NCBI RefSeq assembly: GCF_008035925.1
Contig: NZ_CP036264.1
Location: forward strand, 2,019,409-2,083,408
DNA from: Stieleria maiorica
GTDB lineage: Bacteria; Planctomycetota; Planctomycetia; Pirellulales; Pirellulaceae
Direction of reading: 5' to 3'
Length of the DNA: 64,000 bases
Shown here: piece after piece, positions 1 through 64,000 of the stretch
Numbering within the stretch: the stretch's first letter is position 1
How the letters are laid out: each line of letters begins with the position of its first letter
Notes under the pieces: model-generated
Told to the model about the DNA's origin: nothing
Seen by the model: only the letters and a program-made list of their open reading frames with translations
Database searches by the model: none
Made by a program: the position numbers and the translations under genes

Positions 1-1
1 G

Positions 2-2059
2 ACCTTCATTACCGAATCACATTCCGAACCGGAAACGCCGTCGCTGGAGCGGCGCGAGGACAACGACGAACCCAAAGAATCGTGGTTGTCGGACCGTTGG
101 GCGGACGCGGGCGCCTGGATTTGCAGACGCCATCTGCTGGTGACCGCCGGCTGCCTGATCCTGTTGGTCGCCGCCGCGATGGGGCTGCCCAAGATCAAGA
201 CGTCCGTCCAGTTGCTGAAACTGTTCGACGAAAATGCACGGATCATCCGCGACTACGCTTGGCTGGAAAGCAATTTCGGCAAACTGGTGCCGATGGAATT
301 GGTGCTGCGTGTGCCGCCGTCGATGCAGCTTGAAACCATCGCCGAAGCGGCCGCGGCGACCGAGTCAAACGGCTTGGCCGACGTGGCATCAGCCGACGGC
401 TCTGACCCTGAAACGACCTCGGCCGATTCCGCGTTGCCACTGAATGTGTTGGAGCGGGTCGAAGCCGTCGCGCGGGTCAGCTCGGTCGTGCACCGAACAC
501 TCGGCGAACCAGGGTTGGACATCGTCGGATCGACGACCGCCGTCAACACATTTTTGAAACCCCTGCCCGGCGTGACCAACAGCTGGAATCCGGTTCGATC
601 CCAGTACATCACCGAATTGAACCAGGGCCGTGCTGAATTGCTCGCCAACGACTATGTCCGCTTGGAAAAAGCTGGTCCCTACGCGGGCAGCGAACTGTGG
701 CGGATCAGTTTGCGGGTCGGGGCGCTGGCAGACGTCGATTACGGGCAATTCATCAAGACGCTGCGTGTTTCCGTCGAACCGGTGCTGCGTGCCTATGACA
801 CTCGCGAAGAGCTGCTTGACAAGATCGCGGCGGCCGATGCGAGCGGCGGGAAACAGCCCGTCATCGTGATGCTGGGCGCCCCGCGGCCGAGTCCGCTGGC
901 GGAAACCGAACTGGTGGACTTGAGCGACGATCCAGATCTGGCCAGTGAAGATCGGATCCGAACGCGTTCAATCTATCTGTCGGTGTTGGAAGAACTACTC
1001 CGCGGCGAGCGATTGCGCGAACCGATTTGGGTCGACCACCTCTCGACGGAAAAACCGATCGATATCGGCGGCGAGCGTTGGAACAAGGTGATCGACATCG
1101 CGGATGTCGTCGTCTGGGTGGGCGAAGATCCGGCCCCGCGGGCCGCCTTGGCCGACGCCAAAACCTTGATCGACGCGCAAGGGATTTTCGCCAAATCGAT
1201 CAGCCATGAATTGATCGACGATACGATTCCCGAAGTGGCCGGCTCGGGCGCGATGCAGGTCGTTTACACGGGAGTGGTCCCGGTGGTCTACAAAGCCCAG
1301 CGGACGTTGTTGGGCAGCCTGGTCGAATCGATCGCATTGGCGTTTGTTTTGATCTCCGTCGTGATGGTGGTCTTGCTCAATCCGGCTCGCACGCCGCTGC
1401 GAATGCTGGGACCGGTCAGTTTCGGTTCGGGGCTCGGTGCAGGCGTCGTCTCGATGATCCCCAACATGTTCCCCGTCTTGCTGGTGTTCGGGTTGATGGG
1501 GCACTTTGGTCGGCTGGTCGATATCGGAACCATGATGACGGCATCGGTCGCGATGGGCGTGGCGGTCGACGACACCATTCACTTCCTCAGCTGGTTCCGT
1601 TCCTACTTGGATCGCGGCTTCGATCGCATCAAGGCGGTGGAAATGACGTACCGTCGTGTCGGGCCGGCGATGACGCAAACGACCATCGTCGGCGGGCTCG
1701 GCCTGTTCGTGTTCGCCCTCTCGACGTTCACGCCGACACAGCGATTCGGAACGTTGATGCTGGTGTTGCTGGTCGCAGCCCTGGTCGGAGACCTGATCTT
1801 GCTGCCCGCATTGCTGGCCGGTCCTTTTGGAAAACTGTTCCGACCACGCGTCGGATCCAAGGGCGCTTCGGGTGTCAGCGACGATGAATTGGCGCTGCTG
1901 CAACCCGACGGCGACGGCCCCGATGGCGGCGCGTCGCAACCCGTCGAAGACGAACCCGCCGCGGCCACGTTGGCGATCGACAAAGAATCGCTGCCGAGTC
2001 TGAAGCTGCATTCGCCCTCTCGCCGAACCGATCGGCCGCACCGGATGAAAGGCCGGTAG
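2..2059 (+). CDS. RND/MMPL-family transporter, C-terminal part (5' end outside window)
   Basis: The frame is open from the first bases, so the gene begins upstream; the TTG near position 86 is not a convincing start. Visible architecture: one hydrophobic helix near visible residues 40-60, a large extracytoplasmic domain of about 350 residues, then five closely spaced helices. The last block contains the stretch GVAVDDTIHFLSWFR, typical of the RND superfamily exporter/MMPL fold, with its Asp pair in the membrane. This matches the second half of a 12-helix RND protein, so the first half should lie upstream. Such proteins use the proton gradient to move lipids or hydrophobic compounds across the inner membrane; the substrate cannot be told here. 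The C-terminal 80 residues are a charged cytoplasmic tail. Family assignment is firm, substrate unknown. Confidence 0.88.
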   Translation, partial: TFITESHSEPETPSLERREDNDEPKESWLSDRWADAGAWICRRHLLVTAGCLILLVAAAMGLPKIKTSVQLLKLFDENARIIRDYAWLESNFGKLVPMELVLRVPPSMQLETIAEAAAATESNGLADVASADGSDPETTSADSALPLNVLERVEAVARVSSVVHRTLGEPGLDIVGSTTAVNTFLKPLPGVTNSWNPVRSQYITELNQGRAELLANDYVRLEKAGPYAGSELWRISLRVGALADVDYGQFIKTLRVSVEPVLRAYDTREELLDKIAAADASGGKQPVIVMLGAPRPSPLAETELVDLSDDPDLASEDRIRTRSIYLSVLEELLRGERLREPIWVDHLSTEKPIDIGGERWNKVIDIADVVVWVGEDPAPRAALADAKTLIDAQGIFAKSISHELIDDTIPEVAGSGAMQVVYTGVVPVVYKAQRTLLGSLVESIALAFVLISVVMVVLLNPARTPLRMLGPVSFGSGLGAGVVSMIPNMFPVLLVFGLMGHFGRLVDIGTMMTASVAMGVAVDDTIHFLSWFRSYLDRGFDRIKAVEMTYRRVGPAMTQTTIVGGLGLFVFALSTFTPTQRFGTLMLVLLVAALVGDLILLPALLAGPFGKLFRPRVGSKGASGVSDDELALLQPDGDGPDGGASQPVEDEPAAATLAIDKESLPSLKLHSPSRRTDRPHRMKGR

Positions 2060-2173
2060 CAGTCCGCTGCAGCTTGGTTTTCGGGTAGTGGACGAGGCGA
2101 CGAGTTCATTCGCAGTGCGAACCGCAAGGACTCCTCGCGTCGTCCACGACGAATTACCCGATCCCGATGAGGG

Positions 2174-2219
2174 CTAACGAATGGATCCCACGGATGGCAA
2201 AGCGTACCCACGGATGAGA
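2174..2219. repeat. Dispersed repeat, copy 1 (partner at 24727-24772)
   Basis: A sequence containing GGATGGCAAAGCGTACCC followed by ACGGATG lies in the gap between the transporter and upp. Its reverse complement recurs with a few changes at 24727-24772, between two sulfatases. No coding potential is seen. The rest of the gap 2060-2343 holds nothing else recognisable. Confidence 0.6.
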
Positions 2220-2329
2220 CCACAAGAACTGGCGGGAAAAGGCGTGCACGAGGCCGCGCCGGTTCGAGCCGGTGACGTCGAATCGGCTACACTACGACCT
2301 CCAACTGCCTGACCAATCAGCTCGGCTTC

Positions 2330-2334
2330 GGGAG
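2330..2334 (+). promoter_or_regulatory. Ribosome binding site deciding the upp start
   Basis: GGGAG lies 9 bases before the GTG at 2344. The longer frame beginning at GTG 2272 would add 24 residues that the uracil phosphoribosyltransferase family lacks, so 2344 is preferred. Confidence 0.6.
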
Positions 2335-2343
2335 ACGCAATCG

Positions 2344-2985
2344 GTGAGTCTAGTCCAGCGTGTAGAACATCCACTAATCGACCATCACCTGTGCCGAATC
2401 CGTGACGCGGCGACGCCGCCGAGTGAATTTCGTGCCGCGGTCAACCGTCTGTCGATGATTCTGGGGGTTTCGGCAACGGTCGATCTGGCGACACGTCCGA
2501 AGCGGATCACCACACCGATCTGCGACACGACAGGGTACGAGTTGTCGGTTCACGTGGGAATCGTTCCCATCCTGCGCGCCGGCTTGGGCATGGTCGATCC
2601 GATTCTGGAGTTATTGCCCGACGCCTCGGTCTGGCACCTCGGGCTGTATCGCAACGAAGAAACGGCCGAACCGGTCGGGTACTACGACAAACTGCCTCGC
2701 GAAAACGCCCCCAACATCGCGCTTGTGGTCGATCCGATGTTGGCGACCGGCGGCAGCATCGACTTGGTGATTCGGCGGCTTCAGCGCTGGGGAGTGGACG
2801 AAATCCGCGTGCTCAGCCTGATCGCGTCGCAGCCGGGGATCGATCGCGTCGGGCGAGACTTTCCCGACGTCAAACTGTTCGTCGCGGCGATCGATCCGGA
2901 ATTGAACGAGCGTTCGTTCATCGTCCCCGGACTCGGCGATGCGGGCGATCGAATCTTTGACACCCCGCAAGGGGAGGGCCCGTAG
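2344..2985 (+). CDS. upp: Uracil phosphoribosyltransferase
   Basis: Pyrimidine salvage enzyme that makes UMP from uracil and PRPP in the cytoplasm. The 213-residue product has the usual family length when begun at GTG 2344. It carries the PRPP-binding loop VVDPMLATGGS near residues 136-146, the conserved VPILRAGLGM segment near residues 77-86, and a C-terminal GLGDAGDRIF match to the uracil-binding GD-AGDR motif. It stands alone between unrelated genes. Its last codons and TAG stop fall inside a dispersed repeat (see 2978-3058), so the natural C-terminus may have been altered slightly. Identity is firm. Confidence 0.95.
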   Translation: MSLVQRVEHPLIDHHLCRIRDAATPPSEFRAAVNRLSMILGVSATVDLATRPKRITTPICDTTGYELSVHVGIVPILRAGLGMVDPILELLPDASVWHLGLYRNEETAEPVGYYDKLPRENAPNIALVVDPMLATGGSIDLVIRRLQRWGVDEIRVLSLIASQPGIDRVGRDFPDVKLFVAAIDPELNERSFIVPGLGDAGDRIFDTPQGEGP

Positions 2986-3058
2986 GCTCGCGCCAAACGG
3001 CTGATAATCGTTTGAGATCAGCCGGTTCGCGCTAGCGCGAGCGGCCCTTAACTTAACG
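2978..3058. repeat. Dispersed repeat overlapping the upp stop codon
   Basis: The block GGCCCGTAGGCTCGCGCC with AACGGCTGAT after it is repeated near 57273-57305, and a related CAGCCGTTTAACGCCAG lies near 58503. In this copy the TAG stop of upp is part of the repeat. The second half of the copy here is the inverted partner, giving a hairpin around TGATAATCGTTTGAGATCA. Confidence 0.65.
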
Positions 3059-3065
3059 GCATTGA

Positions 3066-3140
3066 AACTTTGCCCCGCGCCGACCTCGGAGAGGACGGTG
3101 ACTGTACACCCCAATCGAAAATAAAGCTGCGGTAGACGAC
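3066..3140. repeat. Dispersed repeat of the 'GCCGACCTCGGAGAGGACG' family
   Basis: The core GCCGACCTCGGAGAGGACG and the end AAGCTGCGGTAGAC recur at 14398-14486, 36154-36310 and 45012-45165, in both orientations. It is non-coding and fills much of the upp to DUF1549 gap. Bases 3141-3415 hold no gene or repeat that I recognise. Confidence 0.7.
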
Positions 3141-3415
3141 GCGTGCAGCGGCCCTGGGAACAATGCTCAGGCATTTTGAACCCATTCTCATTGGAATCCG
3201 GCGGGGGATTGGGCCACAATGGTAAACTGTACATCCCACCGTGATGCCGAGTGCCGGTCTGCCGCGCGTTTGCCCCGCTGGCGCGTCTCGATTGTGACGA
3301 CCTCGCTCGGCCGCCCCCAGATTCACGGGGCGAGCCTCCACCCCCCCCGCCTCGAATCAACCGCCACTTGGGCTGACACCCTCGTGGGAAATTGCCCGCC
3401 CCCGGCGAGACCATT

Positions 3416-5857
3416 ATGAAGCCCCATTGTGAGTCCGTTTTGAAAATCAGCCTGCTGATCGCCGCCGCGTTGACCTGCCTGTCGGGGCCGATGGTCCGTG
3501 CGGCGACCACGAAAATTGACTTTCAAAAACAGATCCAACCGATTCTGGCAAAAAAATGCTACGCCTGCCACGGCCCCGATGAAGCGGAAAGCGGGTTGGA
3601 ATTCACCAGCCGCGATGCGGCGCTGGCAGAAACCGAATCGGGCAGCTTCGCCATCGTGCCGGGCGAAGTCGATGCGAGCCTGTTGATCGAGCGGATCACG
3701 ACCGAGGACGAATTCGAGCGGATGCCTCCCGAAGGTGATCCGGTCACCGAAGAAGAAGCCGCATTGCTGCGCGAGTGGATCGCCGCGGGCGCCGAATGGG
3801 AAAATCACTGGGCGTTTGAACCGCTTTCCGATCCGACGCCGCCAGAAGTTGCATCGGCCGAGTGGCAAGCCAATCCGATCGATGCATTCATCTACGATTC
3901 GCTCTCCAACGCCAACTTGAAGCCCAACGGTCCGGCAGGCAAACGTGAATTGATCCGCCGCGTCTATTATGACCTGACGGGTTTGCCGCCGGCCAAGGCC
4001 GAAGTTGACGCTTTCGTCGCCGATGATTCGCCGCAGGCATTCAAACGGGTGACCGAACACCTGCTCGATTCACCGCACTACGGCGAACGCTGGGGACGTC
4101 ATTGGTTGGACCTGGTTCGCTTTGCCGAGACCAATTCCTTTGAACGCGACGGCCCTAAAGCGAACGCGTGGAAGTTTCGCGATTATGTCATTCGGTCGTT
4201 CAACGAAGACAAACCGTACGACCAATTCATCCGCGAGCAGCTTGCCGGTGACGAATTGGATCAGGTGACCAAAGAGACGTTGACGGCCACCGGGTACTAT
4301 CGACTAGGCATCTGGGATGACGAGCCCGCCGACGAACTTCAGGCGCGTTTCGACGGCCTGGACGACATCATCCTGACCACCGGCCAGGTGTTCTTGGGAT
4401 TGACGATGAACTGTGCCCGATGCCACGACCACAAGATCGATCCGATCCCGCAGAAAGATTACTACAGCATGCTGTCGTTCTTCGAGGACCTCACGCCCTA
4501 CGCCAGCCGCAGCGATCTGAACACGTTCAGCCAGATCGACGTCAGCTCGGACGAATTGCGAGCACGCTATGCCGCCAACGACCAGCAACGTCGCTCGATC
4601 GAGCAACAGATGCAGGAGATCGAACAAATCGGGATCGCAAAGATGTCCGCCCCCGATCAACGCGCCACCGAAGGAGCCAAACGCGATCGCAACCGTGTCT
4701 TGAACGAAAAGCTGCAGGCGAATTTGACCGACCAGCAATGGGACCGATACCAGGAACTGAAAGAGCAACTCAAGGCGAACGCCAAAGAGTTGAAGGCGTT
4801 GCCCGAACGCGAACGAGTGATGGGATTGGCGACCTATCGCAAGATCGACGAGCCGACGTATGTGCTTTATCGCGGCAGCCCCCATTCGCCCAGCGATGAG
4901 GTTTCGCCCGCGTTCCCGACCCTGTTCGAAGACGCCCCGCCGGCGTTGCCCGACACCGAATCGACGACCGATCGTTCCGCCGGACGCCGACGCATTCTGG
5001 CCGATTGGATCGCCAGCGAAGACAACCGTTTGACCGCCCGCGTGATCGTCAATCGGATTTGGCAATTCCATTTCGGGCGCGGCATCGTTCGCAGCAGCAA
5101 CAACTTCGGACAACTCGGCACCCCGCCGACGCACCCCGAGCTGCTGGACTTCTTGGCCAACCGGTTCATGCAAGACGGCTGGAGCATCAAGAGTATGCAC
5201 CGGCTGATCCTGTCCAGCCGCGCCTATCAAATGTCCTCGCAAGGCAACGAGACGTCGTTGGCCGCCGATCCCGACAATGAATTGTTTTGGCGGTTCGATC
5301 CGCGACGTTTGAGCGCCGAAGAGATTCGTGATTCGATGCTTGCCGCCAACGGCTCGCTGAACACCGCGGTCTATGGGCCGAGCGTTTATCCGACGCTATC
5401 ACCCGAAGTGCTGGCCGGCCAATCCAAACCCGGCAGCGGTTGGGGCAAATCCAGCCAACGCGACCAGAATCGTCGCAGCGTCTACATCTACGTCAAACGA
5501 TCTCTGTTGACGCCGATGTTGTCCGCGTTCGATTTCCCCGATCCCGACCAGACGTGTGAAGCGCGATTCATGACGCTGCAACCGGCTCAAGCCCTTTCGC
5601 TGCTCAACGGTGACTTTGCGGCCCAGCAGGCCGCCAAGCTGGCCGACAGCGTGGAAGCATCCTCAGACGACAACCGCGAAATGGTCCGCCGTGTGATCCA
5701 GGCCGTCCTGGCCCGCGATGCGACCGACGCCGAGATCGCCGACGGTGATGCCTTGGTCACCCGCTTGCAAACACAACACGAATTGGACGCCGCGCGGGCC
5801 AAGACGCTGTATTGCCTGAGCGTGATGAACTGGAACGAATTTTTGTTTGTAGACTGA
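3416..5857 (+). CDS. Planctomycete cytochrome (PSCyt1) - DUF1549 - DUF1553 protein
   Basis: A secreted protein of about 813 residues. The ATG at 3416 starts a clear signal peptide (MKPHCESVLK, then a hydrophobic run to about residue 29); a longer frame from TTG 3392 adds nothing useful. A single c-type heme motif CYACH sits at residues 48-52 in the PSCyt1 domain, followed by DUF1549 (about 130-340, with the GRHWLDLVRFAETNSFERDG region) and DUF1553 (about 520-780, with ARVIVNRIWQFHFGRG). A mid-protein Gln/Glu-rich stretch may be a coiled coil. A DUF1501 gene follows after 14 bases, the standard planctomycete pair. The biochemical role of these pairs is not established; a periplasmic redox or polymer-degrading role is inferred. 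Confidence 0.93.
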   Translation: MKPHCESVLKISLLIAAALTCLSGPMVRAATTKIDFQKQIQPILAKKCYACHGPDEAESGLEFTSRDAALAETESGSFAIVPGEVDASLLIERITTEDEFERMPPEGDPVTEEEAALLREWIAAGAEWENHWAFEPLSDPTPPEVASAEWQANPIDAFIYDSLSNANLKPNGPAGKRELIRRVYYDLTGLPPAKAEVDAFVADDSPQAFKRVTEHLLDSPHYGERWGRHWLDLVRFAETNSFERDGPKANAWKFRDYVIRSFNEDKPYDQFIREQLAGDELDQVTKETLTATGYYRLGIWDDEPADELQARFDGLDDIILTTGQVFLGLTMNCARCHDHKIDPIPQKDYYSMLSFFEDLTPYASRSDLNTFSQIDVSSDELRARYAANDQQRRSIEQQMQEIEQIGIAKMSAPDQRATEGAKRDRNRVLNEKLQANLTDQQWDRYQELKEQLKANAKELKALPERERVMGLATYRKIDEPTYVLYRGSPHSPSDEVSPAFPTLFEDAPPALPDTESTTDRSAGRRRILADWIASEDNRLTARVIVNRIWQFHFGRGIVRSSNNFGQLGTPPTHPELLDFLANRFMQDGWSIKSMHRLILSSRAYQMSSQGNETSLAADPDNELFWRFDPRRLSAEEIRDSMLAANGSLNTAVYGPSVYPTLSPEVLAGQSKPGSGWGKSSQRDQNRRSVYIYVKRSLLTPMLSAFDFPDPDQTCEARFMTLQPAQALSLLNGDFAAQQAAKLADSVEASSDDNREMVRRVIQAVLARDATDAEIADGDALVTRLQTQHELDAARAKTLYCLSVMNWNEFLFVD

Positions 5858-5871
5858 CTGACGGAACTGAA

Positions 5872-7323
5872 ATGAAAAATCAAACGCGAAACTTTTGCGG
5901 CCGAACGCGTCGTGAGTTCCTCTGGCAAACCGGTGGCGGCTTCGGCGCCGCGGCACTGTCATCGATGCTCTCGCAAGACGGCTTTCTGTCGGCGTCGGAT
6001 TACGTCAGCGGTGCCAACCCCTTGGCCGCACGACCGCCGCACTTCGCCCCCAAAGCGAAAAGCGTGATCTTCTTGTTCATGTATGGCGGCCCCAGCCACA
6101 TCGATACCTTCGATTACAAGCCCAAGATGACCGGCATGGACGGCAAGACCGTCGATGTGAAGACGTTCGGCCGCGGCGGGCGCAAAAGCGGCGGTCGGAT
6201 CGTCGAACCGCGTTGGGAGTTTTCTCAGTACGGGCAATGCGGCAAGTACGTCAGCACGCTGTTCCCCAACTTGGCCAACCACGTCGATGACATCGCATTC
6301 TTGCATTCGATGACCGCGGATTCTCCGATCCACGGTTCGGCGATGCTGATGATGAACAGCGGAAAAATCCTCTCCGGCAGCCCCGCACTGGGATCCTGGG
6401 CGACCTACGGCCTGGGTTCGGTCAACGAAAACCTGCCCGGTTATGTCGTCATGCTGGACCCCAAGGCTGGCCCGATCAGCGGCGCAAAGAATTGGAGCAG
6501 CGGCTACATGCCGGCGACCTATGCGGGAACCGTCTTCCGCACCAAAGGTGCACCGATCTTGAATCTGGATCGCCCCAAAGGCATGTCGCAAGACGTGCAA
6601 CGCGAGTTGATCGATTCGATCCAAACTGCCAACCAACGGCATATGGAAACCCGCAGCGACAACGATGATTTGGCATCTCGGATCGCCAGCTATGAACTCG
6701 CCTATAAAATGCAATCGGCTGCCCCCGAAGCCGTCGACTTGTCGACCGAAGACCAGCGGACGCTGTCGATGTACGGGATCGATCGCGAAGAGACCAACGA
6801 CTTCGGCACCCGTTGTCTGATCGCCCGTCGTCTGGTCGATCGCGGTGTTCGCTTCGTCCAACTCTACAGCGGCGGGGCACACAACGACGACAACTGGGAC
6901 GCCCACGGCGACTTGGAACTGAACCACAATCGACACGCCGGACGAACCGACCTGCCGATCGCGGCGCTGTTGACCGACTTGAAACAACGCGGAATGTTGG
7001 ACGAAACACTGGTGGTTTGGGGCGGCGAATTCGGCCGCCAGCCGACCGCCGAATACGCCAAAGGCTCTGGACGCGACCACAATTCGTTCGGGTTCACGAT
7101 GTGGATGGCCGGCGGCGGCATCAAGGGCGGCATGTCGTTCGGGACCACCGACGAACTCGGCTCGGCCGCCGTCGAAAACCCGCTGCACGTCAAGAACATG
7201 CACGCGACCGTGTTGCACCTGATGGGACTGGACCCCAACCATCTGTCGTACTTCTACGGCGGACTGGAACAAAAACTGGTCGGCGTCGAACCCGTCGATC
7301 CCATCCACGAAATCATCGCCTGA
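5872..7323 (+). CDS. DUF1501 family Tat-exported protein
   Basis: A 483-residue protein starting at ATG 5872, 14 bases after the DUF1549 gene and probably co-transcribed with it. The N-terminus has a twin-arginine signal with TRREFLWQTGG and a small-residue hydrophobic segment to about residue 45. The body belongs to the DUF1501 family, which shares the alkaline phosphatase/sulfatase-like fold; visible landmarks are FLFMYGGPSHIDTFDYKPKM near the start and LVVWGGEFGRQPTAEY plus GRDHN near the end. Export by Tat implies folding, and perhaps cofactor or metal loading, before transport. The function of the family is not established; pairing with the heme protein upstream is conserved among planctomycetes. 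Confidence 0.93.
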   Translation: MKNQTRNFCGRTRREFLWQTGGGFGAAALSSMLSQDGFLSASDYVSGANPLAARPPHFAPKAKSVIFLFMYGGPSHIDTFDYKPKMTGMDGKTVDVKTFGRGGRKSGGRIVEPRWEFSQYGQCGKYVSTLFPNLANHVDDIAFLHSMTADSPIHGSAMLMMNSGKILSGSPALGSWATYGLGSVNENLPGYVVMLDPKAGPISGAKNWSSGYMPATYAGTVFRTKGAPILNLDRPKGMSQDVQRELIDSIQTANQRHMETRSDNDDLASRIASYELAYKMQSAAPEAVDLSTEDQRTLSMYGIDREETNDFGTRCLIARRLVDRGVRFVQLYSGGAHNDDNWDAHGDLELNHNRHAGRTDLPIAALLTDLKQRGMLDETLVVWGGEFGRQPTAEYAKGSGRDHNSFGFTMWMAGGGIKGGMSFGTTDELGSAAVENPLHVKNMHATVLHLMGLDPNHLSYFYGGLEQKLVGVEPVDPIHEIIA

Positions 7324-7336
7324 TCTCCACTCAACC

Positions 7337-7396
7337 GTAGCTACCTTCGCCAGAAGGTGGATCCCCCGGGGGCCACGCTCTGGCGAGCGTAGCTAC
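7337..7396. repeat. Dispersed inverted repeat of the 'CTTCGCCAGAAGGTGG' family, copy 1
   Basis: Begins GTAGCTACCTTCGCCAGAAG and ends CTCTGGCGAGCGTAGCTAC, so the ends are imperfect inverted repeats around a CCCCCGGGGG centre. Other copies: 10272-10334, 12126-12186, 15884-15911 (half) and 20805-20870. Each lies between genes. The following bases up to 7494 include a short CTCACTCCCGACTC duplication. Confidence 0.75.
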
Positions 7397-7494
7397 ATCA
7401 AAGTCGCGCTGTCCAGCGAGACGACAAGCCACCTCGTGATGAGTGTGAAAGCCTCCTCACTCCCGACTCCTCACTCCCGACTCCCGCAACGCCC

Positions 7495-8910
7495 ATGAAA
7501 CTCCTCCCGCTGCTCGGCCTGCTCGCCATGTTCTTCGCGGGCTCCACCCATGCCGCCGCACCGCCCAACGTGTTGGTGATCTTGGCCGATGACTGCACCT
7601 ACAACGATCTGCCGATGTATGGCGGGGAAAACGCCAAGACGCCGAACCTGGATCGCTTGGCCAGCCAGGGGCTGACGTTCAACCGGGCCTTCTTGTCCGA
7701 AGCCATGTGCCAACCGTGCCGTGCCGAACTCTATTCGGGTCTGTACCCGATGCGCAACGGTTGTGCTTGGAACCACTCGGCCAGCCACAGCGACATCGAA
7801 AGCATGCCCCAGTACCTGGGCGCGGCGGGGTATCGCGTCGGACTGGCCGGCAAGGTTCACGTCCTGCCACGCCAAGCGTTTCCGTTTGAATCGGTCGGCG
7901 GCTTCGACAAAAACTGCGTCCGCGACCCCACGCAGCAGCACCAGATCGCCCCGGCCGCTGAATTCATGTCGCGAAGCGACGACCCGTTTTGTCTGGTCGT
8001 CGCACTCGTCGAGCCCCACGTGCCCTGGGTGATGGGGGACGCCAGCGCCTACCCGCCCAAATCGATCAAGCTGCCGCCGAACATCGCCGACACGCCGGAA
8101 ACCCGCCGCGCCTTCGGAGCCTACCTGGCGGAAATCACCTACATGGATTCCCAAGTCGGCCAATTGCTCGACACGCTCGATGCGACCGGCAAGGCCGATA
8201 ACACGCTGGTGCTGTTTTCGTCCGAGCAAGGGTCGCAGTACCCGGGCAACAAATGGACCAATTACAACACGGGCGTCCACACCGCGCTGATCGCGCGAAT
8301 GCCCGGCATCATCCAGCCAGGCAAGCGGACCGACGCCCTGGTTCAATACGCCGACGTCTTGCCGACGCTGATGGATTTGGCAGGCATCGAACACGAGGCG
8401 GAATTGTTCGACGGCACCAGCTTTGCCGATGTCCTGCGCGGTCAAACCGACCAGCATCGCCAGTACGTTTATGGCGTGCACAACAACGTCCCCGAAGGCC
8501 CCCCGTACCCGATCCGATCGATTAGTGACGGGCGATACCACTACATCCGCAACCTGCAGAATCAAAACCTGTACATCGAAAAACATTTGATGGGAATCAA
8601 AGGGAACGGAAAACTGAACAACATCTATTGGCAGACGTGGGTCTTTGAATCGTTCGATAACGAAAAAGCGTTGCGGCTGATCCAGCGTTATCAATTGCGT
8701 CCGTCGGAGGAATTGTTCGATTTGGAGAATGATCCCTACGAGATGAACAATCTGGCCGGCAGCTCCGGTGTCGCCGCGATCCAAACGAAGCTGAGTGGCC
8801 AGCTGGACGCTTGGCTTGACCAACAAGCCGATCCGGGAATCGAGCAAGACACGGTCGAAACCCACCGCGCCGCCAAGCAAGGCAACCACCGCTTTCGCCC
8901 CAAGCGGTAG
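7495..8910 (+). CDS. Secreted sulfatase (Cys-type, CQPCR motif)
   Basis: A 471-residue member of the alkaline-phosphatase-like sulfatase family. A signal peptide covers residues 1-20 (ends STHA). The metal-binding start motif NVLVILADDCTYNDLP follows, then the formylglycine signature C72-Q-P-C-R76, which fits the C-x-P-x-R rule with the less usual Cys in the fourth place. Later landmarks are GLAGKVHVLPRQAFP and the second metal site near LFSSEQGSQYPGNKW. The protein hydrolyses sulfate esters only if Cys72 is converted to formylglycine; no FGE or anSME gene is in the window. The general shape resembles heparan N-sulfatase-like planctomycete sulfatases, but the substrate is unknown. Confidence 0.93.
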   Translation: MKLLPLLGLLAMFFAGSTHAAAPPNVLVILADDCTYNDLPMYGGENAKTPNLDRLASQGLTFNRAFLSEAMCQPCRAELYSGLYPMRNGCAWNHSASHSDIESMPQYLGAAGYRVGLAGKVHVLPRQAFPFESVGGFDKNCVRDPTQQHQIAPAAEFMSRSDDPFCLVVALVEPHVPWVMGDASAYPPKSIKLPPNIADTPETRRAFGAYLAEITYMDSQVGQLLDTLDATGKADNTLVLFSSEQGSQYPGNKWTNYNTGVHTALIARMPGIIQPGKRTDALVQYADVLPTLMDLAGIEHEAELFDGTSFADVLRGQTDQHRQYVYGVHNNVPEGPPYPIRSISDGRYHYIRNLQNQNLYIEKHLMGIKGNGKLNNIYWQTWVFESFDNEKALRLIQRYQLRPSEELFDLENDPYEMNNLAGSSGVAAIQTKLSGQLDAWLDQQADPGIEQDTVETHRAAKQGNHRFRPKR

Positions 8911-8973
8911 GCTGAAGATTCTCTCCCACTGGGAGAGACGGCGTTTGCGCAGCAAGCAAACGCCAGAGAGGGC

Positions 8974-9153
8974 CCGCGTCTTGCGAAAGTCTTGGCGACT
9001 TCCGCTACGATCAAATCCTCTACCGTACGAGGGCCCCTCCGGGCCGTCGCCTCCGAAACGTACGATGGCCCTTCCGGGCCGTCGCTCGGTTGTCTTCGAC
9101 AACCGGATAAACCAATCCTCGAAGTCGCCTAAAGGCTAGACACCAACACTCGC
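8974..9153. repeat. Cluster of three dispersed repeats
   Basis: Between two convergent genes. It holds CTTGGCGACTTCCGCTAC (half of the GTAGCGGAA family), two tandem-like copies of a GGCCCTTCCGGGCCGTCGC element (9022-9087, partner at 51132-51160), and AAGTCGCCTAAAGGCTAGAC with ACCAAC (9122-9150, partner at 27677-27702). No gene is seen in 8911-9161. Confidence 0.6.
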
Positions 9154-9161
9154 GAGTAACC

Positions 9162-10241
9162 TCACTCCCCCGCCGGACTCGCCAGCGTTGCGAGCCGCTT
9201 GCTCGTTCGCCGCTTCCAGATGAATCCGTCCAGCACGTAGTGTGTGATTTGCGGGACGGCCAGCAGCGGCACCAAGACCACTTCGACCGACTGCAGATTC
9301 CACGGCGCACCGAACAGCCACTCCCGCTGGTGCCAGACCCCGCGGTCCCACACCAGTTCTTCGACGTAGGCCAGGATCCAAATCAAGCCGACAAACCGCG
9401 ACAATCGCATCGCCACACCGGGTAGCGGTCTTTGTTGGCTTTGTGCGGCACTCTGGTGGTACCAATAAACCAGGACCATGTACGGAATGCCGTGGATGAT
9501 CACGTTGGTCACGGTGAACGCATAATCGGAATTGAAGGTAATGATTCCGATGTACCAACACAGAGCGGTGGTCGCCACGACCAGGTCCTTGCCGGGATTG
9601 AATTTTCGCTTTGCCCCCGCCAACCAGATCGCTTTGCCGACGTAAGCTGCCATCGCGGACCAATAGACCGGCGCCAGCCACGCCGACCAGTCCAGCGAAA
9701 ACGATGCGAAATCATCGGGCCGAAACCACCAGAATTCACGCGGCAGATGACTGTGCCAATAGACCAGCGGATACACGGTCGCCAAGTAGATCGCCGACGT
9801 GTCGATCCAGCGACCCCAGCGACTCGTTTCACCGCCCTTGCTGCGATACAACGCCACCCAACCGTATTGTTGGCGGATGAAATGAAAGACGGCCAGGTAG
9901 GCCAGGCAACGCCAAAATGCATCCACGCTTTCCGAATATACCGCCCAGCTGATGGCGAATGCCAAGGCCGGCGTCAACGTGTACAACCATGGTCGCCGGG
10001 CGAGTTCGTCGCGGTCGAAATAAACGCGGAACCCCGTTGCATAAACGTGGGCAACATCGATCAGCAAAATGGCGACGACCCAGGCCCAACTGGGCGTGTC
10101 CTGATGAAGCCAGCCGAAGACACCCCCGATCCCGAGCATCGCAAAGGCTAACAGCGCACTGCCGCCGAACGTCATCAAGTCGACCGACCGGCTGAACAGC
10201 CAAGGGATCGGTCTTGCGGCAGTTCCACTCGGTGTCGGCAT
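9162..10241 (-). CDS. Multi-pass inner-membrane protein of unknown function
   Basis: 359 residues with about eight hydrophobic helices. I do not recognise a named family. Histidines sit in or beside helices in repeated patterns (FHFIRQQYGW, NVIIHGIPYMVLVYWYH, ITHYVLDGF), which could bind a metal or heme, as in integral-membrane oxygenases of the Brp/Blh type, but the diagnostic motifs of that family are not clear. The N-terminus (MPTPSGTAARPIPWLFSR) is cytoplasmic-looking, without a cleavable signal. The gene converges on the upstream sulfatase and is flanked by repeats on both sides, so it appears monocistronic. Confidence 0.75.
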   Translation of the reverse strand: MPTPSGTAARPIPWLFSRSVDLMTFGGSALLAFAMLGIGGVFGWLHQDTPSWAWVVAILLIDVAHVYATGFRVYFDRDELARRPWLYTLTPALAFAISWAVYSESVDAFWRCLAYLAVFHFIRQQYGWVALYRSKGGETSRWGRWIDTSAIYLATVYPLVYWHSHLPREFWWFRPDDFASFSLDWSAWLAPVYWSAMAAYVGKAIWLAGAKRKFNPGKDLVVATTALCWYIGIITFNSDYAFTVTNVIIHGIPYMVLVYWYHQSAAQSQQRPLPGVAMRLSRFVGLIWILAYVEELVWDRGVWHQREWLFGAPWNLQSVEVVLVPLLAVPQITHYVLDGFIWKRRTSKRLATLASPAGE

Positions 10242-10271
10242 GGGTAACTAACGCGACAGTGCCACTTTGAC

Positions 10272-10334
10272 GTAGCGTCGCTCGATGCGAGCGTGGAAAC
10301 CCCGGGGATCCACCTTCTGGCGAAGGTAGCTTCG
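10272..10334. repeat. Dispersed inverted repeat, CTTCGCCAGAAGGTGG family, copy 2 (reverse)
   Basis: Contains CGAGCGTGGAAACCCCGGGG followed by ATCCACCTTCTGGCG and AAGGTAGC, the reverse orientation of the 7337 copy. It lies between the start of the membrane protein and the ceramidase-like gene. The remainder of 10335-10633 shows no gene; it must contain the promoter of the ceramidase-like gene. Confidence 0.7.
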
Positions 10335-10633
10335 TTTGACCGGCGATTTAGGATGTTTCTTTTGCAATGTGGCGCTGTCCAGCTAACTGTGGGAGAGGCG
10401 TCCCGCCTGTCATGGATCGTATCGAGAAAGTTGCTTCTGCCAACAGGACCAGATAGCATAGCCGATCGCAATTCCGATTGTTCCCGCCGACGCCCACCCA
10501 CCTTACCACTCCATCCTGTTATCGTGATCTGCCGGCATGCGGCCAGATCGAACTCGGCGATCAGCACGCGTTGTCACTTTTCTCCCGCCATCCACCTCCG
10601 CGTCCCCAGCCCCCTCCACGGAAACCTCCGATC

Positions 10634-12088
10634 ATGACCACGTCGTTTCGAATTCGGCTGTCACTCGTTGCGGCACTCTTCGGTTCACTGAATCTCGTTT
10701 TCTGCCACGCCGGCAACGCGGAATCTCCCGCCAAGCAGTTTCGCGCCGGCGCCTACGCGATCGACATCACACCCGCCGAGTTTCCCGTCAGTTCGGCTGG
10801 CAGTATGACGCACCGAATGGCCGATGCCGCGCACGACCCCTTGCACGCGCGGGCTCTGGTGCTCAGCGATGGCCAGTCGACGATCGCATTGGTCACTTGC
10901 GACAGCTGCATGATTCCGCGATCGATTTTTGACGCGGCAAAACAACAAGCGTCCAAGCAGACCGGGATTCCCACCGACCACATCCTCTGCTCGGCCACAC
11001 ACACCCACACTGCGGTCACGGCGACGCCGACTTTTCAAAGCATCGTCCAGGATGATTATCTGGAATTCCTAACCGGTCGAATCGCCGAGGGCATCGTCCA
11101 AGCCCACTCGCAAATGGAACCGGCTCGTGTGGGCTGGGCGATCGGAAACAATCCACGTCAGGTGTTCAACCGCCGTTGGTTCCTGCGGCCGGGCAATCCG
11201 CTGGCCGACCCGTTCGATCGCGGGACGGACAAGGTCCGAATGAACCCCAGCGCCAACAGCAAAAGTCTGCTGCAACCGGCCGGGCCGATCGATCCGCAAG
11301 TGCCCGTGTTGGCGGTCCAGTCGACCGACGGTCGGCCGATCGCGGTGTGGGCCAACTACTCGCTGCACTACGTCGGCGGCGTGCCGGCCAAGTCGTTGTC
11401 GGCGGATTACTTCGGCGAATTCGCCCGCCAGTTTTCGCAGCTGATCGACGCCGCCGAAACCAAGCCCGCGTTTGTCGCCGCGATGACCAACGGGACCAGC
11501 GGCGACATCAACAACATCAACTTCTTTGAAGGCGGCGAGCGTCAGCAGCCCTTCGAACAGATTCGTCTGGTCGCCGCCGATGTCGCGGCTTCGGCCCTGG
11601 TCGCCTACCAACGCATCGAATACCAAGATTGGGTGCCGCTAAAAATGCAGGAAACCGAAATCGAACTCGGGGTCCGGCGGCCCGATGCCGAGGAAGTCGC
11701 GCGTGCGGAAGAACTGATCGCCGAAGCCGGCCCGGGGCCCTGGAGAGACCGCCGATTGATTTATGCCAACGAAACGCTGGATCTGGCCAAATACCCCGCG
11801 ACCGTCAAAGTCAAACTGCAAGCGATCCGCATCGGCGGCCTCGGGATTGTTAGCACCCCCTGTGAAACGTTCGTCGAAACCGGTTTGGCGATTAAGAAAC
11901 AAAGCCCGCTGAAGCCGACCTTCACGATCGAATTGGCCAACGGCTACAACGGCTACCTGCCGACGCCACAGCAACACGCCTGGGGCGGCTATGAAACCTG
12001 GCGCGCCAAGTCGAGCTATCTGGCGGTCGACGCCGAGCCGAAGGTGCGTGAAACCTTGCTCAAACTTCTCGATCAGGTGTCGAAGTAA
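10634..12088 (+). CDS. Neutral/alkaline non-lysosomal ceramidase-like secreted protein
   Basis: The ATG at 10634 gives a 484-residue product with a signal peptide (hydrophobic residues 8-25). A start further upstream at 10478 would give a Pro-rich, non-signal N-terminus and is rejected. The body matches the N-terminal catalytic domain of neutral ceramidase: AYAIDITPAEFPVS near residue 41, the zinc-type ATHTHTAVTATP motif near 120, and a C-terminal NGYNGYLPTPQQHAWGGYE block. Canonical enzymes cut the amide bond of ceramides. This form lacks the roughly 150-residue Ig-like C-terminal domain, as do many planctomycete homologues, so its true substrate may differ. It is followed by a repeat and an FAD oxidoreductase on the same strand. 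Confidence 0.87.
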   Translation: MTTSFRIRLSLVAALFGSLNLVFCHAGNAESPAKQFRAGAYAIDITPAEFPVSSAGSMTHRMADAAHDPLHARALVLSDGQSTIALVTCDSCMIPRSIFDAAKQQASKQTGIPTDHILCSATHTHTAVTATPTFQSIVQDDYLEFLTGRIAEGIVQAHSQMEPARVGWAIGNNPRQVFNRRWFLRPGNPLADPFDRGTDKVRMNPSANSKSLLQPAGPIDPQVPVLAVQSTDGRPIAVWANYSLHYVGGVPAKSLSADYFGEFARQFSQLIDAAETKPAFVAAMTNGTSGDINNINFFEGGERQQPFEQIRLVAADVAASALVAYQRIEYQDWVPLKMQETEIELGVRRPDAEEVARAEELIAEAGPGPWRDRRLIYANETLDLAKYPATVKVKLQAIRIGGLGIVSTPCETFVETGLAIKKQSPLKPTFTIELANGYNGYLPTPQQHAWGGYETWRAKSSYLAVDAEPKVRETLLKLLDQVSK

Positions 12089-12125
12089 GATCAAGTGTCG
12101 CAGTAACACGAGCTTTTCTGTCTGA

Positions 12126-12186
12126 CGTGGCTACCTTCGCCAGAAGGTGGTTCCCCACGTCGTCCACGCTCTGGCGAGTGTCGCGA
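12126..12186. repeat. Dispersed inverted repeat, CTTCGCCAGAAGGTGG family, copy 3
   Basis: Contains GGCTACCTTCGCCAGAAGGT and, after a short centre, CACGCTCTGGCGAGTGTCGC. It occupies the gap between the ceramidase-like gene and the FAD oxidoreductase gene. Confidence 0.7.
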
Positions 12187-12245
12187 CAATTCTGCAGCGC
12201 GGTCCATTTCATCTCACACCATTTAGCCTCTTAAACTCCCTAAGC

Positions 12246-14372
12246 ATGAACCATCATCGCGTCCGAAACGTTTTCTCCATCATCCTACTGATCTGCCTGT
12301 CCACACCGTCGACGGTCCGCGCCGCCGAAGGAGAACTCTATGACGTCGTCATCTATGGCGGCACCTCCGCCGGAATCGCGGCGGCGGTCCAGGTCAAACG
12401 GATGGGCGGTTCGGTCGTGGTCATCGAACCGGGACGCAGGATCGGCGGTCTGACCACCGGCGGGCTGGGACAAACCGACATCGGCAACAAGGCGGCCATC
12501 GGCGGAATCGCCCGCGAATTCTATCAACGCGTGCGGAAATACTATGACCAGCCGGAGCACTGGAAATGGCAACGACGCGATGAATATCGCGACAGCGGCC
12601 AAACACGGACCGGGGCTCAAGAAGACACGATGTGGACGTTTGAACCGTCGGCGGCGCTGACGATCATGCAGGACTTTGTCCGCGAGTACGAGATCCCGGT
12701 CGTCTACCAACAGCGTCTCGATCGGACGGGCGTGTCCGATTCCGACCAACACGTTCGCGGCGTCGAATTAAACGGCAAACGGGTCGTGGCGATCCGAACC
12801 GAAGGCGGCCAAACCTACCGCGGCCGTGTCTTTATCGATGCAACCTACGAAGGCGACCTGCTGGCCGGCGCGGGCATCCCGTACACCGTCGGACGCGAAA
12901 GCAACGCCGATTACGACGAAACGCTCAACGGCGTCCAAACGCGTCATGCCAGGCACCATCAGTTCGCCCGCGGTGTCGATCCCTACGTCGTCCCCGGCGA
13001 CGCCAGCAGTGGGCTGCTGCCCGGAATTGACCCCGAGGGTCCCGGTCAGGAACAGGGAGGTGATCATCGCGTTCAAGCGTTCTGTTTCCGGATGTGCTTG
13101 ACCGATCACCCCGAAAACCGGATCCCCTTTGCCAAACCCGATCACTACGATCCGTTGGACTTCGAATTGTTGTTGCGGAATTTCGAAGCCGGCGAACGCG
13201 GGATGCCGTGGATCAATTCCAGCATGCCCAATCGCAAGACCGACACCAACAATCGGACCGGATTTTCGACCGACTTTATCGGGCAAAACTACGAGTACCC
13301 TGAAGCCAGCTATGCCGATCGAGAAGCGATCATCCGGCGACACCGGGACTATCAAAAGGGTCTGATGTGGACCTTGGCCAACCACCCCCGCGTGCCCGAT
13401 CATATTCGCAACGAAGTCGCCCGCTGGGGCATGTGCCGCGATGAATTCGAGCGGGAAGACGGCTGGCAACAACAACTTTACGTGCGTGAAGCCCGACGCA
13501 TGATCGGAGCGACCGTGATGACGCAGCACCACTGCCAAGGACGCACGGTCGCCGAGGACGCGGTCGGGATGGCCGCCTACACGATGGACTCGCACAACGT
13601 CCAACGCTACGTCGATGACCAGGGGCACGCCCGAAACGAAGGAGACGTCCAGGTCGGTGGCTTCTCACCCTATCCGATCGCTTACGGATCATTGACGCCG
13701 AAAGCGGAGCATTGCGAAAACGTGCTCGTCCCGGTCTGCTTGAGCGCCACGCACATCGCGTTCGGCTCGATCCGCATGGAACCCGTGTTCATGGTCCTGG
13801 GCCAGTCCTCGGCAACCGCCGCCATGCAGTCGATCGCGGCCGATGTCCCTGTCCAGCAAATCGACTATGACGCGTTCCAGCAGCGGCTGCTGGCGGACGA
13901 CCAAGTTCTGGAATGGACCGGGCCGGTTCGACGCCCGGCAACGTCCATCGCCCCCAAATCACTTCCCGGAATCGTCGTCGATGACGAAGACGCCGAACGG
14001 TCCGGGTTTGAAGGCACCAGCCAGATGATCGGTCCATTCGTCGCCGCCGGCTACCGGCACGATGGCGATACGGACAAGGGGCACCAAAGCATTCGGTTTC
14101 CCGTTCAAATCAAACAGTCGGGAACGTACGAATTGCGAATCGCTTATTCCCCCAACGCCAACCGGGCGACCAATGTCCCGGTCATTATCCGCAGCGGCGG
14201 CGAATCCCAAACGGTGAAGGTCGATCAACGTCGCAAGCCGGACCACGGCGCGTTCGCTTCGGCCGGCAAGTTCGCGTTTGCCAACGGTGCGGCGGAAATC
14301 GAAATCAACAACCGCGACACCGACGGCCACGTCATCGTCGACGCGATCCAGTTGTTGCCGGTCGATCCGTAG
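12246..14372 (+). CDS. Secreted FAD-dependent oxidoreductase with golvesin/xanthan-lyase-type C-terminal domain
   Basis: Starting at ATG 12246 the product is 708 residues with a signal peptide (residues 1-26). An FAD-binding Rossmann segment VVIYGGTSAGIAAAVQV lies near residues 34-50, followed by PGRRIGGLTTGGLGQTD, the pattern of planctomycete FAD-dependent oxidoreductases. Residues about 590-705 form a beta-rich module (GPFVAAGYRHDGDTDKGHQ to VIVDAIQLLP) that resembles the golvesin/xanthan-lyase carbohydrate-binding-like domain. A secreted flavoenzyme acting on polysaccharide is inferred; no substrate is known. The TAG stop is the beginning of a GTAGCGGAAGTCGCCAAG repeat. A longer frame from 12147 runs into the preceding repeat and is rejected. 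Confidence 0.87.
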   Translation: MNHHRVRNVFSIILLICLSTPSTVRAAEGELYDVVIYGGTSAGIAAAVQVKRMGGSVVVIEPGRRIGGLTTGGLGQTDIGNKAAIGGIAREFYQRVRKYYDQPEHWKWQRRDEYRDSGQTRTGAQEDTMWTFEPSAALTIMQDFVREYEIPVVYQQRLDRTGVSDSDQHVRGVELNGKRVVAIRTEGGQTYRGRVFIDATYEGDLLAGAGIPYTVGRESNADYDETLNGVQTRHARHHQFARGVDPYVVPGDASSGLLPGIDPEGPGQEQGGDHRVQAFCFRMCLTDHPENRIPFAKPDHYDPLDFELLLRNFEAGERGMPWINSSMPNRKTDTNNRTGFSTDFIGQNYEYPEASYADREAIIRRHRDYQKGLMWTLANHPRVPDHIRNEVARWGMCRDEFEREDGWQQQLYVREARRMIGATVMTQHHCQGRTVAEDAVGMAAYTMDSHNVQRYVDDQGHARNEGDVQVGGFSPYPIAYGSLTPKAEHCENVLVPVCLSATHIAFGSIRMEPVFMVLGQSSATAAMQSIAADVPVQQIDYDAFQQRLLADDQVLEWTGPVRRPATSIAPKSLPGIVVDDEDAERSGFEGTSQMIGPFVAAGYRHDGDTDKGHQSIRFPVQIKQSGTYELRIAYSPNANRATNVPVIIRSGGESQTVKVDQRRKPDHGAFASAGKFAFANGAAEIEINNRDTDGHVIVDAIQLLPVDP

Positions 14373-14486
14373 CGGAAGTCGCCAAGACCTTAGACGCTCG
14401 GGCTACACCGTCGCCGTCTTCTCCGAGGCCGGCGCGGAGTAAAGCTTCGCTATTGCGCGCTCCGCCGAGTTCGGAGAACACGGCGA
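14369..14486. repeat. Two dispersed repeats; the first supplies the stop codon of the FAD oxidoreductase
   Basis: GTAGCGGAAGTCGCCAAG starts at 14369, so the TAG stop at 14370-14372 belongs to the repeat. From 14398 a copy of the GCCGACCTCGGAGAGG family follows in reverse (TCTTCTCCGAGGCCGGCGCG, then GCCGAGTTCGGAGAACACGG). The next gene converges from the right. Confidence 0.65.
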
Positions 14487-14526
14487 CTCTCCAAACGCAA
14501 CCCGAAATCCCGCCACTGACAGAGCA

Positions 14527-15780
14527 CTATCCCACTTCCTTCACCGCCGGCGGGTTCAGTTTTTCGTAGACCTTGTTCGCGGTCAGACAGGCCAAGCCAC
14601 AGGACACCAGAAAACCGATCACCGCCAGCGTGATGATCCACCGCGGGACCTTGCGCGGCCCGGTCAGTTCCGCTCGGGTGCCCAGATAGATCAACGCGGC
14701 GGCCAGAGCCGGGATCCCCAGCACCGTGCAGGCCTGGGCGATCGTGATCAGGTGGACCGTGCTGCCTTCGCGGGCCAACGACGCGATCGCCACACCCATT
14801 CCGACCAACAGCGCAGCGGTCGTCAGGTGCAGCGGCCACTTGTCATCCAGCTTGGCGCCTTTGCCCAGCGAATCGGACATCACCGTCCCGCCGATCAACG
14901 CGTTGACCAGGAACGAACTGAGCGCGCCGGCCAGGATCCCGGTACAGAAAATCAGTTTGGCCGACGCCCCGAACAGCGGCTCCAATTGCCGCGCCACATC
15001 CCCGACCGAGGCCAACGCCGCGGCATTCGGGTTGCCATAAAACACACGCCACGACGTCACCAAGATCATCGACGTGATCAACCCCAGCACCGTCATGCTG
15101 ACGATCGAATCGATCAGCCCCTGACGCACTTGACCAATCCCCCAGCCCTTTTCTTTGACCAAGTACGCTTGGTAGAACGCGCCGCCGACCGAGAACGTCG
15201 TCCCGATCATGCCCAACAGGGCGAACAAATCCGGCGACGCTTCCGGCATGACGCGTTCGAAATCCGGTGGGCTGACAAAGATGACGACAAAATTGAACAG
15301 GAACGCCAACGTCATCATGCCGATCAGCAGCTTCATCAGCCCCTCGACGCTGCGGTACAGGTTCTTCAGCAGGTACAAGCTGGAAATCACCAGCCCATTG
15401 ACGAACAACAGAATCACCGTCCGTGCGGCCAGCGATAGCGGTGCATCGCCGAACATCGGTTCCACGCCGCCGACGAGCGCGATGTTGTTGGACGATTGAA
15501 AAAACGCGACCAGAGTGAACAGCGTCAACCCGATCACCACCGACACGGGGCGTCCCAGCCGACTTGCCAATTCGTCACAAGGACTCGTTTCATACACCGC
15601 GCCCAACCGGGCCGATAACGCCACCATCGCGATCATCAACACCGTCGCCCCTAAGACGACCGGCAGCCCCAGCAATCCCAACGACGCACCGACTTTGGAA
15701 CTGGTTAAAATCGAACCGGGGCCGAGCACGACGGCCGCCACAATGATCGCCGGTCCAACGGCCTGTAGAATTCGTTTCAT
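14527..15780 (-). CDS. Nramp-family transporter lacking canonical metal-binding motifs
   Basis: 417 residues, about eleven transmembrane helices, no signal peptide. The overall pattern and the GPG turn in helix 1 place it in the Nramp (SLC11) superfamily. The usual metal-binding motif DPGN in helix 1 is replaced by GPGS (residues 20-23), and the helix 6 MPH motif is replaced by GGAFYQ near residues 199-204. These positions coordinate Mn/Fe in classical MntH proteins, so manganese transport is doubtful; relatives without the motif transport Mg or non-metal solutes. Long cytoplasmic C-terminal charged tail absent. The gene is flanked by repeats, with no regulator beside it. Superfamily likely, substrate unknown. 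Confidence 0.78.
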   Translation of the reverse strand: MKRILQAVGPAIIVAAVVLGPGSILTSSKVGASLGLLGLPVVLGATVLMIAMVALSARLGAVYETSPCDELASRLGRPVSVVIGLTLFTLVAFFQSSNNIALVGGVEPMFGDAPLSLAARTVILLFVNGLVISSLYLLKNLYRSVEGLMKLLIGMMTLAFLFNFVVIFVSPPDFERVMPEASPDLFALLGMIGTTFSVGGAFYQAYLVKEKGWGIGQVRQGLIDSIVSMTVLGLITSMILVTSWRVFYGNPNAAALASVGDVARQLEPLFGASAKLIFCTGILAGALSSFLVNALIGGTVMSDSLGKGAKLDDKWPLHLTTAALLVGMGVAIASLAREGSTVHLITIAQACTVLGIPALAAALIYLGTRAELTGPRKVPRWIITLAVIGFLVSCGLACLTANKVYEKLNPPAVKEVG

Positions 15781-15883
15781 GGTTTTATTTCGATAAGGTT
15801 GGATAGGCTATCCGAGTCGCTGATGCGCCGATGTCGCTACGATCGCCGGGGCGTGGTAAAGAACGAGGAGGGGGGAACAATGG

Positions 15884-15911
15884 GGACCACCTTCTGGCGA
15901 AGGTAGCTACG
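15884..15911. repeat. Dispersed repeat, CTTCGCCAGAAGGTGG family, half copy
   Basis: CCACCTTCTGGCGAAGGTAG with CTACG after it, without the second half of the element. It lies in the gap 15781-15976 between the Nramp and sialidase-like genes. Confidence 0.65.
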
Positions 15912-15976
15912 TTGGGCAGCGAAAGATTGCGAATCGTGTGCAAAGCAACTCGCTCTGCCTACCTGAGCGGACACTC

Positions 15977-17056
15977 TCAATTCTCTCGCTCGGCCGAACC
16001 GATTTCCAAATCCGCCATGTAAATCGCTGTGATCGTGTTGCCCGATTCGTCTTTCTCATGGGACGAATACCACGACATGATCGCTCGGGTCGGTCCGAGC
16101 GCGATCAAGCCGGGATAGGAGTTGTCGCCTCCGCTGGGAAGCTCGGCGAATTCGTGCAACCGATCATCGACCAGCCAGTACATCGACATTTTGGGGCCAT
16201 TGCCGCCGATCGACTTCCGCCCTCCGACGACAATGTGCTCGCCCCAGCGAGCGATCAACGGTCCGCCGATGTAGCGGTCCAGTTCCTGACGATCCCAATG
16301 TTGATAGGGCGGCTCCGAACGCAACAATTGCGCCTTGTCACCGCCGCGTCGTCCGATCCCGATCACGCTTCCGTCGCTTTCAAACAGGAACGCCGTTTCA
16401 TCGCCCTGGACCTCTTGAAAGACAGCCCGTTTGCGCCAGATCAATCCGTCGTCGCTTTCCAGCATCAACGACTCGACCGTGTGGCCTTCGCCCCGCGGGC
16501 CCACTTCGAAATCGGCTTTTCTTCGGCCGCACAAATACGCCTTGCCGCCATGCGCAGCCGCCCGCCAAATGTAATGACCGAACGTTCCTTCCAGCAACGT
16601 GGGGCCGTGCCAGTTCTGGCCATCCTCGCTCCAGACGGCATAGCCCAGGTGCAGGTTGAGGTCGTAGTCCTTGACCGGGATCGTCGTTTCACCGCTGTAC
16701 CAGGTGCCCGTGTACACGAACAGTTTGTTTTGAAAGACCAGAAAGTGCGGATCGCGCGTGTCGCGGTGCTGGACGCGGAATTGATGCACTTGATGCCACT
16801 GGCGGGCGTCGTCGCTGGCCAAGATGATGATCGACGCCGTGGGGTGCACCATATGCCCATCAGGGCAGCTGCGAAACGCGAGGTAATACCGGCCGCGAAA
16901 CCGCACCAGATCCGTGAACGCGTTGTGTTGGCCGTTGTGAAAGACGCGACGGATGTTCGAGACCGTCACTTCCGGTGGTTCGTCGGCGTGGCCGATTGTG
17001 GAACCGACCGCAAGTGCCAGCGTCAGCATCAAGCAGTGGGAGATGACAGGCCGCAT
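15977..17056 (-). CDS. Secreted sialidase-like beta-propeller protein
   Basis: The ATG at 17056 (MRPVISHCLMLTLALAV) gives a good signal peptide and 359 residues; a frame from 17122 adds 22 unsupported residues. The mature part shows the repeated blade pattern of sialidase/GH-like propellers, with Asp-box-like pieces (SDDARQWHQV, SEDGQNWHG, SDDGLIWRK). An arginine triad typical of true sialidases could not be confirmed. Homologues in planctomycetes are annotated as exo-alpha-sialidase or glycoside hydrolase-like proteins. A periplasmic or outer-surface glycan-binding or glycan-cleaving role is inferred. The 3' end is next to a repeat. Confidence 0.75.
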   Translation of the reverse strand: MRPVISHCLMLTLALAVGSTIGHADEPPEVTVSNIRRVFHNGQHNAFTDLVRFRGRYYLAFRSCPDGHMVHPTASIIILASDDARQWHQVHQFRVQHRDTRDPHFLVFQNKLFVYTGTWYSGETTIPVKDYDLNLHLGYAVWSEDGQNWHGPTLLEGTFGHYIWRAAAHGGKAYLCGRRKADFEVGPRGEGHTVESLMLESDDGLIWRKRAVFQEVQGDETAFLFESDGSVIGIGRRGGDKAQLLRSEPPYQHWDRQELDRYIGGPLIARWGEHIVVGGRKSIGGNGPKMSMYWLVDDRLHEFAELPSGGDNSYPGLIALGPTRAIMSWYSSHEKDESGNTITAIYMADLEIGSAEREN

Positions 17057-17231
17057 CAATCGAGTTGTCGTCGGTACCAAGAGGGATCCTTTCTGATTCC
17101 GAGGAGGGACCGAGCGAGGCACGTGCGGCGATCGATCGGCAGAGGAAAACGGAGGGGCCGTAAGTGTAGCGGGTTTCGGAGTGTTGCGTTGTGATCAGGA
17201 GAGATGCGGCAAAACGATTCGTGAGAGAAGG

Positions 17232-17391
17232 AAGGCAGAATGATACGGGGCAGAATGATGGCGAGCGTCTCGTTCCCGGGCTCCGCCTGGGAACGGGGCT
17301 TCCCAGAGGCTCCGCCTCTGACGGCACGCATTGAATGTGGCAGGAGCCACGCCAGCCATCGCGTTCCAAGGCGGAGCCTTGGAACGAGGTA
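17232..17391. repeat. Repeat-rich gap: GGCAGAATGATG units and GTTCCxxGGCGGAGCC inverted repeats
   Basis: 17232-17262 holds two units of a GGCAGAATGATG element found also at 28894, 37243, 42238 and 58387. From 17270, CGTTCCCGGGCTCCGCCTGG with GAACG and, later, CGTTCCAAGGCGGAGCCTTG with GAACG are two hairpin-forming palindromes of a type widespread in bacterial genomes. No gene is seen in 17057-17401. Confidence 0.6.
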
Positions 17392-17401
17392 GAAAGCGGG
17401 G

Positions 17402-17989
17402 TTATCGCAAACGCGGCAATTCGACGGTGGGGAACTCGGCCTGCAAGGACGCGGGGGTCAGCAGCGACATCGGCTGGAATCCCAGCCGCGCCAGGTCTTC
17501 GCGGCCCAACGCACAGGCCTTCTCCAGCACATAGTACTCGTTGAAATCCGCGATGGTCTGGTTGATCGGATCCAAATCGAATCGGTTCAGATAGCCCTCC
17601 CAGTCTCGATTGAATCGATCGACGGAGCGGGCGAGATCGCGAAGCGGTCGATCGATCGGCACGGCCCAAAGTCCTTGATTGGCCCAGGCAGGCGGCTGGG
17701 AGTCTGCATTGATGGTTTCATGCAACGATGCATAGACACGCCACTGGATTGGCACAGCCAACCGCGACGCCAGCCGGGACCAGTCGCCGTCGATCATCGT
17801 CGCGATTTTTCGCAGGTGCAATTGCGGGCCGCGGAGCAAGGTTTGCCGGTGCGTCTGGCAGGTCCATCGCAACTGCTCGATCGCCGCGTCCAGCCGACGA
17901 CGGCGAGTGATGAACGCCGGTTCCTCCCCTTGCTCGGCCAGCATCCGGATGAATTCGTCGCGTGACCCTTCGTAATCGTGCTCCGGCAT
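17402..17989 (-). CDS. Hypothetical protein, 195 residues
   Basis: Cytoplasmic, mostly helical, rich in Arg, Leu and Asp, without signal or membrane segment. It begins MPEHDYEGSRDEFIRMLAEQ and ends in EFPTVELPRLR. I do not recognise a family. Coding is supported by consistent codon use, an ATG start and no competing frame. It lies between repeat-rich gaps, and the adjacent gene on the same strand is a membrane-anchored hypothetical, so a common transcript is possible. Confidence 0.6.
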   Translation of the reverse strand: MPEHDYEGSRDEFIRMLAEQGEEPAFITRRRRLDAAIEQLRWTCQTHRQTLLRGPQLHLRKIATMIDGDWSRLASRLAVPIQWRVYASLHETINADSQPPAWANQGLWAVPIDRPLRDLARSVDRFNRDWEGYLNRFDLDPINQTIADFNEYYVLEKACALGREDLARLGFQPMSLLTPASLQAEFPTVELPRLR

Positions 17990-18097
17990 CGGCTCGGCCG
18001 CTGGCGTCTTGTCTTAGAGTAACGGAACTGGTTTACTCGTTTTGGTGCCCCGTAGTATCAGCGAGGAAGTCGTCGTGATTGGGAGCAAGCACGGGGA

Positions 18098-18937
18098 CTA
18101 TTCGCTGGCCGCTTCGGTCGTTTCGGCTTCCGACGCCCCGTCTTCTTGGGACGCGTCTTCTTGGGACGCGTCTCCCTCGGGGGTGACATCGGACGCCTCG
18201 GGCTCGGACGAAGTTTCTTCCCCGCTTTCCATCATCGGGTTTGTTTTCACGCCGCCTTCGCCACCGCGTTTGACTCGCAGGATGAACTTGTCACCCTCGA
18301 CCCGAATGTCTTCGAACCGGCTCATGAATCTCGCGTTGTCGGGGTCTTTGTAGACGTCTTTGGCCAAATTCTCCTGCCTCATCCCCTCCATGAACTGTTC
18401 GGGCACCGGCTCGCCGTTGACCTCGGCCTGATCCACCGTGACGATCAACACGCCGCCGTCCATGGAAACGTTGAAGGTCGCCGAACCGTTGAAATAGCGG
18501 CCCTTGCCCATCGGCAGTTTGTCCAGCGGGAAACTCACGTCGCCTTCGACCTGGTCGTTCTCGATCTTGACATAGACCTTGCCTTTCAGATCTTCATTGC
18601 TGCTGATCAAGGCGTTGATGTCGTCGGCGGTCAAAATCAGGTCTTCTTCCGGGGTCTCTCCGGCGTCCAGCTTATCCCGAAACGATTCGACACGGGCGTC
18701 CAGTTTGGCGAGCTCTTCCTCGGAGTACTCGACGGTCGGAAGTTGCACCGGTGTGTCGGAGGTGTACTTGGCGATCTGGTTGCTGAGGAACCAATAACCG
18801 CCGAATCCGGCGCACAGAATGGATCCGATGAACAGTCCGCCGGCGATCAAACAGCCCCACAAACAACCGTTGCCCGATCCGGAACTCTGCGGCGGTGGCT
18901 CACTTCCTGGAGTCTGGGGTTCGACAAAATTTGCCAT
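18098..18937 (-). CDS. Membrane-anchored hypothetical protein with acidic tail
   Basis: 279 residues. A Gly/Ser/Cys-rich stretch (SGSGNGCLWGCL) leads into one transmembrane helix (about residues 27-50), and the rest faces outward. The external part (about 75-220) has ILTADDINALISS followed by alternating beta strands ending in RVEGDKFILRVKRG, the layout of LmeA/DUF2993-like lipid-binding-type folds, though this is only a resemblance. The last 55 residues are an acidic Glu/Ser/Asp tail with a near-exact SQEDASQED duplication encoded by tandem TCTTCTTGGGACGCG DNA units. Function unknown. Confidence 0.7.
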   Translation of the reverse strand: MANFVEPQTPGSEPPPQSSGSGNGCLWGCLIAGGLFIGSILCAGFGGYWFLSNQIAKYTSDTPVQLPTVEYSEEELAKLDARVESFRDKLDAGETPEEDLILTADDINALISSNEDLKGKVYVKIENDQVEGDVSFPLDKLPMGKGRYFNGSATFNVSMDGGVLIVTVDQAEVNGEPVPEQFMEGMRQENLAKDVYKDPDNARFMSRFEDIRVEGDKFILRVKRGGEGGVKTNPMMESGEETSSEPEASDVTPEGDASQEDASQEDGASEAETTEAASE

Positions 18938-19066
18938 TTCTGTTTTATCCTTTCACGTAGAGAAGCGCAGCGGGGCCGATGACGATTCGCTTATTCTGGC
19001 GGATTCTTGGCTGTGTCGGGGCGCCAAAACCCACTCATCGCATCTCAAATTTACAATACACCGACC

Positions 19067-19591
19067 ATGAACGTCTATCGAACCGGACCACGCACCGCGC
19101 GACTTTCCATGCGTGCGATGACCGTCGATGACGCGGAATCCTTTCTCGCTCTGAACGGAAACCTGCAAGTCATGCGGTACACTCACGAACCGTTGACCGA
19201 GTCCCTCGATCAAGCGAAAGAGTCACTGCGCTGCTACCCGGATTTCGATGACGTCGGATTTGGTCGCTGGGGATGCTACCTCAATGAAACCGGACAAATG
19301 ATCGGCTTTTGTGGTCTCAAGCGATTGCCCGAACTGGAAGAAGTCGATGTCGGATTCCGTTTTTTGCCCGAATTCTGGGGCCGGGGATTGGCCACCGAAG
19401 CGGCGCGTGCCAGCGTGAAGTTCGGATTCGAAAGAATCGGCCTACAGCGGATCATCGGCTTGGTGCTGCCGGACAACCATGCTTCGATCCGTGTCCTGGA
19501 AAAGTCGGGATTGCGGTTCGAAGACGAATTTTACGAACAAGGCCTCCGAGTCTTGCGGTACGGCATCGGGCGTGTTGACCTGAAAAGCTAG
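19067..19591 (+). CDS. GNAT family N-acetyltransferase
   Basis: The ATG at 19067 gives 174 residues (MNVYRTGPRTARLSMRAMT), the length of RimJ/RimL-type GNAT enzymes, which acetylate ribosomal proteins or small amines with acetyl-CoA. The conserved acetyl-CoA-binding motif A region reads FLPEFWGRGLATEAARASV, and motif B follows as VLPDNHASIRVLEKSGL. A longer frame from 19007 would add 20 poorly supported residues. The TAG stop lies inside the left arm of a dispersed inverted repeat. The substrate cannot be predicted. Confidence 0.9.
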   Translation: MNVYRTGPRTARLSMRAMTVDDAESFLALNGNLQVMRYTHEPLTESLDQAKESLRCYPDFDDVGFGRWGCYLNETGQMIGFCGLKRLPELEEVDVGFRFLPEFWGRGLATEAARASVKFGFERIGLQRIIGLVLPDNHASIRVLEKSGLRFEDEFYEQGLRVLRYGIGRVDLKS

Positions 19592-19723
19592 GCTTTATCC
19601 CTCAACCCGTAGCGGAAGCCGCCAAGGCTTTCGACTCGCAGCAGTCCACACGGGAATAGCCGAAATTCTTGGCGAATTCCGCTACCACATACGACCCTTG
19701 CCCGGTTTAGGGACAAAGCCTAG
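19588..19723. repeat. Nested 136-bp inverted repeat containing the GNAT stop codon
   Basis: Outer arms CTAGGCTTTATCCCT (19588-19602) and AGGGACAAAGCCTAG (19709-19723) pair with one mismatch. Inside are GTAGCGGAA with GCCGCCAAGG and, opposite, CTTGGCGAATTCCGCTAC, the same motif as at 14369, 48130 and 57190. The TAG at 19589-19591 is both part of the outer arm and the stop of the acetyltransferase. The rest of the gap to 19975 holds no gene that I can see. Confidence 0.75.
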
Positions 19724-19975
19724 CCGGACAGCGTTAGCTTTTTGATCAATACGCGCTCGATGCGCAATACGAGCTCAAATCGCAAGCCAAAGAGCAACTG
19801 TCGTCCAGACTCACAAGCCGGCGCTGCGTGCGTGTATTCTTACCAATTTCCGCAAGGAGTGACGCCGGCATGCATGATTTGCTTGACGCGATAGACGATG
19901 CGTCTTAAGTTGGCGTCTGCGTGTCAATCAAGACGACTTCGGGATCCGGCTCAATCGACGACATGAAGGTGACCT

Positions 19976-20785
19976 ATGCGAGTTTTCTGTGCCATGGTTT
20001 GGGTGGCGGTTTCCTGTGTCGCCTGGGGGCAAGAATCGACCGAACAACAAGCTCGGCGGGCGATCGAATTGGCCAAGGCGGAAGCGGAAGCATTGGAACT
20101 GTTCATCGATACGCAAGAACTGAAATGTGAACCGGAGCCGTTGTTGCGTTGGACCAATCCGGTCTCGGGACAGATCTACGGCGACGTTTACATTTGGACG
20201 CTCGACGGTCGGCCCGAGGCGATCGCATCGATCTACAAGTGGTTTTCGCCCCACACCCATATGGCGACCGAACTGCAATCGCTCAGCGAATCGCCGCTGA
20301 CGATGACGCGGTATGGATCGCGCGCCTGGTCGACCGGCAAGGGCCTGGAGATGAAGTTGTTGACCGATGCCCCCGAACCCGGCGACCGAGCGTTCCAACG
20401 TTCACGGCAGATGCACGCGATCGCGGAAGAATTCGTCGCCAAAGCGGAAGACCGGAGCGATCCGACATCGACCTGGAATTTGCGTCGCTTGCCCAAACCG
20501 ATCTTTCGCTACCAGAGCGAAAAACGGGGCATCGTCGACGGCGCGATGTTCGCCTTTTGCCAGGGAAACACGAACAACCCGGAAGTGTTGTTGTTGTTGG
20601 AAGCCCGAGAAATGGGCGGCCAACTGCGTTGGTACTTCGGCCTGGGGCGACAGAACAGTCTTCGCTTCACCGTCCATCGAAAGCAGGAACTGATTTGGGA
20701 CGTTCCCAAGTTGGCTCCCCCGTGGCCTGCCGTCACCGACCCCAGCAAACCCTATCTGGTGATCAAGAGTCAGACGGGGAATTAG
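19976..20785 (+). CDS. Secreted protein of an unnamed planctomycete family (paralogue of 34109-34951)
   Basis: 269 residues with a short signal peptide (MRVFCAMVWVAVSCVAW). I do not recognise a named family. The best landmarks are ELKCEPEPLLRWTNP near residue 40, WNLRRLPKPIFRYQSEKRG near 165, and GAMFAFCQGNTNNPEVLLLL near 185. The last two have clear counterparts in the gene at 34109-34951 (LRLLPQPLFRYDDS and GALFAFVWDNGTDPELLLRL), so the window holds two members of one secreted family. No catalytic motif is visible. It stands alone, with repeats and a terminator-like hairpin downstream. Confidence 0.78.
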   Translation: MRVFCAMVWVAVSCVAWGQESTEQQARRAIELAKAEAEALELFIDTQELKCEPEPLLRWTNPVSGQIYGDVYIWTLDGRPEAIASIYKWFSPHTHMATELQSLSESPLTMTRYGSRAWSTGKGLEMKLLTDAPEPGDRAFQRSRQMHAIAEEFVAKAEDRSDPTSTWNLRRLPKPIFRYQSEKRGIVDGAMFAFCQGNTNNPEVLLLLEAREMGGQLRWYFGLGRQNSLRFTVHRKQELIWDVPKLAPPWPAVTDPSKPYLVIKSQTGN

Positions 20786-20804
20786 TTTGGGAAGGTGACT
20801 TCCA

Positions 20805-20870
20805 CGTAGCTACGCTCGCCAGAGCGTGGATGTGACACGAGATCCACCTTCTGGCGAAGGTAGCGACGTA
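20805..20870. repeat. Dispersed inverted repeat, CTTCGCCAGAAGGTGG family, copy 5
   Basis: CGTAGCTACGCTCGCCAGAG with CGTGG, then ATCCACCTTCTGGCGAAGG with TAGCGACG. It lies directly after the secreted hypothetical protein. Confidence 0.7.
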
Positions 20871-20910
20871 AGACCGTCAATACACGGACGTCTCCTGTGC
20901 TACACTGACG

Positions 20911-20950
20911 CGGCCATCGGCGTGCTAATCGCGGCGATGGCCGTTTTTAT
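20911..20950 (+). terminator. Hairpin followed by T run
   Basis: CGGCCATCG (20911-20919) pairs with CGATGGCCG (20935-20943), then TTTTTATTT. It fits a rho-independent terminator on the plus strand for the gene ending at 20785, or an attenuator in the leader of the small gene at 20999. Confidence 0.6.
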
Positions 20951-20998
20951 TTGTGGCGATCTTGACGAACAGAATCTTATAAACAGGAACGGGAAACC

Positions 20999-21199
20999 AT
21001 GGCGAAGAAGCACATCACGTTGCAGCACAGCGAGAGTGTCATCGTGCAGGCGGCAGCACAAATCTATGCCGCGTATCTGTCCTGCGGACTTGTCGGTGAA
21101 AAGGACAAGACGAAGTACTTGAAACAGTCCATCCGGGACGCGATCACGATCGCCCGCAGCGTCGACGACGCCGTGATCAGCGACGGGGAAATGGAGTAG
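20999..21199 (+). CDS. Small hypothetical protein, 66 residues
   Basis: A soluble 66-residue protein starting MAKKHITLQHSESVIVQ. It has alternating helices, two cysteines absent from a metal-motif arrangement, and no membrane segment. Coding is supported by the ATG, a preceding purine-rich GGAACGGGAAACC leader and codon use like its neighbours. A terminator-like hairpin 50-90 bases upstream may control it. No family is recognised; it converges on the amidohydrolase gene. Confidence 0.6.
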   Translation: MAKKHITLQHSESVIVQAAAQIYAAYLSCGLVGEKDKTKYLKQSIRDAITIARSVDDAVISDGEME

Positions 21200-21210
21200 G
21201 CCGCCCTCAC

Positions 21211-22542
21211 TCATAACGCGTCATCGGTTCCCAGCAGCGTCATCAAGGCCACCACGGTGGACTCCACCCCTCGGGTCACCGCCGGCCGTGCTTCGATCTT
21301 GAACAGCGGCGAATGATGGCTCGGCACCGGGGCACCGCCGGCTGCCTCGGCGTCAAAGTCGGCTTGCGGCGTGCCACCGACCGACCAGTAGACCGCCGGG
21401 ATCGTCGGATTGACGGTGAAGATCGGGAAATCCTCGGCGCCCATGCCCTTGGAAGGCTCGTCGATGACTTGATCGGTGCCCAGGTGTTTTTGCCAAGCCG
21501 CTCGCAACCGCCGCGCGAGCTCGGGTGTGTTGCTCGTCGGCGGCACACTTTCCTCGGACACGATGACCTCGGGCAGTTTGTCATCGGGCAGCCCAGCGAC
21601 GCGGCCCATGTTGGTTGCGATCCTGCGGATGCCATCCAACAGCGTCTGACGCGTTTCCTCGCTTGTGCTGCGGACCGTCAACTGCAAATGCGCCTTGTCC
21701 GAGATGATGTTGTGCTTGGTTCCGGCGTGAAACGATCCGACGGTCACCACGCCGGGAACCCGTGGCGCGATCTCTCGGGAAACCAGGGTCTGCAACGCGA
21801 CGACGATTTGGCTGCCCAACACGATCGGGTCTTTCCCCCGATGCGGACTCGCACCGTGAGCCCCGACGCCGTGAATGATGATGTCGACGGTGTCGGCCCC
21901 GGCATAGGGGCTGCCTTCGGAAACGTTGATCAAACCGGATCGGTCGCGTGAGGTGACATGAAAGGCGAGTGCGACATCGGGCACGCCGAAACGTTCCCAC
22001 AACCGATCTTGTTTCATCGCACGAGCCCCCAGCACACGTTCTTCGGCCGGCTGCATGATCAACATCAGCGTGCCTTTCCAATCGTCGCGGTTGCGCGACA
22101 TGTAGCGTGCCGTTCCGACCAGGCTGGTCAAATGCACGTCGTGACCACAGGCGTGCATCACCGGAACCAACTCACCCGTGATCGGGCTCCGCTGCGTCGC
22201 CTCGGATGCGTTGGCCAGCCCCGATTTCTCCTCGACCGGCAATCCGTCCATGTCGGCCCGCATCATCACCGTCGGGCCGTCACCGTTCTTCAGCAATGCC
22301 ACGACGCCGGTGCCGCCGACGCCCTCGGTGACATCAAACCCGACCGCCCGCATCTCGCGGGCCATCCGCGCCGCCGTCTTGTACTCGACCAACGACAGTT
22401 CGGGATTGCGGTGAAAGTGATCGAACAGATCCGCCAGGTGCGCTTCATAGTCGTCGTTGACCGCCTGGCTTAATTCCTGGGCAAGAATCGGCGGCGTGAA
22501 TGGGATCGCGAGCAGAAGGACGATCAGGTAGGTCGGTTTCAT
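21211..22542 (-). CDS. Secreted M20-family amidohydrolase
   Basis: With ATG at 22542 the product is 443 residues with a signal peptide (MKPTYLIVLLLAIPFTPPIL). The longer frame to 22749 reads through a hairpin repeat and is rejected. It is a member of the M20D amidohydrolase family (HipO/AbgA-like aminoacylase or amidase): the metal-site segment MHACGHDVHLTSLVGTAR, a QPAEERVLGARAMKQD catalytic-Glu segment, and GVGAHGASPHRGKDPI from the dimerisation domain. These enzymes hydrolyse N-acyl amino acids or related amides using two metal ions. The signal peptide places it outside the cytoplasm. The exact substrate is unknown. Confidence 0.92.
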   Translation of the reverse strand: MKPTYLIVLLLAIPFTPPILAQELSQAVNDDYEAHLADLFDHFHRNPELSLVEYKTAARMAREMRAVGFDVTEGVGGTGVVALLKNGDGPTVMMRADMDGLPVEEKSGLANASEATQRSPITGELVPVMHACGHDVHLTSLVGTARYMSRNRDDWKGTLMLIMQPAEERVLGARAMKQDRLWERFGVPDVALAFHVTSRDRSGLINVSEGSPYAGADTVDIIIHGVGAHGASPHRGKDPIVLGSQIVVALQTLVSREIAPRVPGVVTVGSFHAGTKHNIISDKAHLQLTVRSTSEETRQTLLDGIRRIATNMGRVAGLPDDKLPEVIVSEESVPPTSNTPELARRLRAAWQKHLGTDQVIDEPSKGMGAEDFPIFTVNPTIPAVYWSVGGTPQADFDAEAAGGAPVPSHHSPLFKIEARPAVTRGVESTVVALMTLLGTDDAL

Positions 22543-22684
22543 CGGCGAGGTTTGGCAAGGTTGGAGGCAAAGGAGAATTGGATTAAGCGGAGCCGAAACA
22601 GGAATCTCAAATGATGATAACGAAGGCGGTTCCGGGATGCGCAATGTCGATGGATTGATTGGATCCCCCTCACCCCCTGCCCGT

Positions 22685-22732
22685 CTCCCCCGGAACTCTG
22701 GCTCGCTGGAGCTCGCCAGAGTTCCGGGGGAG
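22685..22732. repeat. Perfect 18-bp inverted repeat in a divergent intergenic region
   Basis: CTCCCCCGGAACTCTGGC (22685-22702) and GCCAGAGTTCCGGGGGAG (22715-22732) pair perfectly around a 12-base loop. It lies between the divergent amidohydrolase and sulfatase genes, so it is not a terminator for either. No gene is seen in 22543-22917, which must hold both promoters. Confidence 0.7.
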
Positions 22733-22917
22733 AGGGGAGCCCGATCCATCGATTGTTTCTATTCAGCCGTGCGTTGGCATGGATCGGAAAATGACTTTCT
22801 CTGCATTCACCGGAATCCGTTGCCGATCGATGGTCCATCGCACCGGCCGCATTATACTGCTGGGCCACTCGAATCACTCGATTGACATCCACTCGATCAC
22901 TCCCCACGTTTGAATTG

Positions 22918-24660
<1,743 letters not shown>

Positions 24661-24726
24661 CGCTGAGCGGACTTGTCTCATCGGTGGAAGACCGTCCCCA
24701 CGGACCATGCCCCGGTCCACTCCAGA

Positions 24727-24772
24727 ATCATTGACATCCGTGGGTACGCTCTGCCATCCATGGGTACAATGC
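24727..24772. repeat. Dispersed repeat, copy 2 (partner at 2174-2219)
   Basis: CATCCGTGGGTACGCTCTGC with CATCCATGGGTAC is the reverse complement of the 2174 copy, with a few changes. It occupies most of the gap between the two sulfatase genes. Confidence 0.6.
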
Positions 24773-24815
24773 TTGCCAACTCCAAGATTCCGTCGCCTTC
24801 CCAAAAGATCAATCG

Positions 24816-26324
24816 ATGAAGTTTCGCGTTGCCGTAGCTCTCCTAGGTCTTGTGGTCCTTTGCCCCCTCGCGTCCCGGTTGTCCGCAGAATCATTGCCCG
24901 CGGAATCGCTGACCGGTTCGCGGCCGAACATCATTCTGGTGATGACCGATGACCAGGGGATGGGAGACCTGTCGTGCATGGGCAACCAGCTTCTGCGGAC
25001 GCCCAATCTGGATCGATTCCATTCGATCTCGACGCGGTTCACGGATTTCCATGTCAGCCCGACCTGCGCCCCCACGCGGTCAGCAATTTTCAGCGGCCGT
25101 CATGAATTCCGAAACGGTGTGACACACACGATCAAGGAACGCGAGCGGATGGCGTTGTCCACGACGACGTTTCCGCAATTGTTGCACGCATCGGGCTACG
25201 CGACAGGCATCTTCGGCAAATGGCACCTCGGTGATGAAGATGCTTACCAGCCCTACAACCGCGGCTTTAGCGAAGTGTTTATCCATGGTGCCGGCGGAAT
25301 CGGCCAAGCCTATCCCGGCAGCTGTGCCGACTTTCCCCCCAACCGAACCCGCGACGGCAGGTACTTTGACAACGTGATCTTGCACAACGACACGATTGTT
25401 CAAACCAAAGGATTCTGCACCGACGTGTTCTTTCAAGCCGCACTCGGTTTCATCAAACAACAACACGAATCCGACACCCCGTTTTTCGCCTACATCACCA
25501 CCAATGCGCCGCACGGCCCGATGATCGCACCGGAAAAGTACAAAAAGCGGTTTCGGGATCTGGGCTGGGACGGGAACCTGCAAGGCCGCTACGGGATGAT
25601 CGAGAACATCGATGACAACTTCGGCATCCTGATGGACAAGCTGGACGAGTGGGAGTTGTGGGAGGACACGTTGGTGATTTTCATGACCGACAACGGCCAG
25701 GCCGGACGCACGGCAAAGAAAAACGGCAAGACCGAAAAGGTGTTCACCGCCGGGTTTAAAACCGGAAAGGGTTCGCCGTACGAGGGCGGAACCCATGTGC
25801 CGGCGTTCTGGCGATGGAAGGGAAAACTGGGCGAAGGCGTCGACATCCCCGCGTTAACTGCTCACCTCGATTTGTACAAGACGTTCTGCGCGCTCGCCGG
25901 CATCACGATCCCGGAGGACGTCCAAGCGATCGACGGACGGTCATTGATTCCGTTGTTGGAGAATCCACAAGCCAACTGGGAAGACCGCAAACTGTTCGTC
26001 CACAAAGGCCGCTGGGAAAAGGGCGACGATCCGAACAACAGCAAGTTCGCCGACTGTGCCGTCCGCACCCAACGCTGGCGATTTGTCAACAACAAAGAAC
26101 TCTACGACATTTCGGCCGATCCCTACGAAGCGGTCGACGTCGCCTCCGATCACCCCGACGTGATCGCGACGTTGCGGAAGGCCTATGACCAGTGGTGGGC
26201 CGACACGCTGCCGCTGATGGTCAACGAAGACGCCGCCTATGCGGAGCGTCAGCCCCAAGAAGTGCGTTACGAAAAGCAATTGGCTGAAAAGGGAATCCCC
26301 GACTGGCAGCCGCTGGCGCTGTAG
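24816..26324 (+). CDS. Secreted sulfatase (CAPTR motif)
   Basis: 502 residues with a signal peptide (MKFRVAVALLGLVVLCPLA). The core starts NIILVMTDDQGMGDLSCMG, with the formylglycine motif C84-A-P-T-R88 followed by SAIFSGRHEFRNGVTHT. The conserved GIFGKWHLGDEDAYQPYNRGF block and FMTDNGQAGRTAKKNGK complete the active site. The pattern is that of arylsulfatase A-type enzymes. It follows another sulfatase after 155 bases, probably as a separate transcript since a repeat lies between. The substrate is unknown. Confidence 0.94.
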   Translation: MKFRVAVALLGLVVLCPLASRLSAESLPAESLTGSRPNIILVMTDDQGMGDLSCMGNQLLRTPNLDRFHSISTRFTDFHVSPTCAPTRSAIFSGRHEFRNGVTHTIKERERMALSTTTFPQLLHASGYATGIFGKWHLGDEDAYQPYNRGFSEVFIHGAGGIGQAYPGSCADFPPNRTRDGRYFDNVILHNDTIVQTKGFCTDVFFQAALGFIKQQHESDTPFFAYITTNAPHGPMIAPEKYKKRFRDLGWDGNLQGRYGMIENIDDNFGILMDKLDEWELWEDTLVIFMTDNGQAGRTAKKNGKTEKVFTAGFKTGKGSPYEGGTHVPAFWRWKGKLGEGVDIPALTAHLDLYKTFCALAGITIPEDVQAIDGRSLIPLLENPQANWEDRKLFVHKGRWEKGDDPNNSKFADCAVRTQRWRFVNNKELYDISADPYEAVDVASDHPDVIATLRKAYDQWWADTLPLMVNEDAAYAERQPQEVRYEKQLAEKGIPDWQPLAL

Positions 26325-26404
26325 CATCGCCGGGTTGCTCCGCCCAGCGATCGGTATCGGTTCTGTCGCGTCCCCGCGTCCCCGGCACATCGCACCGGGG
26401 GGCC

Positions 26405-26450
26405 AACCGAACTGGGCCATCGGAAACCGAACTGGGCCATCGGAACTGGG
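26405..26450 (+). repeat. Short tandem repeat upstream of ferritin
   Basis: AACCGAACTGGGCCATCGG occurs twice with a 20-base period (26405 and 26425), followed by a truncated third unit. It lies between the sulfatase and ferritin genes, about 80 bases before the ferritin start, where a regulatory site would be expected. Whether it binds a regulator is unknown. Confidence 0.5.
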
Positions 26451-26527
26451 ACTCGACAGAACCGTTCGGCGCTGCGAAAACCGAGGTCTGGCGACTGCGA
26501 TTCTCTCCTCCAGACGAAAGGCCTCCA

Positions 26528-27040
26528 ATGCCAAATCAACAAATCAACGACGCTTTGAATGGGCAAATCGCCTCGGAATTTGCCTCCTGGTATTCCTACT
26601 TGGCGATGAGCGCCTGGTGTTCTCGCGAGCAGCTTTCCGGCTGTGCGGGCTGGCTTCGGGCGCAGGCTCAGGAAGAGTACACCCACGCGATGAAGATCTA
26701 CGAATTCCTGTTGGATCGAGACGTCGAAGTCCGATTGTCGCCGCTGGAAGCCCCGCGTGAAACCTTCGCTTCGATCGTCGAGATCTTCGAGTCCGCATTG
26801 CATCAGGAACAGGAAAACACCAAACGCATCGACGAGTTGTTTCACATGGCGATGGAACAGAAGGCGTTCGCCTCGCTGGTCGAACTGCAATGGTTCGTGA
26901 CCGAGCAAGTGGAAGAAGAGAAAACGGCCCGAACGAACTTGGCGCGGATCAAAATGATCGCCGATGACCCGGCGGCCATCTTAGACTTCGACAACGCACT
27001 CGGCGAGCGCACTCTCCCGATGGACACCTCACCCCAATAG
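26528..27040 (+). CDS. ftnA: Non-heme ferritin
   Basis: 170 residues, the size of bacterial ferritin. Iron-site residues are at the classical positions: E17, E50, H53, E94, Q127 and E130 (visible in IASEF, QEEYTHAM, HQEQEN and TEQVEEEK). It forms a 24-subunit iron-storage shell that oxidises Fe(II) at the ferroxidase centre. A GAAAGGCC ribosome-site-like sequence precedes the ATG. It is not next to other iron genes; the tandem repeat upstream is a candidate control region. The symbol follows the E. coli family name. Confidence 0.94.
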   Translation: MPNQQINDALNGQIASEFASWYSYLAMSAWCSREQLSGCAGWLRAQAQEEYTHAMKIYEFLLDRDVEVRLSPLEAPRETFASIVEIFESALHQEQENTKRIDELFHMAMEQKAFASLVELQWFVTEQVEEEKTARTNLARIKMIADDPAAILDFDNALGERTLPMDTSPQ

Positions 27041-27119
27041 CACGGCTTGCGTCATGGATGAACGGAACGGGCTGAATCGCTAGTGCCTAGCCGTCAATCC
27101 CCCGACGCTGCTTCGAAAC

Positions 27120-27190
27120 AAAGGGGTCAGGCCTCTTTTCAGCGGTCTCAGACGAGCCCCAAAGACTCATCAAAGAGGCCTGACCCCTTT
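27120..27190. repeat. REP-like perfect inverted repeat
   Basis: Two 19-base arms, AAAGGGGTCAGGCCTCTTT (27120-27138) and its reverse complement (27172-27190), are perfect. This arm type is characteristic of the REP elements linked with REP-associated tyrosine transposases, although none is in the window. The gap between the arms is 33 bases. An 8-base CGACGCTG occurs on both sides (27103 and 27193), but its spacing from the arms is unequal. Confidence 0.75.
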
Positions 27191-27369
27191 ATCGACGCTG
27201 GTTTGCATTAAGTTCATGGGACCAACTGTTCCTGTTCGACTTGGACAAGTCGAAAGCACTTGCCACATTTAAGCTCGAACATCTCGCCAAAAAATCAGGG
27301 TTGCGATTTGTCAAAGAACAGCTTGCGGTCCGAACGGATCTTGGATGCTTGAGCGTCTATCATTTATAA
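27184..27369 (+). pseudogene. Possible gene remnant, AT-richer than surroundings
   Basis: A 61-codon stop-free stretch with no ATG starts in the right REP arm and ends at the TAA at 27367. The predicted peptide reads like a protein tail, with ...SSWDQLFLFDLDKSKALA near the middle and LAVRTDLGCLSVYHL at the end. Base composition here is visibly poorer in GC than in the flanking genes. It may be the 3' end of an incoming gene cut by a REP element. No family is recognised. Confidence 0.3.
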
Positions 27370-27391
27370 AAATGCGGCTGCATCGTGCCCC

Positions 27392-27622
27392 ATGTTCGCC
27401 GCACAATTCTATGCCACCGCATTGCAGGCCCATGCTCTACGTTCATTCACAGCATCCCAGAAAGCCGACGACATCACCGCCTTCGAAAGTCACTACTTTG
27501 CCCAGAGCAACGGCGCTGCGCCGCCCGATCTGCAAGCCATCGCCGCCAAGTGGGGCATGCCCGGCGATTCGGCCGTCGCCCAACTCGGAGCACCACGCAG
27601 CAGTGTCGCGGCGCGGCAGTGA
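27392..27622 (+). CDS. Small hypothetical protein or gene fragment, 76 residues
   Basis: MFAAQFYATALQAHALRSFT... to the TGA at 27622, with codon use similar to true genes of the window. It has no signal or membrane segment and no recognised family. It sits directly after the AT-rich remnant in a patch of about 800 bases otherwise made of repeats, so it may be a truncated leftover. A dispersed GTTGGTGTTTAGCCTTTAGG element follows at 27677-27702. Confidence 0.35.
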   Translation: MFAAQFYATALQAHALRSFTASQKADDITAFESHYFAQSNGAAPPDLQAIAAKWGMPGDSAVAQLGAPRSSVAARQ

Positions 27623-27856
27623 AATTGACCGCCGTGGCGGAAAGCGACTTCGTCCGACGCAACGGTCGATGCAACCGTTGGTGTTTAGCCTTTAGGCGAT
27701 TCCCGGTCGCTGCGTAGCAGTGACAGCGGGCGGCGAAAACCCAATACCGACACTCGTGCAAGTGCCACTCGTGTCGGCACCTTTTTTCCACGCACTCTGT
27801 TCGCCGGGGCAACAGTCGTGCAATAGGACACATGGGACTTTGAGGTCCCCTCGGTT

Positions 27857-28768
27857 CTATTGGTCCGATCGATCGCGATCCACTGCGGTGAGAAACTGGT
27901 CGATCAATCCTTCGGGGGCTTTGACGATGTGCTGGGGGCCGGGAAACCTTCCGTTTTTGACATCGTCGATGTAGTCCCGAAACCCTCCCACGCGCTCGGC
28001 CTGGATCTCCTGCTCCATCTTGTACAGGTTTCGATACTGTTTGGTGTGTCGTGGAAAGGGAGGGGCGTGATTTCCCAAGATGTCTTCGGCGAACATGAAT
28101 TGAATGTCGCCACCGCTGCCGGCGCCGATCGACGAGGTCACCAGACGCGTGCGGGTGGAGATTTCCGCGAGCAACTCGGCCGGAACGACTTCGACTTCGA
28201 CCGCCCATGCGCCTGCTTCTTCGAACGAGCGTATCTGCTGGAAAACCCAGAGCGCCTGTTCAATGGTCTTGCCGACCGCCCTCAGGCCTCCCGTCCAGGT
28301 GCTCAACCGCGGCACCAGACCGGCGTGCGCTTCCACGGGGATCCCCGCGTCCGAAACGGCTCGAATGAAATCCGGTCCCCATTGGCACATGATCCCATCG
28401 GCGCCCAGTTCCATCGCGTCATAGCCGGCACGGACCGCTTCGGCCGCGGTGGTGATCTTGGTCAGCCCGATACAGAACGTCATGAAGGTGTTCGGCGCCG
28501 CATTTCGGATCGCAACGGCGTCGGCCGGATTCGCTGGATCAAACTTGACTTTCAGCGTATCGATCCCGGCCTCTTCCGCCGCCGCCGCCTCGCGGGTCGT
28601 GAAGGGCATCGTCTCGGTAAGAACCGTTTTCCCCTTCAAGTCTTGAAGGTGCTTGATCGTGTGGTTGCGAGTCGCATACGCCCCGCCCAGGGTCATGGTC
28701 CGGTGCAATCCTCGCTTGTGGGCATCTCGCGGAGGCAATGCGTTGGAAGGGGTGCCGTCAGATTTCAT
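27857..28768 (-). CDS. PanB-like (ketopantoate hydroxymethyltransferase family) enzyme
   Basis: 303 residues, longer than typical PanB (about 264). The TIM-barrel signatures align with PanB: GIPVEAHAGLVPRL (PanB GIPVMGHLGLTPQ), EEAGAWAVEVEVVPAELLAE with the catalytic-type Glu before VP, and SSIGAGSGGDIQFMF (PanB GIGAGPDCDGQ). The N-terminal third diverges from PanB, without the usual metal-binding D-D-E set at clear positions, so the standard ketopantoate reaction is not assured. Related enzymes include phosphoenolpyruvate mutase/isocitrate lyase superfamily aldolases. It is monocistronic, next to a tandem repeat. Best call: PanB-like aldolase of unconfirmed substrate. Confidence 0.72.
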   Translation of the reverse strand: MKSDGTPSNALPPRDAHKRGLHRTMTLGGAYATRNHTIKHLQDLKGKTVLTETMPFTTREAAAAEEAGIDTLKVKFDPANPADAVAIRNAAPNTFMTFCIGLTKITTAAEAVRAGYDAMELGADGIMCQWGPDFIRAVSDAGIPVEAHAGLVPRLSTWTGGLRAVGKTIEQALWVFQQIRSFEEAGAWAVEVEVVPAELLAEISTRTRLVTSSIGAGSGGDIQFMFAEDILGNHAPPFPRHTKQYRNLYKMEQEIQAERVGGFRDYIDDVKNGRFPGPQHIVKAPEGLIDQFLTAVDRDRSDQ

Positions 28769-28893
28769 AGGATTCGTTTGCTGTATTGAAGAGTTGGTAT
28801 TTCGCCCCGGGCGGATTCACTTGACAGCACCAATTGACTTTGAATTGATGCCAACGACAAGATCGGCAGGATCGGGATGACGTAAAGGGTCAA

Positions 28894-29005
28894 AACGATG
28901 GGGGCAGAACGATGGGGGCAGAACGATGGGGGCAGAACGATGGGGGCAGAACGATGGGGGCAGAACGATGGGGGCAGGGCGATGGGGGCAGGGCGATGGG
29001 GGCAG
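28894..29005. repeat. 14-bp tandem repeat, eight units
   Basis: Six perfect AACGATGGGGGCAG units (28894-28977) and two GGCGATGGGGGCAG units (28978-29005), without spacers. The unit resembles the GGCAGAATGATG element scattered at 17232, 37243, 42238 and 58387. Predicted proteins across it are only Pro-rich artefacts, so it is non-coding. It lies between the PanB-like and AGCS genes. Confidence 0.9.
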
Positions 29006-29076
29006 GCCGATCGCCAACTGAAATTGTTTTGCCCCCATTGTTTTGCCATTTCTTGGCAGGTGGGGCATGCGAAAGG

Positions 29077-29163
29077 GGTAGGAAGGTTTTGGAGGTAAGA
29101 AAAAGACTTCTGCGTCGACTCGGGTTTCTCCCTCATTGTCTTACCCCAAAAAATCTTCCTACC
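29077..29163. repeat. MITE-like inverted repeat, GGTAGGAAGRTTTTGGAGGT family, copy 1
   Basis: The left end, GGTAGGAAGGTTTTGGAGGT, and the right end, a close inverse with AAAAATCTTCCTACC, enclose about 45 unrelated bases. Similar elements occur at 38971-39058 and 42094-42184 (reverse). The right part of the gap to 29311 has no other feature. Confidence 0.7.
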
Positions 29164-29311
29164 AGCGTTTTCATGATGCTCTCTCGATTCGTGTAAGCTA
29201 TCTCGATCGCTAACCAATCGAAAACGATTCAATCAACAAGCCGTCAATTGTCTGGTCAGCCGATCGCTGTGCGGGAGGGGGTGATGGACAGGGGAACGAA
29301 GGGATGAAGCC

Positions 29312-31078
29312 ATGACGGACAGCCTGCTGTTAAGTTCCTTCGAGTTTCTCGATCCGGTCAACGAGATCCTTTGGGGGCCTTGGACTCCGTATGCGTTGCT
29401 CGCCGCGGGCGTCCTGTTCACCGTCTGGACCCGGTTCATTCAGTGGACCGTGGTGACACATGGTGTGGATGTGATTCGCGGCCGCTATGACAACCCGAGT
29501 GACCCGGGGGCGATCAATCACTTCCAAGCGCTTTCGGCAGCGCTTTCGGCGACGGTCGGCTTGGGAAACATCGGAGGCGTCGCGCTCGCGGTGGGCACGG
29601 GCGGCCCCGGCGCTCTTTTTTGGATGTGGGTCGTCGGTGTGATCGGGATGGCGCTGAAAGCCGTCGAAATCACACTCGCGATGCTGTATCGAAAGACGGA
29701 CGATCCGGAAAATCCGTCAGGCGGCGCGATGTGGGTCGTCGAGCAAGTGCTGGGCAGCAAGGGGGGAATCTGGAAAGTCATCGGCCGAACGTGCGGCGTC
29801 TTCTTTTGCATCACCCTTGTCATCGCCACGTTCACCAACGGAAACATGTTCCAGGCGTGGAGTGTTGCCGAATTGACTGAGCGACACTTTGGCGTCCCAA
29901 AACTTTCCACCGGCATTGCCATGGCCCTGATCGTGGGCCTGGTGATCGTCGGGGGCATCAAACGGATCGGTAGCGTCGCTGGGACACTGGTCCCTGTGAT
30001 GTGCCTGATGTACTTGGTTTCTGCGTTCGTCGTCTTGGCGATTCACGTCACGGACATCCCGTCACTTTTGATGACCGTCATCCGATCCGCGTTCCAGCCG
30101 ACCGAAGCGGTCGGGGCGTTCGTCGGCGGTACGGCCGGATGGGGATTCATCCAAGGGATGAAGCGGGCGTTTTTCTCCAACGAAGCCGGCCTGGGATCCG
30201 CGCCGATCGCCCACGCGGCCGCAAAGACCAGCGAAGCGGCGCGTGAAGGAATCGTCGGCGGCCTCGGACCGTTCATCGACACGCTTTGCATTTGTACGCT
30301 GACAGGTTTGGTCATCCTGTGCACCGGCACATGGAATCGTGAACCGATCGGCGAGTGCGCGAAACCGCTTTCCGTCGAAAAGACCGCTCAACGCGGGGAA
30401 GACACGGTCGTCACGTTTTCGGTTGACTCGGCCGCGGAGCCGGAGGATCTGCCGACGGACGAATCGGGGGCGTGGGCTGTCGGCGACCGATTCTTTGTCG
30501 TCGGCGATGCGGGCGATGCGAATCAGCGCGAAACGGGAAGCTCGCGGGTGAAGTTTTTTGGCGAGATCACCCACGGCCAAGAACCTTCCATCACATGGGA
30601 ACCGCTCTCGGTCGATCCGCGCGATTGGGATGGCAGGCTCGGTGAGATCACGATCGTGTCGGCCGCCGTTTATCGCGACTATGCCGGTGCCGAGCTGACC
30701 GCATTTGCTTTCGACCGCGAATTCCCGGGGCTCGGCGGCTGGTTGGTACCGCTCGCCGCGTGGCTGTTCGCAATTTCATCGATGATTTCTTGGAGCTACT
30801 ACGGCGAACAAGGGATGATCTACCTGCTGGGCCGGCAAAGTGTGTTGCCTTTTAAATTCGTGTTCTTGGCCGGTGCGGTTTACGCCGCCAATTGGATCGA
30901 GAACGCCGACGAAATGGTGAAGCTGATGGATCTCGGCACCGGCGCCATGCTCTGGTCCAATATCCCCATCGTGCTGGCGCTGGGTTATCTCGCTGTCGGA
31001 TCGCTCAGTGACTATCGAAGGAAACTCGCCGAGGGAAAATTCAAACGTCACGATGAAGCCCAAGGGTCGCGGGAATAA
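29312..31078 (+). CDS. AGCS-family alanine/glycine:cation symporter with an inserted domain
   Basis: 588 residues, about 130 longer than typical AGCS carriers. The start ATG at 29312 has AGGGATGAAGCC upstream. Family landmarks are LSATVGLGNIGGVALAVGTG near residue 80, GGAMWVVEQVLGSKGG and KRAFFSNEAGLGSAPIAHAA near 285. These carriers move alanine, glycine or related amino acids with Na+ or H+. Between about residue 340 and 465 lies a polar stretch without helices (ERGEDTV-like, many Asp/Glu), after which helices resume at FPGLGGWLVPLAAWLF. The insert is presumably on one face of the membrane. A kinase gene with an amide-binding domain follows on the same strand after 205 bases. Confidence 0.92.
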   Translation: MTDSLLLSSFEFLDPVNEILWGPWTPYALLAAGVLFTVWTRFIQWTVVTHGVDVIRGRYDNPSDPGAINHFQALSAALSATVGLGNIGGVALAVGTGGPGALFWMWVVGVIGMALKAVEITLAMLYRKTDDPENPSGGAMWVVEQVLGSKGGIWKVIGRTCGVFFCITLVIATFTNGNMFQAWSVAELTERHFGVPKLSTGIAMALIVGLVIVGGIKRIGSVAGTLVPVMCLMYLVSAFVVLAIHVTDIPSLLMTVIRSAFQPTEAVGAFVGGTAGWGFIQGMKRAFFSNEAGLGSAPIAHAAAKTSEAAREGIVGGLGPFIDTLCICTLTGLVILCTGTWNREPIGECAKPLSVEKTAQRGEDTVVTFSVDSAAEPEDLPTDESGAWAVGDRFFVVGDAGDANQRETGSSRVKFFGEITHGQEPSITWEPLSVDPRDWDGRLGEITIVSAAVYRDYAGAELTAFAFDREFPGLGGWLVPLAAWLFAISSMISWSYYGEQGMIYLLGRQSVLPFKFVFLAGAVYAANWIENADEMVKLMDLGTGAMLWSNIPIVLALGYLAVGSLSDYRRKLAEGKFKRHDEAQGSRE

Positions 31079-31108
31079 GAAGCGGTTGCTTGCTGAGGCA
31101 ATCGTCGT

Positions 31109-31170
31109 GCGATGGGACCGAGAGGACACATCGAACTGATGGGTCGCATACGTCCAATCGGTCCCATCGC
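31109..31170. repeat. Inverted repeat between symporter and kinase
   Basis: GCGATGGGACCGA (31109-31121) and TCGGTCCCATCGC (31158-31170) are perfect 13-base arms, with weaker pairing outside. It could be a shared regulatory site, a terminator without a T run, or another dispersed repeat. Confidence 0.5.
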
Positions 31171-31272
31171 GACGTCGTCTCAGCGAGACGGAAACGTTCG
31201 CAGCTGTGACGACAACATGTTGGCCCGCCGATCGAATAGAATAGCAATCGGGATAGAAAAGTCGTCATGCGA

Positions 31273-31277
31273 AAAGG
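31273..31277 (+). promoter_or_regulatory. Ribosome binding site for the hybrid kinase
   Basis: AAAGG lies about 6 bases before GTG 31284. An in-frame TAG at 31254 closes the frame upstream, and no ATG or TTG precedes the GTG, so this start is well supported. The consequence is that the product has no signal peptide. Confidence 0.6.
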
Positions 31278-31283
31278 CTTGCC

Positions 31284-34103
31284 GTGGTCGCTCCCGATTC
31301 AGCCGCACCGTATTCCGTCGGGATTCTCCATTCGCTTAGCGGTGTCCTTGCCGGCGGAGAGTCGCTCGTGGCCGAAGCGACCAAATTGGCGATCGACGAA
31401 ATCAACGCTTCCGGCGGCATACTGGGGCGCAAGATCGTCGCTCGGGTCCGTGACGGCGCCTCCGATGCCGAAACCTTCGCCGAGCAGGCCAGACGATTTT
31501 TGGAAGACGATCAGATCCGAGTGATCTTTGGGTGTTGGACGTCCGCTTCTCGAAAAGCGCTGCTGCCGATTCTCTCGCGGCGAAACGGATTGCTGTTTTA
31601 TCCACTTCAGTACGAGGGGCTGGAAGAAAGCGAGAACGTGATCTACACCGGCAGCACGCTGAACCAACAAATCGAGCCGGCCGTCGATTGGGCGATGGAT
31701 CGCGGATGGCGCGACGCGGCCATCGTCGGGTCCGATTACGTGTATCCGCGGACCGCGAACACGCTGATGCACGGCATTCTGGAAAAACGCGGGGGCCGCG
31801 TTGTGAAGGAATGTTACGTGCCGCTGGAAGATTATGACGTTGCCCCAGTGATCGAAGAGATTCTGGCCGCTAAACCCGACGTGATCTACAACACGATCAA
31901 TGGCGCGGCCAACGCTGATTTTTTTCGGATGCTTTCCCAGCGAGGTCCGGGACCGGACGAATTGCCGGTCCTCTCGTTCAGCTTTTCCGAAACCGAACTG
32001 GCCGCCGTCCCCGAAGCGGTCGGCCACTATGCCTGCTGGGACTATTTTTCGACATGTGTGAGTGAGATCAACCAGCATTTTTTACCGCGGATGCGGGAGC
32101 ACATGGGATACGAGTGCCCGGTGTCATCGCCGATGGCAAACGCCTACACGCAAGTGTACCTCTGGAAAGCGATGGTCGAACAAATGGAAAGCTTTGACCC
32201 CGCCGATCTGGAAAACCACAGTTTCATCCTGGTCAATGGCCCTTGCGGCGTGATGGAACTACGCCGCAACCGACATGTTCGTAAGCGAGCCATGGTGGGC
32301 CGGGCAACGGAGCGCGGTGAGTTTGACATCGTTTGGCAATTCCCCGAAATGATCGACCCCGAACCGTGGTTCGGGGTCGATACCCTGCTTCGCGGCCGAA
32401 TCATCCACCAGGCACTCGAAGCGTTTCCCACCGTTGTGGATCTGCACGCAACGCTCAGAAGGGAAAAGGAGATCCAGGAAAAGCTGATCGAAGAACTGAA
32501 CGCAAAACAGGTGGAATTGGAAAAGGCCCGCGATGCGGCCGAAGCGGCCAACGAAGCGAAATCCGATTTCCTGGCGGCGATGAGCCACGAAATCCGCACA
32601 CCGATGAACGGCATCCTCGGGATGGCGCAGTTGCTGGGCGATGGCCCACTTTCAGCCACCCAATCCGAGCAGCTTGCGATCATCCTCTCGTCCGGCGAAT
32701 CCTTGCTCAGGATCATCAACGACATCCTGGATTTTTCAAAGATTAATGCCGGCAAGGTGGAACTGGAAAACATCGGTTTTTCGTTCCACGACCTGGTCAG
32801 CGAGACGCTCCAGTTGCTGTCGCCCAAGGCTCACGAACGCGGCATGGAAATCGAGTTGGATATCGATCTGAAGATGCCCGATATCCGTTCCGGGGACCCG
32901 ACGCGGATCCGCCAGGTGTTGACGAATTTGGTCACCAACGCGATCAAGTTCACCGAGAACGGCCGGATCGTTGTCGTTGCTCGACCGGACCTGGAATCAC
33001 CGGAACAAATCTGTTTGGAGGTCAAGGACACCGGAATCGGGATCTCCCCGGAAGCACAAAAGCGATTGTTTCAGCCGTTTGTCCAGGCTGATTCTGGGAC
33101 AACGCGCAAGTATGGTGGGACGGGGTTGGGACTGGTAATCTGTCGGCGGTTGGTGGAACGCATGGGGGGCACGTTGACGCTGGAAAGCGAAGTCGGCAGT
33201 GGCACAACCTTCACCGCCACATTGCCGATCCCGCCGACGGATAAGATCGATGTGGGCGCATCGATTCATCAATCCGAACCGCCCAAGGACTCGCTGGTCG
33301 GAAAACGCGTGTTGCTGGTCGATGACAACGCGATCAATCGTCGCGTGGCCAAGGGGTTACTGGAAGGTTTTGGGATCGTTGTCGACGCGGCGACCGGCGC
33401 AGATGATGTCAAACAACGCGTGCAACGCGATCCGGATTGTTTGCACGACCACGACGGGATGATCGTCGACGCCATGATGCCGGGGACGGATGGCTGGCAA
33501 CTGGCACGCTGGATTCGCGAGCAGCGGTACGGCAAGGAGATCGCGCTGATTCTTGCTTCATCGGCGATCGGTAGCGAAGAAGGTCACTCGGCGGCGGAGG
33601 CGGAATTGTTTTCGGTCGTGCTGCCAAAGCCGCTGCGACGCGGAACACTGTTTCGTGCGTTGGCGGTCGCGTTGGCCAACTGGAGTCCTCCCCAAGCCTC
33701 CACTCGCCAACAGCAAGTCCAGTCGCGACGCATCCTTGTGGCCGAAGACAGCATCGTTAATCAAGCCGTTGCTCGGTCAATCCTCGAACAAGAAGGACAC
33801 GACGTTACGATCGCAGAAAACGGCCAAGTGGCGCTGGACGCACTGACGGACGCCGACGCGTTTGATCTGATCCTGATGGACGTGCAAATGCCGGAACTGG
33901 ACGGATTGGAAGCCACCCGCCGAATACGCAAACGCGAGCAGGACAACGGTTGGCCGCGATGGCCCATCATGGCACTCTCGGGAAACGCGATGAAAGAGGA
34001 ACAGGACGCTTGCCTGGACGCCGGCATGGACGGCTGTCTGACCAAACCGATGAACATGAACGAAGTCTTGGCCCTGGTCGCCGCGACGCCTCGGCGCGAG
34101 TGA
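31284..34103 (+). CDS. Soluble hybrid histidine kinase with UrtA/AmiC-like binding domain and two receiver domains
   Basis: 939 residues. Residues about 8-395 match the urea/short-chain-amide binding proteins (UrtA, FmdD, AmiC): [65 protein letters not shown] and [16 protein letters not shown] coiled-coil (about 395-430) leads to the H-box [15 protein letters not shown] near 430, an HATPase domain with [11 protein letters not shown] and [19 protein letters not shown], then two receivers, [18 protein letters not shown] and [18 protein letters not shown], with phospho-Asp sites in [13 protein letters not shown] and [13 protein letters not shown]. No signal or transmembrane helix is visible, so sensing should be cytoplasmic. 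It probably senses imported amides, urea or amino acids; the adjacent AGCS carrier supports this only by position. Confidence 0.9.
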
Positions 34104-34108
34104 TCGCA

Positions 34109-34951
34109 CTACTCGGCAATTACCCCGGTCAGACCGGTCAAATACGGCGTGCGTTGTTCGGCGGTGTCGCGATTCAGGAATTCGTCTGCCTGCCAAACGG
34201 TTTCTCCTTTGTGGGACAGTCGCAGTTGCCGCCACGTGAATCGGACGGCCTGAAACATCCACACGCTGTTTCCGTCGCGTTGCTGGACATCCAACCGCAG
34301 CAACAATTCCGGATCGGTCCCATTGTCCCAGACGAACGCGAACAGGGCGCCGTCAAATTCCGCGGTTGAATCGTCGTATCGAAACAGCGGCTGGGGCAGC
34401 AATCGCAGATGATTGGTCTGGCTGTTGTGGATCATTTCCGCTTTGAATTGTCGCGCGATCCCGCGCATTTGCACCAGCCGTTTCCCACCGTCGGTCGCGA
34501 CCGACGGCGCCGACGGCACGGGCTTCAATTCCAGCTGATCCACCTCCGGCGTCCAGCGTTTCCGCGGCGCATTGCCGATCGTCATCGGAACGATCGGCGT
34601 CGGCTGAAGCAGATGCAATTCGACAAATTCATAGTCCCGCTGATTGATGGGGATCGATCCGATGGTCCCGATCAACGCCAAGTGTTTCTTGGGCGTCATC
34701 CAAACGAAGACGCTGCCAAATACGTTGCCTTCGGAACTGAAACGAAACAGCGGTGTCTGTTGCCACTGATAGATCTCGCCGGCTTGCGACTGAAACTCCA
34801 ATTCCTTGGCGGTCTGGTCGAATCGCTGAAACAATCGCTCGCTGCGTTCGGTCGTTTCCTTGCCCGGAGGCGTCGGATCTTGCGCCACAGTGATGGAGCC
34901 CCATGCGCTGCCGATCATCAGAACAACACCCAACGTGCGAAACATCAGCAT
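34109..34951 (-). CDS. Secreted protein of an unnamed planctomycete family (paralogue of 19976-20785)
   Basis: Starting at the internal ATG near 34951 gives about 280 residues with a hydrophobic signal (MLMFRTLGVVLMIGSAWGS); a longer frame to 35032 adds an unlikely Arg-rich extension. The segments LRLLPQPLFRYDDS and GALFAFVWDNGTDPELLLRL match the paralogue at 19976. The N-terminal half contains ERLFQRFDQTAKELEFQSQ, a possible coiled coil. It ends 5 bases after the kinase stop, on the opposite strand, so the two genes converge tail to tail. Function unknown. Confidence 0.75.
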   Translation of the reverse strand: MLMFRTLGVVLMIGSAWGSITVAQDPTPPGKETTERSERLFQRFDQTAKELEFQSQAGEIYQWQQTPLFRFSSEGNVFGSVFVWMTPKKHLALIGTIGSIPINQRDYEFVELHLLQPTPIVPMTIGNAPRKRWTPEVDQLELKPVPSAPSVATDGGKRLVQMRGIARQFKAEMIHNSQTNHLRLLPQPLFRYDDSTAEFDGALFAFVWDNGTDPELLLRLDVQQRDGNSVWMFQAVRFTWRQLRLSHKGETVWQADEFLNRDTAEQRTPYLTGLTGVIAE

Positions 34952-35107
34952 GCTCTCTCCCCGATAGACTGCTAGATACCGTGGGCCACGACAGCCGGTC
35001 ACGTCGTGGCGACGAATCATTAACCTAATCAAAAACAGACGCGGTGTCTACTGCGGGGCGAGATTGGTTGATTTGTCTATTCATTCACACGTCACTCCCC
35101 GCTAAGT

Positions 35108-36064
35108 TCACTTCAATTCACCGAAATTAATCTGCCAGGACACGCCGAATTGATCGGTCAGCCATCCGAATCGCGTGCTGAAACCGTAGTCGTCCAGCGG
35201 CATCAGAACCTTGCCGCCCCGGGACAGTTTCTCGAAGACCGATTTTACTTGCGTTTCGCTTTCGCAATCGATAAACAGCGAGATCGACGGAGTGAAGTCG
35301 AATTCGTGTTCGACGGGACTGTCGATGCAAATCAGCTTAGCTCCGGCGACGCGAAACGTGGCATGTTTGATCGTCCCGGCCTTTCCGTTTTCACCCTCGA
35401 CGTACTTCGTTACCGTTTCGATCTCGCTGTTGGGGATCGTCCGGGTGTAGTAGTTTATCGCCTGCTCCGCATTTCCTTGGAACATCAACAGCGTCGCGAC
35501 ATTCGGTTTTCCGGTCGACTGCGAATCCTTCACGCGAATCAGTTCACCCGACATGAATGTTTTCCAGTTGCCGTCGCCGCCGCGGATCTGGGACGTCGTG
35601 ACGATCCTGTCTTCGTTGCGGAATTCATAGAGATCTCGATAGCGAGCGGTTGCCCCTTTGTCGGTCATGCTGGGGCCTTCGGCGACAAAGGTCAGCTGCG
35701 ATTTCTCTTGGTCGAGTTCGCCTTCGTAGTTCCATCGATAGTCAAGTGCGTTGTCCACCCAGGTCGCGATAAAAACGTTTCGTTTTGAATCGACGCCGAG
35801 CGTCTGGAGGGCGTGACACTGGAAGCCACCCATGTTTGTCTGGAACTCGTTGACCACCCAGCGGTTGCCGATCGAACGCGACGTCATCGATCCGGTGTGC
35901 GTGACGGTTTTGTCCGGCGATCGGGACACCGTCCGCCACCTGCCGTTGAATTTCTGTAGCCATCGCATTGACGCGGTGTCATCGTTCTCGGAGGTCTCTT
36001 GGGCGACGGCGAATGTCGACAGCACGATCAATAGGAAACTGGCAGTCAGTGGGATTGTTTTCAT
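35108..36064 (-). CDS. Secreted DUF1579 - PhnB-like (VOC) fusion protein
   Basis: The ATG at 36064 gives 318 residues with signal peptide MKTIPLTASFLLIVLSTFAV. The longer frame to 36457 reads through a repeat and into the next gene and is rejected. Residues about 30-170 match DUF1579 (WLQKFNGRWRTVSRSPDKTV, then RDLYEFRNEDRIVTTSQIRG). Residues about 185-315 match the PhnB-like glyoxalase/VOC domain (VATLLMFQGNAEQAINYYT, ending FGWLTDQFGVSWQINF). Both halves often occur separately; a combined secreted form is unusual. Catalytic roles are unassigned. Confidence 0.82.
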   Translation of the reverse strand: MKTIPLTASFLLIVLSTFAVAQETSENDDTASMRWLQKFNGRWRTVSRSPDKTVTHTGSMTSRSIGNRWVVNEFQTNMGGFQCHALQTLGVDSKRNVFIATWVDNALDYRWNYEGELDQEKSQLTFVAEGPSMTDKGATARYRDLYEFRNEDRIVTTSQIRGGDGNWKTFMSGELIRVKDSQSTGKPNVATLLMFQGNAEQAINYYTRTIPNSEIETVTKYVEGENGKAGTIKHATFRVAGAKLICIDSPVEHEFDFTPSISLFIDCESETQVKSVFEKLSRGGKVLMPLDDYGFSTRFGWLTDQFGVSWQINFGELK

Positions 36065-36153
36065 CAGATTGATCCAGTGTTTGCAGCGAAATGGCACGTT
36101 CAACGGCGTGCACCGTAACCTGACGGTTTGGCTTTGGCAAAGTACTCGTCGTC

Positions 36154-36310
36154 GACCGCAGTTTCGTTTTCGATTGGGCTGGACAGTCGCCGTCCTCTCC
36201 GCAGTCGGCGCGGGGCAAAGCTTCGCTTTTGCGGGCACGCCGAGTTCGGAGAACACGGCGACCCTCCGAACGAATCGCCCGGTTCGCAAATTGAGTTGCG
36301 GTAGACTACT
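36154..36310. repeat. Dispersed repeat, GCCGACCTCGGAGAGGACG family (reverse, long copy)
   Basis: Contains CAGTCGCCGTCCTCTCCGC, CAAAGCTTCGCTTTTGCGGG, GCCGAGTTCGGAGAACACGG and, at the end, GAGTTGCGGTAGACTACTCG. It is the longest copy of the family and fills the gap between the DUF1579 gene and the alpha/beta hydrolase gene. Confidence 0.75.
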
Positions 36311-36314
36311 CGGC

Positions 36315-37184
36315 TTATCGGTCGGCCACCTGAGCATTGATCCAGTCCAAGAGACTCTGCAAGTAGGCTTCACGCTGGATGTCTTGGTGCAGGTCGTGCG
36401 CCCCATCGGGCCAGATTTGCATGCTCGCGCGGCCGTGGGAGTTTTCCACGAATTCAACCGACGCCCGGTGGCAGGTGATCACGTCGGCATCCCCGTGCGG
36501 CACCAACGTCGGCGTCGAAAGCGCCGTGGCATGCTCGATCGCCCAGCGTCCCGAGTCGATCAAATCCCGCCCCAGTCGCAAGCTGACCTGCTGTTGCACG
36601 AGCGGGTCGTCCAGAAACTCGCGTTGCTTCTCGGGATCGCGACTGATATCCGCCGGATCGACCGGTTTGTCCAACAGACGATCCGGAGTCAGGTGCGATA
36701 ACAACCGAAGCAGCGCCAGGCGGATCGGGCCGGGCGGGTTGACCGCTCGCAACATCGGAGAGGCTGCGACCACCCAATCCATCGGGGAGTAACCGCGCAG
36801 CTGATGATTCAACACAAGGTTGCCGCCCATGCTGGGACCCAAAAAACCGACCGATGCATCCCGATGCAACTCTCTCAGCCGGCTCAAGAATGAGTCGATG
36901 TCCTGCAACAGCGATTCATAGCTTGGGATCAGCATCCGCCGGCCGGGAGTCTTGCCGTGTCCACACTGGTCGTAGGCATAGACGTGGACTCCGCGACTGG
37001 CGAACCAGCGTCCCGTCTCATCAAACCGCCCCGAGTGATCTCCCAGACCATGAACCACTCCCATGACGATTTCGCGTTGAAGTGATGACGATGGGGAATC
37101 GGGTGCCAGCCAGGACCGCACGAAACGATCGTGATGCCCCAGCGTCCACGTTTGCTCGCTGCAGTTCAATTCGCTTGCGTGCAT
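36315..37184 (-). CDS. Alpha/beta hydrolase, monoacylglycerol-lipase-like
   Basis: 289 residues, no signal peptide. The catalytic elbow is GPSMGG (G-x-S-x-G), preceded by VHGLGDHSGRFDETGRW, which matches the HG motif of serine aminopeptidase S33/lysophospholipases. The acid/base partners are in PHGDADVITCHRAS and DGAHDLHQD. The pattern YAYDQCGHGKTPGRR near residue 70 is the monoglyceride lipase-type signature. Hydrolysis of short or long acyl esters is inferred. It is flanked by dispersed repeats and is probably a single-gene transcript. Confidence 0.88.
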   Translation of the reverse strand: MHASELNCSEQTWTLGHHDRFVRSWLAPDSPSSSLQREIVMGVVHGLGDHSGRFDETGRWFASRGVHVYAYDQCGHGKTPGRRMLIPSYESLLQDIDSFLSRLRELHRDASVGFLGPSMGGNLVLNHQLRGYSPMDWVVAASPMLRAVNPPGPIRLALLRLLSHLTPDRLLDKPVDPADISRDPEKQREFLDDPLVQQQVSLRLGRDLIDSGRWAIEHATALSTPTLVPHGDADVITCHRASVEFVENSHGRASMQIWPDGAHDLHQDIQREAYLQSLLDWINAQVADR

Positions 37185-37242
37185 GTCGGCCGGTCCTTGG
37201 GGATTTCAATCCGGGCGTCGGGTGGATGGTGGATGGTAGGGA

Positions 37243-37330
37243 CGGGGCAAAACGATGGGGGCAAAACGATGGGACAGAAGGAAGGCAGAATAATGGAAGG
37301 CAGAATGATGGGGGGCAGAATGATGGGGGC
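37243..37330. repeat. Degenerate tandem repeat of the GGCAGAATGATG / ACGATGGGGGCAG family
   Basis: GGGGCAAAACGATGGGGGC with AAAACGATGGG, then GGAAGGCAGAATAATGG and GGCAGAATGATGG units, about six imperfect units. It lies between the start of the alpha/beta hydrolase and the 3' end of the propeller gene. A related, cleaner array is at 28894-29005. Confidence 0.7.
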
Positions 37331-37451
37331 GGGAGCGAAGGATGCTTCACCGCCAATGGAATCAATCGCTTTTGATTCCAGCCCGAAGCGCGAGCGAGTG
37401 GATCTGCTGCTCCTCTTGCTCGCGCCGTGGCACTCGTAAATCAACAGGCCG

Positions 37452-38936
37452 TTAGGGGATCTCGTTGAGCGTGTAGTACGCGTTGACGTGGACCAGCTTA
37501 CCACCTTCGGCGGAACGGATCGGGGCAAGGTCGAATTCATGGACGTGCCCTTGGACCAATCCGTCAATCTTCAGCTGGACACTCAGGCCGTCGGGGGAGA
37601 CGATCGCATCGGTGACGGCCGGGGTTGTTTGATCGACTTCGGGGCTGCCGTAGCCTTGTTGATAAACATGGGTAAACGTGGACAGCCGGTAGGAGTCGGT
37701 TTGGGATGCGGTGGTCGGATCGACCGGTTCGGTGAACGTGACGCGAAAGCCGTCGGGCAGCGCGTTGATCTGTTTGATTTCGAAGGGGACGATTCCGGTC
37801 CAGTCCAATCGTTGGATCGCGAACTCGCGTGGTCCCCGCACCGGCCAGCCGCGATTGGTTCCGCCGACGATCAGATCGCCGCGGGGTGTGAATTGACAGG
37901 CCAATAATCCGGTCGCCAGGCCTTCGCGAAACGGATAACAGGCGCCTTGCCAGACCCCGTTGATCTTTTCGGTCGTCGCCCGCATCATCACGCTCAGGCT
38001 GAAGTCGCCGACAAAGATCTGGTTTTCAAACGGCCCAAATCTTCCGCCGGTGCGATCGACCATGAAGCCCGAGATCGATCGCCCCATCTTGATGTAGGGA
38101 AACACGACGGCGTACGGCACCAATTCTTTGACGCGTTTCCGCTCGGTCAGCAGCCGCGACCTTGTGTTCGGTTCGACGCTTGGCTTTTCCAGATTCTCCG
38201 CCAAGTCGTACCATCGGAAGCTTGCCGGATGCCCCATGAAGCCGCCCGGCTGAAGGACTTTCAGGCTGCATGATCCGTTCCACGGTCCTTGGCTTTCGGC
38301 GTAAAACATCACGCCGTGTTCGTTGGGGCCGATCCCACCGGGGCTGCGGATGCCGCTGCAAATGGGGATCGTGTTCCCATCCGGCGTGACCTTCACGCAC
38401 CAACCCCGAAACGGTTCATCGGACTGATAGGATTTGGACAGACACAGCGCGACCCAGATGTTGCCTTCGGGATCGAGTTTGGATCCGAACGCGAACTCGT
38501 GATAATTGCGAAAACCCCACGCATCGCTGAGCGTTCGGAAGTGGTCCGCCAGCCCGTCGTCGTCTTCGTCGGTGATCTTTGTGACTTCGGTTTGCTGGGT
38601 GATGTAAAACGCCCCGTCTTTGAACGACATCCCCATCACTTCGTCCAACCCGCTGGCAAACCGCTTGTACGTCGGCTGTGGGAATCGATCGAACGCCCCC
38701 TCGACCAACAAGATGTCACCGCGCCGGGTTCCGATGGCCAGTCGATCGTCGGGCAGGACTTCAAAGCTTCCCGCTTCGATCGCGGCGTCCTCGGGCATCG
38801 GGATCTCGACGATCTTGTAGTACTTCGCTTCTTCCTCCGCCGTATCCCAGTATTCGCCGAGGGTTTGGGCGGGCAGCGAGGTCGCCGCGCAGAGGACAGA
38901 GGTGAGGATGATCAAGAGCGAGGTTGACAGACGCAT
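37452..38936 (-). CDS. Secreted beta-propeller protein (PQQ/sorbosone-dehydrogenase-like)
   Basis: 494 residues with signal peptide MRLSTSLLIILTSVLCAAT. The mature part shows repeated six-blade-like segments, e.g. FEVLPDDRLAIGTRRGDILL, GAFYITQQTEVTKITDEDDD, CSGIRSPGGIGPNEHGVM and LIVGGTNRGWPVRG, in the style of the L-sorbosone/glucose dehydrogenase propellers that hold PQQ. A final 100 residues (PVDPTTASQTDSYRLST) form an Ig-like end domain. The six-heme cytochrome gene ends 118 bases upstream on the same strand, so this is a dehydrogenase candidate and that gene its electron acceptor. PQQ ligands are not proven. Confidence 0.8.
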   Translation of the reverse strand: MRLSTSLLIILTSVLCAATSLPAQTLGEYWDTAEEEAKYYKIVEIPMPEDAAIEAGSFEVLPDDRLAIGTRRGDILLVEGAFDRFPQPTYKRFASGLDEVMGMSFKDGAFYITQQTEVTKITDEDDDGLADHFRTLSDAWGFRNYHEFAFGSKLDPEGNIWVALCLSKSYQSDEPFRGWCVKVTPDGNTIPICSGIRSPGGIGPNEHGVMFYAESQGPWNGSCSLKVLQPGGFMGHPASFRWYDLAENLEKPSVEPNTRSRLLTERKRVKELVPYAVVFPYIKMGRSISGFMVDRTGGRFGPFENQIFVGDFSLSVMMRATTEKINGVWQGACYPFREGLATGLLACQFTPRGDLIVGGTNRGWPVRGPREFAIQRLDWTGIVPFEIKQINALPDGFRVTFTEPVDPTTASQTDSYRLSTFTHVYQQGYGSPEVDQTTPAVTDAIVSPDGLSVQLKIDGLVQGHVHEFDLAPIRSAEGGKLVHVNAYYTLNEIP

Positions 38937-38970
38937 TTGCCTTCAGTTTCCGTTTCATGCGGGGTGAAAA

Positions 38971-39058
38971 GGTAGGAAGATTTTGGAGGTAGGAAAATTA
39001 GCTGAATCGGATGGGGGGTGCATTTCATCATTTTTTTACCCCCTCCCACTCGCCTACC
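38971..39058. repeat. MITE-like inverted repeat, GGTAGGAAGRTTTTGGAGGT family, copy 2
   Basis: GGTAGGAAGATTTTGGAGGT with AGGAAAAT at left, and ATTTTTTTACCCCCTC with GCCTACC at right, enclose about 30 bases. The TAG stop of the cytochrome gene at 39054-39056 lies in the right arm. Two other copies are at 29077 and 42094. Confidence 0.7.
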
Positions 39059-41873
39059 ATCGGTACTCGACCTCCAGCGTCGTGCGGCCGGTCGGAAGCG
39101 ATAGCGGCACGACCAATCGCTTTTCCGATCCGGCGTCGACGATCTGGGCTTGGTGTTGTGGATCGATGCGAACCCTCAGGGATTGTCCGACCAGAAAGGA
39201 GTGCTCGTCGATTGCTCGGATGCGTTTGCCCGATGCGACGCGAAAGACCAGATTGTCTCTTGGGCGTTGCGAGTTCAACGTGACACTTCGTTTCAACAGC
39301 GGTTGGTCGGCGTCGGAGTCATTCCCATCGATCGCGTAGTCTTCGATTTCGATTTCGCCGTAGCGATAGGTCCACGTGGGACGGCCGATGTCGTCCAGGA
39401 AATAGCCGGTGAATCGGTGATGCGGCGGTCGGCCCTGGTCGACGATCCACGGCTGCCGGGCATCGTCCAGGTCTGGGCCCGCGGAGAAAGCGATCAGGTC
39501 GGTTCCGAGCGGACGCACGGTCCCGTGTCCCTGGCTGCGCCAGACGCCGCCCGGATCGGCAAACTTGCCCTTCCAGATCATCGCCAGACGCATCTGTTCG
39601 GCGTCATAGGCCAAGTTAAGTCCACCGGGATAACCGACCCCGATCCCGCGTTTACCGATGTCACGATAACTTCGTCGCAGCATCACCGCGCGGTCTTGAT
39701 CGGCCAACAATTCGATCGGTTCCAATTGCAACCCTTGCGGTGTTCTAGCCTGTCGCCCTTCAAGCAGGTATTCCCAGATCGCGCCGACTTGAAGGTTGGG
39801 GTCCCCGTCCAGGACCTCTTTTCGAATCGCTTTTCCGCCCGGCCAAAACGACGGCATCACTGTCCCGGGGCTAAGCAATTGTGGCGAGACCATGTATTGG
39901 AAGAACCATTCTTTGTGCAGCCGCTGTGCCATTTCCGTCAAGTCGACTGCAGGCATGGTCTGGGCGGGTTTCTGTTGAAAGGTGTGACATGCGATGCAGT
40001 TCAATCCGCTGCGACCGACCAATTCATGCCCGGTCTTTCGAGCCTCCTTGGGATCCGGCGTCTCGGTGATCTTGACCGAAGGCTTGGGATCGACCGCAGC
40101 AAAGAGTTCGATCAGATGCGCGACGTTGTCGGCACCGTACTGGGGCATTCTGGTTTTGACGTAGGGGCGAATGGATCGCCCCCCCACCAATACGTCACGC
40201 ATCCATTTCGACCGCAGCTTGCCCCCCACCCCGGTCAACGACGGCGGAATTCGTCCTTGTGGCCCCAGGTTTTCGTTGGTGGTATGAAAGAAGGGATCAC
40301 GCTGGTCCGATACGCCTCCCAAATCATCGCGTCGGTGGCAGCGATAACAACGAAACGATTCCATCGTCAACACGATCTGGTCTCGGTCGCCGAGTGCTGT
40401 GTCGGCGGCTGCAAGTGCAACACGGATCGCGTCACGCTGGTTGTCGTCCAACTCGTATCGCGGCCAATTGCCGAAGCCTGTCGAGAGACATCCCCGTTCG
40501 GTGTCCAACTGCGACAGAGCGGGAGAGTGCGTGGCAAGCTGCCGGTGCTGGTTCGATTGCACAGCGTCTTTGGCGACATGACATTCGACGCAGCCGAGTT
40601 TTGCAAACCAGTTGCGGCCGTGATCGATCAACGAGGGATCGGCCTGCATCGGCGACGATTCGAGCTGGGAATCGACACCCACGGACAAGTAGTTTGCCAG
40701 GTCGATCGCTTCCCAGTGTGTCAGTTTCATGTCGGGCATCCGTCCCGAGGGTCGTACCGAGTGTGGGTGTTCAAGGAACGTTGACAGTCCGGCGACGCTG
40801 TACTTTTGGCTCAGATCGCCCAGTGCGACCGAGTTTTCCGGCATCGATTCCGTTCCGTGTTCGTCGCGTGGTGAATGGCACGCGACGCATCCGACCGAAT
40901 GAAACAGTTCGTGTCCGCGGGTCGCCGATTCCGCATCAACATCGTCGCGATGAAATGGGGCCCCAGCCAGCGACACCAGGTAGTGGGTGATCGCGGTCGA
41001 CGCCGCATCGCGATCGTCGCCGGAGAGATGCCCCATCACATTGGGCATGCTCGTTCCGGGCTTGATCGTGTGCGGGTCGGCGATGAAGCGACGGATGTAT
41101 CCGGGATCGATCCGCGACGCCGCCGAAGTCAGCAGCGGCGCTTGCTTGGCTGGCATCAATCTTTGCCGTGTCGTTTCGTCGGTGTCGTTATGATGGCAGT
41201 TAACGCAACCGAATTGGTCCAATAAGACTTTGCCATAAATCCGCGGCTCAAGCGTCCCAGTTGCAACGTTGATCGTTCCCGCGACCTTCGGCATCGCGCC
41301 GGCTTGGGCGATGTCCATCAGGTACTTCACTAGATCCAGGAACTGTTGCCGATCGGCCAGTTGGTCGGCCAACTTGGTCGGCATTGCCGAGACGGTGTCG
41401 TTGGCGAGTCGCTCGATGTCGTCGGTCGGGATCTCGATCAAACGGTTGGCATCGGACAGTTCTCGCAAGAGGATGGTTTCGTCGTCTCGGCGAACGATCC
41501 GTCCGGTCACGACGCGACCGCTGAGCGTTAAGATCTTGACCGATTCGAATCCTTTGGAGATCACTTTGGAGGGTTGCAAAATCGCCTCCACAATCTCCTG
41601 GTCCTTCAGCTTCGCGATGGCCTGATTCAGATCCGGGCCGAGTAAATCCTCAGCGGCCTGGGCGTGGCACTTGGTACATGCGAGCGTCTGAGTGGAAAAC
41701 AAAATGGCTCCGCGGACCCCATCGCCTCGCTCGCGTGCTTGGTCCGCCAGCGAGTCGCTGCCTGCGGCCAGTAACCGGTCCGTCAAGGATGGTTGCGATG
41801 GGGACTGGGCGAGTCCCCGCCGGGCGAAGCAGGCGGTCAGCACCAGCAATACGACGATTAGGATTCGATTCAC
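39054..41873 (-). CDS. Secreted six-heme c-type cytochrome
   Basis: GTG at 41873 (MNRILIVVLLVLTACFARRG) gives about 939 residues with a signal peptide; the longer frame to 42101 reads back through an intergenic repeat. Six CxxCH sites are visible: CTKCH, CVNCH, CVACH, CVECH, CYRCH and CIACH. The first domain, with LLGPDLNQAIAKLKDQEIV and ILQPSKVISKGFESVKILTL, matches the putative heme-binding domain family TIGR02603 found in planctomycetes. The last 250 residues (LAYDAEQMRLAMIWKGKFAD) are beta-rich and heme-free. It is probably an electron acceptor for the propeller gene downstream. The family often fuses the two functions; here they are separate. Confidence 0.88.
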   Translation of the reverse strand: MNRILIVVLLVLTACFARRGLAQSPSQPSLTDRLLAAGSDSLADQARERGDGVRGAILFSTQTLACTKCHAQAAEDLLGPDLNQAIAKLKDQEIVEAILQPSKVISKGFESVKILTLSGRVVTGRIVRRDDETILLRELSDANRLIEIPTDDIERLANDTVSAMPTKLADQLADRQQFLDLVKYLMDIAQAGAMPKVAGTINVATGTLEPRIYGKVLLDQFGCVNCHHNDTDETTRQRLMPAKQAPLLTSAASRIDPGYIRRFIADPHTIKPGTSMPNVMGHLSGDDRDAASTAITHYLVSLAGAPFHRDDVDAESATRGHELFHSVGCVACHSPRDEHGTESMPENSVALGDLSQKYSVAGLSTFLEHPHSVRPSGRMPDMKLTHWEAIDLANYLSVGVDSQLESSPMQADPSLIDHGRNWFAKLGCVECHVAKDAVQSNQHRQLATHSPALSQLDTERGCLSTGFGNWPRYELDDNQRDAIRVALAAADTALGDRDQIVLTMESFRCYRCHRRDDLGGVSDQRDPFFHTTNENLGPQGRIPPSLTGVGGKLRSKWMRDVLVGGRSIRPYVKTRMPQYGADNVAHLIELFAAVDPKPSVKITETPDPKEARKTGHELVGRSGLNCIACHTFQQKPAQTMPAVDLTEMAQRLHKEWFFQYMVSPQLLSPGTVMPSFWPGGKAIRKEVLDGDPNLQVGAIWEYLLEGRQARTPQGLQLEPIELLADQDRAVMLRRSYRDIGKRGIGVGYPGGLNLAYDAEQMRLAMIWKGKFADPGGVWRSQGHGTVRPLGTDLIAFSAGPDLDDARQPWIVDQGRPPHHRFTGYFLDDIGRPTWTYRYGEIEIEDYAIDGNDSDADQPLLKRSVTLNSQRPRDNLVFRVASGKRIRAIDEHSFLVGQSLRVRIDPQHQAQIVDAGSEKRLVVPLSLPTGRTTLEVEYRW

Positions 41874-42093
41874 GCGAAAGACTCTCGTTGTCGTGCCGGG
41901 GTTCCAAAGTCGATTGCTGACAGTGTAGCGGCATTGCGAAACGCGATAAGGCGGAAGTGTGTTCCCGGTCACCCGTGGGATCGATCTCGCCCACATCGAT
42001 TCTGCGATCGACCACCAATGATCATGGGCGGTTGTGCTGGAAAGCATCACCGACATCAACCGATGCGCACAATCGGCTACGCTTTCGCGGGAA

Positions 42094-42184
42094 CTAGGCA
42101 AGAAGATTTTTTTGGTAAGAAAATGGTGAATTTCTGCTTCTCTTCGATGGAGCCAATCTTCCGACCTCCAAAACCTTCTTCGCC
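42094..42184. repeat. MITE-like inverted repeat, copy 3 (reverse)
   Basis: GGCAAGAAGATTTTTTTGGT with AAGAAAAT, then ATCTTCCGACCTCCAAAACC with TTCTTCGCC, in the opposite order to the copy at 29077. It lies upstream of the cytochrome start. A short two-unit GGCAGAATGATGG element follows at 42238-42267. No gene is seen in 41874-42291. Confidence 0.65.
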
Positions 42185-42291
42185 CTCGACGCGGCGACGG
42201 TGTCCTGTCGCGTCGGTCGCGGCCGGGAGAGGAATACCAGAATGATGCGGGGCAGAATGATGGCAGGCCGGAAGCCTGTCCAACTTCTCAC

Positions 42292-43575
42292 CTACTCGGA
42301 CGAGTTGGCGGCGATACCGGCGGCCCGACCGGTGCTGAAGGCGGCTTGGAAGTTGTAGCCACCGATCCAGCCGTCGACATCCAAGACCTCCCCGGCGATG
42401 TACAGCCCCGGCGCTTTTCGACTGGCCATCGTCCGCGGGTCGACTTCGGACAGCTTCACGCCGCCTGCGGTCACCTCGGCTTTGGCGAACCCCCGTGTGC
42501 CTTCGATCGGAAATGTTGCGGTCTTGAGTGCGGCGACCAGTGCTTGAAGTTTGCCGCGGGAGAGTTCGGCGATCGGGCCGTCGGCATTGACGCTGTGGAC
42601 GATGGATTCGGCCAGTCGAGCGGGTAGCCAATCGGTAATCACCGCGGTGGTCGTCCGTCGTCCGCCGCTGCTGCGGTCGGTGAGCGCCTGTTCGATTTGT
42701 TGGATCGACAGAGCGGGCACCAGGTCAACCGCTAACGTGACGTCATCGAATGAGTCGGCCCCCGTGATCGTGCCGCTGACATCCATCGCCGCCGGTCCGG
42801 AGAATCCCAGATGGGTGAATAGCCAACTGCTGCGTCGGCTGACCAGCGGTTTGCGTTTGGACGGCGGTTTGGATTCCCAGTCGCCGCGTCGATAGACCGA
42901 GGCGACGCAGTCGTCGAGTGTTAGCCCCGACAGGGCGTGCGTCCAGTGGTAACCACCGACCAGGGGAACGAGTGCGGGGCGGGTGCGAACGATCGTGTGT
43001 CCGAGTTGGTGCAACCATGCATAGGCATCTCCGGTCGTGCCACAACCCGGCCAACTTTTTCCGCCGGCGGTGACGATCAGTCGGTCGCAATGGATCGCTT
43101 GGGAGTCGGTTTGCACCGTCCAACCGCCCGGCGTTTTCTCGATTCCGCTGACGGCACAGCGGAGGTGCAGTTTGACACCGGATTGGACGGCACGTTGCTG
43201 GAGTGCGTCGCGGACGTGAACGGCTCGATCGGATTTGGGAAAGATCTTTCCGGTCGATTCCACCTTGGTGTCGACACCTTGCTGATGAAACATTGCCACC
43301 ACGTCGGCGGGCCCGAACGCGCCGACGGACTTTTGCAAAAAGCGACCGGCTTTGCCGAAGGCGCTGACGATCCCCCGTGCGTCGGTGTCTTGGGTGATGT
43401 TGCAGCGTGTTCCGCCGGACATCAAGATTTTGACCCCCGCCTTGCTGTTTTTCTCCAACAGGTAGACCGCCGCCCCCCGCATCGAAGCCTCCGCGGCGGC
43501 GACCAATCCGGCGGCCCCGGCCCCGATCACCACGATGCGGCGCGCGTTATTGTCACGGTGGGATGGATCTGTCAT
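42292..43575 (-). CDS. HI0933/YhiN-family FAD-dependent flavoprotein
   Basis: 427 residues, no signal peptide. FAD-binding GAGAAGLVAAAEASMRG near residue 18, the family motif SGGTRCNITQD near 54 and AGGKSWPGCGTTGDAYAWL near 165 identify the HI0933/BaiN-type flavoproteins (aminoacetone oxidase family). The C-terminus has RGFAKAEVTAGGVKLSEVDP and GLYIAGEVLDVDGWIGGYNF, closing the FAD fold. Members are found in most bacteria; some reduce bile-acid intermediates, but the usual substrate is unknown. It is divergent from the desaturase gene. Confidence 0.92.
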   Translation of the reverse strand: MTDPSHRDNNARRIVVIGAGAAGLVAAAEASMRGAAVYLLEKNSKAGVKILMSGGTRCNITQDTDARGIVSAFGKAGRFLQKSVGAFGPADVVAMFHQQGVDTKVESTGKIFPKSDRAVHVRDALQQRAVQSGVKLHLRCAVSGIEKTPGGWTVQTDSQAIHCDRLIVTAGGKSWPGCGTTGDAYAWLHQLGHTIVRTRPALVPLVGGYHWTHALSGLTLDDCVASVYRRGDWESKPPSKRKPLVSRRSSWLFTHLGFSGPAAMDVSGTITGADSFDDVTLAVDLVPALSIQQIEQALTDRSSGGRRTTTAVITDWLPARLAESIVHSVNADGPIAELSRGKLQALVAALKTATFPIEGTRGFAKAEVTAGGVKLSEVDPRTMASRKAPGLYIAGEVLDVDGWIGGYNFQAAFSTGRAAGIAANSSE

Positions 43576-43807
43576 GGACTCTCAGGCTGCGACAATGGTG
43601 ACATGGACAACTTTGGGGAATTTGCGGGCAAGGCTGTAAGGTCGTATTTAAACTGAAGGTTTACGAGGGCGGTCAACCAAATTTTGCCGCCATCCAAGGA
43701 CGATAGAAACAATACGAGGATTCTGTCCAGCAGCGGCGATGTGCCCGATCTCGTGCCCGTCGACGTGCCGGACCACCACCGCGACCCACTTCACGATCAC
43801 TGCAGCG

Positions 43808-44977
43808 ATGTCCGTTGATAGCCCAGCCAAGCTTGCCCGCGACACCCAACCCGACCCCAAACGCGGTGCCCAAACCGGGCCGCGGAAACCCGGCGGCCAA
43901 GGCCAGTTTTCGTTCGCCGAAGCACGCAGCTTGATCGGAGATCTGACGAAGCCGAATCCGCGGATCTACTGGACGGACTTTCTGTTGTCGATCATCGGCG
44001 GGTTCATCGCCTTGCACGCCACGCTGCACGTGCCGCGATTGTTTTGGCCGGAGCCTTGGGTGATTCCCGCCGTCATCGTGTCGTATTTGGCGACGGTGCT
44101 GTTGTTCATGCGCTCGGTCATGTTCATCCACGAATTGGTGCATCTGCCCAAAGAAGGGTTCAACGGATTCCGATTCGTTTGGAATCTGCTGTGCGGGATT
44201 CCGCTGTTCGTCCCGTCATTCTTGTATTACCCGCACATGGACCACCATCGCCGCAAGCATTACGGGACCGAGCATGACGGGGAATACTTGTCGCTAAGCC
44301 ATCACAGCCCATGGATGATCGTGGGCTTCATCGGCCAAGCGTTGATCATTCCGTTCTTGGGGCTGTTTCGATTTGTCGTGTTGAGCCCGGTTTGTTGGTT
44401 GATCCCCGGGGCACGAAAATTGGTCCATCGTCACGCTTCGACGATGGTGGTGGATCCGTTTTACGAACGAGAAGACGCGTCGAAGTCCGAGACGCGTGTC
44501 GTCGTGGTGCAAGAATTCTTTTGTTTCCTGGTCGGAGCCGGTTTGATCTTTCGTCACAAGATCGTCACGGGGGAGTGGTTCGATCCGTTGTGGATCGTCG
44601 CGTACAGCGTCGCGATCGGATTGCTGACGTTGAACGAGATCCGGACCTTGGGGGCGCACCGCTGGACCGGTGACGGGGCGGAGATGACGTTTGAGGAACA
44701 GTTGCTCGACTCGGTCAACTATCCGCATGCCCCATGGATCAGCGAACTGTGGGGGCCGATCGGGACGCGTTACCACGCGCTGCACCACCTGTTCCCACGT
44801 TTGCCGTACCACAACTTGGGCAAAGCCCATCGCCGGCTGATCGAAGGCTTGCCGGCCGACTCGCCCTATCACAAAACGGTCGCCAACAGTTTGACCGCCG
44901 AGATCAAGGCGCTGTGGCGGCGATCACGCGATCGGGGCAAAACGGCCGAGAGCCAACCGGCGAAGATCGCGGCCTGA
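43808..44977 (+). CDS. Membrane fatty-acid desaturase
   Basis: 389 residues from ATG 43808. The frame can be extended to 43739, but the extra residues are Cys/Thr-rich and unlike the family. Several helices surround three histidine boxes: HELVH, HMDHHRRKHYG and RYHALHHLFPRLPYHNLG, which bind a di-iron centre that introduces a double bond into acyl chains or related lipids. Membrane segments (FLLSIIGGFIALHATL, IPAVIVSYLATVLLF) surround the first box. Such enzymes need an electron donor, not seen here. Acyl-lipid type is likely, position of the double bond unknown. Confidence 0.9.
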   Translation: MSVDSPAKLARDTQPDPKRGAQTGPRKPGGQGQFSFAEARSLIGDLTKPNPRIYWTDFLLSIIGGFIALHATLHVPRLFWPEPWVIPAVIVSYLATVLLFMRSVMFIHELVHLPKEGFNGFRFVWNLLCGIPLFVPSFLYYPHMDHHRRKHYGTEHDGEYLSLSHHSPWMIVGFIGQALIIPFLGLFRFVVLSPVCWLIPGARKLVHRHASTMVVDPFYEREDASKSETRVVVVQEFFCFLVGAGLIFRHKIVTGEWFDPLWIVAYSVAIGLLTLNEIRTLGAHRWTGDGAEMTFEEQLLDSVNYPHAPWISELWGPIGTRYHALHHLFPRLPYHNLGKAHRRLIEGLPADSPYHKTVANSLTAEIKALWRRSRDRGKTAESQPAKIAA

Positions 44978-45011
44978 CCCCCGTTTCGCGCACTTGACGA
45001 TGCGTTCGAAG

Positions 45012-45165
45012 AGTCGCCGTGTTCTCCGAACTCGGCGCCCCCACTAGTCGCCGTGTTCTCCGAACTCGGCGGGCGCGAAAAAGCAAAGCTTTGCCCCCGC
45101 CGACCTCGGAGAGGACGGCGACTGTGCAGCCCGATCAAGAACGAAGCTGCGGCAGACCACTCGCT
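45012..45165. repeat. Dispersed repeat, GCCGACCTCGGAGAGGACG family, copy 4
   Basis: GTCGCCGTGTTCTCCGAACT occurs twice in tandem (45013 and 45047), then GCAAAGCTTTGCCCCCGCCG, GACCTCGGAGAGGACGGCGA and AGCTGCGGCAGACCACTCGC. It occupies most of the gap before the membrane protein gene, 44978-45292. Confidence 0.7.
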
Positions 45166-45268
45166 TCGTCAGGATTTCGGTTGCGGGCGTTTTCGACGCT
45201 CTGGCAAGCCCCGCGACCTCGCATCTTGCATGATCACTACCGCTTGCGTGATACTGCACGCCAATACC

Positions 45269-45276
45269 GGAGGGAG
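45269..45276 (+). promoter_or_regulatory. Strong ribosome binding site aligned with a 13-codon ORF
   Basis: GGAGGGAG lies 9 bases before ATG 45286, but that ATG opens a 13-residue peptide, not the large gene. The large gene could begin at GTG 45293, 16 bases from this site, or later. This is either a leader peptide that couples translation or a start-codon ambiguity. Confidence 0.4.
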
Positions 45277-45285
45277 TGGTCCAAG

Positions 45286-45327
45286 ATGAACTGTGTCGAC
45301 GCGGAGCCCAGGCTTGAACAAGAGTGA
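45286..45327 (+). CDS. Candidate leader peptide (13 residues)
   Basis: ATG 45286 to TGA 45325-45327 encodes MNCVDAEPRLEQE, preceded by the best Shine-Dalgarno sequence in the neighbourhood. It overlaps the first codons of the membrane protein in another frame. Without experiments it cannot be told from a start-site artefact. Confidence 0.25.
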   Translation: MNCVDAEPRLEQE

Positions 45328-46333
45328 GATTCACGCCGGCTATGAATTCGAATCGGGGATGTTTTCTCGGATGCGTTCCTGGGTGGACGTGGCATCCTGG
45401 GTGCGTTTGGCCCGAATCCCGCGAATCATGGCGTCGCCCAGCCATGTCGGATTGGTGTTCGCCGCCTGTCTGGTGACACGTGTCCTGGTCTCGTCTGCGG
45501 TCGCCGGACGCGTCGCGCCGGCGCCGTTTTGGGAGTTGCAATCGCACGTGGAGCTGATTGCGGCGATGTGGAACGCGACCGGCCCACTGCTGGGGACCAC
45601 GCTGGTCGTTGCGATGTGGGTGCTCTGGACACCGGTGATTCAATTCGTTTGCCGTGGCGGCGCGGTGCTGGCCGCCGGCCAGTCGATGCCGCGTGCCGGA
45701 GAAGTCATGCGACTGGTTCGATCGCGGCTGTGGAAGTCGTTCCTGGTTCCGATCATCCCGTTGTTGTGTGTGCTGGCGTCGGCTGCCGCCGTGTTCGTGA
45801 TCCGTGTGCCGAGTTTTTTGGCCGACGTTCCGTGGATCTCGCAGATGACGGGCTGGACGATCGGCATCGCGGTCATCCCGCTGGGGATCCTGGGTTTTGG
45901 GGCGTTGTTCGCGGTGCCGCTGGCGCTTGCGGCGATGGTTTGTGAACCGGATTCGGACCCGATCGATTCAATCAGCCGAGGCTATGAGGCATTCGTCCGG
46001 CGGCCATTGTCGCTGGTTTGGTATCTGCTGCTTTCTGGGGCGATGGTGTTCGTCGCCGGCGTGCTTTTGGGCGGCGTCGGCTGGGCGGCGTCGCTGGCGT
46101 CCCTGGGACTCGTTTTGCTGATCGCGCCGGACCCGTTGCAACTGAACGCCGCCCTGGAAATCATCGCGACCCTCGTGATTGCCTGGCAGCTCACGCTGGC
46201 GTTTGGTCTACTCGGGGGAGTTTATCTGTTGCTTCGCAGCGACGCGGGCGGCCAAGAGCCGGAGGACCTTTGGACACCTCCGCCGGCACCCAAAGAGCCG
46301 TTGCCTGAATTGCCGAAGGAGGCACTGCAATGA
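45293..46333 (+). CDS. Multi-pass membrane protein of unknown function
   Basis: Up to 346 residues from GTG 45293; TTG 45314 and ATG 45359 are possible later starts. It has six or so hydrophobic helices (VGLVFAACLVTRVLV, WVLWTPVIQFVCRGGAVLAA, FLVPIIPLLCVLASAAAVFV, ...) and a Pro-rich cytoplasmic-looking tail (LWTPPPAPKEPLPELPKEA). I do not recognise a family. Its stop overlaps the next gene by four bases (ATGA), and that gene overlaps the rRNA methyltransferase, so the three form an operon. Confidence 0.75.
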   Translation: MSTRSPGLNKSEIHAGYEFESGMFSRMRSWVDVASWVRLARIPRIMASPSHVGLVFAACLVTRVLVSSAVAGRVAPAPFWELQSHVELIAAMWNATGPLLGTTLVVAMWVLWTPVIQFVCRGGAVLAAGQSMPRAGEVMRLVRSRLWKSFLVPIIPLLCVLASAAAVFVIRVPSFLADVPWISQMTGWTIGIAVIPLGILGFGALFAVPLALAAMVCEPDSDPIDSISRGYEAFVRRPLSLVWYLLLSGAMVFVAGVLLGGVGWAASLASLGLVLLIAPDPLQLNAALEIIATLVIAWQLTLAFGLLGGVYLLLRSDAGGQEPEDLWTPPPAPKEPLPELPKEALQ

Positions 46334-46698
46334 TGAGTCCCGCAGGAATGCCGCCAGGGCCTTCACCGTCCTCCGCATCAGGGGCGGGGACGCCCGAAGA
46401 GCAAATGGCGAAGGCCAAGCACGGCCCTAAGATTCAAATCAGTTTGTCGTTGATGCTGTTGATGATGGTCGTGTTTGCTTTTATCTCGGCGGCGTTGTTT
46501 TATGCATCGCGAGTGCCGGCGATCCGCGAGGAATTGGGTGTGTTGTTTTATGGCGAAGCGGGTGAGCGTGGTGAAGACGTCGGACGCTTGGCACATCGGG
46601 CGTTCATCATGTTTACGTTCACCTCGCCGCTGCTGTTGGCCTGTGTGCTCTCGTTGGCGGTTTCGGCACTGAATTATTTGGGACGCAAGACGCCGTGA
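46330..46698 (+). CDS. Small membrane protein, 122 residues
   Basis: Starts at ATG 46330 within the stop of the preceding gene, with an AAGGAGG ribosome site just upstream. Two hydrophobic helices (LSLMLLMMVVFAFISAALFYA and FTSPLLLACVLSLAVSAL region) are joined by a short polar loop; the N-terminus is Pro/Gly-rich. I do not recognise a family. Tight overlaps on both sides suggest translational coupling with the membrane protein and the methyltransferase. It may form a complex with the first gene. Confidence 0.7.
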   Translation: MMSPAGMPPGPSPSSASGAGTPEEQMAKAKHGPKIQISLSLMLLMMVVFAFISAALFYASRVPAIREELGVLFYGEAGERGEDVGRLAHRAFIMFTFTSPLLLACVLSLAVSALNYLGRKTP

Positions 46699-48086
46699 GC
46701 GCGCTTGAGGGAACCCTCGATGACTCCGATGGCGCGAGTGAAGCCGATGCGGACCTTCGGCGTTCGCTTGCCGCGGCGCTCGGCACGGTCGCGATCTCCG
46801 CCGAAGAGTTTGCTGCATTTTCGGCGGCGTTGCTATCGCGTCATCGCAATGCATTGCGTTACCGCAGCGAGATCGACCGACCGGACATCTCGCTTCCCGT
46901 GCGCCCCGTCGACTGGTATTCACTCGGGTACCAGTGCACCGATCCGGATGTCAGGCCCAGCCGGACGTTGGACTATGCCGCCGGTGATTATTTCATCCAG
47001 GACGCCGGGTCGATGTTGGCCCTCGCCGCCTGCCAGGCCGACGCGGTGCCCGAACGGAACCGATTGATCTGTGACTTGTGTGCCGCACCGGGCGGTAAAT
47101 CGAGCGCGCTGTTGGAATCGATCGGCGATGGTTTTCTGCTGGCCAACGAACCGATCAAGTCTCGGATCGCGCCACTGGCATACAACCTGGCGCGAACCGG
47201 AATCGACCGATACGCGATCTCCAGCCTGGATCCCGAAGTCCTGCACACGCGACTCGGCGGCGTCTTCGATTTGGTCTTGGCCGATGTTCCTTGCAGCGGC
47301 CAGGCGCTCTTGGGCCGCGGCAAGCAAAGTCTGGCGGCGGTTTCTCCGGCCCAAATTGAACACAGCGCGCTGCGGGCCCGACGAATCCTGGCAGCGGCGA
47401 TCGGCTTGCTGCGTCCGGGCGGTCGGCTGGTACTTAGCACCTGCACGTTCGCCGAAGCGGAGAACGAATCGCAAGTGCGTTGGCTGCTGGACAAGGATGG
47501 CATGGCGCCCGAGCCGATCGATCGATTGGCCGAGTATGCGAGTGATGATTCCGGTTGCAGCTATCGATTGTGGCCGCACCGGCATCGTTGTGCGGGCAGC
47601 TTTGCCGCCTCGTTGCGATCAGACATCGGCGCCGCGGTCGCGGCCGAGCCGGCGTCGGGAAAGAAACGGAAGCGTCGCGAGAAACCGGAGCGGTTGCCCG
47701 ACGAGCTGGGGGATTGGTTTGGCACCGCGCCACAGCGTTCTCAAGTCGCCGGGGCGGTCATTCGGTGCCTGCCCGAGGACGCGCCGTCGTGGGCGGAATC
47801 GATTTCCGTCGCCGGCCCAGAACTCGCCTATCGCACCGGTCAAACCTGGAAACCGTCGCACGAGGCGTCGCTGCGCCGCTCCGGCGCGTTGCGGGGAGTG
47901 CAATCGATTGAGGTCGACGACTCCACGGCGCGGCAGTACCTGAGCGGACAACCGATCGCGTGCGGGCAGACGGGCTGGTGCGTGGTGCGCCACCGCGGTC
48001 GGCCGCTGGGTTGGGTCAAGGCGTCACGCGGGACCGGCAAGAACCATCTGCCGGTCGCGGCCAGAATGGATGTGGGCGTGGGATAG
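46695..48086 (+). CDS. NOL1/NOP2/Sun-family RNA m5C methyltransferase (RsmF/RsmB-like)
   Basis: 463 residues starting at GTG 46695, overlapping the previous stop (GTGA). Motifs of the family are present: DLCAAPGGKSSALLESIG (SAM site), LADVPCSGQALLGRG with the catalytic-type Cys, and LSTCTFAEAENESQVRW. It methylates cytidine-5 of ribosomal RNA using SAM, by covalent attack of Cys. A long C-terminal domain (residues about 310-463) resembles the RNA-binding extension of RsmF rather than the shorter RsmB. The exact target base is not determined. Confidence 0.9.
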   Translation: MSALEGTLDDSDGASEADADLRRSLAAALGTVAISAEEFAAFSAALLSRHRNALRYRSEIDRPDISLPVRPVDWYSLGYQCTDPDVRPSRTLDYAAGDYFIQDAGSMLALAACQADAVPERNRLICDLCAAPGGKSSALLESIGDGFLLANEPIKSRIAPLAYNLARTGIDRYAISSLDPEVLHTRLGGVFDLVLADVPCSGQALLGRGKQSLAAVSPAQIEHSALRARRILAAAIGLLRPGGRLVLSTCTFAEAENESQVRWLLDKDGMAPEPIDRLAEYASDDSGCSYRLWPHRHRCAGSFAASLRSDIGAAVAAEPASGKKRKRREKPERLPDELGDWFGTAPQRSQVAGAVIRCLPEDAPSWAESISVAGPELAYRTGQTWKPSHEASLRRSGALRGVQSIEVDDSTARQYLSGQPIACGQTGWCVVRHRGRPLGWVKASRGTGKNHLPVAARMDVGVG

Positions 48087-48129
48087 GTGGCTCGCGTTTT
48101 TCGCAATAGCGAGAACGAAATTCGTGTCG

Positions 48130-48208
48130 TCGCGGAAGCCGCCAAGGCTTTCGGCACCTCCTGCTGCGGCGCCGCAGCGGTGCGAAACTCTTGGCGAGTT
48201 CCGCTACT
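48130..48208. repeat. GTAGCGGAA-family inverted repeat
   Basis: CGCGGAAGCCGCCAAGGCTT and, further on, ACTCTTGGCGAGTTCCGCTAC form the arms of the family seen also at 14369, 19588 and 57190. It separates the convergent methyltransferase and folD genes. Confidence 0.7.
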
Positions 48209-48240
48209 CAAAAACCAAGGTGCGACGGACCACTGGAGCA

Positions 48241-49134
<894 letters not shown>

Positions 49135-49307
49135 GTTCGCCTCGTGTTGCGTCAGCTCGTCGCACCCCTGTTCTGTCAGGTGGCGATAGCCGATGGGTTT
49201 ACCATAGTGGGAAATGCGTTTGATCGTTATAGTTCGCGTAGATTCACCGTTCATCTGTCGCCAGGTCCCTGACCGGCGAAACGATATCACACAGGATTTT
49301 TGACTCG

Positions 49308-51020
49308 ATGTCTACCGAAGCGCCGAAGCTTAGCCCGGTCGAAAAAATCAAAGAGGCGAGCGAGTACCTTAAAGGCACCATCGACACGGAGATGGCCGCC
49401 GACACCGATCATTTCGGCAAATCCGACATCCAGTTGCTGAAATTCCATGGCACCTATCAACAAGACGACCGCGACAAGCGGGCCGAGCTGAAGAAAGCCG
49501 GCGGCGGTAAAGCGTTCGCGATGATGGTCCGCTGTCGGATTCCCGCCGGGCGGATCACCAGCGAGCAGATGCTCGCCCAGCTGGATCTGTGTGACGAACT
49601 CGGTGATTCGACGATGAAGATCACTTCGCGGCAGACGCTGCAGTTGCACGGGGTGCTCAAGAAAGACCTCCGCAAAACGATCCATCGCATCAACGAGATC
49701 GAACTGTCGACGCTGGCCGCTTGTGGCGATGTCAACCGAAACATCATGTGCTGCCCCGCCAAACGGGCCGACGGCGTTCATCAGGAAATGTTGACGCTGA
49801 CCGACGAATTGGTCACCGCCCTGGCGCCGCAAACGCCGGCCTACCACGAGCTGTGGCTGACCGATCCGGAAACCGGTGAAAAAACGCTCGAAGGCGGCGG
49901 CCCGATCGTCGAACCGCTGTACGGGCCAACCTATCTGCCGCGAAAGTTCAAGGTCGGGATCGCCCTGCCCGAGGACAACTGCATCGACATCTACACGCAA
50001 GACCTGGGGTTCTTGGCGATCGTCCGCGACGGCAAGATCATCGGCTACAACGTGCTGGTCGGCGGCGGCATGGGGACCACCCCCGCGCTCAAGAAGACCT
50101 ATCCCGCGCTGGCCAAACGGATGGCGTTCTGCACGCCCGATCAAGCGATCGAAGTCGCCAAGGCGGTCATCAAGGTCCAACGCGATCACGGCAACCGCGA
50201 AGACCGGAAGGTCGCCCGGATGAAGTATCTGGTCGACAATTGGGGCGTCGAAAAATTCCGCCGCGCGGTCGAAGAACAGTTCGGCGGCCCGCTTGCCGAT
50301 TGCGAACCCGATGACGTGACCGGCTTTGACGACCACATGGGTTGGCAAGACCAGGGCGACGGCAAATGGTCCTATGGACTGAACATCGAAAATGGGCGTC
50401 TGTATGACAACGAACACCGTCAGCTCAAAGCGATGATGCGCGAAGTGTGCCGAACCTTCGGCACCGAGTTGCGGATGACCGGGCACCAGAGCATCATCGT
50501 GACCGACATCGATCCGGCCGACAAAGACAAGTTGATCGAAATCATCCGTCGGCACAACGTCCGCACCACCGAAGAAACCAGCACGGTTCGACGTTGGTCG
50601 ATGGCCTGCGTCGCACTGCCCACCTGTGGCCTGGCGATCACCGAGAGCGAACGACGGCTGCCCAGTTTGATCGACGACCTGGAACCACCGCTGGCCAAGC
50701 TCGGTCTGGACAAGGAACGCTTCACGATCCGCGTGACCGGTTGCCCCAACGGCTGTGCCCGCCCGTACAACGCCGACTTGGCATTGGTCGGAAAGGCCAA
50801 GGACCGCTACAGCCTGTTCGCCGGCGGAGGCTGGTTGGGCAACCGACTGGCGTACCTCTACAAAGATCTGGTCCCGTCGGACCAAATCGTCGACGAGATC
50901 GTCGCCATCGCATCGGCATACAAGGCCAATCGAAACGAAAATGAATCGCTGGGCGATTTCTGTGCCCGCGTCGGACAGGAAGACCTGACCGTGATGGCCG
51001 CCGCGGCTCCCAAGCCGTAG
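49308..51020 (+). CDS. cysI: Sulfite reductase hemoprotein
   Basis: 570 residues, the family length. The 4Fe-4S/siroheme cysteines occur at C434, C440, C479 and C483 (VALPTCGLAITESERR and VTGCPNGCARPYNADLAL), the same positions as in E. coli CysI. Other landmarks are GDSTMKITSRQTLQLHGVLK, ACGDVNRNIMCCPAKR and YNVLVGGGMGTTPALKK. It reduces sulfite to sulfide with six electrons. No cysJ flavoprotein lies beside it, so the electron donor may be a ferredoxin or a separately encoded CysJ. The stop is immediately followed by a GTAGCGG stretch like the start of a dispersed repeat. Confidence 0.93.
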   Translation: MSTEAPKLSPVEKIKEASEYLKGTIDTEMAADTDHFGKSDIQLLKFHGTYQQDDRDKRAELKKAGGGKAFAMMVRCRIPAGRITSEQMLAQLDLCDELGDSTMKITSRQTLQLHGVLKKDLRKTIHRINEIELSTLAACGDVNRNIMCCPAKRADGVHQEMLTLTDELVTALAPQTPAYHELWLTDPETGEKTLEGGGPIVEPLYGPTYLPRKFKVGIALPEDNCIDIYTQDLGFLAIVRDGKIIGYNVLVGGGMGTTPALKKTYPALAKRMAFCTPDQAIEVAKAVIKVQRDHGNREDRKVARMKYLVDNWGVEKFRRAVEEQFGGPLADCEPDDVTGFDDHMGWQDQGDGKWSYGLNIENGRLYDNEHRQLKAMMREVCRTFGTELRMTGHQSIIVTDIDPADKDKLIEIIRRHNVRTTEETSTVRRWSMACVALPTCGLAITESERRLPSLIDDLEPPLAKLGLDKERFTIRVTGCPNGCARPYNADLALVGKAKDRYSLFAGGGWLGNRLAYLYKDLVPSDQIVDEIVAIASAYKANRNENESLGDFCARVGQEDLTVMAAAAPKP

Positions 51021-51131
51021 CGGTTCTTCGGGAACGCCACGCGATCTGAAAGTTGGTTAAGAGGCGGTCGGTGGAGGGGGGAACGACGTCCTTTCTAGGT
51101 CGTCCTTTCTACGTCGTCGTGCAGAGCCCCA

Positions 51132-51160
51132 CGGGCGACGGCCCGGAAGGGCCATCGTAC
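51132..51160. repeat. Dispersed GGCCCGGAAGGGCC element
   Basis: CGGGCGACGGCCCGGAAGGG followed by CCATCGTAC, the reverse of the elements at 9022-9087. It lies between cysI and the FHA gene. Confidence 0.6.
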
Positions 51161-51177
51161 ACCAGAAAAGCGATCGC

Positions 51178-51942
51178 CTACCGCACAAACAGGTTTCGCA
51201 GCGCAGCCGAGGCGGCGCTCTGGGAATCTTTGGGCCCCTTGGGGCGCAAGTGTGGCGGGATCTTCTTGGTGTCAGTCGACGGTTCGTCGTCGGATGCCTT
51301 GGCCCGCGGCTCGTCCGCCATCGTCACTTTGGTCGACTCGTCGGATTCATCAGCATCGCCCGACTGAGTGGAAGCGTCATCACGCAGCTTGTCGGCTGGT
51401 GAACTCGCGGACGTGGCAGACGTGACGTCACGCTCGGGTTCGGTCCCCGGGCGGGCTTGGATTGCCCTGTCGGCCGGGCGGGGTTTGCCGTCGCTCGGGC
51501 GATCAAGCCGCGCGGCGAGTTCGTCCAATTCGCTCAGCAGCTGGGCTGCCCCTTTGGCCCGGTCCTGCGGCACGATGCCAGGTCCGGAAAGTGTCGAAAG
51601 GTCGACCGGCCCGAAGCGATGGGGTTTCCTGGTCTGCCGGTCGCGGATCGAGATACGAAAGGTGTACTTACCGATCCGAAGCCTGTCGTGATGGGACAGT
51701 TGTCGGGGAACGTCGGGCGCGAGCGGATCGCCTCCGACGACAGTTCCATTGCGACTGTTCAGGTCCTGGACCCAAACGTTGGCGTCATCAAACACGATGC
51801 TGCAATGTTTCCGGCTGACCGATCGCGACGAAAACGTCACGTCACACTCATCGCCACGGCCGATCAGAAAGGGGGAGGTTTCAAGGTGATATCGAGTGCC
51901 CTTTCGCGAACCGTTGGTCTGAAGGAGAGTGATATTAAACAA
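51178..51942 (-). CDS. FHA-domain protein with TTG start
   Basis: 254 residues when started at TTG 51942; no ATG is in frame before the FHA domain, and a longer frame to 52290 lies opposite the ThuA gene and reads as low-complexity Pro/Ser/Cys. Residues about 10-95 hold the FHA fold: PFLIGRGDECDVTFSSRSVS, RKHCSIVFDDANVWVQDLNS and RNGTVVGG, which bind phosphothreonine peptides. The C-terminal 140 residues are acidic and low in order (ATSASSPADKLRDDASTQSG). It is likely a reader of Ser/Thr phosphorylation; a Ser/Thr kinase is encoded at 55105. Confidence 0.8.
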   Translation of the reverse strand: MFNITLLQTNGSRKGTRYHLETSPFLIGRGDECDVTFSSRSVSRKHCSIVFDDANVWVQDLNSRNGTVVGGDPLAPDVPRQLSHHDRLRIGKYTFRISIRDRQTRKPHRFGPVDLSTLSGPGIVPQDRAKGAAQLLSELDELAARLDRPSDGKPRPADRAIQARPGTEPERDVTSATSASSPADKLRDDASTQSGDADESDESTKVTMADEPRAKASDDEPSTDTKKIPPHLRPKGPKDSQSAASAALRNLFVR

Positions 51943-52111
51943 GGCGCTGCTGCCGAATCCGTTGCGACGATTCCAACACGAGTCATGTAGTCGTGAGCAT
52001 AGGGACCGGAGGTGAAGATTCGGCGAAGCAGTGCAGCGGGTTTGATGTGAATTGAATGAACTATGACGCCATGCTGGTGGGTGGCAGCCGGCCTTGAAGT
52101 GGGACCTGGGT

Positions 52112-53089
52112 TTATCGTGCAGCGGGGGCTGGCGCAGGTTGCAGGTTTTCCATTTCGTCGGTGGGAGTCGCGTCGGCGGGTAAATCCCCGAGTGCGTATT
52201 GGATGCCATCGAGCATGTGTTTGACGATCGCGGAATTGGCGAACGTGTCTTCGCGGTGACCAAAATTGGTGTAGAACACGCGGCCGTCACCCGCCTTGCG
52301 GACCCAGGAGACGGGGACCTCGCGAGGACCGTCGTTGATGCGGCTGGAAACGGCTTCCTTGCTCATATCCAGACTGACCAACACTCGCAAAACCTTCGTG
52401 CCGACATACGATTCCGGTTTGTACTGGTAGATTTCATCGGTGTGCCAGAACCCTGATCGACCGAAGGCGGCGTTGAGCACATGGCCGGGGTCATCCAACT
52501 TGAACGCCCACTTCCCTCCGGCGCCCCAGGGGTGGCCGGCGAAGGTGCCGCCGACGATCGCCAGACAGTCGGGGTGCCGGCTGAAGTTGTCGCTGGCCGC
52601 GTGGAAACCGATCAGCCCTTTGCCGCCGATGATGAAGTCCATGAAGGCATCGCGCTGTGACGGTTCGGGAAACTGCATGTGGGTGGTGTTGTTCAGCAAG
52701 ATGGCGTCATACTTGGCCAAATTCTCGGCCTGGAACACGTCATAGGTGTCGGCGAAATCGGCCTCGAACGCTTTCGACTTTTCCCCCATCACGCGGACAC
52801 ATTGGTTGGCATGTGGGATCGAGGTGTGGATGAAGCCTTCGCACCGATAGAAAACTAGAACACGACGTTTGGCCGCAGGTTTGGCTGCCGGCTCGGCTGG
52901 GACGGCGGCTTCGATTTGACGCTTGTCGTTCTCGGTCAGCGGTTTAAATCGCTCGGCCTTCTTCTGTTCCCACGGATCGGGGTCTTGGGCGGACAAGGTC
53001 TCGGCGTGGAGCGAAACGAGGCTGAACGAACCGGCAGCGATCGCGGCGATCAGAAGCGAGACAAATCGGGGACGATGTTCGGTGGGCAT
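52112..53089 (-). CDS. Secreted ThuA-domain protein
   Basis: 325 residues from ATG 53089 (an adjacent GTG at 53092 is possible). The signal peptide is hydrophobic to about residue 28 and ends near SLHAETLSAQD. The ThuA domain (about 75-300) carries RVLVFYRCEGFIHTSIPHAN, YDAILLNNTTHMQFPEPSQR, GFHAASDNFSRHPDCLAIVG and VSWVRKAGDGRVFYTNFGHR, the glutamine-amidotransferase-like fold of trehalose-utilisation proteins. It may act on disaccharide or related sugars, but the planctomycete family is not characterised. A charged linker (EQKKAERFKPLTENDKRQ) precedes the domain. Confidence 0.9.
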   Translation of the reverse strand: MPTEHRPRFVSLLIAAIAAGSFSLVSLHAETLSAQDPDPWEQKKAERFKPLTENDKRQIEAAVPAEPAAKPAAKRRVLVFYRCEGFIHTSIPHANQCVRVMGEKSKAFEADFADTYDVFQAENLAKYDAILLNNTTHMQFPEPSQRDAFMDFIIGGKGLIGFHAASDNFSRHPDCLAIVGGTFAGHPWGAGGKWAFKLDDPGHVLNAAFGRSGFWHTDEIYQYKPESYVGTKVLRVLVSLDMSKEAVSSRINDGPREVPVSWVRKAGDGRVFYTNFGHREDTFANSAIVKHMLDGIQYALGDLPADATPTDEMENLQPAPAPAAR

Positions 53090-53180
53090 CACGGACTCGG
53101 TGGGCGTAAAGGGCTATGGGGAGGGACTCGCTATTGTAGTCTCCTTTACACGGGATCGGTAAGAGTTCACCCTTGGGGCG

Positions 53181-54080
53181 ATGAGTAACACGGTGAATGA
53201 ACGATCCCACGGACCGGGCTATCGGTTGCTGGATTTTGGCCAAGGTCGCAAGCTGGAATCGTTCGGCGGTCGGCTGCTGGACCGTCCCTGTCCGGCAGCC
53301 GACGATCGCCGGAAACAGCGACCTGATCTGTGGAAGGACGTCGATTCCAGGTTTGACCCGCAGCGCCGTCGTTGGACACATCACACTGCGTGGAGCGACG
53401 ACCTGCAGGTCGAGTTTGCGGGGATCCGAATGCCGATCGCCCCGACGCCGTTCGGACACGTCGGCGTGTTCCCCGAACAGCTGCCCAATTGGCGTTGGCT
53501 GCGTGAGACCGCCCCCAAAGCCGGCGGCCAGGCGAGTGGGTTGAACCTGTTCGCCTACACCGGCGCAAGCTCGATCGCGATGGCGCTCGAGGGGATGAAG
53601 GTCGCCCACGTGGATGCTGCAAAACCCAACGTCGCGTCGGCGCGAACGGTCGCCGGGCTGAACGGATTGGCCGAGCACCCGATCCGTTACCTGGTCGATG
53701 ACGCGGCCAAATTTGTCGCCCGCGAGGTCCGCCGCGGCAACCGGTACCACACGATTGTGATGGATCCCCCCGCCTACGGACACGGGCCTTCGGGCAAAGC
53801 ATGGAGGCTGGAGCGTGACCTCTGGCCGCTGGTCGATGATTGTCTGTCGCTGCTGTCGCCGAGCGGATTTCGGCTGCTGATCACCGGCCATTCACCGCAA
53901 GTCGCGGCCTCCGACGTGGTAGACTATTTAAGGGCAACGCTGTCGGAAAAGCTTGCCGTTCCGGTCCGTCAGTTCGATTCGTTGGTCGACCAAGGACGTT
54001 TAACGCTGAACGATCTGGGGAATCGGAAACTCGACGCAGGCTTTTTTGTTCGAGTCACCTTCCAATCTAACGTTGCATGA
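53181..54080 (+). CDS. Class I SAM-dependent rRNA methyltransferase, RlmI/RlmK-like
   Basis: 299 residues. The SAM site LNLFAYTGASSIAMALEG near residue 120 and the NPPY-like VMDPPAYGHGPSGKAWR near 192 identify an RlmI/RlmK-type class I methyltransferase. The PUA domain of full-length RlmI is not seen; the N-terminus (PGYRLLDFGQGRKLESFGG) instead resembles the RlmK/YccW-related short forms that carry LLDFGQGRKLE. It starts at ATG 53181; larE follows after 10 bases on the same strand, a probable operon. Confidence 0.85.
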   Translation: MSNTVNERSHGPGYRLLDFGQGRKLESFGGRLLDRPCPAADDRRKQRPDLWKDVDSRFDPQRRRWTHHTAWSDDLQVEFAGIRMPIAPTPFGHVGVFPEQLPNWRWLRETAPKAGGQASGLNLFAYTGASSIAMALEGMKVAHVDAAKPNVASARTVAGLNGLAEHPIRYLVDDAAKFVAREVRRGNRYHTIVMDPPAYGHGPSGKAWRLERDLWPLVDDCLSLLSPSGFRLLITGHSPQVAASDVVDYLRATLSEKLAVPVRQFDSLVDQGRLTLNDLGNRKLDAGFFVRVTFQSNVA

Positions 54081-54090
54081 CGAACACCGT

Positions 54091-55029
54091 ATGACGATCG
54101 ATTCATCCACTTCCCAGCGAGCCGACCTGTCACTCGGATCCGCGGTGAGTTCCCGTCCGACTGCGCAGTCGGAACTGGAATCGATGCCGGTGGAATCGCG
54201 GGCTGCAGAGTTGATTGAGTGGTTCCGGGGCCGCGGTGTGATCGCGGTGGCGTTCTCCGGCGGCGTGGACAGCAGCGTGGTGTTGGCCGCCGCACTCGCC
54301 AGTGCGGCCGATTCGGTCACGGCGGTCACGGCGGTCTCGCCCAGTGTGGCTCGCTGGCAAATCGAATTGGCCGAATCGATCGCCACACATTTGGGCGCCG
54401 ACCATCGATTGATCGAGACCGACGAGGTGTCGTTGCCGCAGTACAGCGTCAATGACGCGTCTCGCTGTTTTCACTGCAAGAGCACGCTTTACCAGACGCT
54501 CGACCGCTTGTGCCAAAGTCCGGACTTGGATTCCGCAACGATCGTGTCGGGCACCAATGCCGACGATTTGGGGGACTATCGACCGGGCATCGCCGCCGGC
54601 GACCGCGCGGGGGTGTTGAAACCGTTGGCGGAATTGGGGATCGATAAATCCGGCGTGCGGGCGTTGGCGCGGCACTTCGGATTGCCCAACGCATCCTTGC
54701 CCGCTTCGCCTTGCTTGGCCAGCCGAATCGCGTATGGCGTCCGTGTCACGCCGGAGCGATTGGGCCAGGTGGAACAGGCCGAAGAGCTGCTGCGTGCGAT
54801 GGGATTGGCAAACGTACGCGTCCGCTATCACGAGGGCGGGTTGGCACGCATCGAAGTGCCGGCTGACCAGATCAGCAAACTCGCCGACGCCCCGGTGCGT
54901 ACCAAGTTGTCGCAGCGGTTGACCGAAATCGGTTTCCGCTATGTCACTTTGGACCTGCAAGGCTTTGCCAGTGGCAGCATGAATCGGCAACTCGTCTCCC
55001 TGGGCGGTCCGACCGACACGGTGGCGTAA
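54091..55029 (+). CDS. larE: ATP-dependent sacrificial sulfur transferase LarE
   Basis: 312 residues from ATG 54091; the frame can be extended to 54046 but overlaps the previous gene's last codons. The PP-loop AFSGGVDSSVVLAAAL lies near residues 52-67, and SPCLASRIAYG with C208 matches the sulfur-donor Cys. LarE adenylates nicotinic acid-derived pyridinium biscarboxylate mononucleotide and gives its Cys sulfur to build the nickel-pincer cofactor of lactate racemase. No larB, larC or larA is in the window, so the function may rely on distant genes or on a related sulfur-transfer role. Confidence 0.93.
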   Translation: MTIDSSTSQRADLSLGSAVSSRPTAQSELESMPVESRAAELIEWFRGRGVIAVAFSGGVDSSVVLAAALASAADSVTAVTAVSPSVARWQIELAESIATHLGADHRLIETDEVSLPQYSVNDASRCFHCKSTLYQTLDRLCQSPDLDSATIVSGTNADDLGDYRPGIAAGDRAGVLKPLAELGIDKSGVRALARHFGLPNASLPASPCLASRIAYGVRVTPERLGQVEQAEELLRAMGLANVRVRYHEGGLARIEVPADQISKLADAPVRTKLSQRLTEIGFRYVTLDLQGFASGSMNRQLVSLGGPTDTVA

Positions 55030-55104
55030 ATCAGGACGCCACGCGATCCCACCCCACCCGATCCCAACGAGCGGACCACTCCGACCGCGACTTCGAGAGA
55101 CTTC

Positions 55105-56877
55105 ATGAATAAGACGGCGCACGGTGATTCACCTGACAGCGATTCACGTGACAGTGATTCACCCGACGAAAACTCCCGCCACACGCCCTCATCTCCGACG
55201 GCAGGCGAGACGCCCAATCGGTCCGAGCAGCAGCCATCGGGCGGATCGGAACCCGGGGCAACGTCCGGTAATTCCGGGGACGGTAATCCCGGGGGGGGGA
55301 ATTCCGGGGACGGTAATTTCAAGGCAGGCGACGGAACGAATCACGCGGCAGCGGCGACGCGAGACGCTCCGACGATCCCGCTGTCGACGGCCAGTCTGGT
55401 CGGATCCCGGCTGGCCGGCTACCTGATCCTCAGCCGCCTGGGACGCGGCGGGATGGCGGACGTTTACGCCGCGCGTGACATGGCACTCGACCGCGACGTG
55501 GCCATCAAAGTGTTGCGCCCCGACCTGGCTCGCGACCGCGATTACATCACACGGTTCCGCCGCGAAGCCAAAGCGGCGGCCAAGTTGAATCACTCCAACA
55601 TCGTGCAAATCTACGAAGTCGGCGAGGATGTTTCGCGGCACTACATCGCTCAGGAGCTAATCTCTGGACAAAATCTTCGCGAATACGTCGAACGCAACGG
55701 GGCGGTCGATCCGGAGCAGGCGATCGAGATCCTGTACGGCGTCGCCTCGGCCCTCGATGCGGCGGCGATCGAAGGCATCACCCATCGGGACATCAAACCC
55801 GAAAACATCATGTGGTCCAAGTCGGGTTCGGTGAAGGTCGCCGACTTCGGACTGGCCCGATGGGGCAACGATGCCGATGGCAGTCGCGCCGACCTGACCC
55901 AGGCGGGGCTGACCTTGGGGACGCCGCGTTACATGAGCCCGGAGCAAGTCCAGGGGCTGCCGGTGGATCCACGCAGCGACTTGTACTCGCTGGGCGTGAC
56001 GATGTACCACCTGTTGGCCGGGCGGCCGCCGTTCGAGGCCGATGATCCGTTGGCGCTGGCGTTTTCCCATGTCAACGAAACGCCCAAACCGCTGGACCGT
56101 GTCCGCGGCGACAAGGATGTCCCGGAATGGTTGATCGCGATCATTGCCAAATTGTTGCGCAAGGATCCGGCCGAGCGATTTCAGTCGCCCGGCGAGTTGC
56201 TCGATGCGTTGACCGGGGACGATGCCACCCAGCAGAGCAACACGCGTCGCTTGGCCGGTGCGGCGACCGCGACGGCGCGTCTGCAACGCGTCGCTGATGA
56301 ACAAAAACGCAAACGGGCCCGGGGCCGCAAACGGGCACTCGCGCTCAGTCTGGTCCCCCTGTTGGCAATCGGTCTAGGGGTTGCCGCGGCCTCCCAGGTG
56401 CAACGCCCCTCGGTGGCGGACTTGCTGCGGCCCGATCAGGTTCCCCGCCGGGGATCGGTCGAAGAGCAGTACTTGGAAGCCGCCGAGCGTGACGACGTTC
56501 AGGCCTGGAAAGCGATCGAGACCTACTTTCCGCCCGGCGACAGCGCCGTCATGCAAGCGTATGTCAGCAAGGCCAAACTGCAACTGGCACGGCTGTATCT
56601 GGAACAGAATCGCACGGCCGAAGCCGAGGCCACGCTGGTCGAAATCCTCAACGACACAACCACGGATCGGAAGTACCGGCTGATCGCGTTGGCCCGCCGG
56701 GTTCAGGCCGCTCAACAGACCGGTAACAAGCTGCGTGTCGACGAAGCGAAACGGCAACTCAAAGCCGCCTACTCGGACATCAAATCCTCCAACGCCGAAG
56801 CGATCAGTCTGTTTGAAGCCGTGTTTTCCGGCCGCGATCGGCTGGATCTGGGAATCGACCCCGAGCCGACCGAATAA
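55105..56877 (+). CDS. Serine/threonine protein kinase, membrane-anchored, with Gly-rich N-terminus
   Basis: 590 residues. A disordered N-terminal 110 residues is rich in Ser, Asp, Gly and Asn and includes DNA with a run of nine Gs at 55291-55299. The kinase domain (about 110-380) has LGRGGMADVYAARD, VAIKVLRPDLARDRD, ITHRDIKPENIMWSKSG and VADFGLARWGN, plus GTPRYMSPEQVQGLPVDPRS. A transmembrane helix follows (ALALSLVPLLAIGLGVAAAS), then an outward TPR-like helical segment of about 130 residues. It is a Hanks-type kinase; FHA proteins such as the one at 51178 are likely partners. Confidence 0.93.
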   Translation: MNKTAHGDSPDSDSRDSDSPDENSRHTPSSPTAGETPNRSEQQPSGGSEPGATSGNSGDGNPGGGNSGDGNFKAGDGTNHAAAATRDAPTIPLSTASLVGSRLAGYLILSRLGRGGMADVYAARDMALDRDVAIKVLRPDLARDRDYITRFRREAKAAAKLNHSNIVQIYEVGEDVSRHYIAQELISGQNLREYVERNGAVDPEQAIEILYGVASALDAAAIEGITHRDIKPENIMWSKSGSVKVADFGLARWGNDADGSRADLTQAGLTLGTPRYMSPEQVQGLPVDPRSDLYSLGVTMYHLLAGRPPFEADDPLALAFSHVNETPKPLDRVRGDKDVPEWLIAIIAKLLRKDPAERFQSPGELLDALTGDDATQQSNTRRLAGAATATARLQRVADEQKRKRARGRKRALALSLVPLLAIGLGVAAASQVQRPSVADLLRPDQVPRRGSVEEQYLEAAERDDVQAWKAIETYFPPGDSAVMQAYVSKAKLQLARLYLEQNRTAEAEATLVEILNDTTTDRKYRLIALARRVQAAQQTGNKLRVDEAKRQLKAAYSDIKSSNAEAISLFEAVFSGRDRLDLGIDPEPTE

Positions 56878-56953
56878 ATTTTCACCCGCCGGCGGTTCGA
56901 GCTAAACTAGACCCGCATCGAGAACCACCACTCCACTTCGTTTTATTCCTGTC

Positions 56954-57178
56954 ATGCTGTACTTCAGTTTTTGGGCCGTCCTGATGGTGGCCGTGATCGT
57001 CGCCGTTCCGGTCGCCGCGAAAATGTCGCCCGGCGGTCGAGCCGCCAAAGCGGAGGAGGGCGAGGAGATCGACGAAGCGGCCGAAGGTGAAGGCGTCGAC
57101 GAAGCGGTGCTGGAGGATGACTTCGGTGGCGGAGAGGTCGAAGCACTCGGCGACGATGCGTTCGAAGAATTAAAGTGA
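56954..57178 (+). CDS. Small membrane protein with acidic tail, 74 residues
   Basis: One transmembrane helix (MLYFSFWAVLMVAVIVAVPV) followed by a Glu/Gly/Ala-rich tail (AEEGEEIDEAAEGEGVDEA). I do not recognise a family. The ATG is preceded by a long AT-rich leader after the kinase gene. A role in membrane-anchored stress or assembly complexes is possible, but nothing in the sequence proves it. It is on the same strand as the kinase, 76 bases downstream. Confidence 0.6.
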   Translation: MLYFSFWAVLMVAVIVAVPVAAKMSPGGRAAKAEEGEEIDEAAEGEGVDEAVLEDDFGGGEVEALGDDAFEELK

Positions 57179-57187
57179 GCCCAACCC

Positions 57188-57307
57188 CGCAGCGGAAGTC
57201 GCCAACGGCTTGTTGATTGAATCAGCCGTTTGGCGCGAGCCTACGGGCGCCGGTGCGTTTTCTTGGTGTTGGAGGCCCGTACGCTCGCGCGTAACGGCTG
57301 ATCCTAC
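57188..57307. repeat. Dispersed repeats between a small gene and the aldo/keto reductase
   Basis: AGCGGAAGTCGCCAACGGC (GTAGCGGAA family), then AATCAGCCGTTTGGCGCGAG with CCTACGGGC, and finally GGAGGCCCGTACGCTCGCGC with GTAACGGCTGATCC. The last two are the inverted partners of the element at 2978-3058. Confidence 0.6.
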
Positions 57308-57384
57308 GTGTGATCGGAATAATCCACAGGCCTTCAACGGCTTTCGTCCCCCGTGCGGCGTCGCCACGCAATCGCAAATCCAAG

Positions 57385-58299
57385 CTACGCGCGACACCCG
57401 CACTCGTCGACGATCTGCTCCACCGCGGCGAGTGTCTCCGGCGGCATCTCGCGCGCCCCGGCCAATTCCCGAATCTGTTCTTCGCGACGCGCCCCGACCA
57501 GTGCGGCGGTCACACCACTTTGAGAAATCGCCCAGCCGATGGCAAGCTGTGCGACGGTTTGATCGATCTGACGCCCCAAGTCTCGCAGCCGATCGACCGC
57601 GTCGTGAATCCGACGCCGCGTTTCGCCTTGAAAGATCGCATACCCTGGCCGGCTATCGCCCTCGGGGAAGACGTGATCGCGGGTGATCTTTCCCGCCAGC
57701 AATCCCTTCATCAGCGTCCAGAACACGTACACGTCACGGCCGGCCGCCTGAGCCGGCCCGATCAACGCGGACAGGGTTTCACGTTGCACCAGGTTCAGCG
57801 GGCACTGGATCGCTTCGGCGGAGACATGACGCGCGAACTGATCGATTTGCTCGGCCGTCGCATTACAGATCCCGATGCGTTTGCACAGCCCACGGGCTTG
57901 CAAACGCTGCATCGCCGCGGCGGATTCTTCCAACGCGACATTGGGATCGGGGGAATGCAGGAACAGCGTGTCCATCGCATCGATCCCCATCCGCCGCAAA
58001 GACTCTTCGGCATCCAAGGTCAACTGTCGGGGCGAACCGTCGACGATGCGTTCGCGGTCATCGGTCCAACGTTGGCCGACCTTGCCCATGACGTTGAAAC
58101 GATCGCGGTCCTCACGGACGAACTCCCCGAGCAAACGATCGCTCTGGCCGTCGTACCCGTAGCTGTACGCGGTGTCGAAGGACGTGATGCCGGCGTCGAT
58201 CGCGGCCCGCAGGGTCGCCCGCGCGTCGCGGTCGGTCACGCCGATCGTGGTGATGCCGGCGATCGGCCACAAACCCAAGACAATTTTCGAAGAATGCAT
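57385..58299 (-). CDS. Aldo/keto reductase
   Basis: 304 residues. The family residues are present: Asp and Tyr in SFDTAYSYGYDGQSDRL, Lys in MGKVGQRW and His in DTLFLHSPDP, the AKR catalytic tetrad. The NADP-binding end has SGVTAALVGARREEQIREL. It reduces or oxidises carbonyls, sugars or steroids using NADP(H). It lies alone between repeat-rich regions. The typical end of the reductase (VEQIVDECGCRA) differs from sugar AKRs, so the substrate is not determined. Confidence 0.92.
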   Translation of the reverse strand: MHSSKIVLGLWPIAGITTIGVTDRDARATLRAAIDAGITSFDTAYSYGYDGQSDRLLGEFVREDRDRFNVMGKVGQRWTDDRERIVDGSPRQLTLDAEESLRRMGIDAMDTLFLHSPDPNVALEESAAAMQRLQARGLCKRIGICNATAEQIDQFARHVSAEAIQCPLNLVQRETLSALIGPAQAAGRDVYVFWTLMKGLLAGKITRDHVFPEGDSRPGYAIFQGETRRRIHDAVDRLRDLGRQIDQTVAQLAIGWAISQSGVTAALVGARREEQIRELAGAREMPPETLAAVEQIVDECGCRA

Positions 58300-58386
58300 G
58301 CTTGAAGGTGCTCGTTGAAATGATCGGTCGGTTGATGCAGTTCAATTCCCCGGATTCATCACGCGGCGAGTCGTCGAACGCCGGAT

Positions 58387-58407
58387 GCCCCCATCATTCT
58401 GCCATCG
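58387..58407. repeat. Single GGCAGAATGATG unit (reverse)
   Basis: GCCCCCATCATTCTGCCATC, the reverse of the GGCAGAATGATG element, next to the aldo/keto reductase start. The rest of the gap 58300-58796 is described by the two following entries. Confidence 0.55.
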
Positions 58408-58548
58408 CTTCCCTGATTCTCGCCGATGTGGCAGGGCTTGGAGAAGAGGAGAGTAACGATTCGTTCGCGGTTTCGTTCGCAGAGTTTTACCGTTTTCGAT
58501 TCCGCTATCGGGATCAGCCGTTTAACGCCAGCCCAATGGCACCTACCC

Positions 58549-58627
58549 TTATGAGCCGACGGCGCTAGCCGCGGGCCTTGGGTTGCCCTTTAAGAGTTGT
58601 AAGGCCCGAGGCTAGCGCCTACGGCTC
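58549..58627. repeat. Large imperfect inverted repeat around GGCTAGCGCC
   Basis: TGAGCCGACGGCGCTAGCCG with GCGGGCCTT at left pairs with AAGGCCCGAGGCTAGCGCC with TACGGCTCA at right, across a centre of about 20 bases containing an AAGAGTTG segment. No other copy is evident in the window. Confidence 0.65.
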
Positions 58628-58668
58628 AGTTTGTGATCGAAAGATTTTGAACCACCGCAGAATCAAAA

Positions 58669-58699
58669 AAAACGCGTGGCCATTTCGACCACGCGTTTT
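58669..58699 (-). terminator. Rho-independent terminator of the BBP7 gene
   Basis: AAAACGCGTGG (58669-58679) and CCACGCGTTTT (58689-58699) form a perfect 11-bp hairpin. Read on the minus strand it is followed by a T run, as expected for a terminator about 100 bases after the stop of the BBP7 gene at 58797. Confidence 0.8.
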
Positions 58700-58796
58700 C
58701 GTTTGACGGTTCAATCGGTTCGGTTTGCGAAGATTCGTCTGTGATCCCGGATGACGCCAAGAGCTTCCAACCGGCCGATGAAGATTTCCGCTCGCC

Positions 58797-60203
58797 TTAG
58801 TAATCGACCGACGCACCCAGGCTGATGCCTTGCACCCAGTGGCTGCCTTCGACGATGTCATAGGACACGGGCGTCACGTTGGCACCGATGTTGCCGGTGT
58901 CGCGATTGCGATCGATTTGGTCGCCCGCCATCGCCACGTTGTCAAAGTACAAGAACGTGTATCCGACGGTGAACGAGACATGGTCGCGGAAACGGTACCC
59001 GATCGTGAAGTCCATCTCGGGAATGAACGTGAACACGTCTTGGGTCTCGGTTCCCTGTTCGTCGTTGATCAGGATGCTGGAGTTCTGAGTCGAAACAACG
59101 TTGTTCAGCAGATAGTCGGTCGTTGTGCCGATTTTGCGAACCGTTTGTTCCATGTTCCCCAAGTGCACCTTGGTCAACGCACGTGCCGTCCAACGTCCGC
59201 GAGACACAGTGGATTCGAAACCGAGTTGTCCACCGTTGAACCGGTTCTCGGTGTCGTACAGACTGGAGAATTCCGTGGCAGCCAAGTTCGGGTTGCGACC
59301 GGTGTCTTCGTCCTGACGAAAACTGGTGATCGAGATCATGTCTTCCAGTTCGGCATAGGTGTAACCGGCGATGAATTCCAGTCGCGACGCCTTGTTATGG
59401 CAGAACGTCATGCGGGCGTAACCATCGGCCATGAAGAAGTCCGTGGCGTATTCCGCTTGGACATTCCCCGAGAACAGGTTCTGTTGGCTGATGATCACCG
59501 AGTCTTCTTGCGCCGTACCGGGATTGAAACGGGGCACGAAGTAGTAAGGGCGGCCGAGCGATCGGGCATTGGGATCGGTCTGGTCACCGCTGGCGGAGTA
59601 GTCGTCGCCGTTCTCGCTGACCCACAGGAACCGACCACCGACGCCGAAGCTGTCGGTCAGGTAGCGTCCGATGTCGGTGCGAACACCGCCGGACAGTCCA
59701 CCATCCAGGTCGTCGCCGAATTCAATGGTCGCTGCCGGCAAGACGGGAAACACCCCAGGGGCAGCCGAGGTCACCAACGGCGGAGCTTGTCGCTCGGCGT
59801 GGAACATCAACATCCCCTCGGCACGCATCCAACCGTCTTTACCACACAGGTTCAACAGACTGCCCAGGCCGCCAGATTTGCCGCCACACATGCTGTCGCA
59901 ACCGATGCCGTCACAACCGGGGCTGTCACAGCTGTCACATCCGCCGCGTGAACCTCTCAACCCGCCTTCAATGAATCCGGCCGGTTGCAGGTCGCCGACG
60001 GTCACCGGAGCATAGTTGCTGATCGGTGCGACGGGCGAACGGTAATGGGAGCCAACGTGGACCGGGGCATCGGGGGCGACATCGCCGACGAATGCTTGTG
60101 GTGAATCATTGGCGGGTACATACTGATTGTTGTCAGCCTGGGCCGACGCTGAGGCGGACAGCAACAGCGCTGCCAGGGTCATGCCTCGGAAGTTCTTCTT
60201 CAT
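58797..60203 (-). CDS. BBP7-family outer-membrane beta-barrel protein
   Basis: 468 residues with signal peptide MKKNFRGMTLAALLLSASAS. After a Pro/Gly/Ser-rich linker and a Cys-rich patch (GGCDSCDSPGCDGIGCDSMC), the remainder shows alternating amphipathic strands (TDIGRYLTDSFGVGGRFLWV, FTIGYRFRDHVSFTVGYTFL) that end in the terminal strand WVQGISLGASVDY, the layout of the BBP7 outer-membrane barrel family found in planctomycetes. It sits in the outer membrane. The Cys patch could bind metal or form disulfides; its function is unknown. A clear terminator follows. Confidence 0.85.
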   Translation of the reverse strand: MKKNFRGMTLAALLLSASASAQADNNQYVPANDSPQAFVGDVAPDAPVHVGSHYRSPVAPISNYAPVTVGDLQPAGFIEGGLRGSRGGCDSCDSPGCDGIGCDSMCGGKSGGLGSLLNLCGKDGWMRAEGMLMFHAERQAPPLVTSAAPGVFPVLPAATIEFGDDLDGGLSGGVRTDIGRYLTDSFGVGGRFLWVSENGDDYSASGDQTDPNARSLGRPYYFVPRFNPGTAQEDSVIISQQNLFSGNVQAEYATDFFMADGYARMTFCHNKASRLEFIAGYTYAELEDMISITSFRQDEDTGRNPNLAATEFSSLYDTENRFNGGQLGFESTVSRGRWTARALTKVHLGNMEQTVRKIGTTTDYLLNNVVSTQNSSILINDEQGTETQDVFTFIPEMDFTIGYRFRDHVSFTVGYTFLYFDNVAMAGDQIDRNRDTGNIGANVTPVSYDIVEGSHWVQGISLGASVDY

Positions 60204-60458
60204 TTTGGTAGTCTCGCGCAGTCCGGGATTACTGGAATGACTGGTATAAGACGATCGACGAAAACGAGCGTTAGATCGAGAACGTCCCTTACGCTGCTTA
60301 AAGTCGGCGCATCCCTCCCAACTTCAACACTCAAACTGCCTGCTCTTTCCAAAGTGTGGGAAAAACGGCGTTTTGAGCGGTAGAATGGCGCTCCCGAGGC
60401 TCCCTCGCACGCTGCTTTTGCCAGAAACTTTTTGAAAATTGGTCCCCCCAACAGCTTG
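60204..60458. other. Divergent promoter region between BBP7 barrel and SecA paralogue
   Basis: Both genes start from this 255-base region. No clear repeat of the families above is seen here, unlike in most other gaps. The reading frame of secA is open from TTG 60432, but the ATG at 60459 is preferred. Confidence 0.4.
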
Positions 60459-62801
60459 ATGACCGACCAAGACACCGGCCGAGACGACGTGCGATCAGGA
60501 CGACAGCCCGATTCGATCGATTCGGCGGACCCGCCCATCGTGCCTCCGGCGAAAAGCGGCCAGACGATCGTCCAGCCCCCGGCGGCAGAGCAAACTCGCG
60601 CGACGGAGCAAGCCGACGCCGACGTCGATCGAAACAGCGATGCGGAAGCCGACACCGCCTCCGGCACGGCACCGGTCGACACTGCCCCCGGCAGCCAACC
60701 CACTCCGACGCCGCCGGCGGATCCGACTCCCTCGGCAGAGGCGGCCGAACGTAAGGTCGTCCAACCGACCGAGATCATCCCCGCCGACACCTCGCCCAGC
60801 CCTGCCGGCGGGGCGCCGCCGGCGACGATCGCTCCCGAGCGGTTTCAAACGGTCGGCACCAAGTCGATGTCGATCTTCTCCGGCGGCGGCTTTCACCCCA
60901 AAATGGTGCGTTGGAAGCGGATGCTGGCCGAAATCGGTGAACTGGAACCGACGCTGAAACCGGAATCGGACAGCGACCTTCGCAAACGTTCCCTGGCACT
61001 GCGTTATCGGGCGATGGCCGGCGAAAAATTGGGCAAGCTGCTTCCCGAGGCCTACGCGCTTGTCCGCGAAGCCGGGCGCCGCGCCCTTGGCATGCGGCAC
61101 TATGACGTGCAAATGATCGGCGGCATCTCGCTGTTTGAAAGCCACATCGCCGAGATGCAGACCGGGGAGGGGAAAACCCTGACCGCAACGCTGCCGTTGT
61201 ATCTGCATTCCCTGGTCGGCAAAGGCGCCCATCTGGCCACGGTCAACGACTACTTGGCCAAACGGGACGCCGAGTGGATGACACCGATCTACACCATGCT
61301 GGGCGTCAGCGTCGGCATCATCCAGACGCCGGACGACCAAGGATCGCGGCGGAAATCCTATGGGTCGGCCGTCACCTACGGCACGGCCAAAGAGTTCGGT
61401 TTTGATTTCTTGCGCGATCGTTTGCTGCTGCGAGCCCAAAACCGGATCCAGACCGAAATGCTGGGCGATGGTGGCGGCGGTTTCTCCGACTCCGGCGACA
61501 AACCGGTCATGCGCGGGATGCACTTCTGCCTGGTCGACGAAGCGGACAGTATCCTGATCGATGAAGCCCGGACGCCGCTGATCATCGGAAGCATCGAGGA
61601 TACCGTCCGCGACCAAATCGTCGAAACCTATCGTTGGGCGTCCGAACACGCCTCCGAATACGAACTGGATGAACACTTCACGATCGACGACGACACCAAG
61701 CAGTACGAATTGACCGCACGTGGCCGGCAAAAGGTCCGTGCGCTGCCCAAGAGCAATCTCGTTCGCACGATGGGGCTGGTCGATCTGTACGAGTACACCG
61801 AACGGGCGATCAAGGTCTTTCGCGAATTCCTGCTCGACCGCCAGTACGTCGTCCGCCCCGGCGATAAAGGCGTCGACGAAATCGTCATCGTCGACGAATT
61901 CACCGGCCGATTGGCCGAAGGGCGCAAGTGGCGCGACGGGATCCACCAAGCGATCGAAGCCAAAGAAAATCTGGAAATCAGCGTTCCGACCGGCCAAGCC
62001 GCCCGCATCACCGTTCAAGACCTGTTCCTCAGGTACAACCATCTGGCGGGAATGACCGGAACCGCCGCGACCAGCGCACGCGAGCTCCGGCGGATCTATC
62101 GCACGCCCGTGTTGCGAGTCCCGACCAACCGTCCGCCCCAGCGAAAACGTCTGGCCGATCGGGTGTTCGGTTCCATGGACTCCAAATTCAAAGCGATCGT
62201 GGACGAAGTCAAAACGATCCACGAGACCGGACGGCCGGTATTGATCGGAACCCGATCGATCGACAAAAGCGAAATCTTGTCGCGGATGCTTCAAGCGATC
62301 GGCATCGAGCACCAGGTGCTCAATGCCAATAACGTCGCCATGGAAGCGGAAATTGTTGCCGACGCGGGACAGCATGGGCGGGTCACCGTCGCGACCAACA
62401 TGGCCGGACGCGGTACCGACATCAAACTCAGCGACGAAATCGTCGACCTGGGCGGGATGCACGTGATCTGCACCGAATTACACGACGCCGCACGGATCGA
62501 CCGCCAGTTGATCGGTCGCTGTGGACGCCAGGGCGACCCGGGGTCGTATCGCCAGTACCTGTCGCTGGACGACGACATCCTGAAAGGTGGCCTGGGACCG
62601 GACAAGGCGGAAAAGCTAAAGGCCCGCGGCGAGCGACTGACCAGTTCGGTCGACTCCTACGCCAAACTTTTCCGCCGCGCCCAACGTAAAGTGGAAAAGA
62701 AACACTTTCGCGACCGCATGGTGTTGCTGCATCACGAAAAGGAACGCAAGAAGATGCAGCGTGAAATCGGCCAGGATCCTTATCTAGACACCCCAGATTG
62801 A
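60459..62801 (+). CDS. SecA-family preprotein translocase ATPase (accessory paralogue)
   Basis: 780 residues from ATG 60459, shorter than full SecA (about 900). The ATP site MQTGEGKTLTATLPLYLHSL (about residue 230), VNDYLAKRDAEWMTPIYTML, DEADSILIDEARTPLIIG (about 360), MTGTAATSARELRRIYRTP and the DQ-box-like IGRCGRQGDPGSYRQYLSLD are present. The first 120 residues are an unusual Pro/Ala/Asp/Thr-rich extension. The C-terminal zinc-binding SecB motif is absent. It may be a second SecA with special clients, or an additional housekeeping copy; another secA is expected elsewhere in the genome but not visible here. Confidence 0.9.
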   Translation: MTDQDTGRDDVRSGRQPDSIDSADPPIVPPAKSGQTIVQPPAAEQTRATEQADADVDRNSDAEADTASGTAPVDTAPGSQPTPTPPADPTPSAEAAERKVVQPTEIIPADTSPSPAGGAPPATIAPERFQTVGTKSMSIFSGGGFHPKMVRWKRMLAEIGELEPTLKPESDSDLRKRSLALRYRAMAGEKLGKLLPEAYALVREAGRRALGMRHYDVQMIGGISLFESHIAEMQTGEGKTLTATLPLYLHSLVGKGAHLATVNDYLAKRDAEWMTPIYTMLGVSVGIIQTPDDQGSRRKSYGSAVTYGTAKEFGFDFLRDRLLLRAQNRIQTEMLGDGGGGFSDSGDKPVMRGMHFCLVDEADSILIDEARTPLIIGSIEDTVRDQIVETYRWASEHASEYELDEHFTIDDDTKQYELTARGRQKVRALPKSNLVRTMGLVDLYEYTERAIKVFREFLLDRQYVVRPGDKGVDEIVIVDEFTGRLAEGRKWRDGIHQAIEAKENLEISVPTGQAARITVQDLFLRYNHLAGMTGTAATSARELRRIYRTPVLRVPTNRPPQRKRLADRVFGSMDSKFKAIVDEVKTIHETGRPVLIGTRSIDKSEILSRMLQAIGIEHQVLNANNVAMEAEIVADAGQHGRVTVATNMAGRGTDIKLSDEIVDLGGMHVICTELHDAARIDRQLIGRCGRQGDPGSYRQYLSLDDDILKGGLGPDKAEKLKARGERLTSSVDSYAKLFRRAQRKVEKKHFRDRMVLLHHEKERKKMQREIGQDPYLDTPD

Positions 62802-62821
62802 CGCATCGGGGTGATCTTTTT
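62789..62821 (+). terminator. Probable terminator of the secA paralogue
   Basis: CACCCC (62789-62794) and GGGGTG (62808-62813) form a 6-bp stem over a 13-base loop, followed by ATCTTTTTGT. The stem starts within the last codons. Confidence 0.45.
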
Positions 62822-63168
62822 GTCGGCTTTGACTCAAGTCTGGCATTTCCTGTGCCGAGGCGGGTTTCAATTCGAAAAAAAGCCAAAAACCGGGCTCGGC
62901 CGAGCTTGACAGGGCACTCGAAAACAGCGTATCCCCGGCTCCGAGTCCATTAGCTCCCGGCACTTCCGCCCACTTCGGTCGGTCAAGGGTCGGGCCCGGA
63001 TCATGGCGGCCAGACGCGGTCCGTCGTCGTTCGGGACTCGCGATGGGTCGGTCCGCATTGGTTGGACAGACGTGCCGTGGGGCTAAAAGCGACAATGGGT
63101 TTTCGTGAACGTAGGCGGAAACTCCATGTGTATCCAACGAAGTCTCACCGCGAAGAAGGAGTGTCGCG
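62822..63168. other. Intergenic region without recognised gene
   Basis: 347 bases between the SecA paralogue and the last gene. No repeat of the families above, no RNA gene and no convincing ORF are seen. The last 20 bases contain the ribosome site of the next gene. Confidence 0.5.
63153..63161 (+). promoter_or_regulatory. Ribosome binding site deciding the TTG start at 63169
   Basis: AGAAGGAG ends 7-8 bases before TTG 63169. The start is chosen on this basis, since no ATG precedes a clean signal peptide in the frame. Confidence 0.55.
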
Positions 63169-63999
63169 TTGAAACGCCACGAAAAACTTTTCGGCCTCAA
63201 TCGCAATCGATGGGGCGGCGCCGTAATGGCGTGGCTTGTGGGGGCGTCCAGCGTCTCTGCCCAGCTACCGATGCCAGGCATGAGCCTGCCATCCAACGAC
63301 AAATCGGGTGCGGCAACCGCTGCCGCTCCTTCCTACGCACAAGGTAACACCGCGGCCCTGCCGGCCGGTTACAAGGTGCCTCAGGCGACCGCGGGACGCA
63401 CTGCCGCGAGCGCGAAACAGCTTGTCCAACAAGCTCGCGCGGCGATGGCCGGCGGTCAATTCGAAACGGCCGTCAACGCCTTCCGCCAAGCTTCGGCCGC
63501 CCCAAAAACCGACCCGAATGTCAGCGCCGATCTGGCACGGCTGCGAGTCGATTTGCAGATCGCCGGCATCGATGCCGATCTGCTGAACGTTCCGGCGGCC
63601 GCGCCGACACCGATGGCATTCGGGAACCCCGCGGCGCCTTTGGCCGGCATGCCGACGGCCACGATGCCGGCGCCGCAAGCATCCGACGCGTCGGCCGCCA
63701 AACGCGAAGCGTTGCGGTTGATCGCCGTCGGTCGAGCGACGCTGGATCAGGGCGACACCGCCACCGCGCTGCGACTGGCTCGCCAAGCTCAATCGCTTAA
63801 TGTCCCCGAGTCGGCGTTCGCCCAAGGTGAACCCCGCGTCTGGCAATTCGTCCTGGATGCCGAATCGGCCGCCAAGCGAGCCGGCACGCTGGATTCGCAA
63901 ATCGCCTTGGCAGGCGGACAACAGGAACTCGGTAGCGACGAAGCCGGATTCATCCAACAGATGCTGTTCAACGCCGGACCCGATGCCGGGCCGAATCAG
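63169..63999 (+). CDS. Secreted Ala-rich helical-repeat protein, N-terminal part (3' end outside window)
   Basis: The frame is open to the end of the window, 277 codons. A signal peptide is likely (hydrophobic run around AVMAWLVGASSVSA). The body is alanine-rich and has TPR-like pieces, such as AKQLVQQARAAMAGGQFETA and ATLDQGDTATALRLARQAQS, separated by Pro/Met-rich linkers. I do not recognise the family with certainty; planctomycete type II secretion and other large secreted proteins have similar N-terminal regions. Its length and end cannot be determined here. Confidence 0.7.
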   Translation, partial: MKRHEKLFGLNRNRWGGAVMAWLVGASSVSAQLPMPGMSLPSNDKSGAATAAAPSYAQGNTAALPAGYKVPQATAGRTAASAKQLVQQARAAMAGGQFETAVNAFRQASAAPKTDPNVSADLARLRVDLQIAGIDADLLNVPAAAPTPMAFGNPAAPLAGMPTATMPAPQASDASAAKREALRLIAVGRATLDQGDTATALRLARQAQSLNVPESAFAQGEPRVWQFVLDAESAAKRAGTLDSQIALAGGQQELGSDEAGFIQQMLFNAGPDAGPNQ

Positions 64000-64000
64000 A

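Follow-up and report, generated by a model that had tools for sequence, protein, structure and literature searches.

AmiC of Pseudomonas aeruginosa is a cytoplasmic amide receptor that acts by holding AmiR and not as part of a kinase. A second member of the same fold is UrtA, which binds urea in the periplasm for the urea ABC transporter: in P. marinus UrtA, nine residues lie near urea and mutation of eight of them lowers or abolishes binding, F192 mattering little (PMC10392092). Given that binding-protein Pfam families, PF13433 among them, also act as the sensory part of signalling proteins, both cytosolic and membrane ones (PMC9602780), and that one Peripla_BP_5 chemoreceptor cluster is on record (PMC8547431), the general idea of binding-protein domains as signalling sensors is already known. 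S-helix linkers ahead of kinases have also been described (PMC1592074). Among titles and opening lines of abstracts in the open-access papers searched, we found no paper on a cytoplasmic or soluble histidine kinase of the UrtA type.

The gene analysed here occupies positions 31284..34103 (+ strand) of the window, by which we mean the whole 64,000-nucleotide stretch of Stieleria maiorica DNA examined, and by open reading frame and Pfam it encodes a 939-residue hybrid histidine kinase with a GTG start and an N-terminal UrtA-like sensor. The sensor spans residues ~9-365 (31308..32378, +) as delimited by Pfam, pocket alignment, AlphaFold2 and Foldseek, the Peripla_BP_5 match itself covering residues 11-363 at 393 bits against a cut-off of 27. 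There follow a linker (residues 366-424; 32379..32555, +), the HisKA or DHp domain (425-490; 32556..32753, +), HATPase_c (537-650; 32892..33233, +) and two Response_reg stretches (33306..33653 and 33732..34079, both +). By Pfam and motif inspection the catalytic residues are intact, namely the phospho-acceptor H435, the motifs that we take to be the N, G1 and G2 boxes, and the pairs D729/K782 and D866/K921 of the first and second receivers. The protein thus has the HisKA, HATPase_c, receivers and catalytic residues of a hybrid histidine kinase. Pfam bears out the domain order proposed in an earlier note on this DNA, made from the letters alone, and shortens its binding domain from about 390 to about 355 residues; the fusion of a UrtA-type domain to a soluble hybrid kinase is confirmed. 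Hybrid kinases of the BarA/TorS type carry the same HisKA, HATPase_c and two receivers; here, by contrast, a UrtA clamshell does the sensing and membrane segments are absent.

The reading frame leaves no room for a signal peptide, because an in-frame TAG (31254..31256, +) blocks it ten codons ahead of the GTG and hydropathy reveals no membrane segment. The nine intervening codons (AAA AGT CGT CAT GCG AAA AGG CTT GCC) include no ATG, GTG or TTG, which bears out the in-frame stop already reported and rules out a missed upstream start. By hydropathy the N-terminus lacks a hydrophobic stretch, and the highest 19-residue Kyte-Doolittle mean of the whole protein, 1.34, falls inside the DHp region; hydropathy and the AlphaFold2 model together rule out a membrane segment between sensor and kinase. 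The signal peptide or lipoprotein signal typical of UrtA is accordingly missing, and the protein resembles AmiC, a family member without signal peptide that acts as a sensor inside the cell.

The relatives agree. In six of the seven planctomycete members, that of the window among them, a stop lies no more than 16 codons from the first start, and the N-terminus is short and polar. In the seventh, from the sister species (G721), the frame stays open 68 codons further upstream with no hydrophobic stretch, the peak 19-residue mean there being 0.94. None of the six members other than the window's has a hydrophobic N-terminus by hydropathy, and in two of them (L121 and L122) GGAGG-type ribosome sites lie directly ahead of the short polar N-termini. 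The UrtA-type domain of the window kinase is therefore apparently cytoplasmic as judged from sequence, in support of the earlier proposal of a soluble one-protein sensor; neither of the two findings named beforehand as fatal to that proposal, an upstream start or an inter-domain membrane segment, turned up.

An AlphaFold2 model of residues 1-510, built from 36 sequences, places the binding domain ahead of a single long helix (residues 382-452) that contains most of the linker and runs into the DHp domain. Mean pLDDT is 84.7, with ten-residue block means of 79 to 98 over residues 11-360 and of only 50 to 52 at the sensor-linker junction (361-390), so that the start of the helix is of low confidence. 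Between the window and the sister species the linker has accumulated 19 synonymous differences and no non-synonymous one. The distance from an FP motif to the H-box is 44 residues in all four members of the window's subfamily and 37 in all three of the other (L121, L122 and L141), a gap of exactly 7 residues, or one heptad. With one continuous predicted helix and a heptad-sized length difference, the linker may be a parallel coiled coil of the S-helix type; the difference is as expected if coiled-coil register matters.

The sensor pocket is most like that of urea-binding proteins. All eight of the urea-binding residues of P. marinus UrtA have identical equivalents in the window sensor (W85, S87, Y106, Q109, E111, Y152, N206 and S233), and F192 corresponds to Y154. 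The top Foldseek matches are the urea-binding 8tg1 and the UrtA structures 8hic, 7s6e and 7s6f, with the same fold and 40-42% identity in the Foldseek alignments, ahead of AmiC (1pea, 1qnl and 1qo0), which has the same fold at 30% identity. The eight contact residues are also kept in 7/7 planctomycete kinase fusions. The window sensor nonetheless differs from transporter UrtA: in addition to lacking a signal peptide it is fused to a kinase, has no urtBCDE among its neighbouring genes, and scores 392 bits against the NCBIfam UrtA model TIGR03407, below the cut-off of 492.75.

The meaning of the signature was gauged with 197 distinct domains of UrtA type from the fetched loci, a few of which overlap, sorted by the presence of urtB or of the formamidase gene fmdA in the same locus. 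With a urtB query that may catch related permeases, the full signature occurs in 58 of the 63 domains that have a urtB homologue and no fmdA; of the five exceptions, four carry H, L, V and L or M at four positions and one carries F and V. Both domains with urtB and fmdA depart at two pocket positions (Q to F, N to V). Where neither gene lies in the locus, which given varying flank lengths is not proof of absence, 95 of 132 domains carry the full signature. Counted by architecture over 196 domains, it is present in 13/13 kinase fusions caught by the histidine-kinase query, 36/52 Ser/Thr-kinase fusions and 103/131 others, the last class including a kinase relative overlooked by that query (L183) that has lost three of the eight residues. 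The pocket is thus predicted to be urea-type rather than amide-type.

On balance, we favour the reading that this soluble hybrid kinase binds urea or a very close analogue in the cytoplasm through its UrtA-type clamshell. In the mechanism that we infer, including its ligand, the direction of its switch, its phosphorelay partners and its target genes, closure of the clamshell on the ligand would be relayed along the helical linker to the DHp helices in the dimeric kinase and alter autophosphorylation at H435; phosphate could then move to the receivers (D729, D866), to an unlinked Hpt protein and on to a response regulator encoded at another place in the genome. Urea crosses membranes, and a cytoplasmic urea sensor thus needs no importer. 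If the protein does bind urea, a single polypeptide would serve as a two-component sensor of cytoplasmic urea, and it would clearly exemplify how a transport binding protein can be relocated into the cell to work as a receptor.

Unlikely, in our estimate, is that the same soluble kinase reads a short amide such as formamide or acetamide, as AmiC does. The window sensor does match AmiC in sequence and structure, and the earlier note had called its binding domain amide-binding. Yet four of the eight signature positions differ in AmiC (W85 to Y, Q109 to P, N206 to V and S233 to T) and two in both formamidase-linked relatives, against none in the window sensor; FmdA/AmdA is also unmatched in the window's genome. 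The amide label is consequently the less likely one. Among seven neighbouring genes given to Pfam, one of which had no Pfam match, and the AGCS carrier beside the kinase, no AmiR/amidase operon was seen.

It seems more doubtful again that the clamshell has lost small-ligand binding and acts instead in dimerisation or in contacts with proteins. The host's gene content lends this some weight, since no urea gene was found in the window's genome by searches for urease alpha (profile search), the arginase/agmatinase family, urea carboxylase or AmiS/UreI. Urease alpha matches did appear in 7 of 18 genomes (G721, G219 and G458 among them), but these cover only 43 to 54 profile positions and score 22 to 27 bits, close to the threshold of 23, within frames of at least 950 residues, and we read them as other amidohydrolases. 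Urea carboxylase was below cut-off in 6/6 genomes, the window's included, and the AmiS/UreI search had a weak control (one of 14 control genomes matched, none over the cut-off). The loss of pocket residues in the close relative L183 further shows that the pocket can change. Against this stands the retention of all eight contact residues in every planctomycete kinase fusion, despite only 43-45% identity between the two subfamilies over sensor plus linker. Under the favoured reading of a urea-type sensor, the ligand could be a cue or a urea analogue, as no urea-using gene was found in this genome, and urea binding by a protein whose genome lacks a recognised urea pathway would make one ask what message urea carries in planctomycetes.

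A urea ABC transporter was also considered for the window's genome and rejected: there is no free UrtA, both Peripla_BP_5 matches being fused, and of three permease-family genes elsewhere in the genome the one typed is sugar-type.

That the kinase instead reads an amino acid imported by the adjoining AGCS carrier, as the earlier note had suggested, is highly improbable, for although the carrier lies directly upstream in both the window and the sister genome G721, it is unseen in the fetched flanks of the other five of six kinase loci compared, two (G722 and G723) of the four carrier-bearing genomes among 14 of the genus lack a histidine-kinase fusion, and urea-binding proteins supply both the pattern of pocket residues and the top structural matches; we have dropped the carrier as a ligand clue.

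Fusions of this kind are scattered among planctomycetes. Peripla_BP_5 matches (E up to 0.001) occur in 92 of 196 genomes of the order, and among the open reading frames of the 71 loci fetched by then (some overlapping, and part of the places listed in that search) the window's is the sole histidine-kinase fusion, the remainder being Ser/Thr-kinase fusions or frames in which UrtA alone is recognised. With sensor plus linker as query, counting only matches that reached the linker (query residue 406 or beyond), members were found in 4 of 392 genomes of the phylum (the window's own G000, G219, G458 and G482), 4 of 170 genomes of the order of G219 (G219, G711, G482 and G458) and 2 of 14 genomes of the genus (G000 and G721). 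A Planctomycetaceae MAG (L141), taken from the best 80 of at least 595 matches in a named collection, brings the total to at least seven. Over sensor and linker, the other members are 94, 77, 74, 45 and 43% identical to the window protein, and L141 44%. All seven share the window's domain order, L122 with an extra Hpt domain. Compared with the sister species, dN/dS is 0.067 over the gene as a whole, 0.078 within the sensor and 0.040 in the kinase core; this constraint, together with the same architecture in six other planctomycete proteins, indicates that the fusion is more than chance. The scattered presence, and a sensor identity of 77% between members of different orders, would be in keeping with horizontal transfer. 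Base composition was tried as a sign of transfer and is uninformative (GC 0.584 for the gene, 0.599 for the window).

UrtA is also joined to kinases of another type. The other Peripla_BP_5 protein of the window's genome (L001, G000:C1:8846015-8847094) consists of a Ser/Thr kinase, a membrane helix and a C-terminal UrtA, an arrangement common in the planctomycete genomes sampled. Its UrtA domain presumably lies outside the cell, as it is C-terminal and follows a predicted membrane helix in most, though not all, of these open reading frames, which sets them apart from the window kinase. Of 52 such fusions, 16 show changes to the urea pocket, and these are of several kinds, which would suit a diversified ligand specificity. 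One open frame in G463, 1642 residues long, was considered as a giant fusion and set aside: its UrtA part has, by eye, its own signal-peptide-like N-terminus and lies near a formamidase-like gene, and we take it to be a free binding protein whose frame is long by artefact.

Outside the planctomycetes, the best 80 of at least 595 matches include six cyanobacterial kinases (L157, L160, L174, L179, L188 and L194) in which UrtA without signal peptide precedes two hydrophobic segments and then a kinase; Pfam confirmed HAMP, HisKA and HATPase_c in L157, L160 and L194, the three tested. Their two-helix topology would put the N-terminal UrtA on the kinase side of the membrane. A chemoreceptor-like protein of Paenibacillus sabuli (L161:7905-10394) similarly begins with a UrtA domain whose N-terminus is polar and lacks a signal peptide and whose urea pocket is complete; it continues with hydrophobic segments near residues 400 and 433 (means 2.13 and 1.66, in the frame from ATG) and an MCP signalling domain, and is a possible cytoplasmic urea chemoreceptor. 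These cyanobacterial and Paenibacillus proteins thus share with the window kinase a signal-peptide-free N-terminal UrtA and the full urea pocket, and differ in the predicted membrane segments after the sensor. A Synechococcales frame (L183:7884-10217) joins UrtA to a linker that by eye seems related and to a HisKA match that is weak, its 24 bits falling short of the 26.9 cut-off; the frame runs past the stored DNA and its start is uncertain.

In a quick tree of 85 UrtA domains chosen by score (among them 22 of the 52 from Ser/Thr-kinase fusions and 48 of the 127 free ones), limited by its midpoint root and simple model, the planctomycete kinases, all seven, cluster with support 90, and L183 is joined to this cluster (99). 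A second group (99) consists of the six cyanobacterial membrane kinases and joins a free Chloroflexota UrtA (98), and L161 is placed elsewhere (84); L183 and L161 have long branches, and L141 an odd residue make-up. Because the cyanobacterial kinases and L161 sit on separate branches of the UrtA tree, separate recruitment in these kinase and chemoreceptor lines is the likelier reading. A broader proposal, which we offer as a possibility and hold well below the prediction for the window kinase itself, is that UrtA became a receptor inside the cell on at least three occasions (in planctomycete soluble kinases, cyanobacterial membrane kinases and the Paenibacillus chemoreceptor) and would directly read free intracellular urea as a signal and not a nutrient, in some bacteria without a recognisable urea pathway.

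The surroundings of the window kinase are shared with G721 only, among the six other kinase loci compared. Pfam, applied to the seven neighbouring genes and the AGCS gene, identified sulfatases and ferritin besides the carrier, and the sulfatases are weakly similar to genes near L122 and L123. The AGCS carrier (29312-31078, 588 residues) contains a long insertion, its 392-position Pfam profile being spread over residues 63-576. Short open reading frames of repeated SFCPHRSAPIVLPP-like motifs at 28765-29232 and 37021-37365 are probably a repeated non-coding DNA element between genes.
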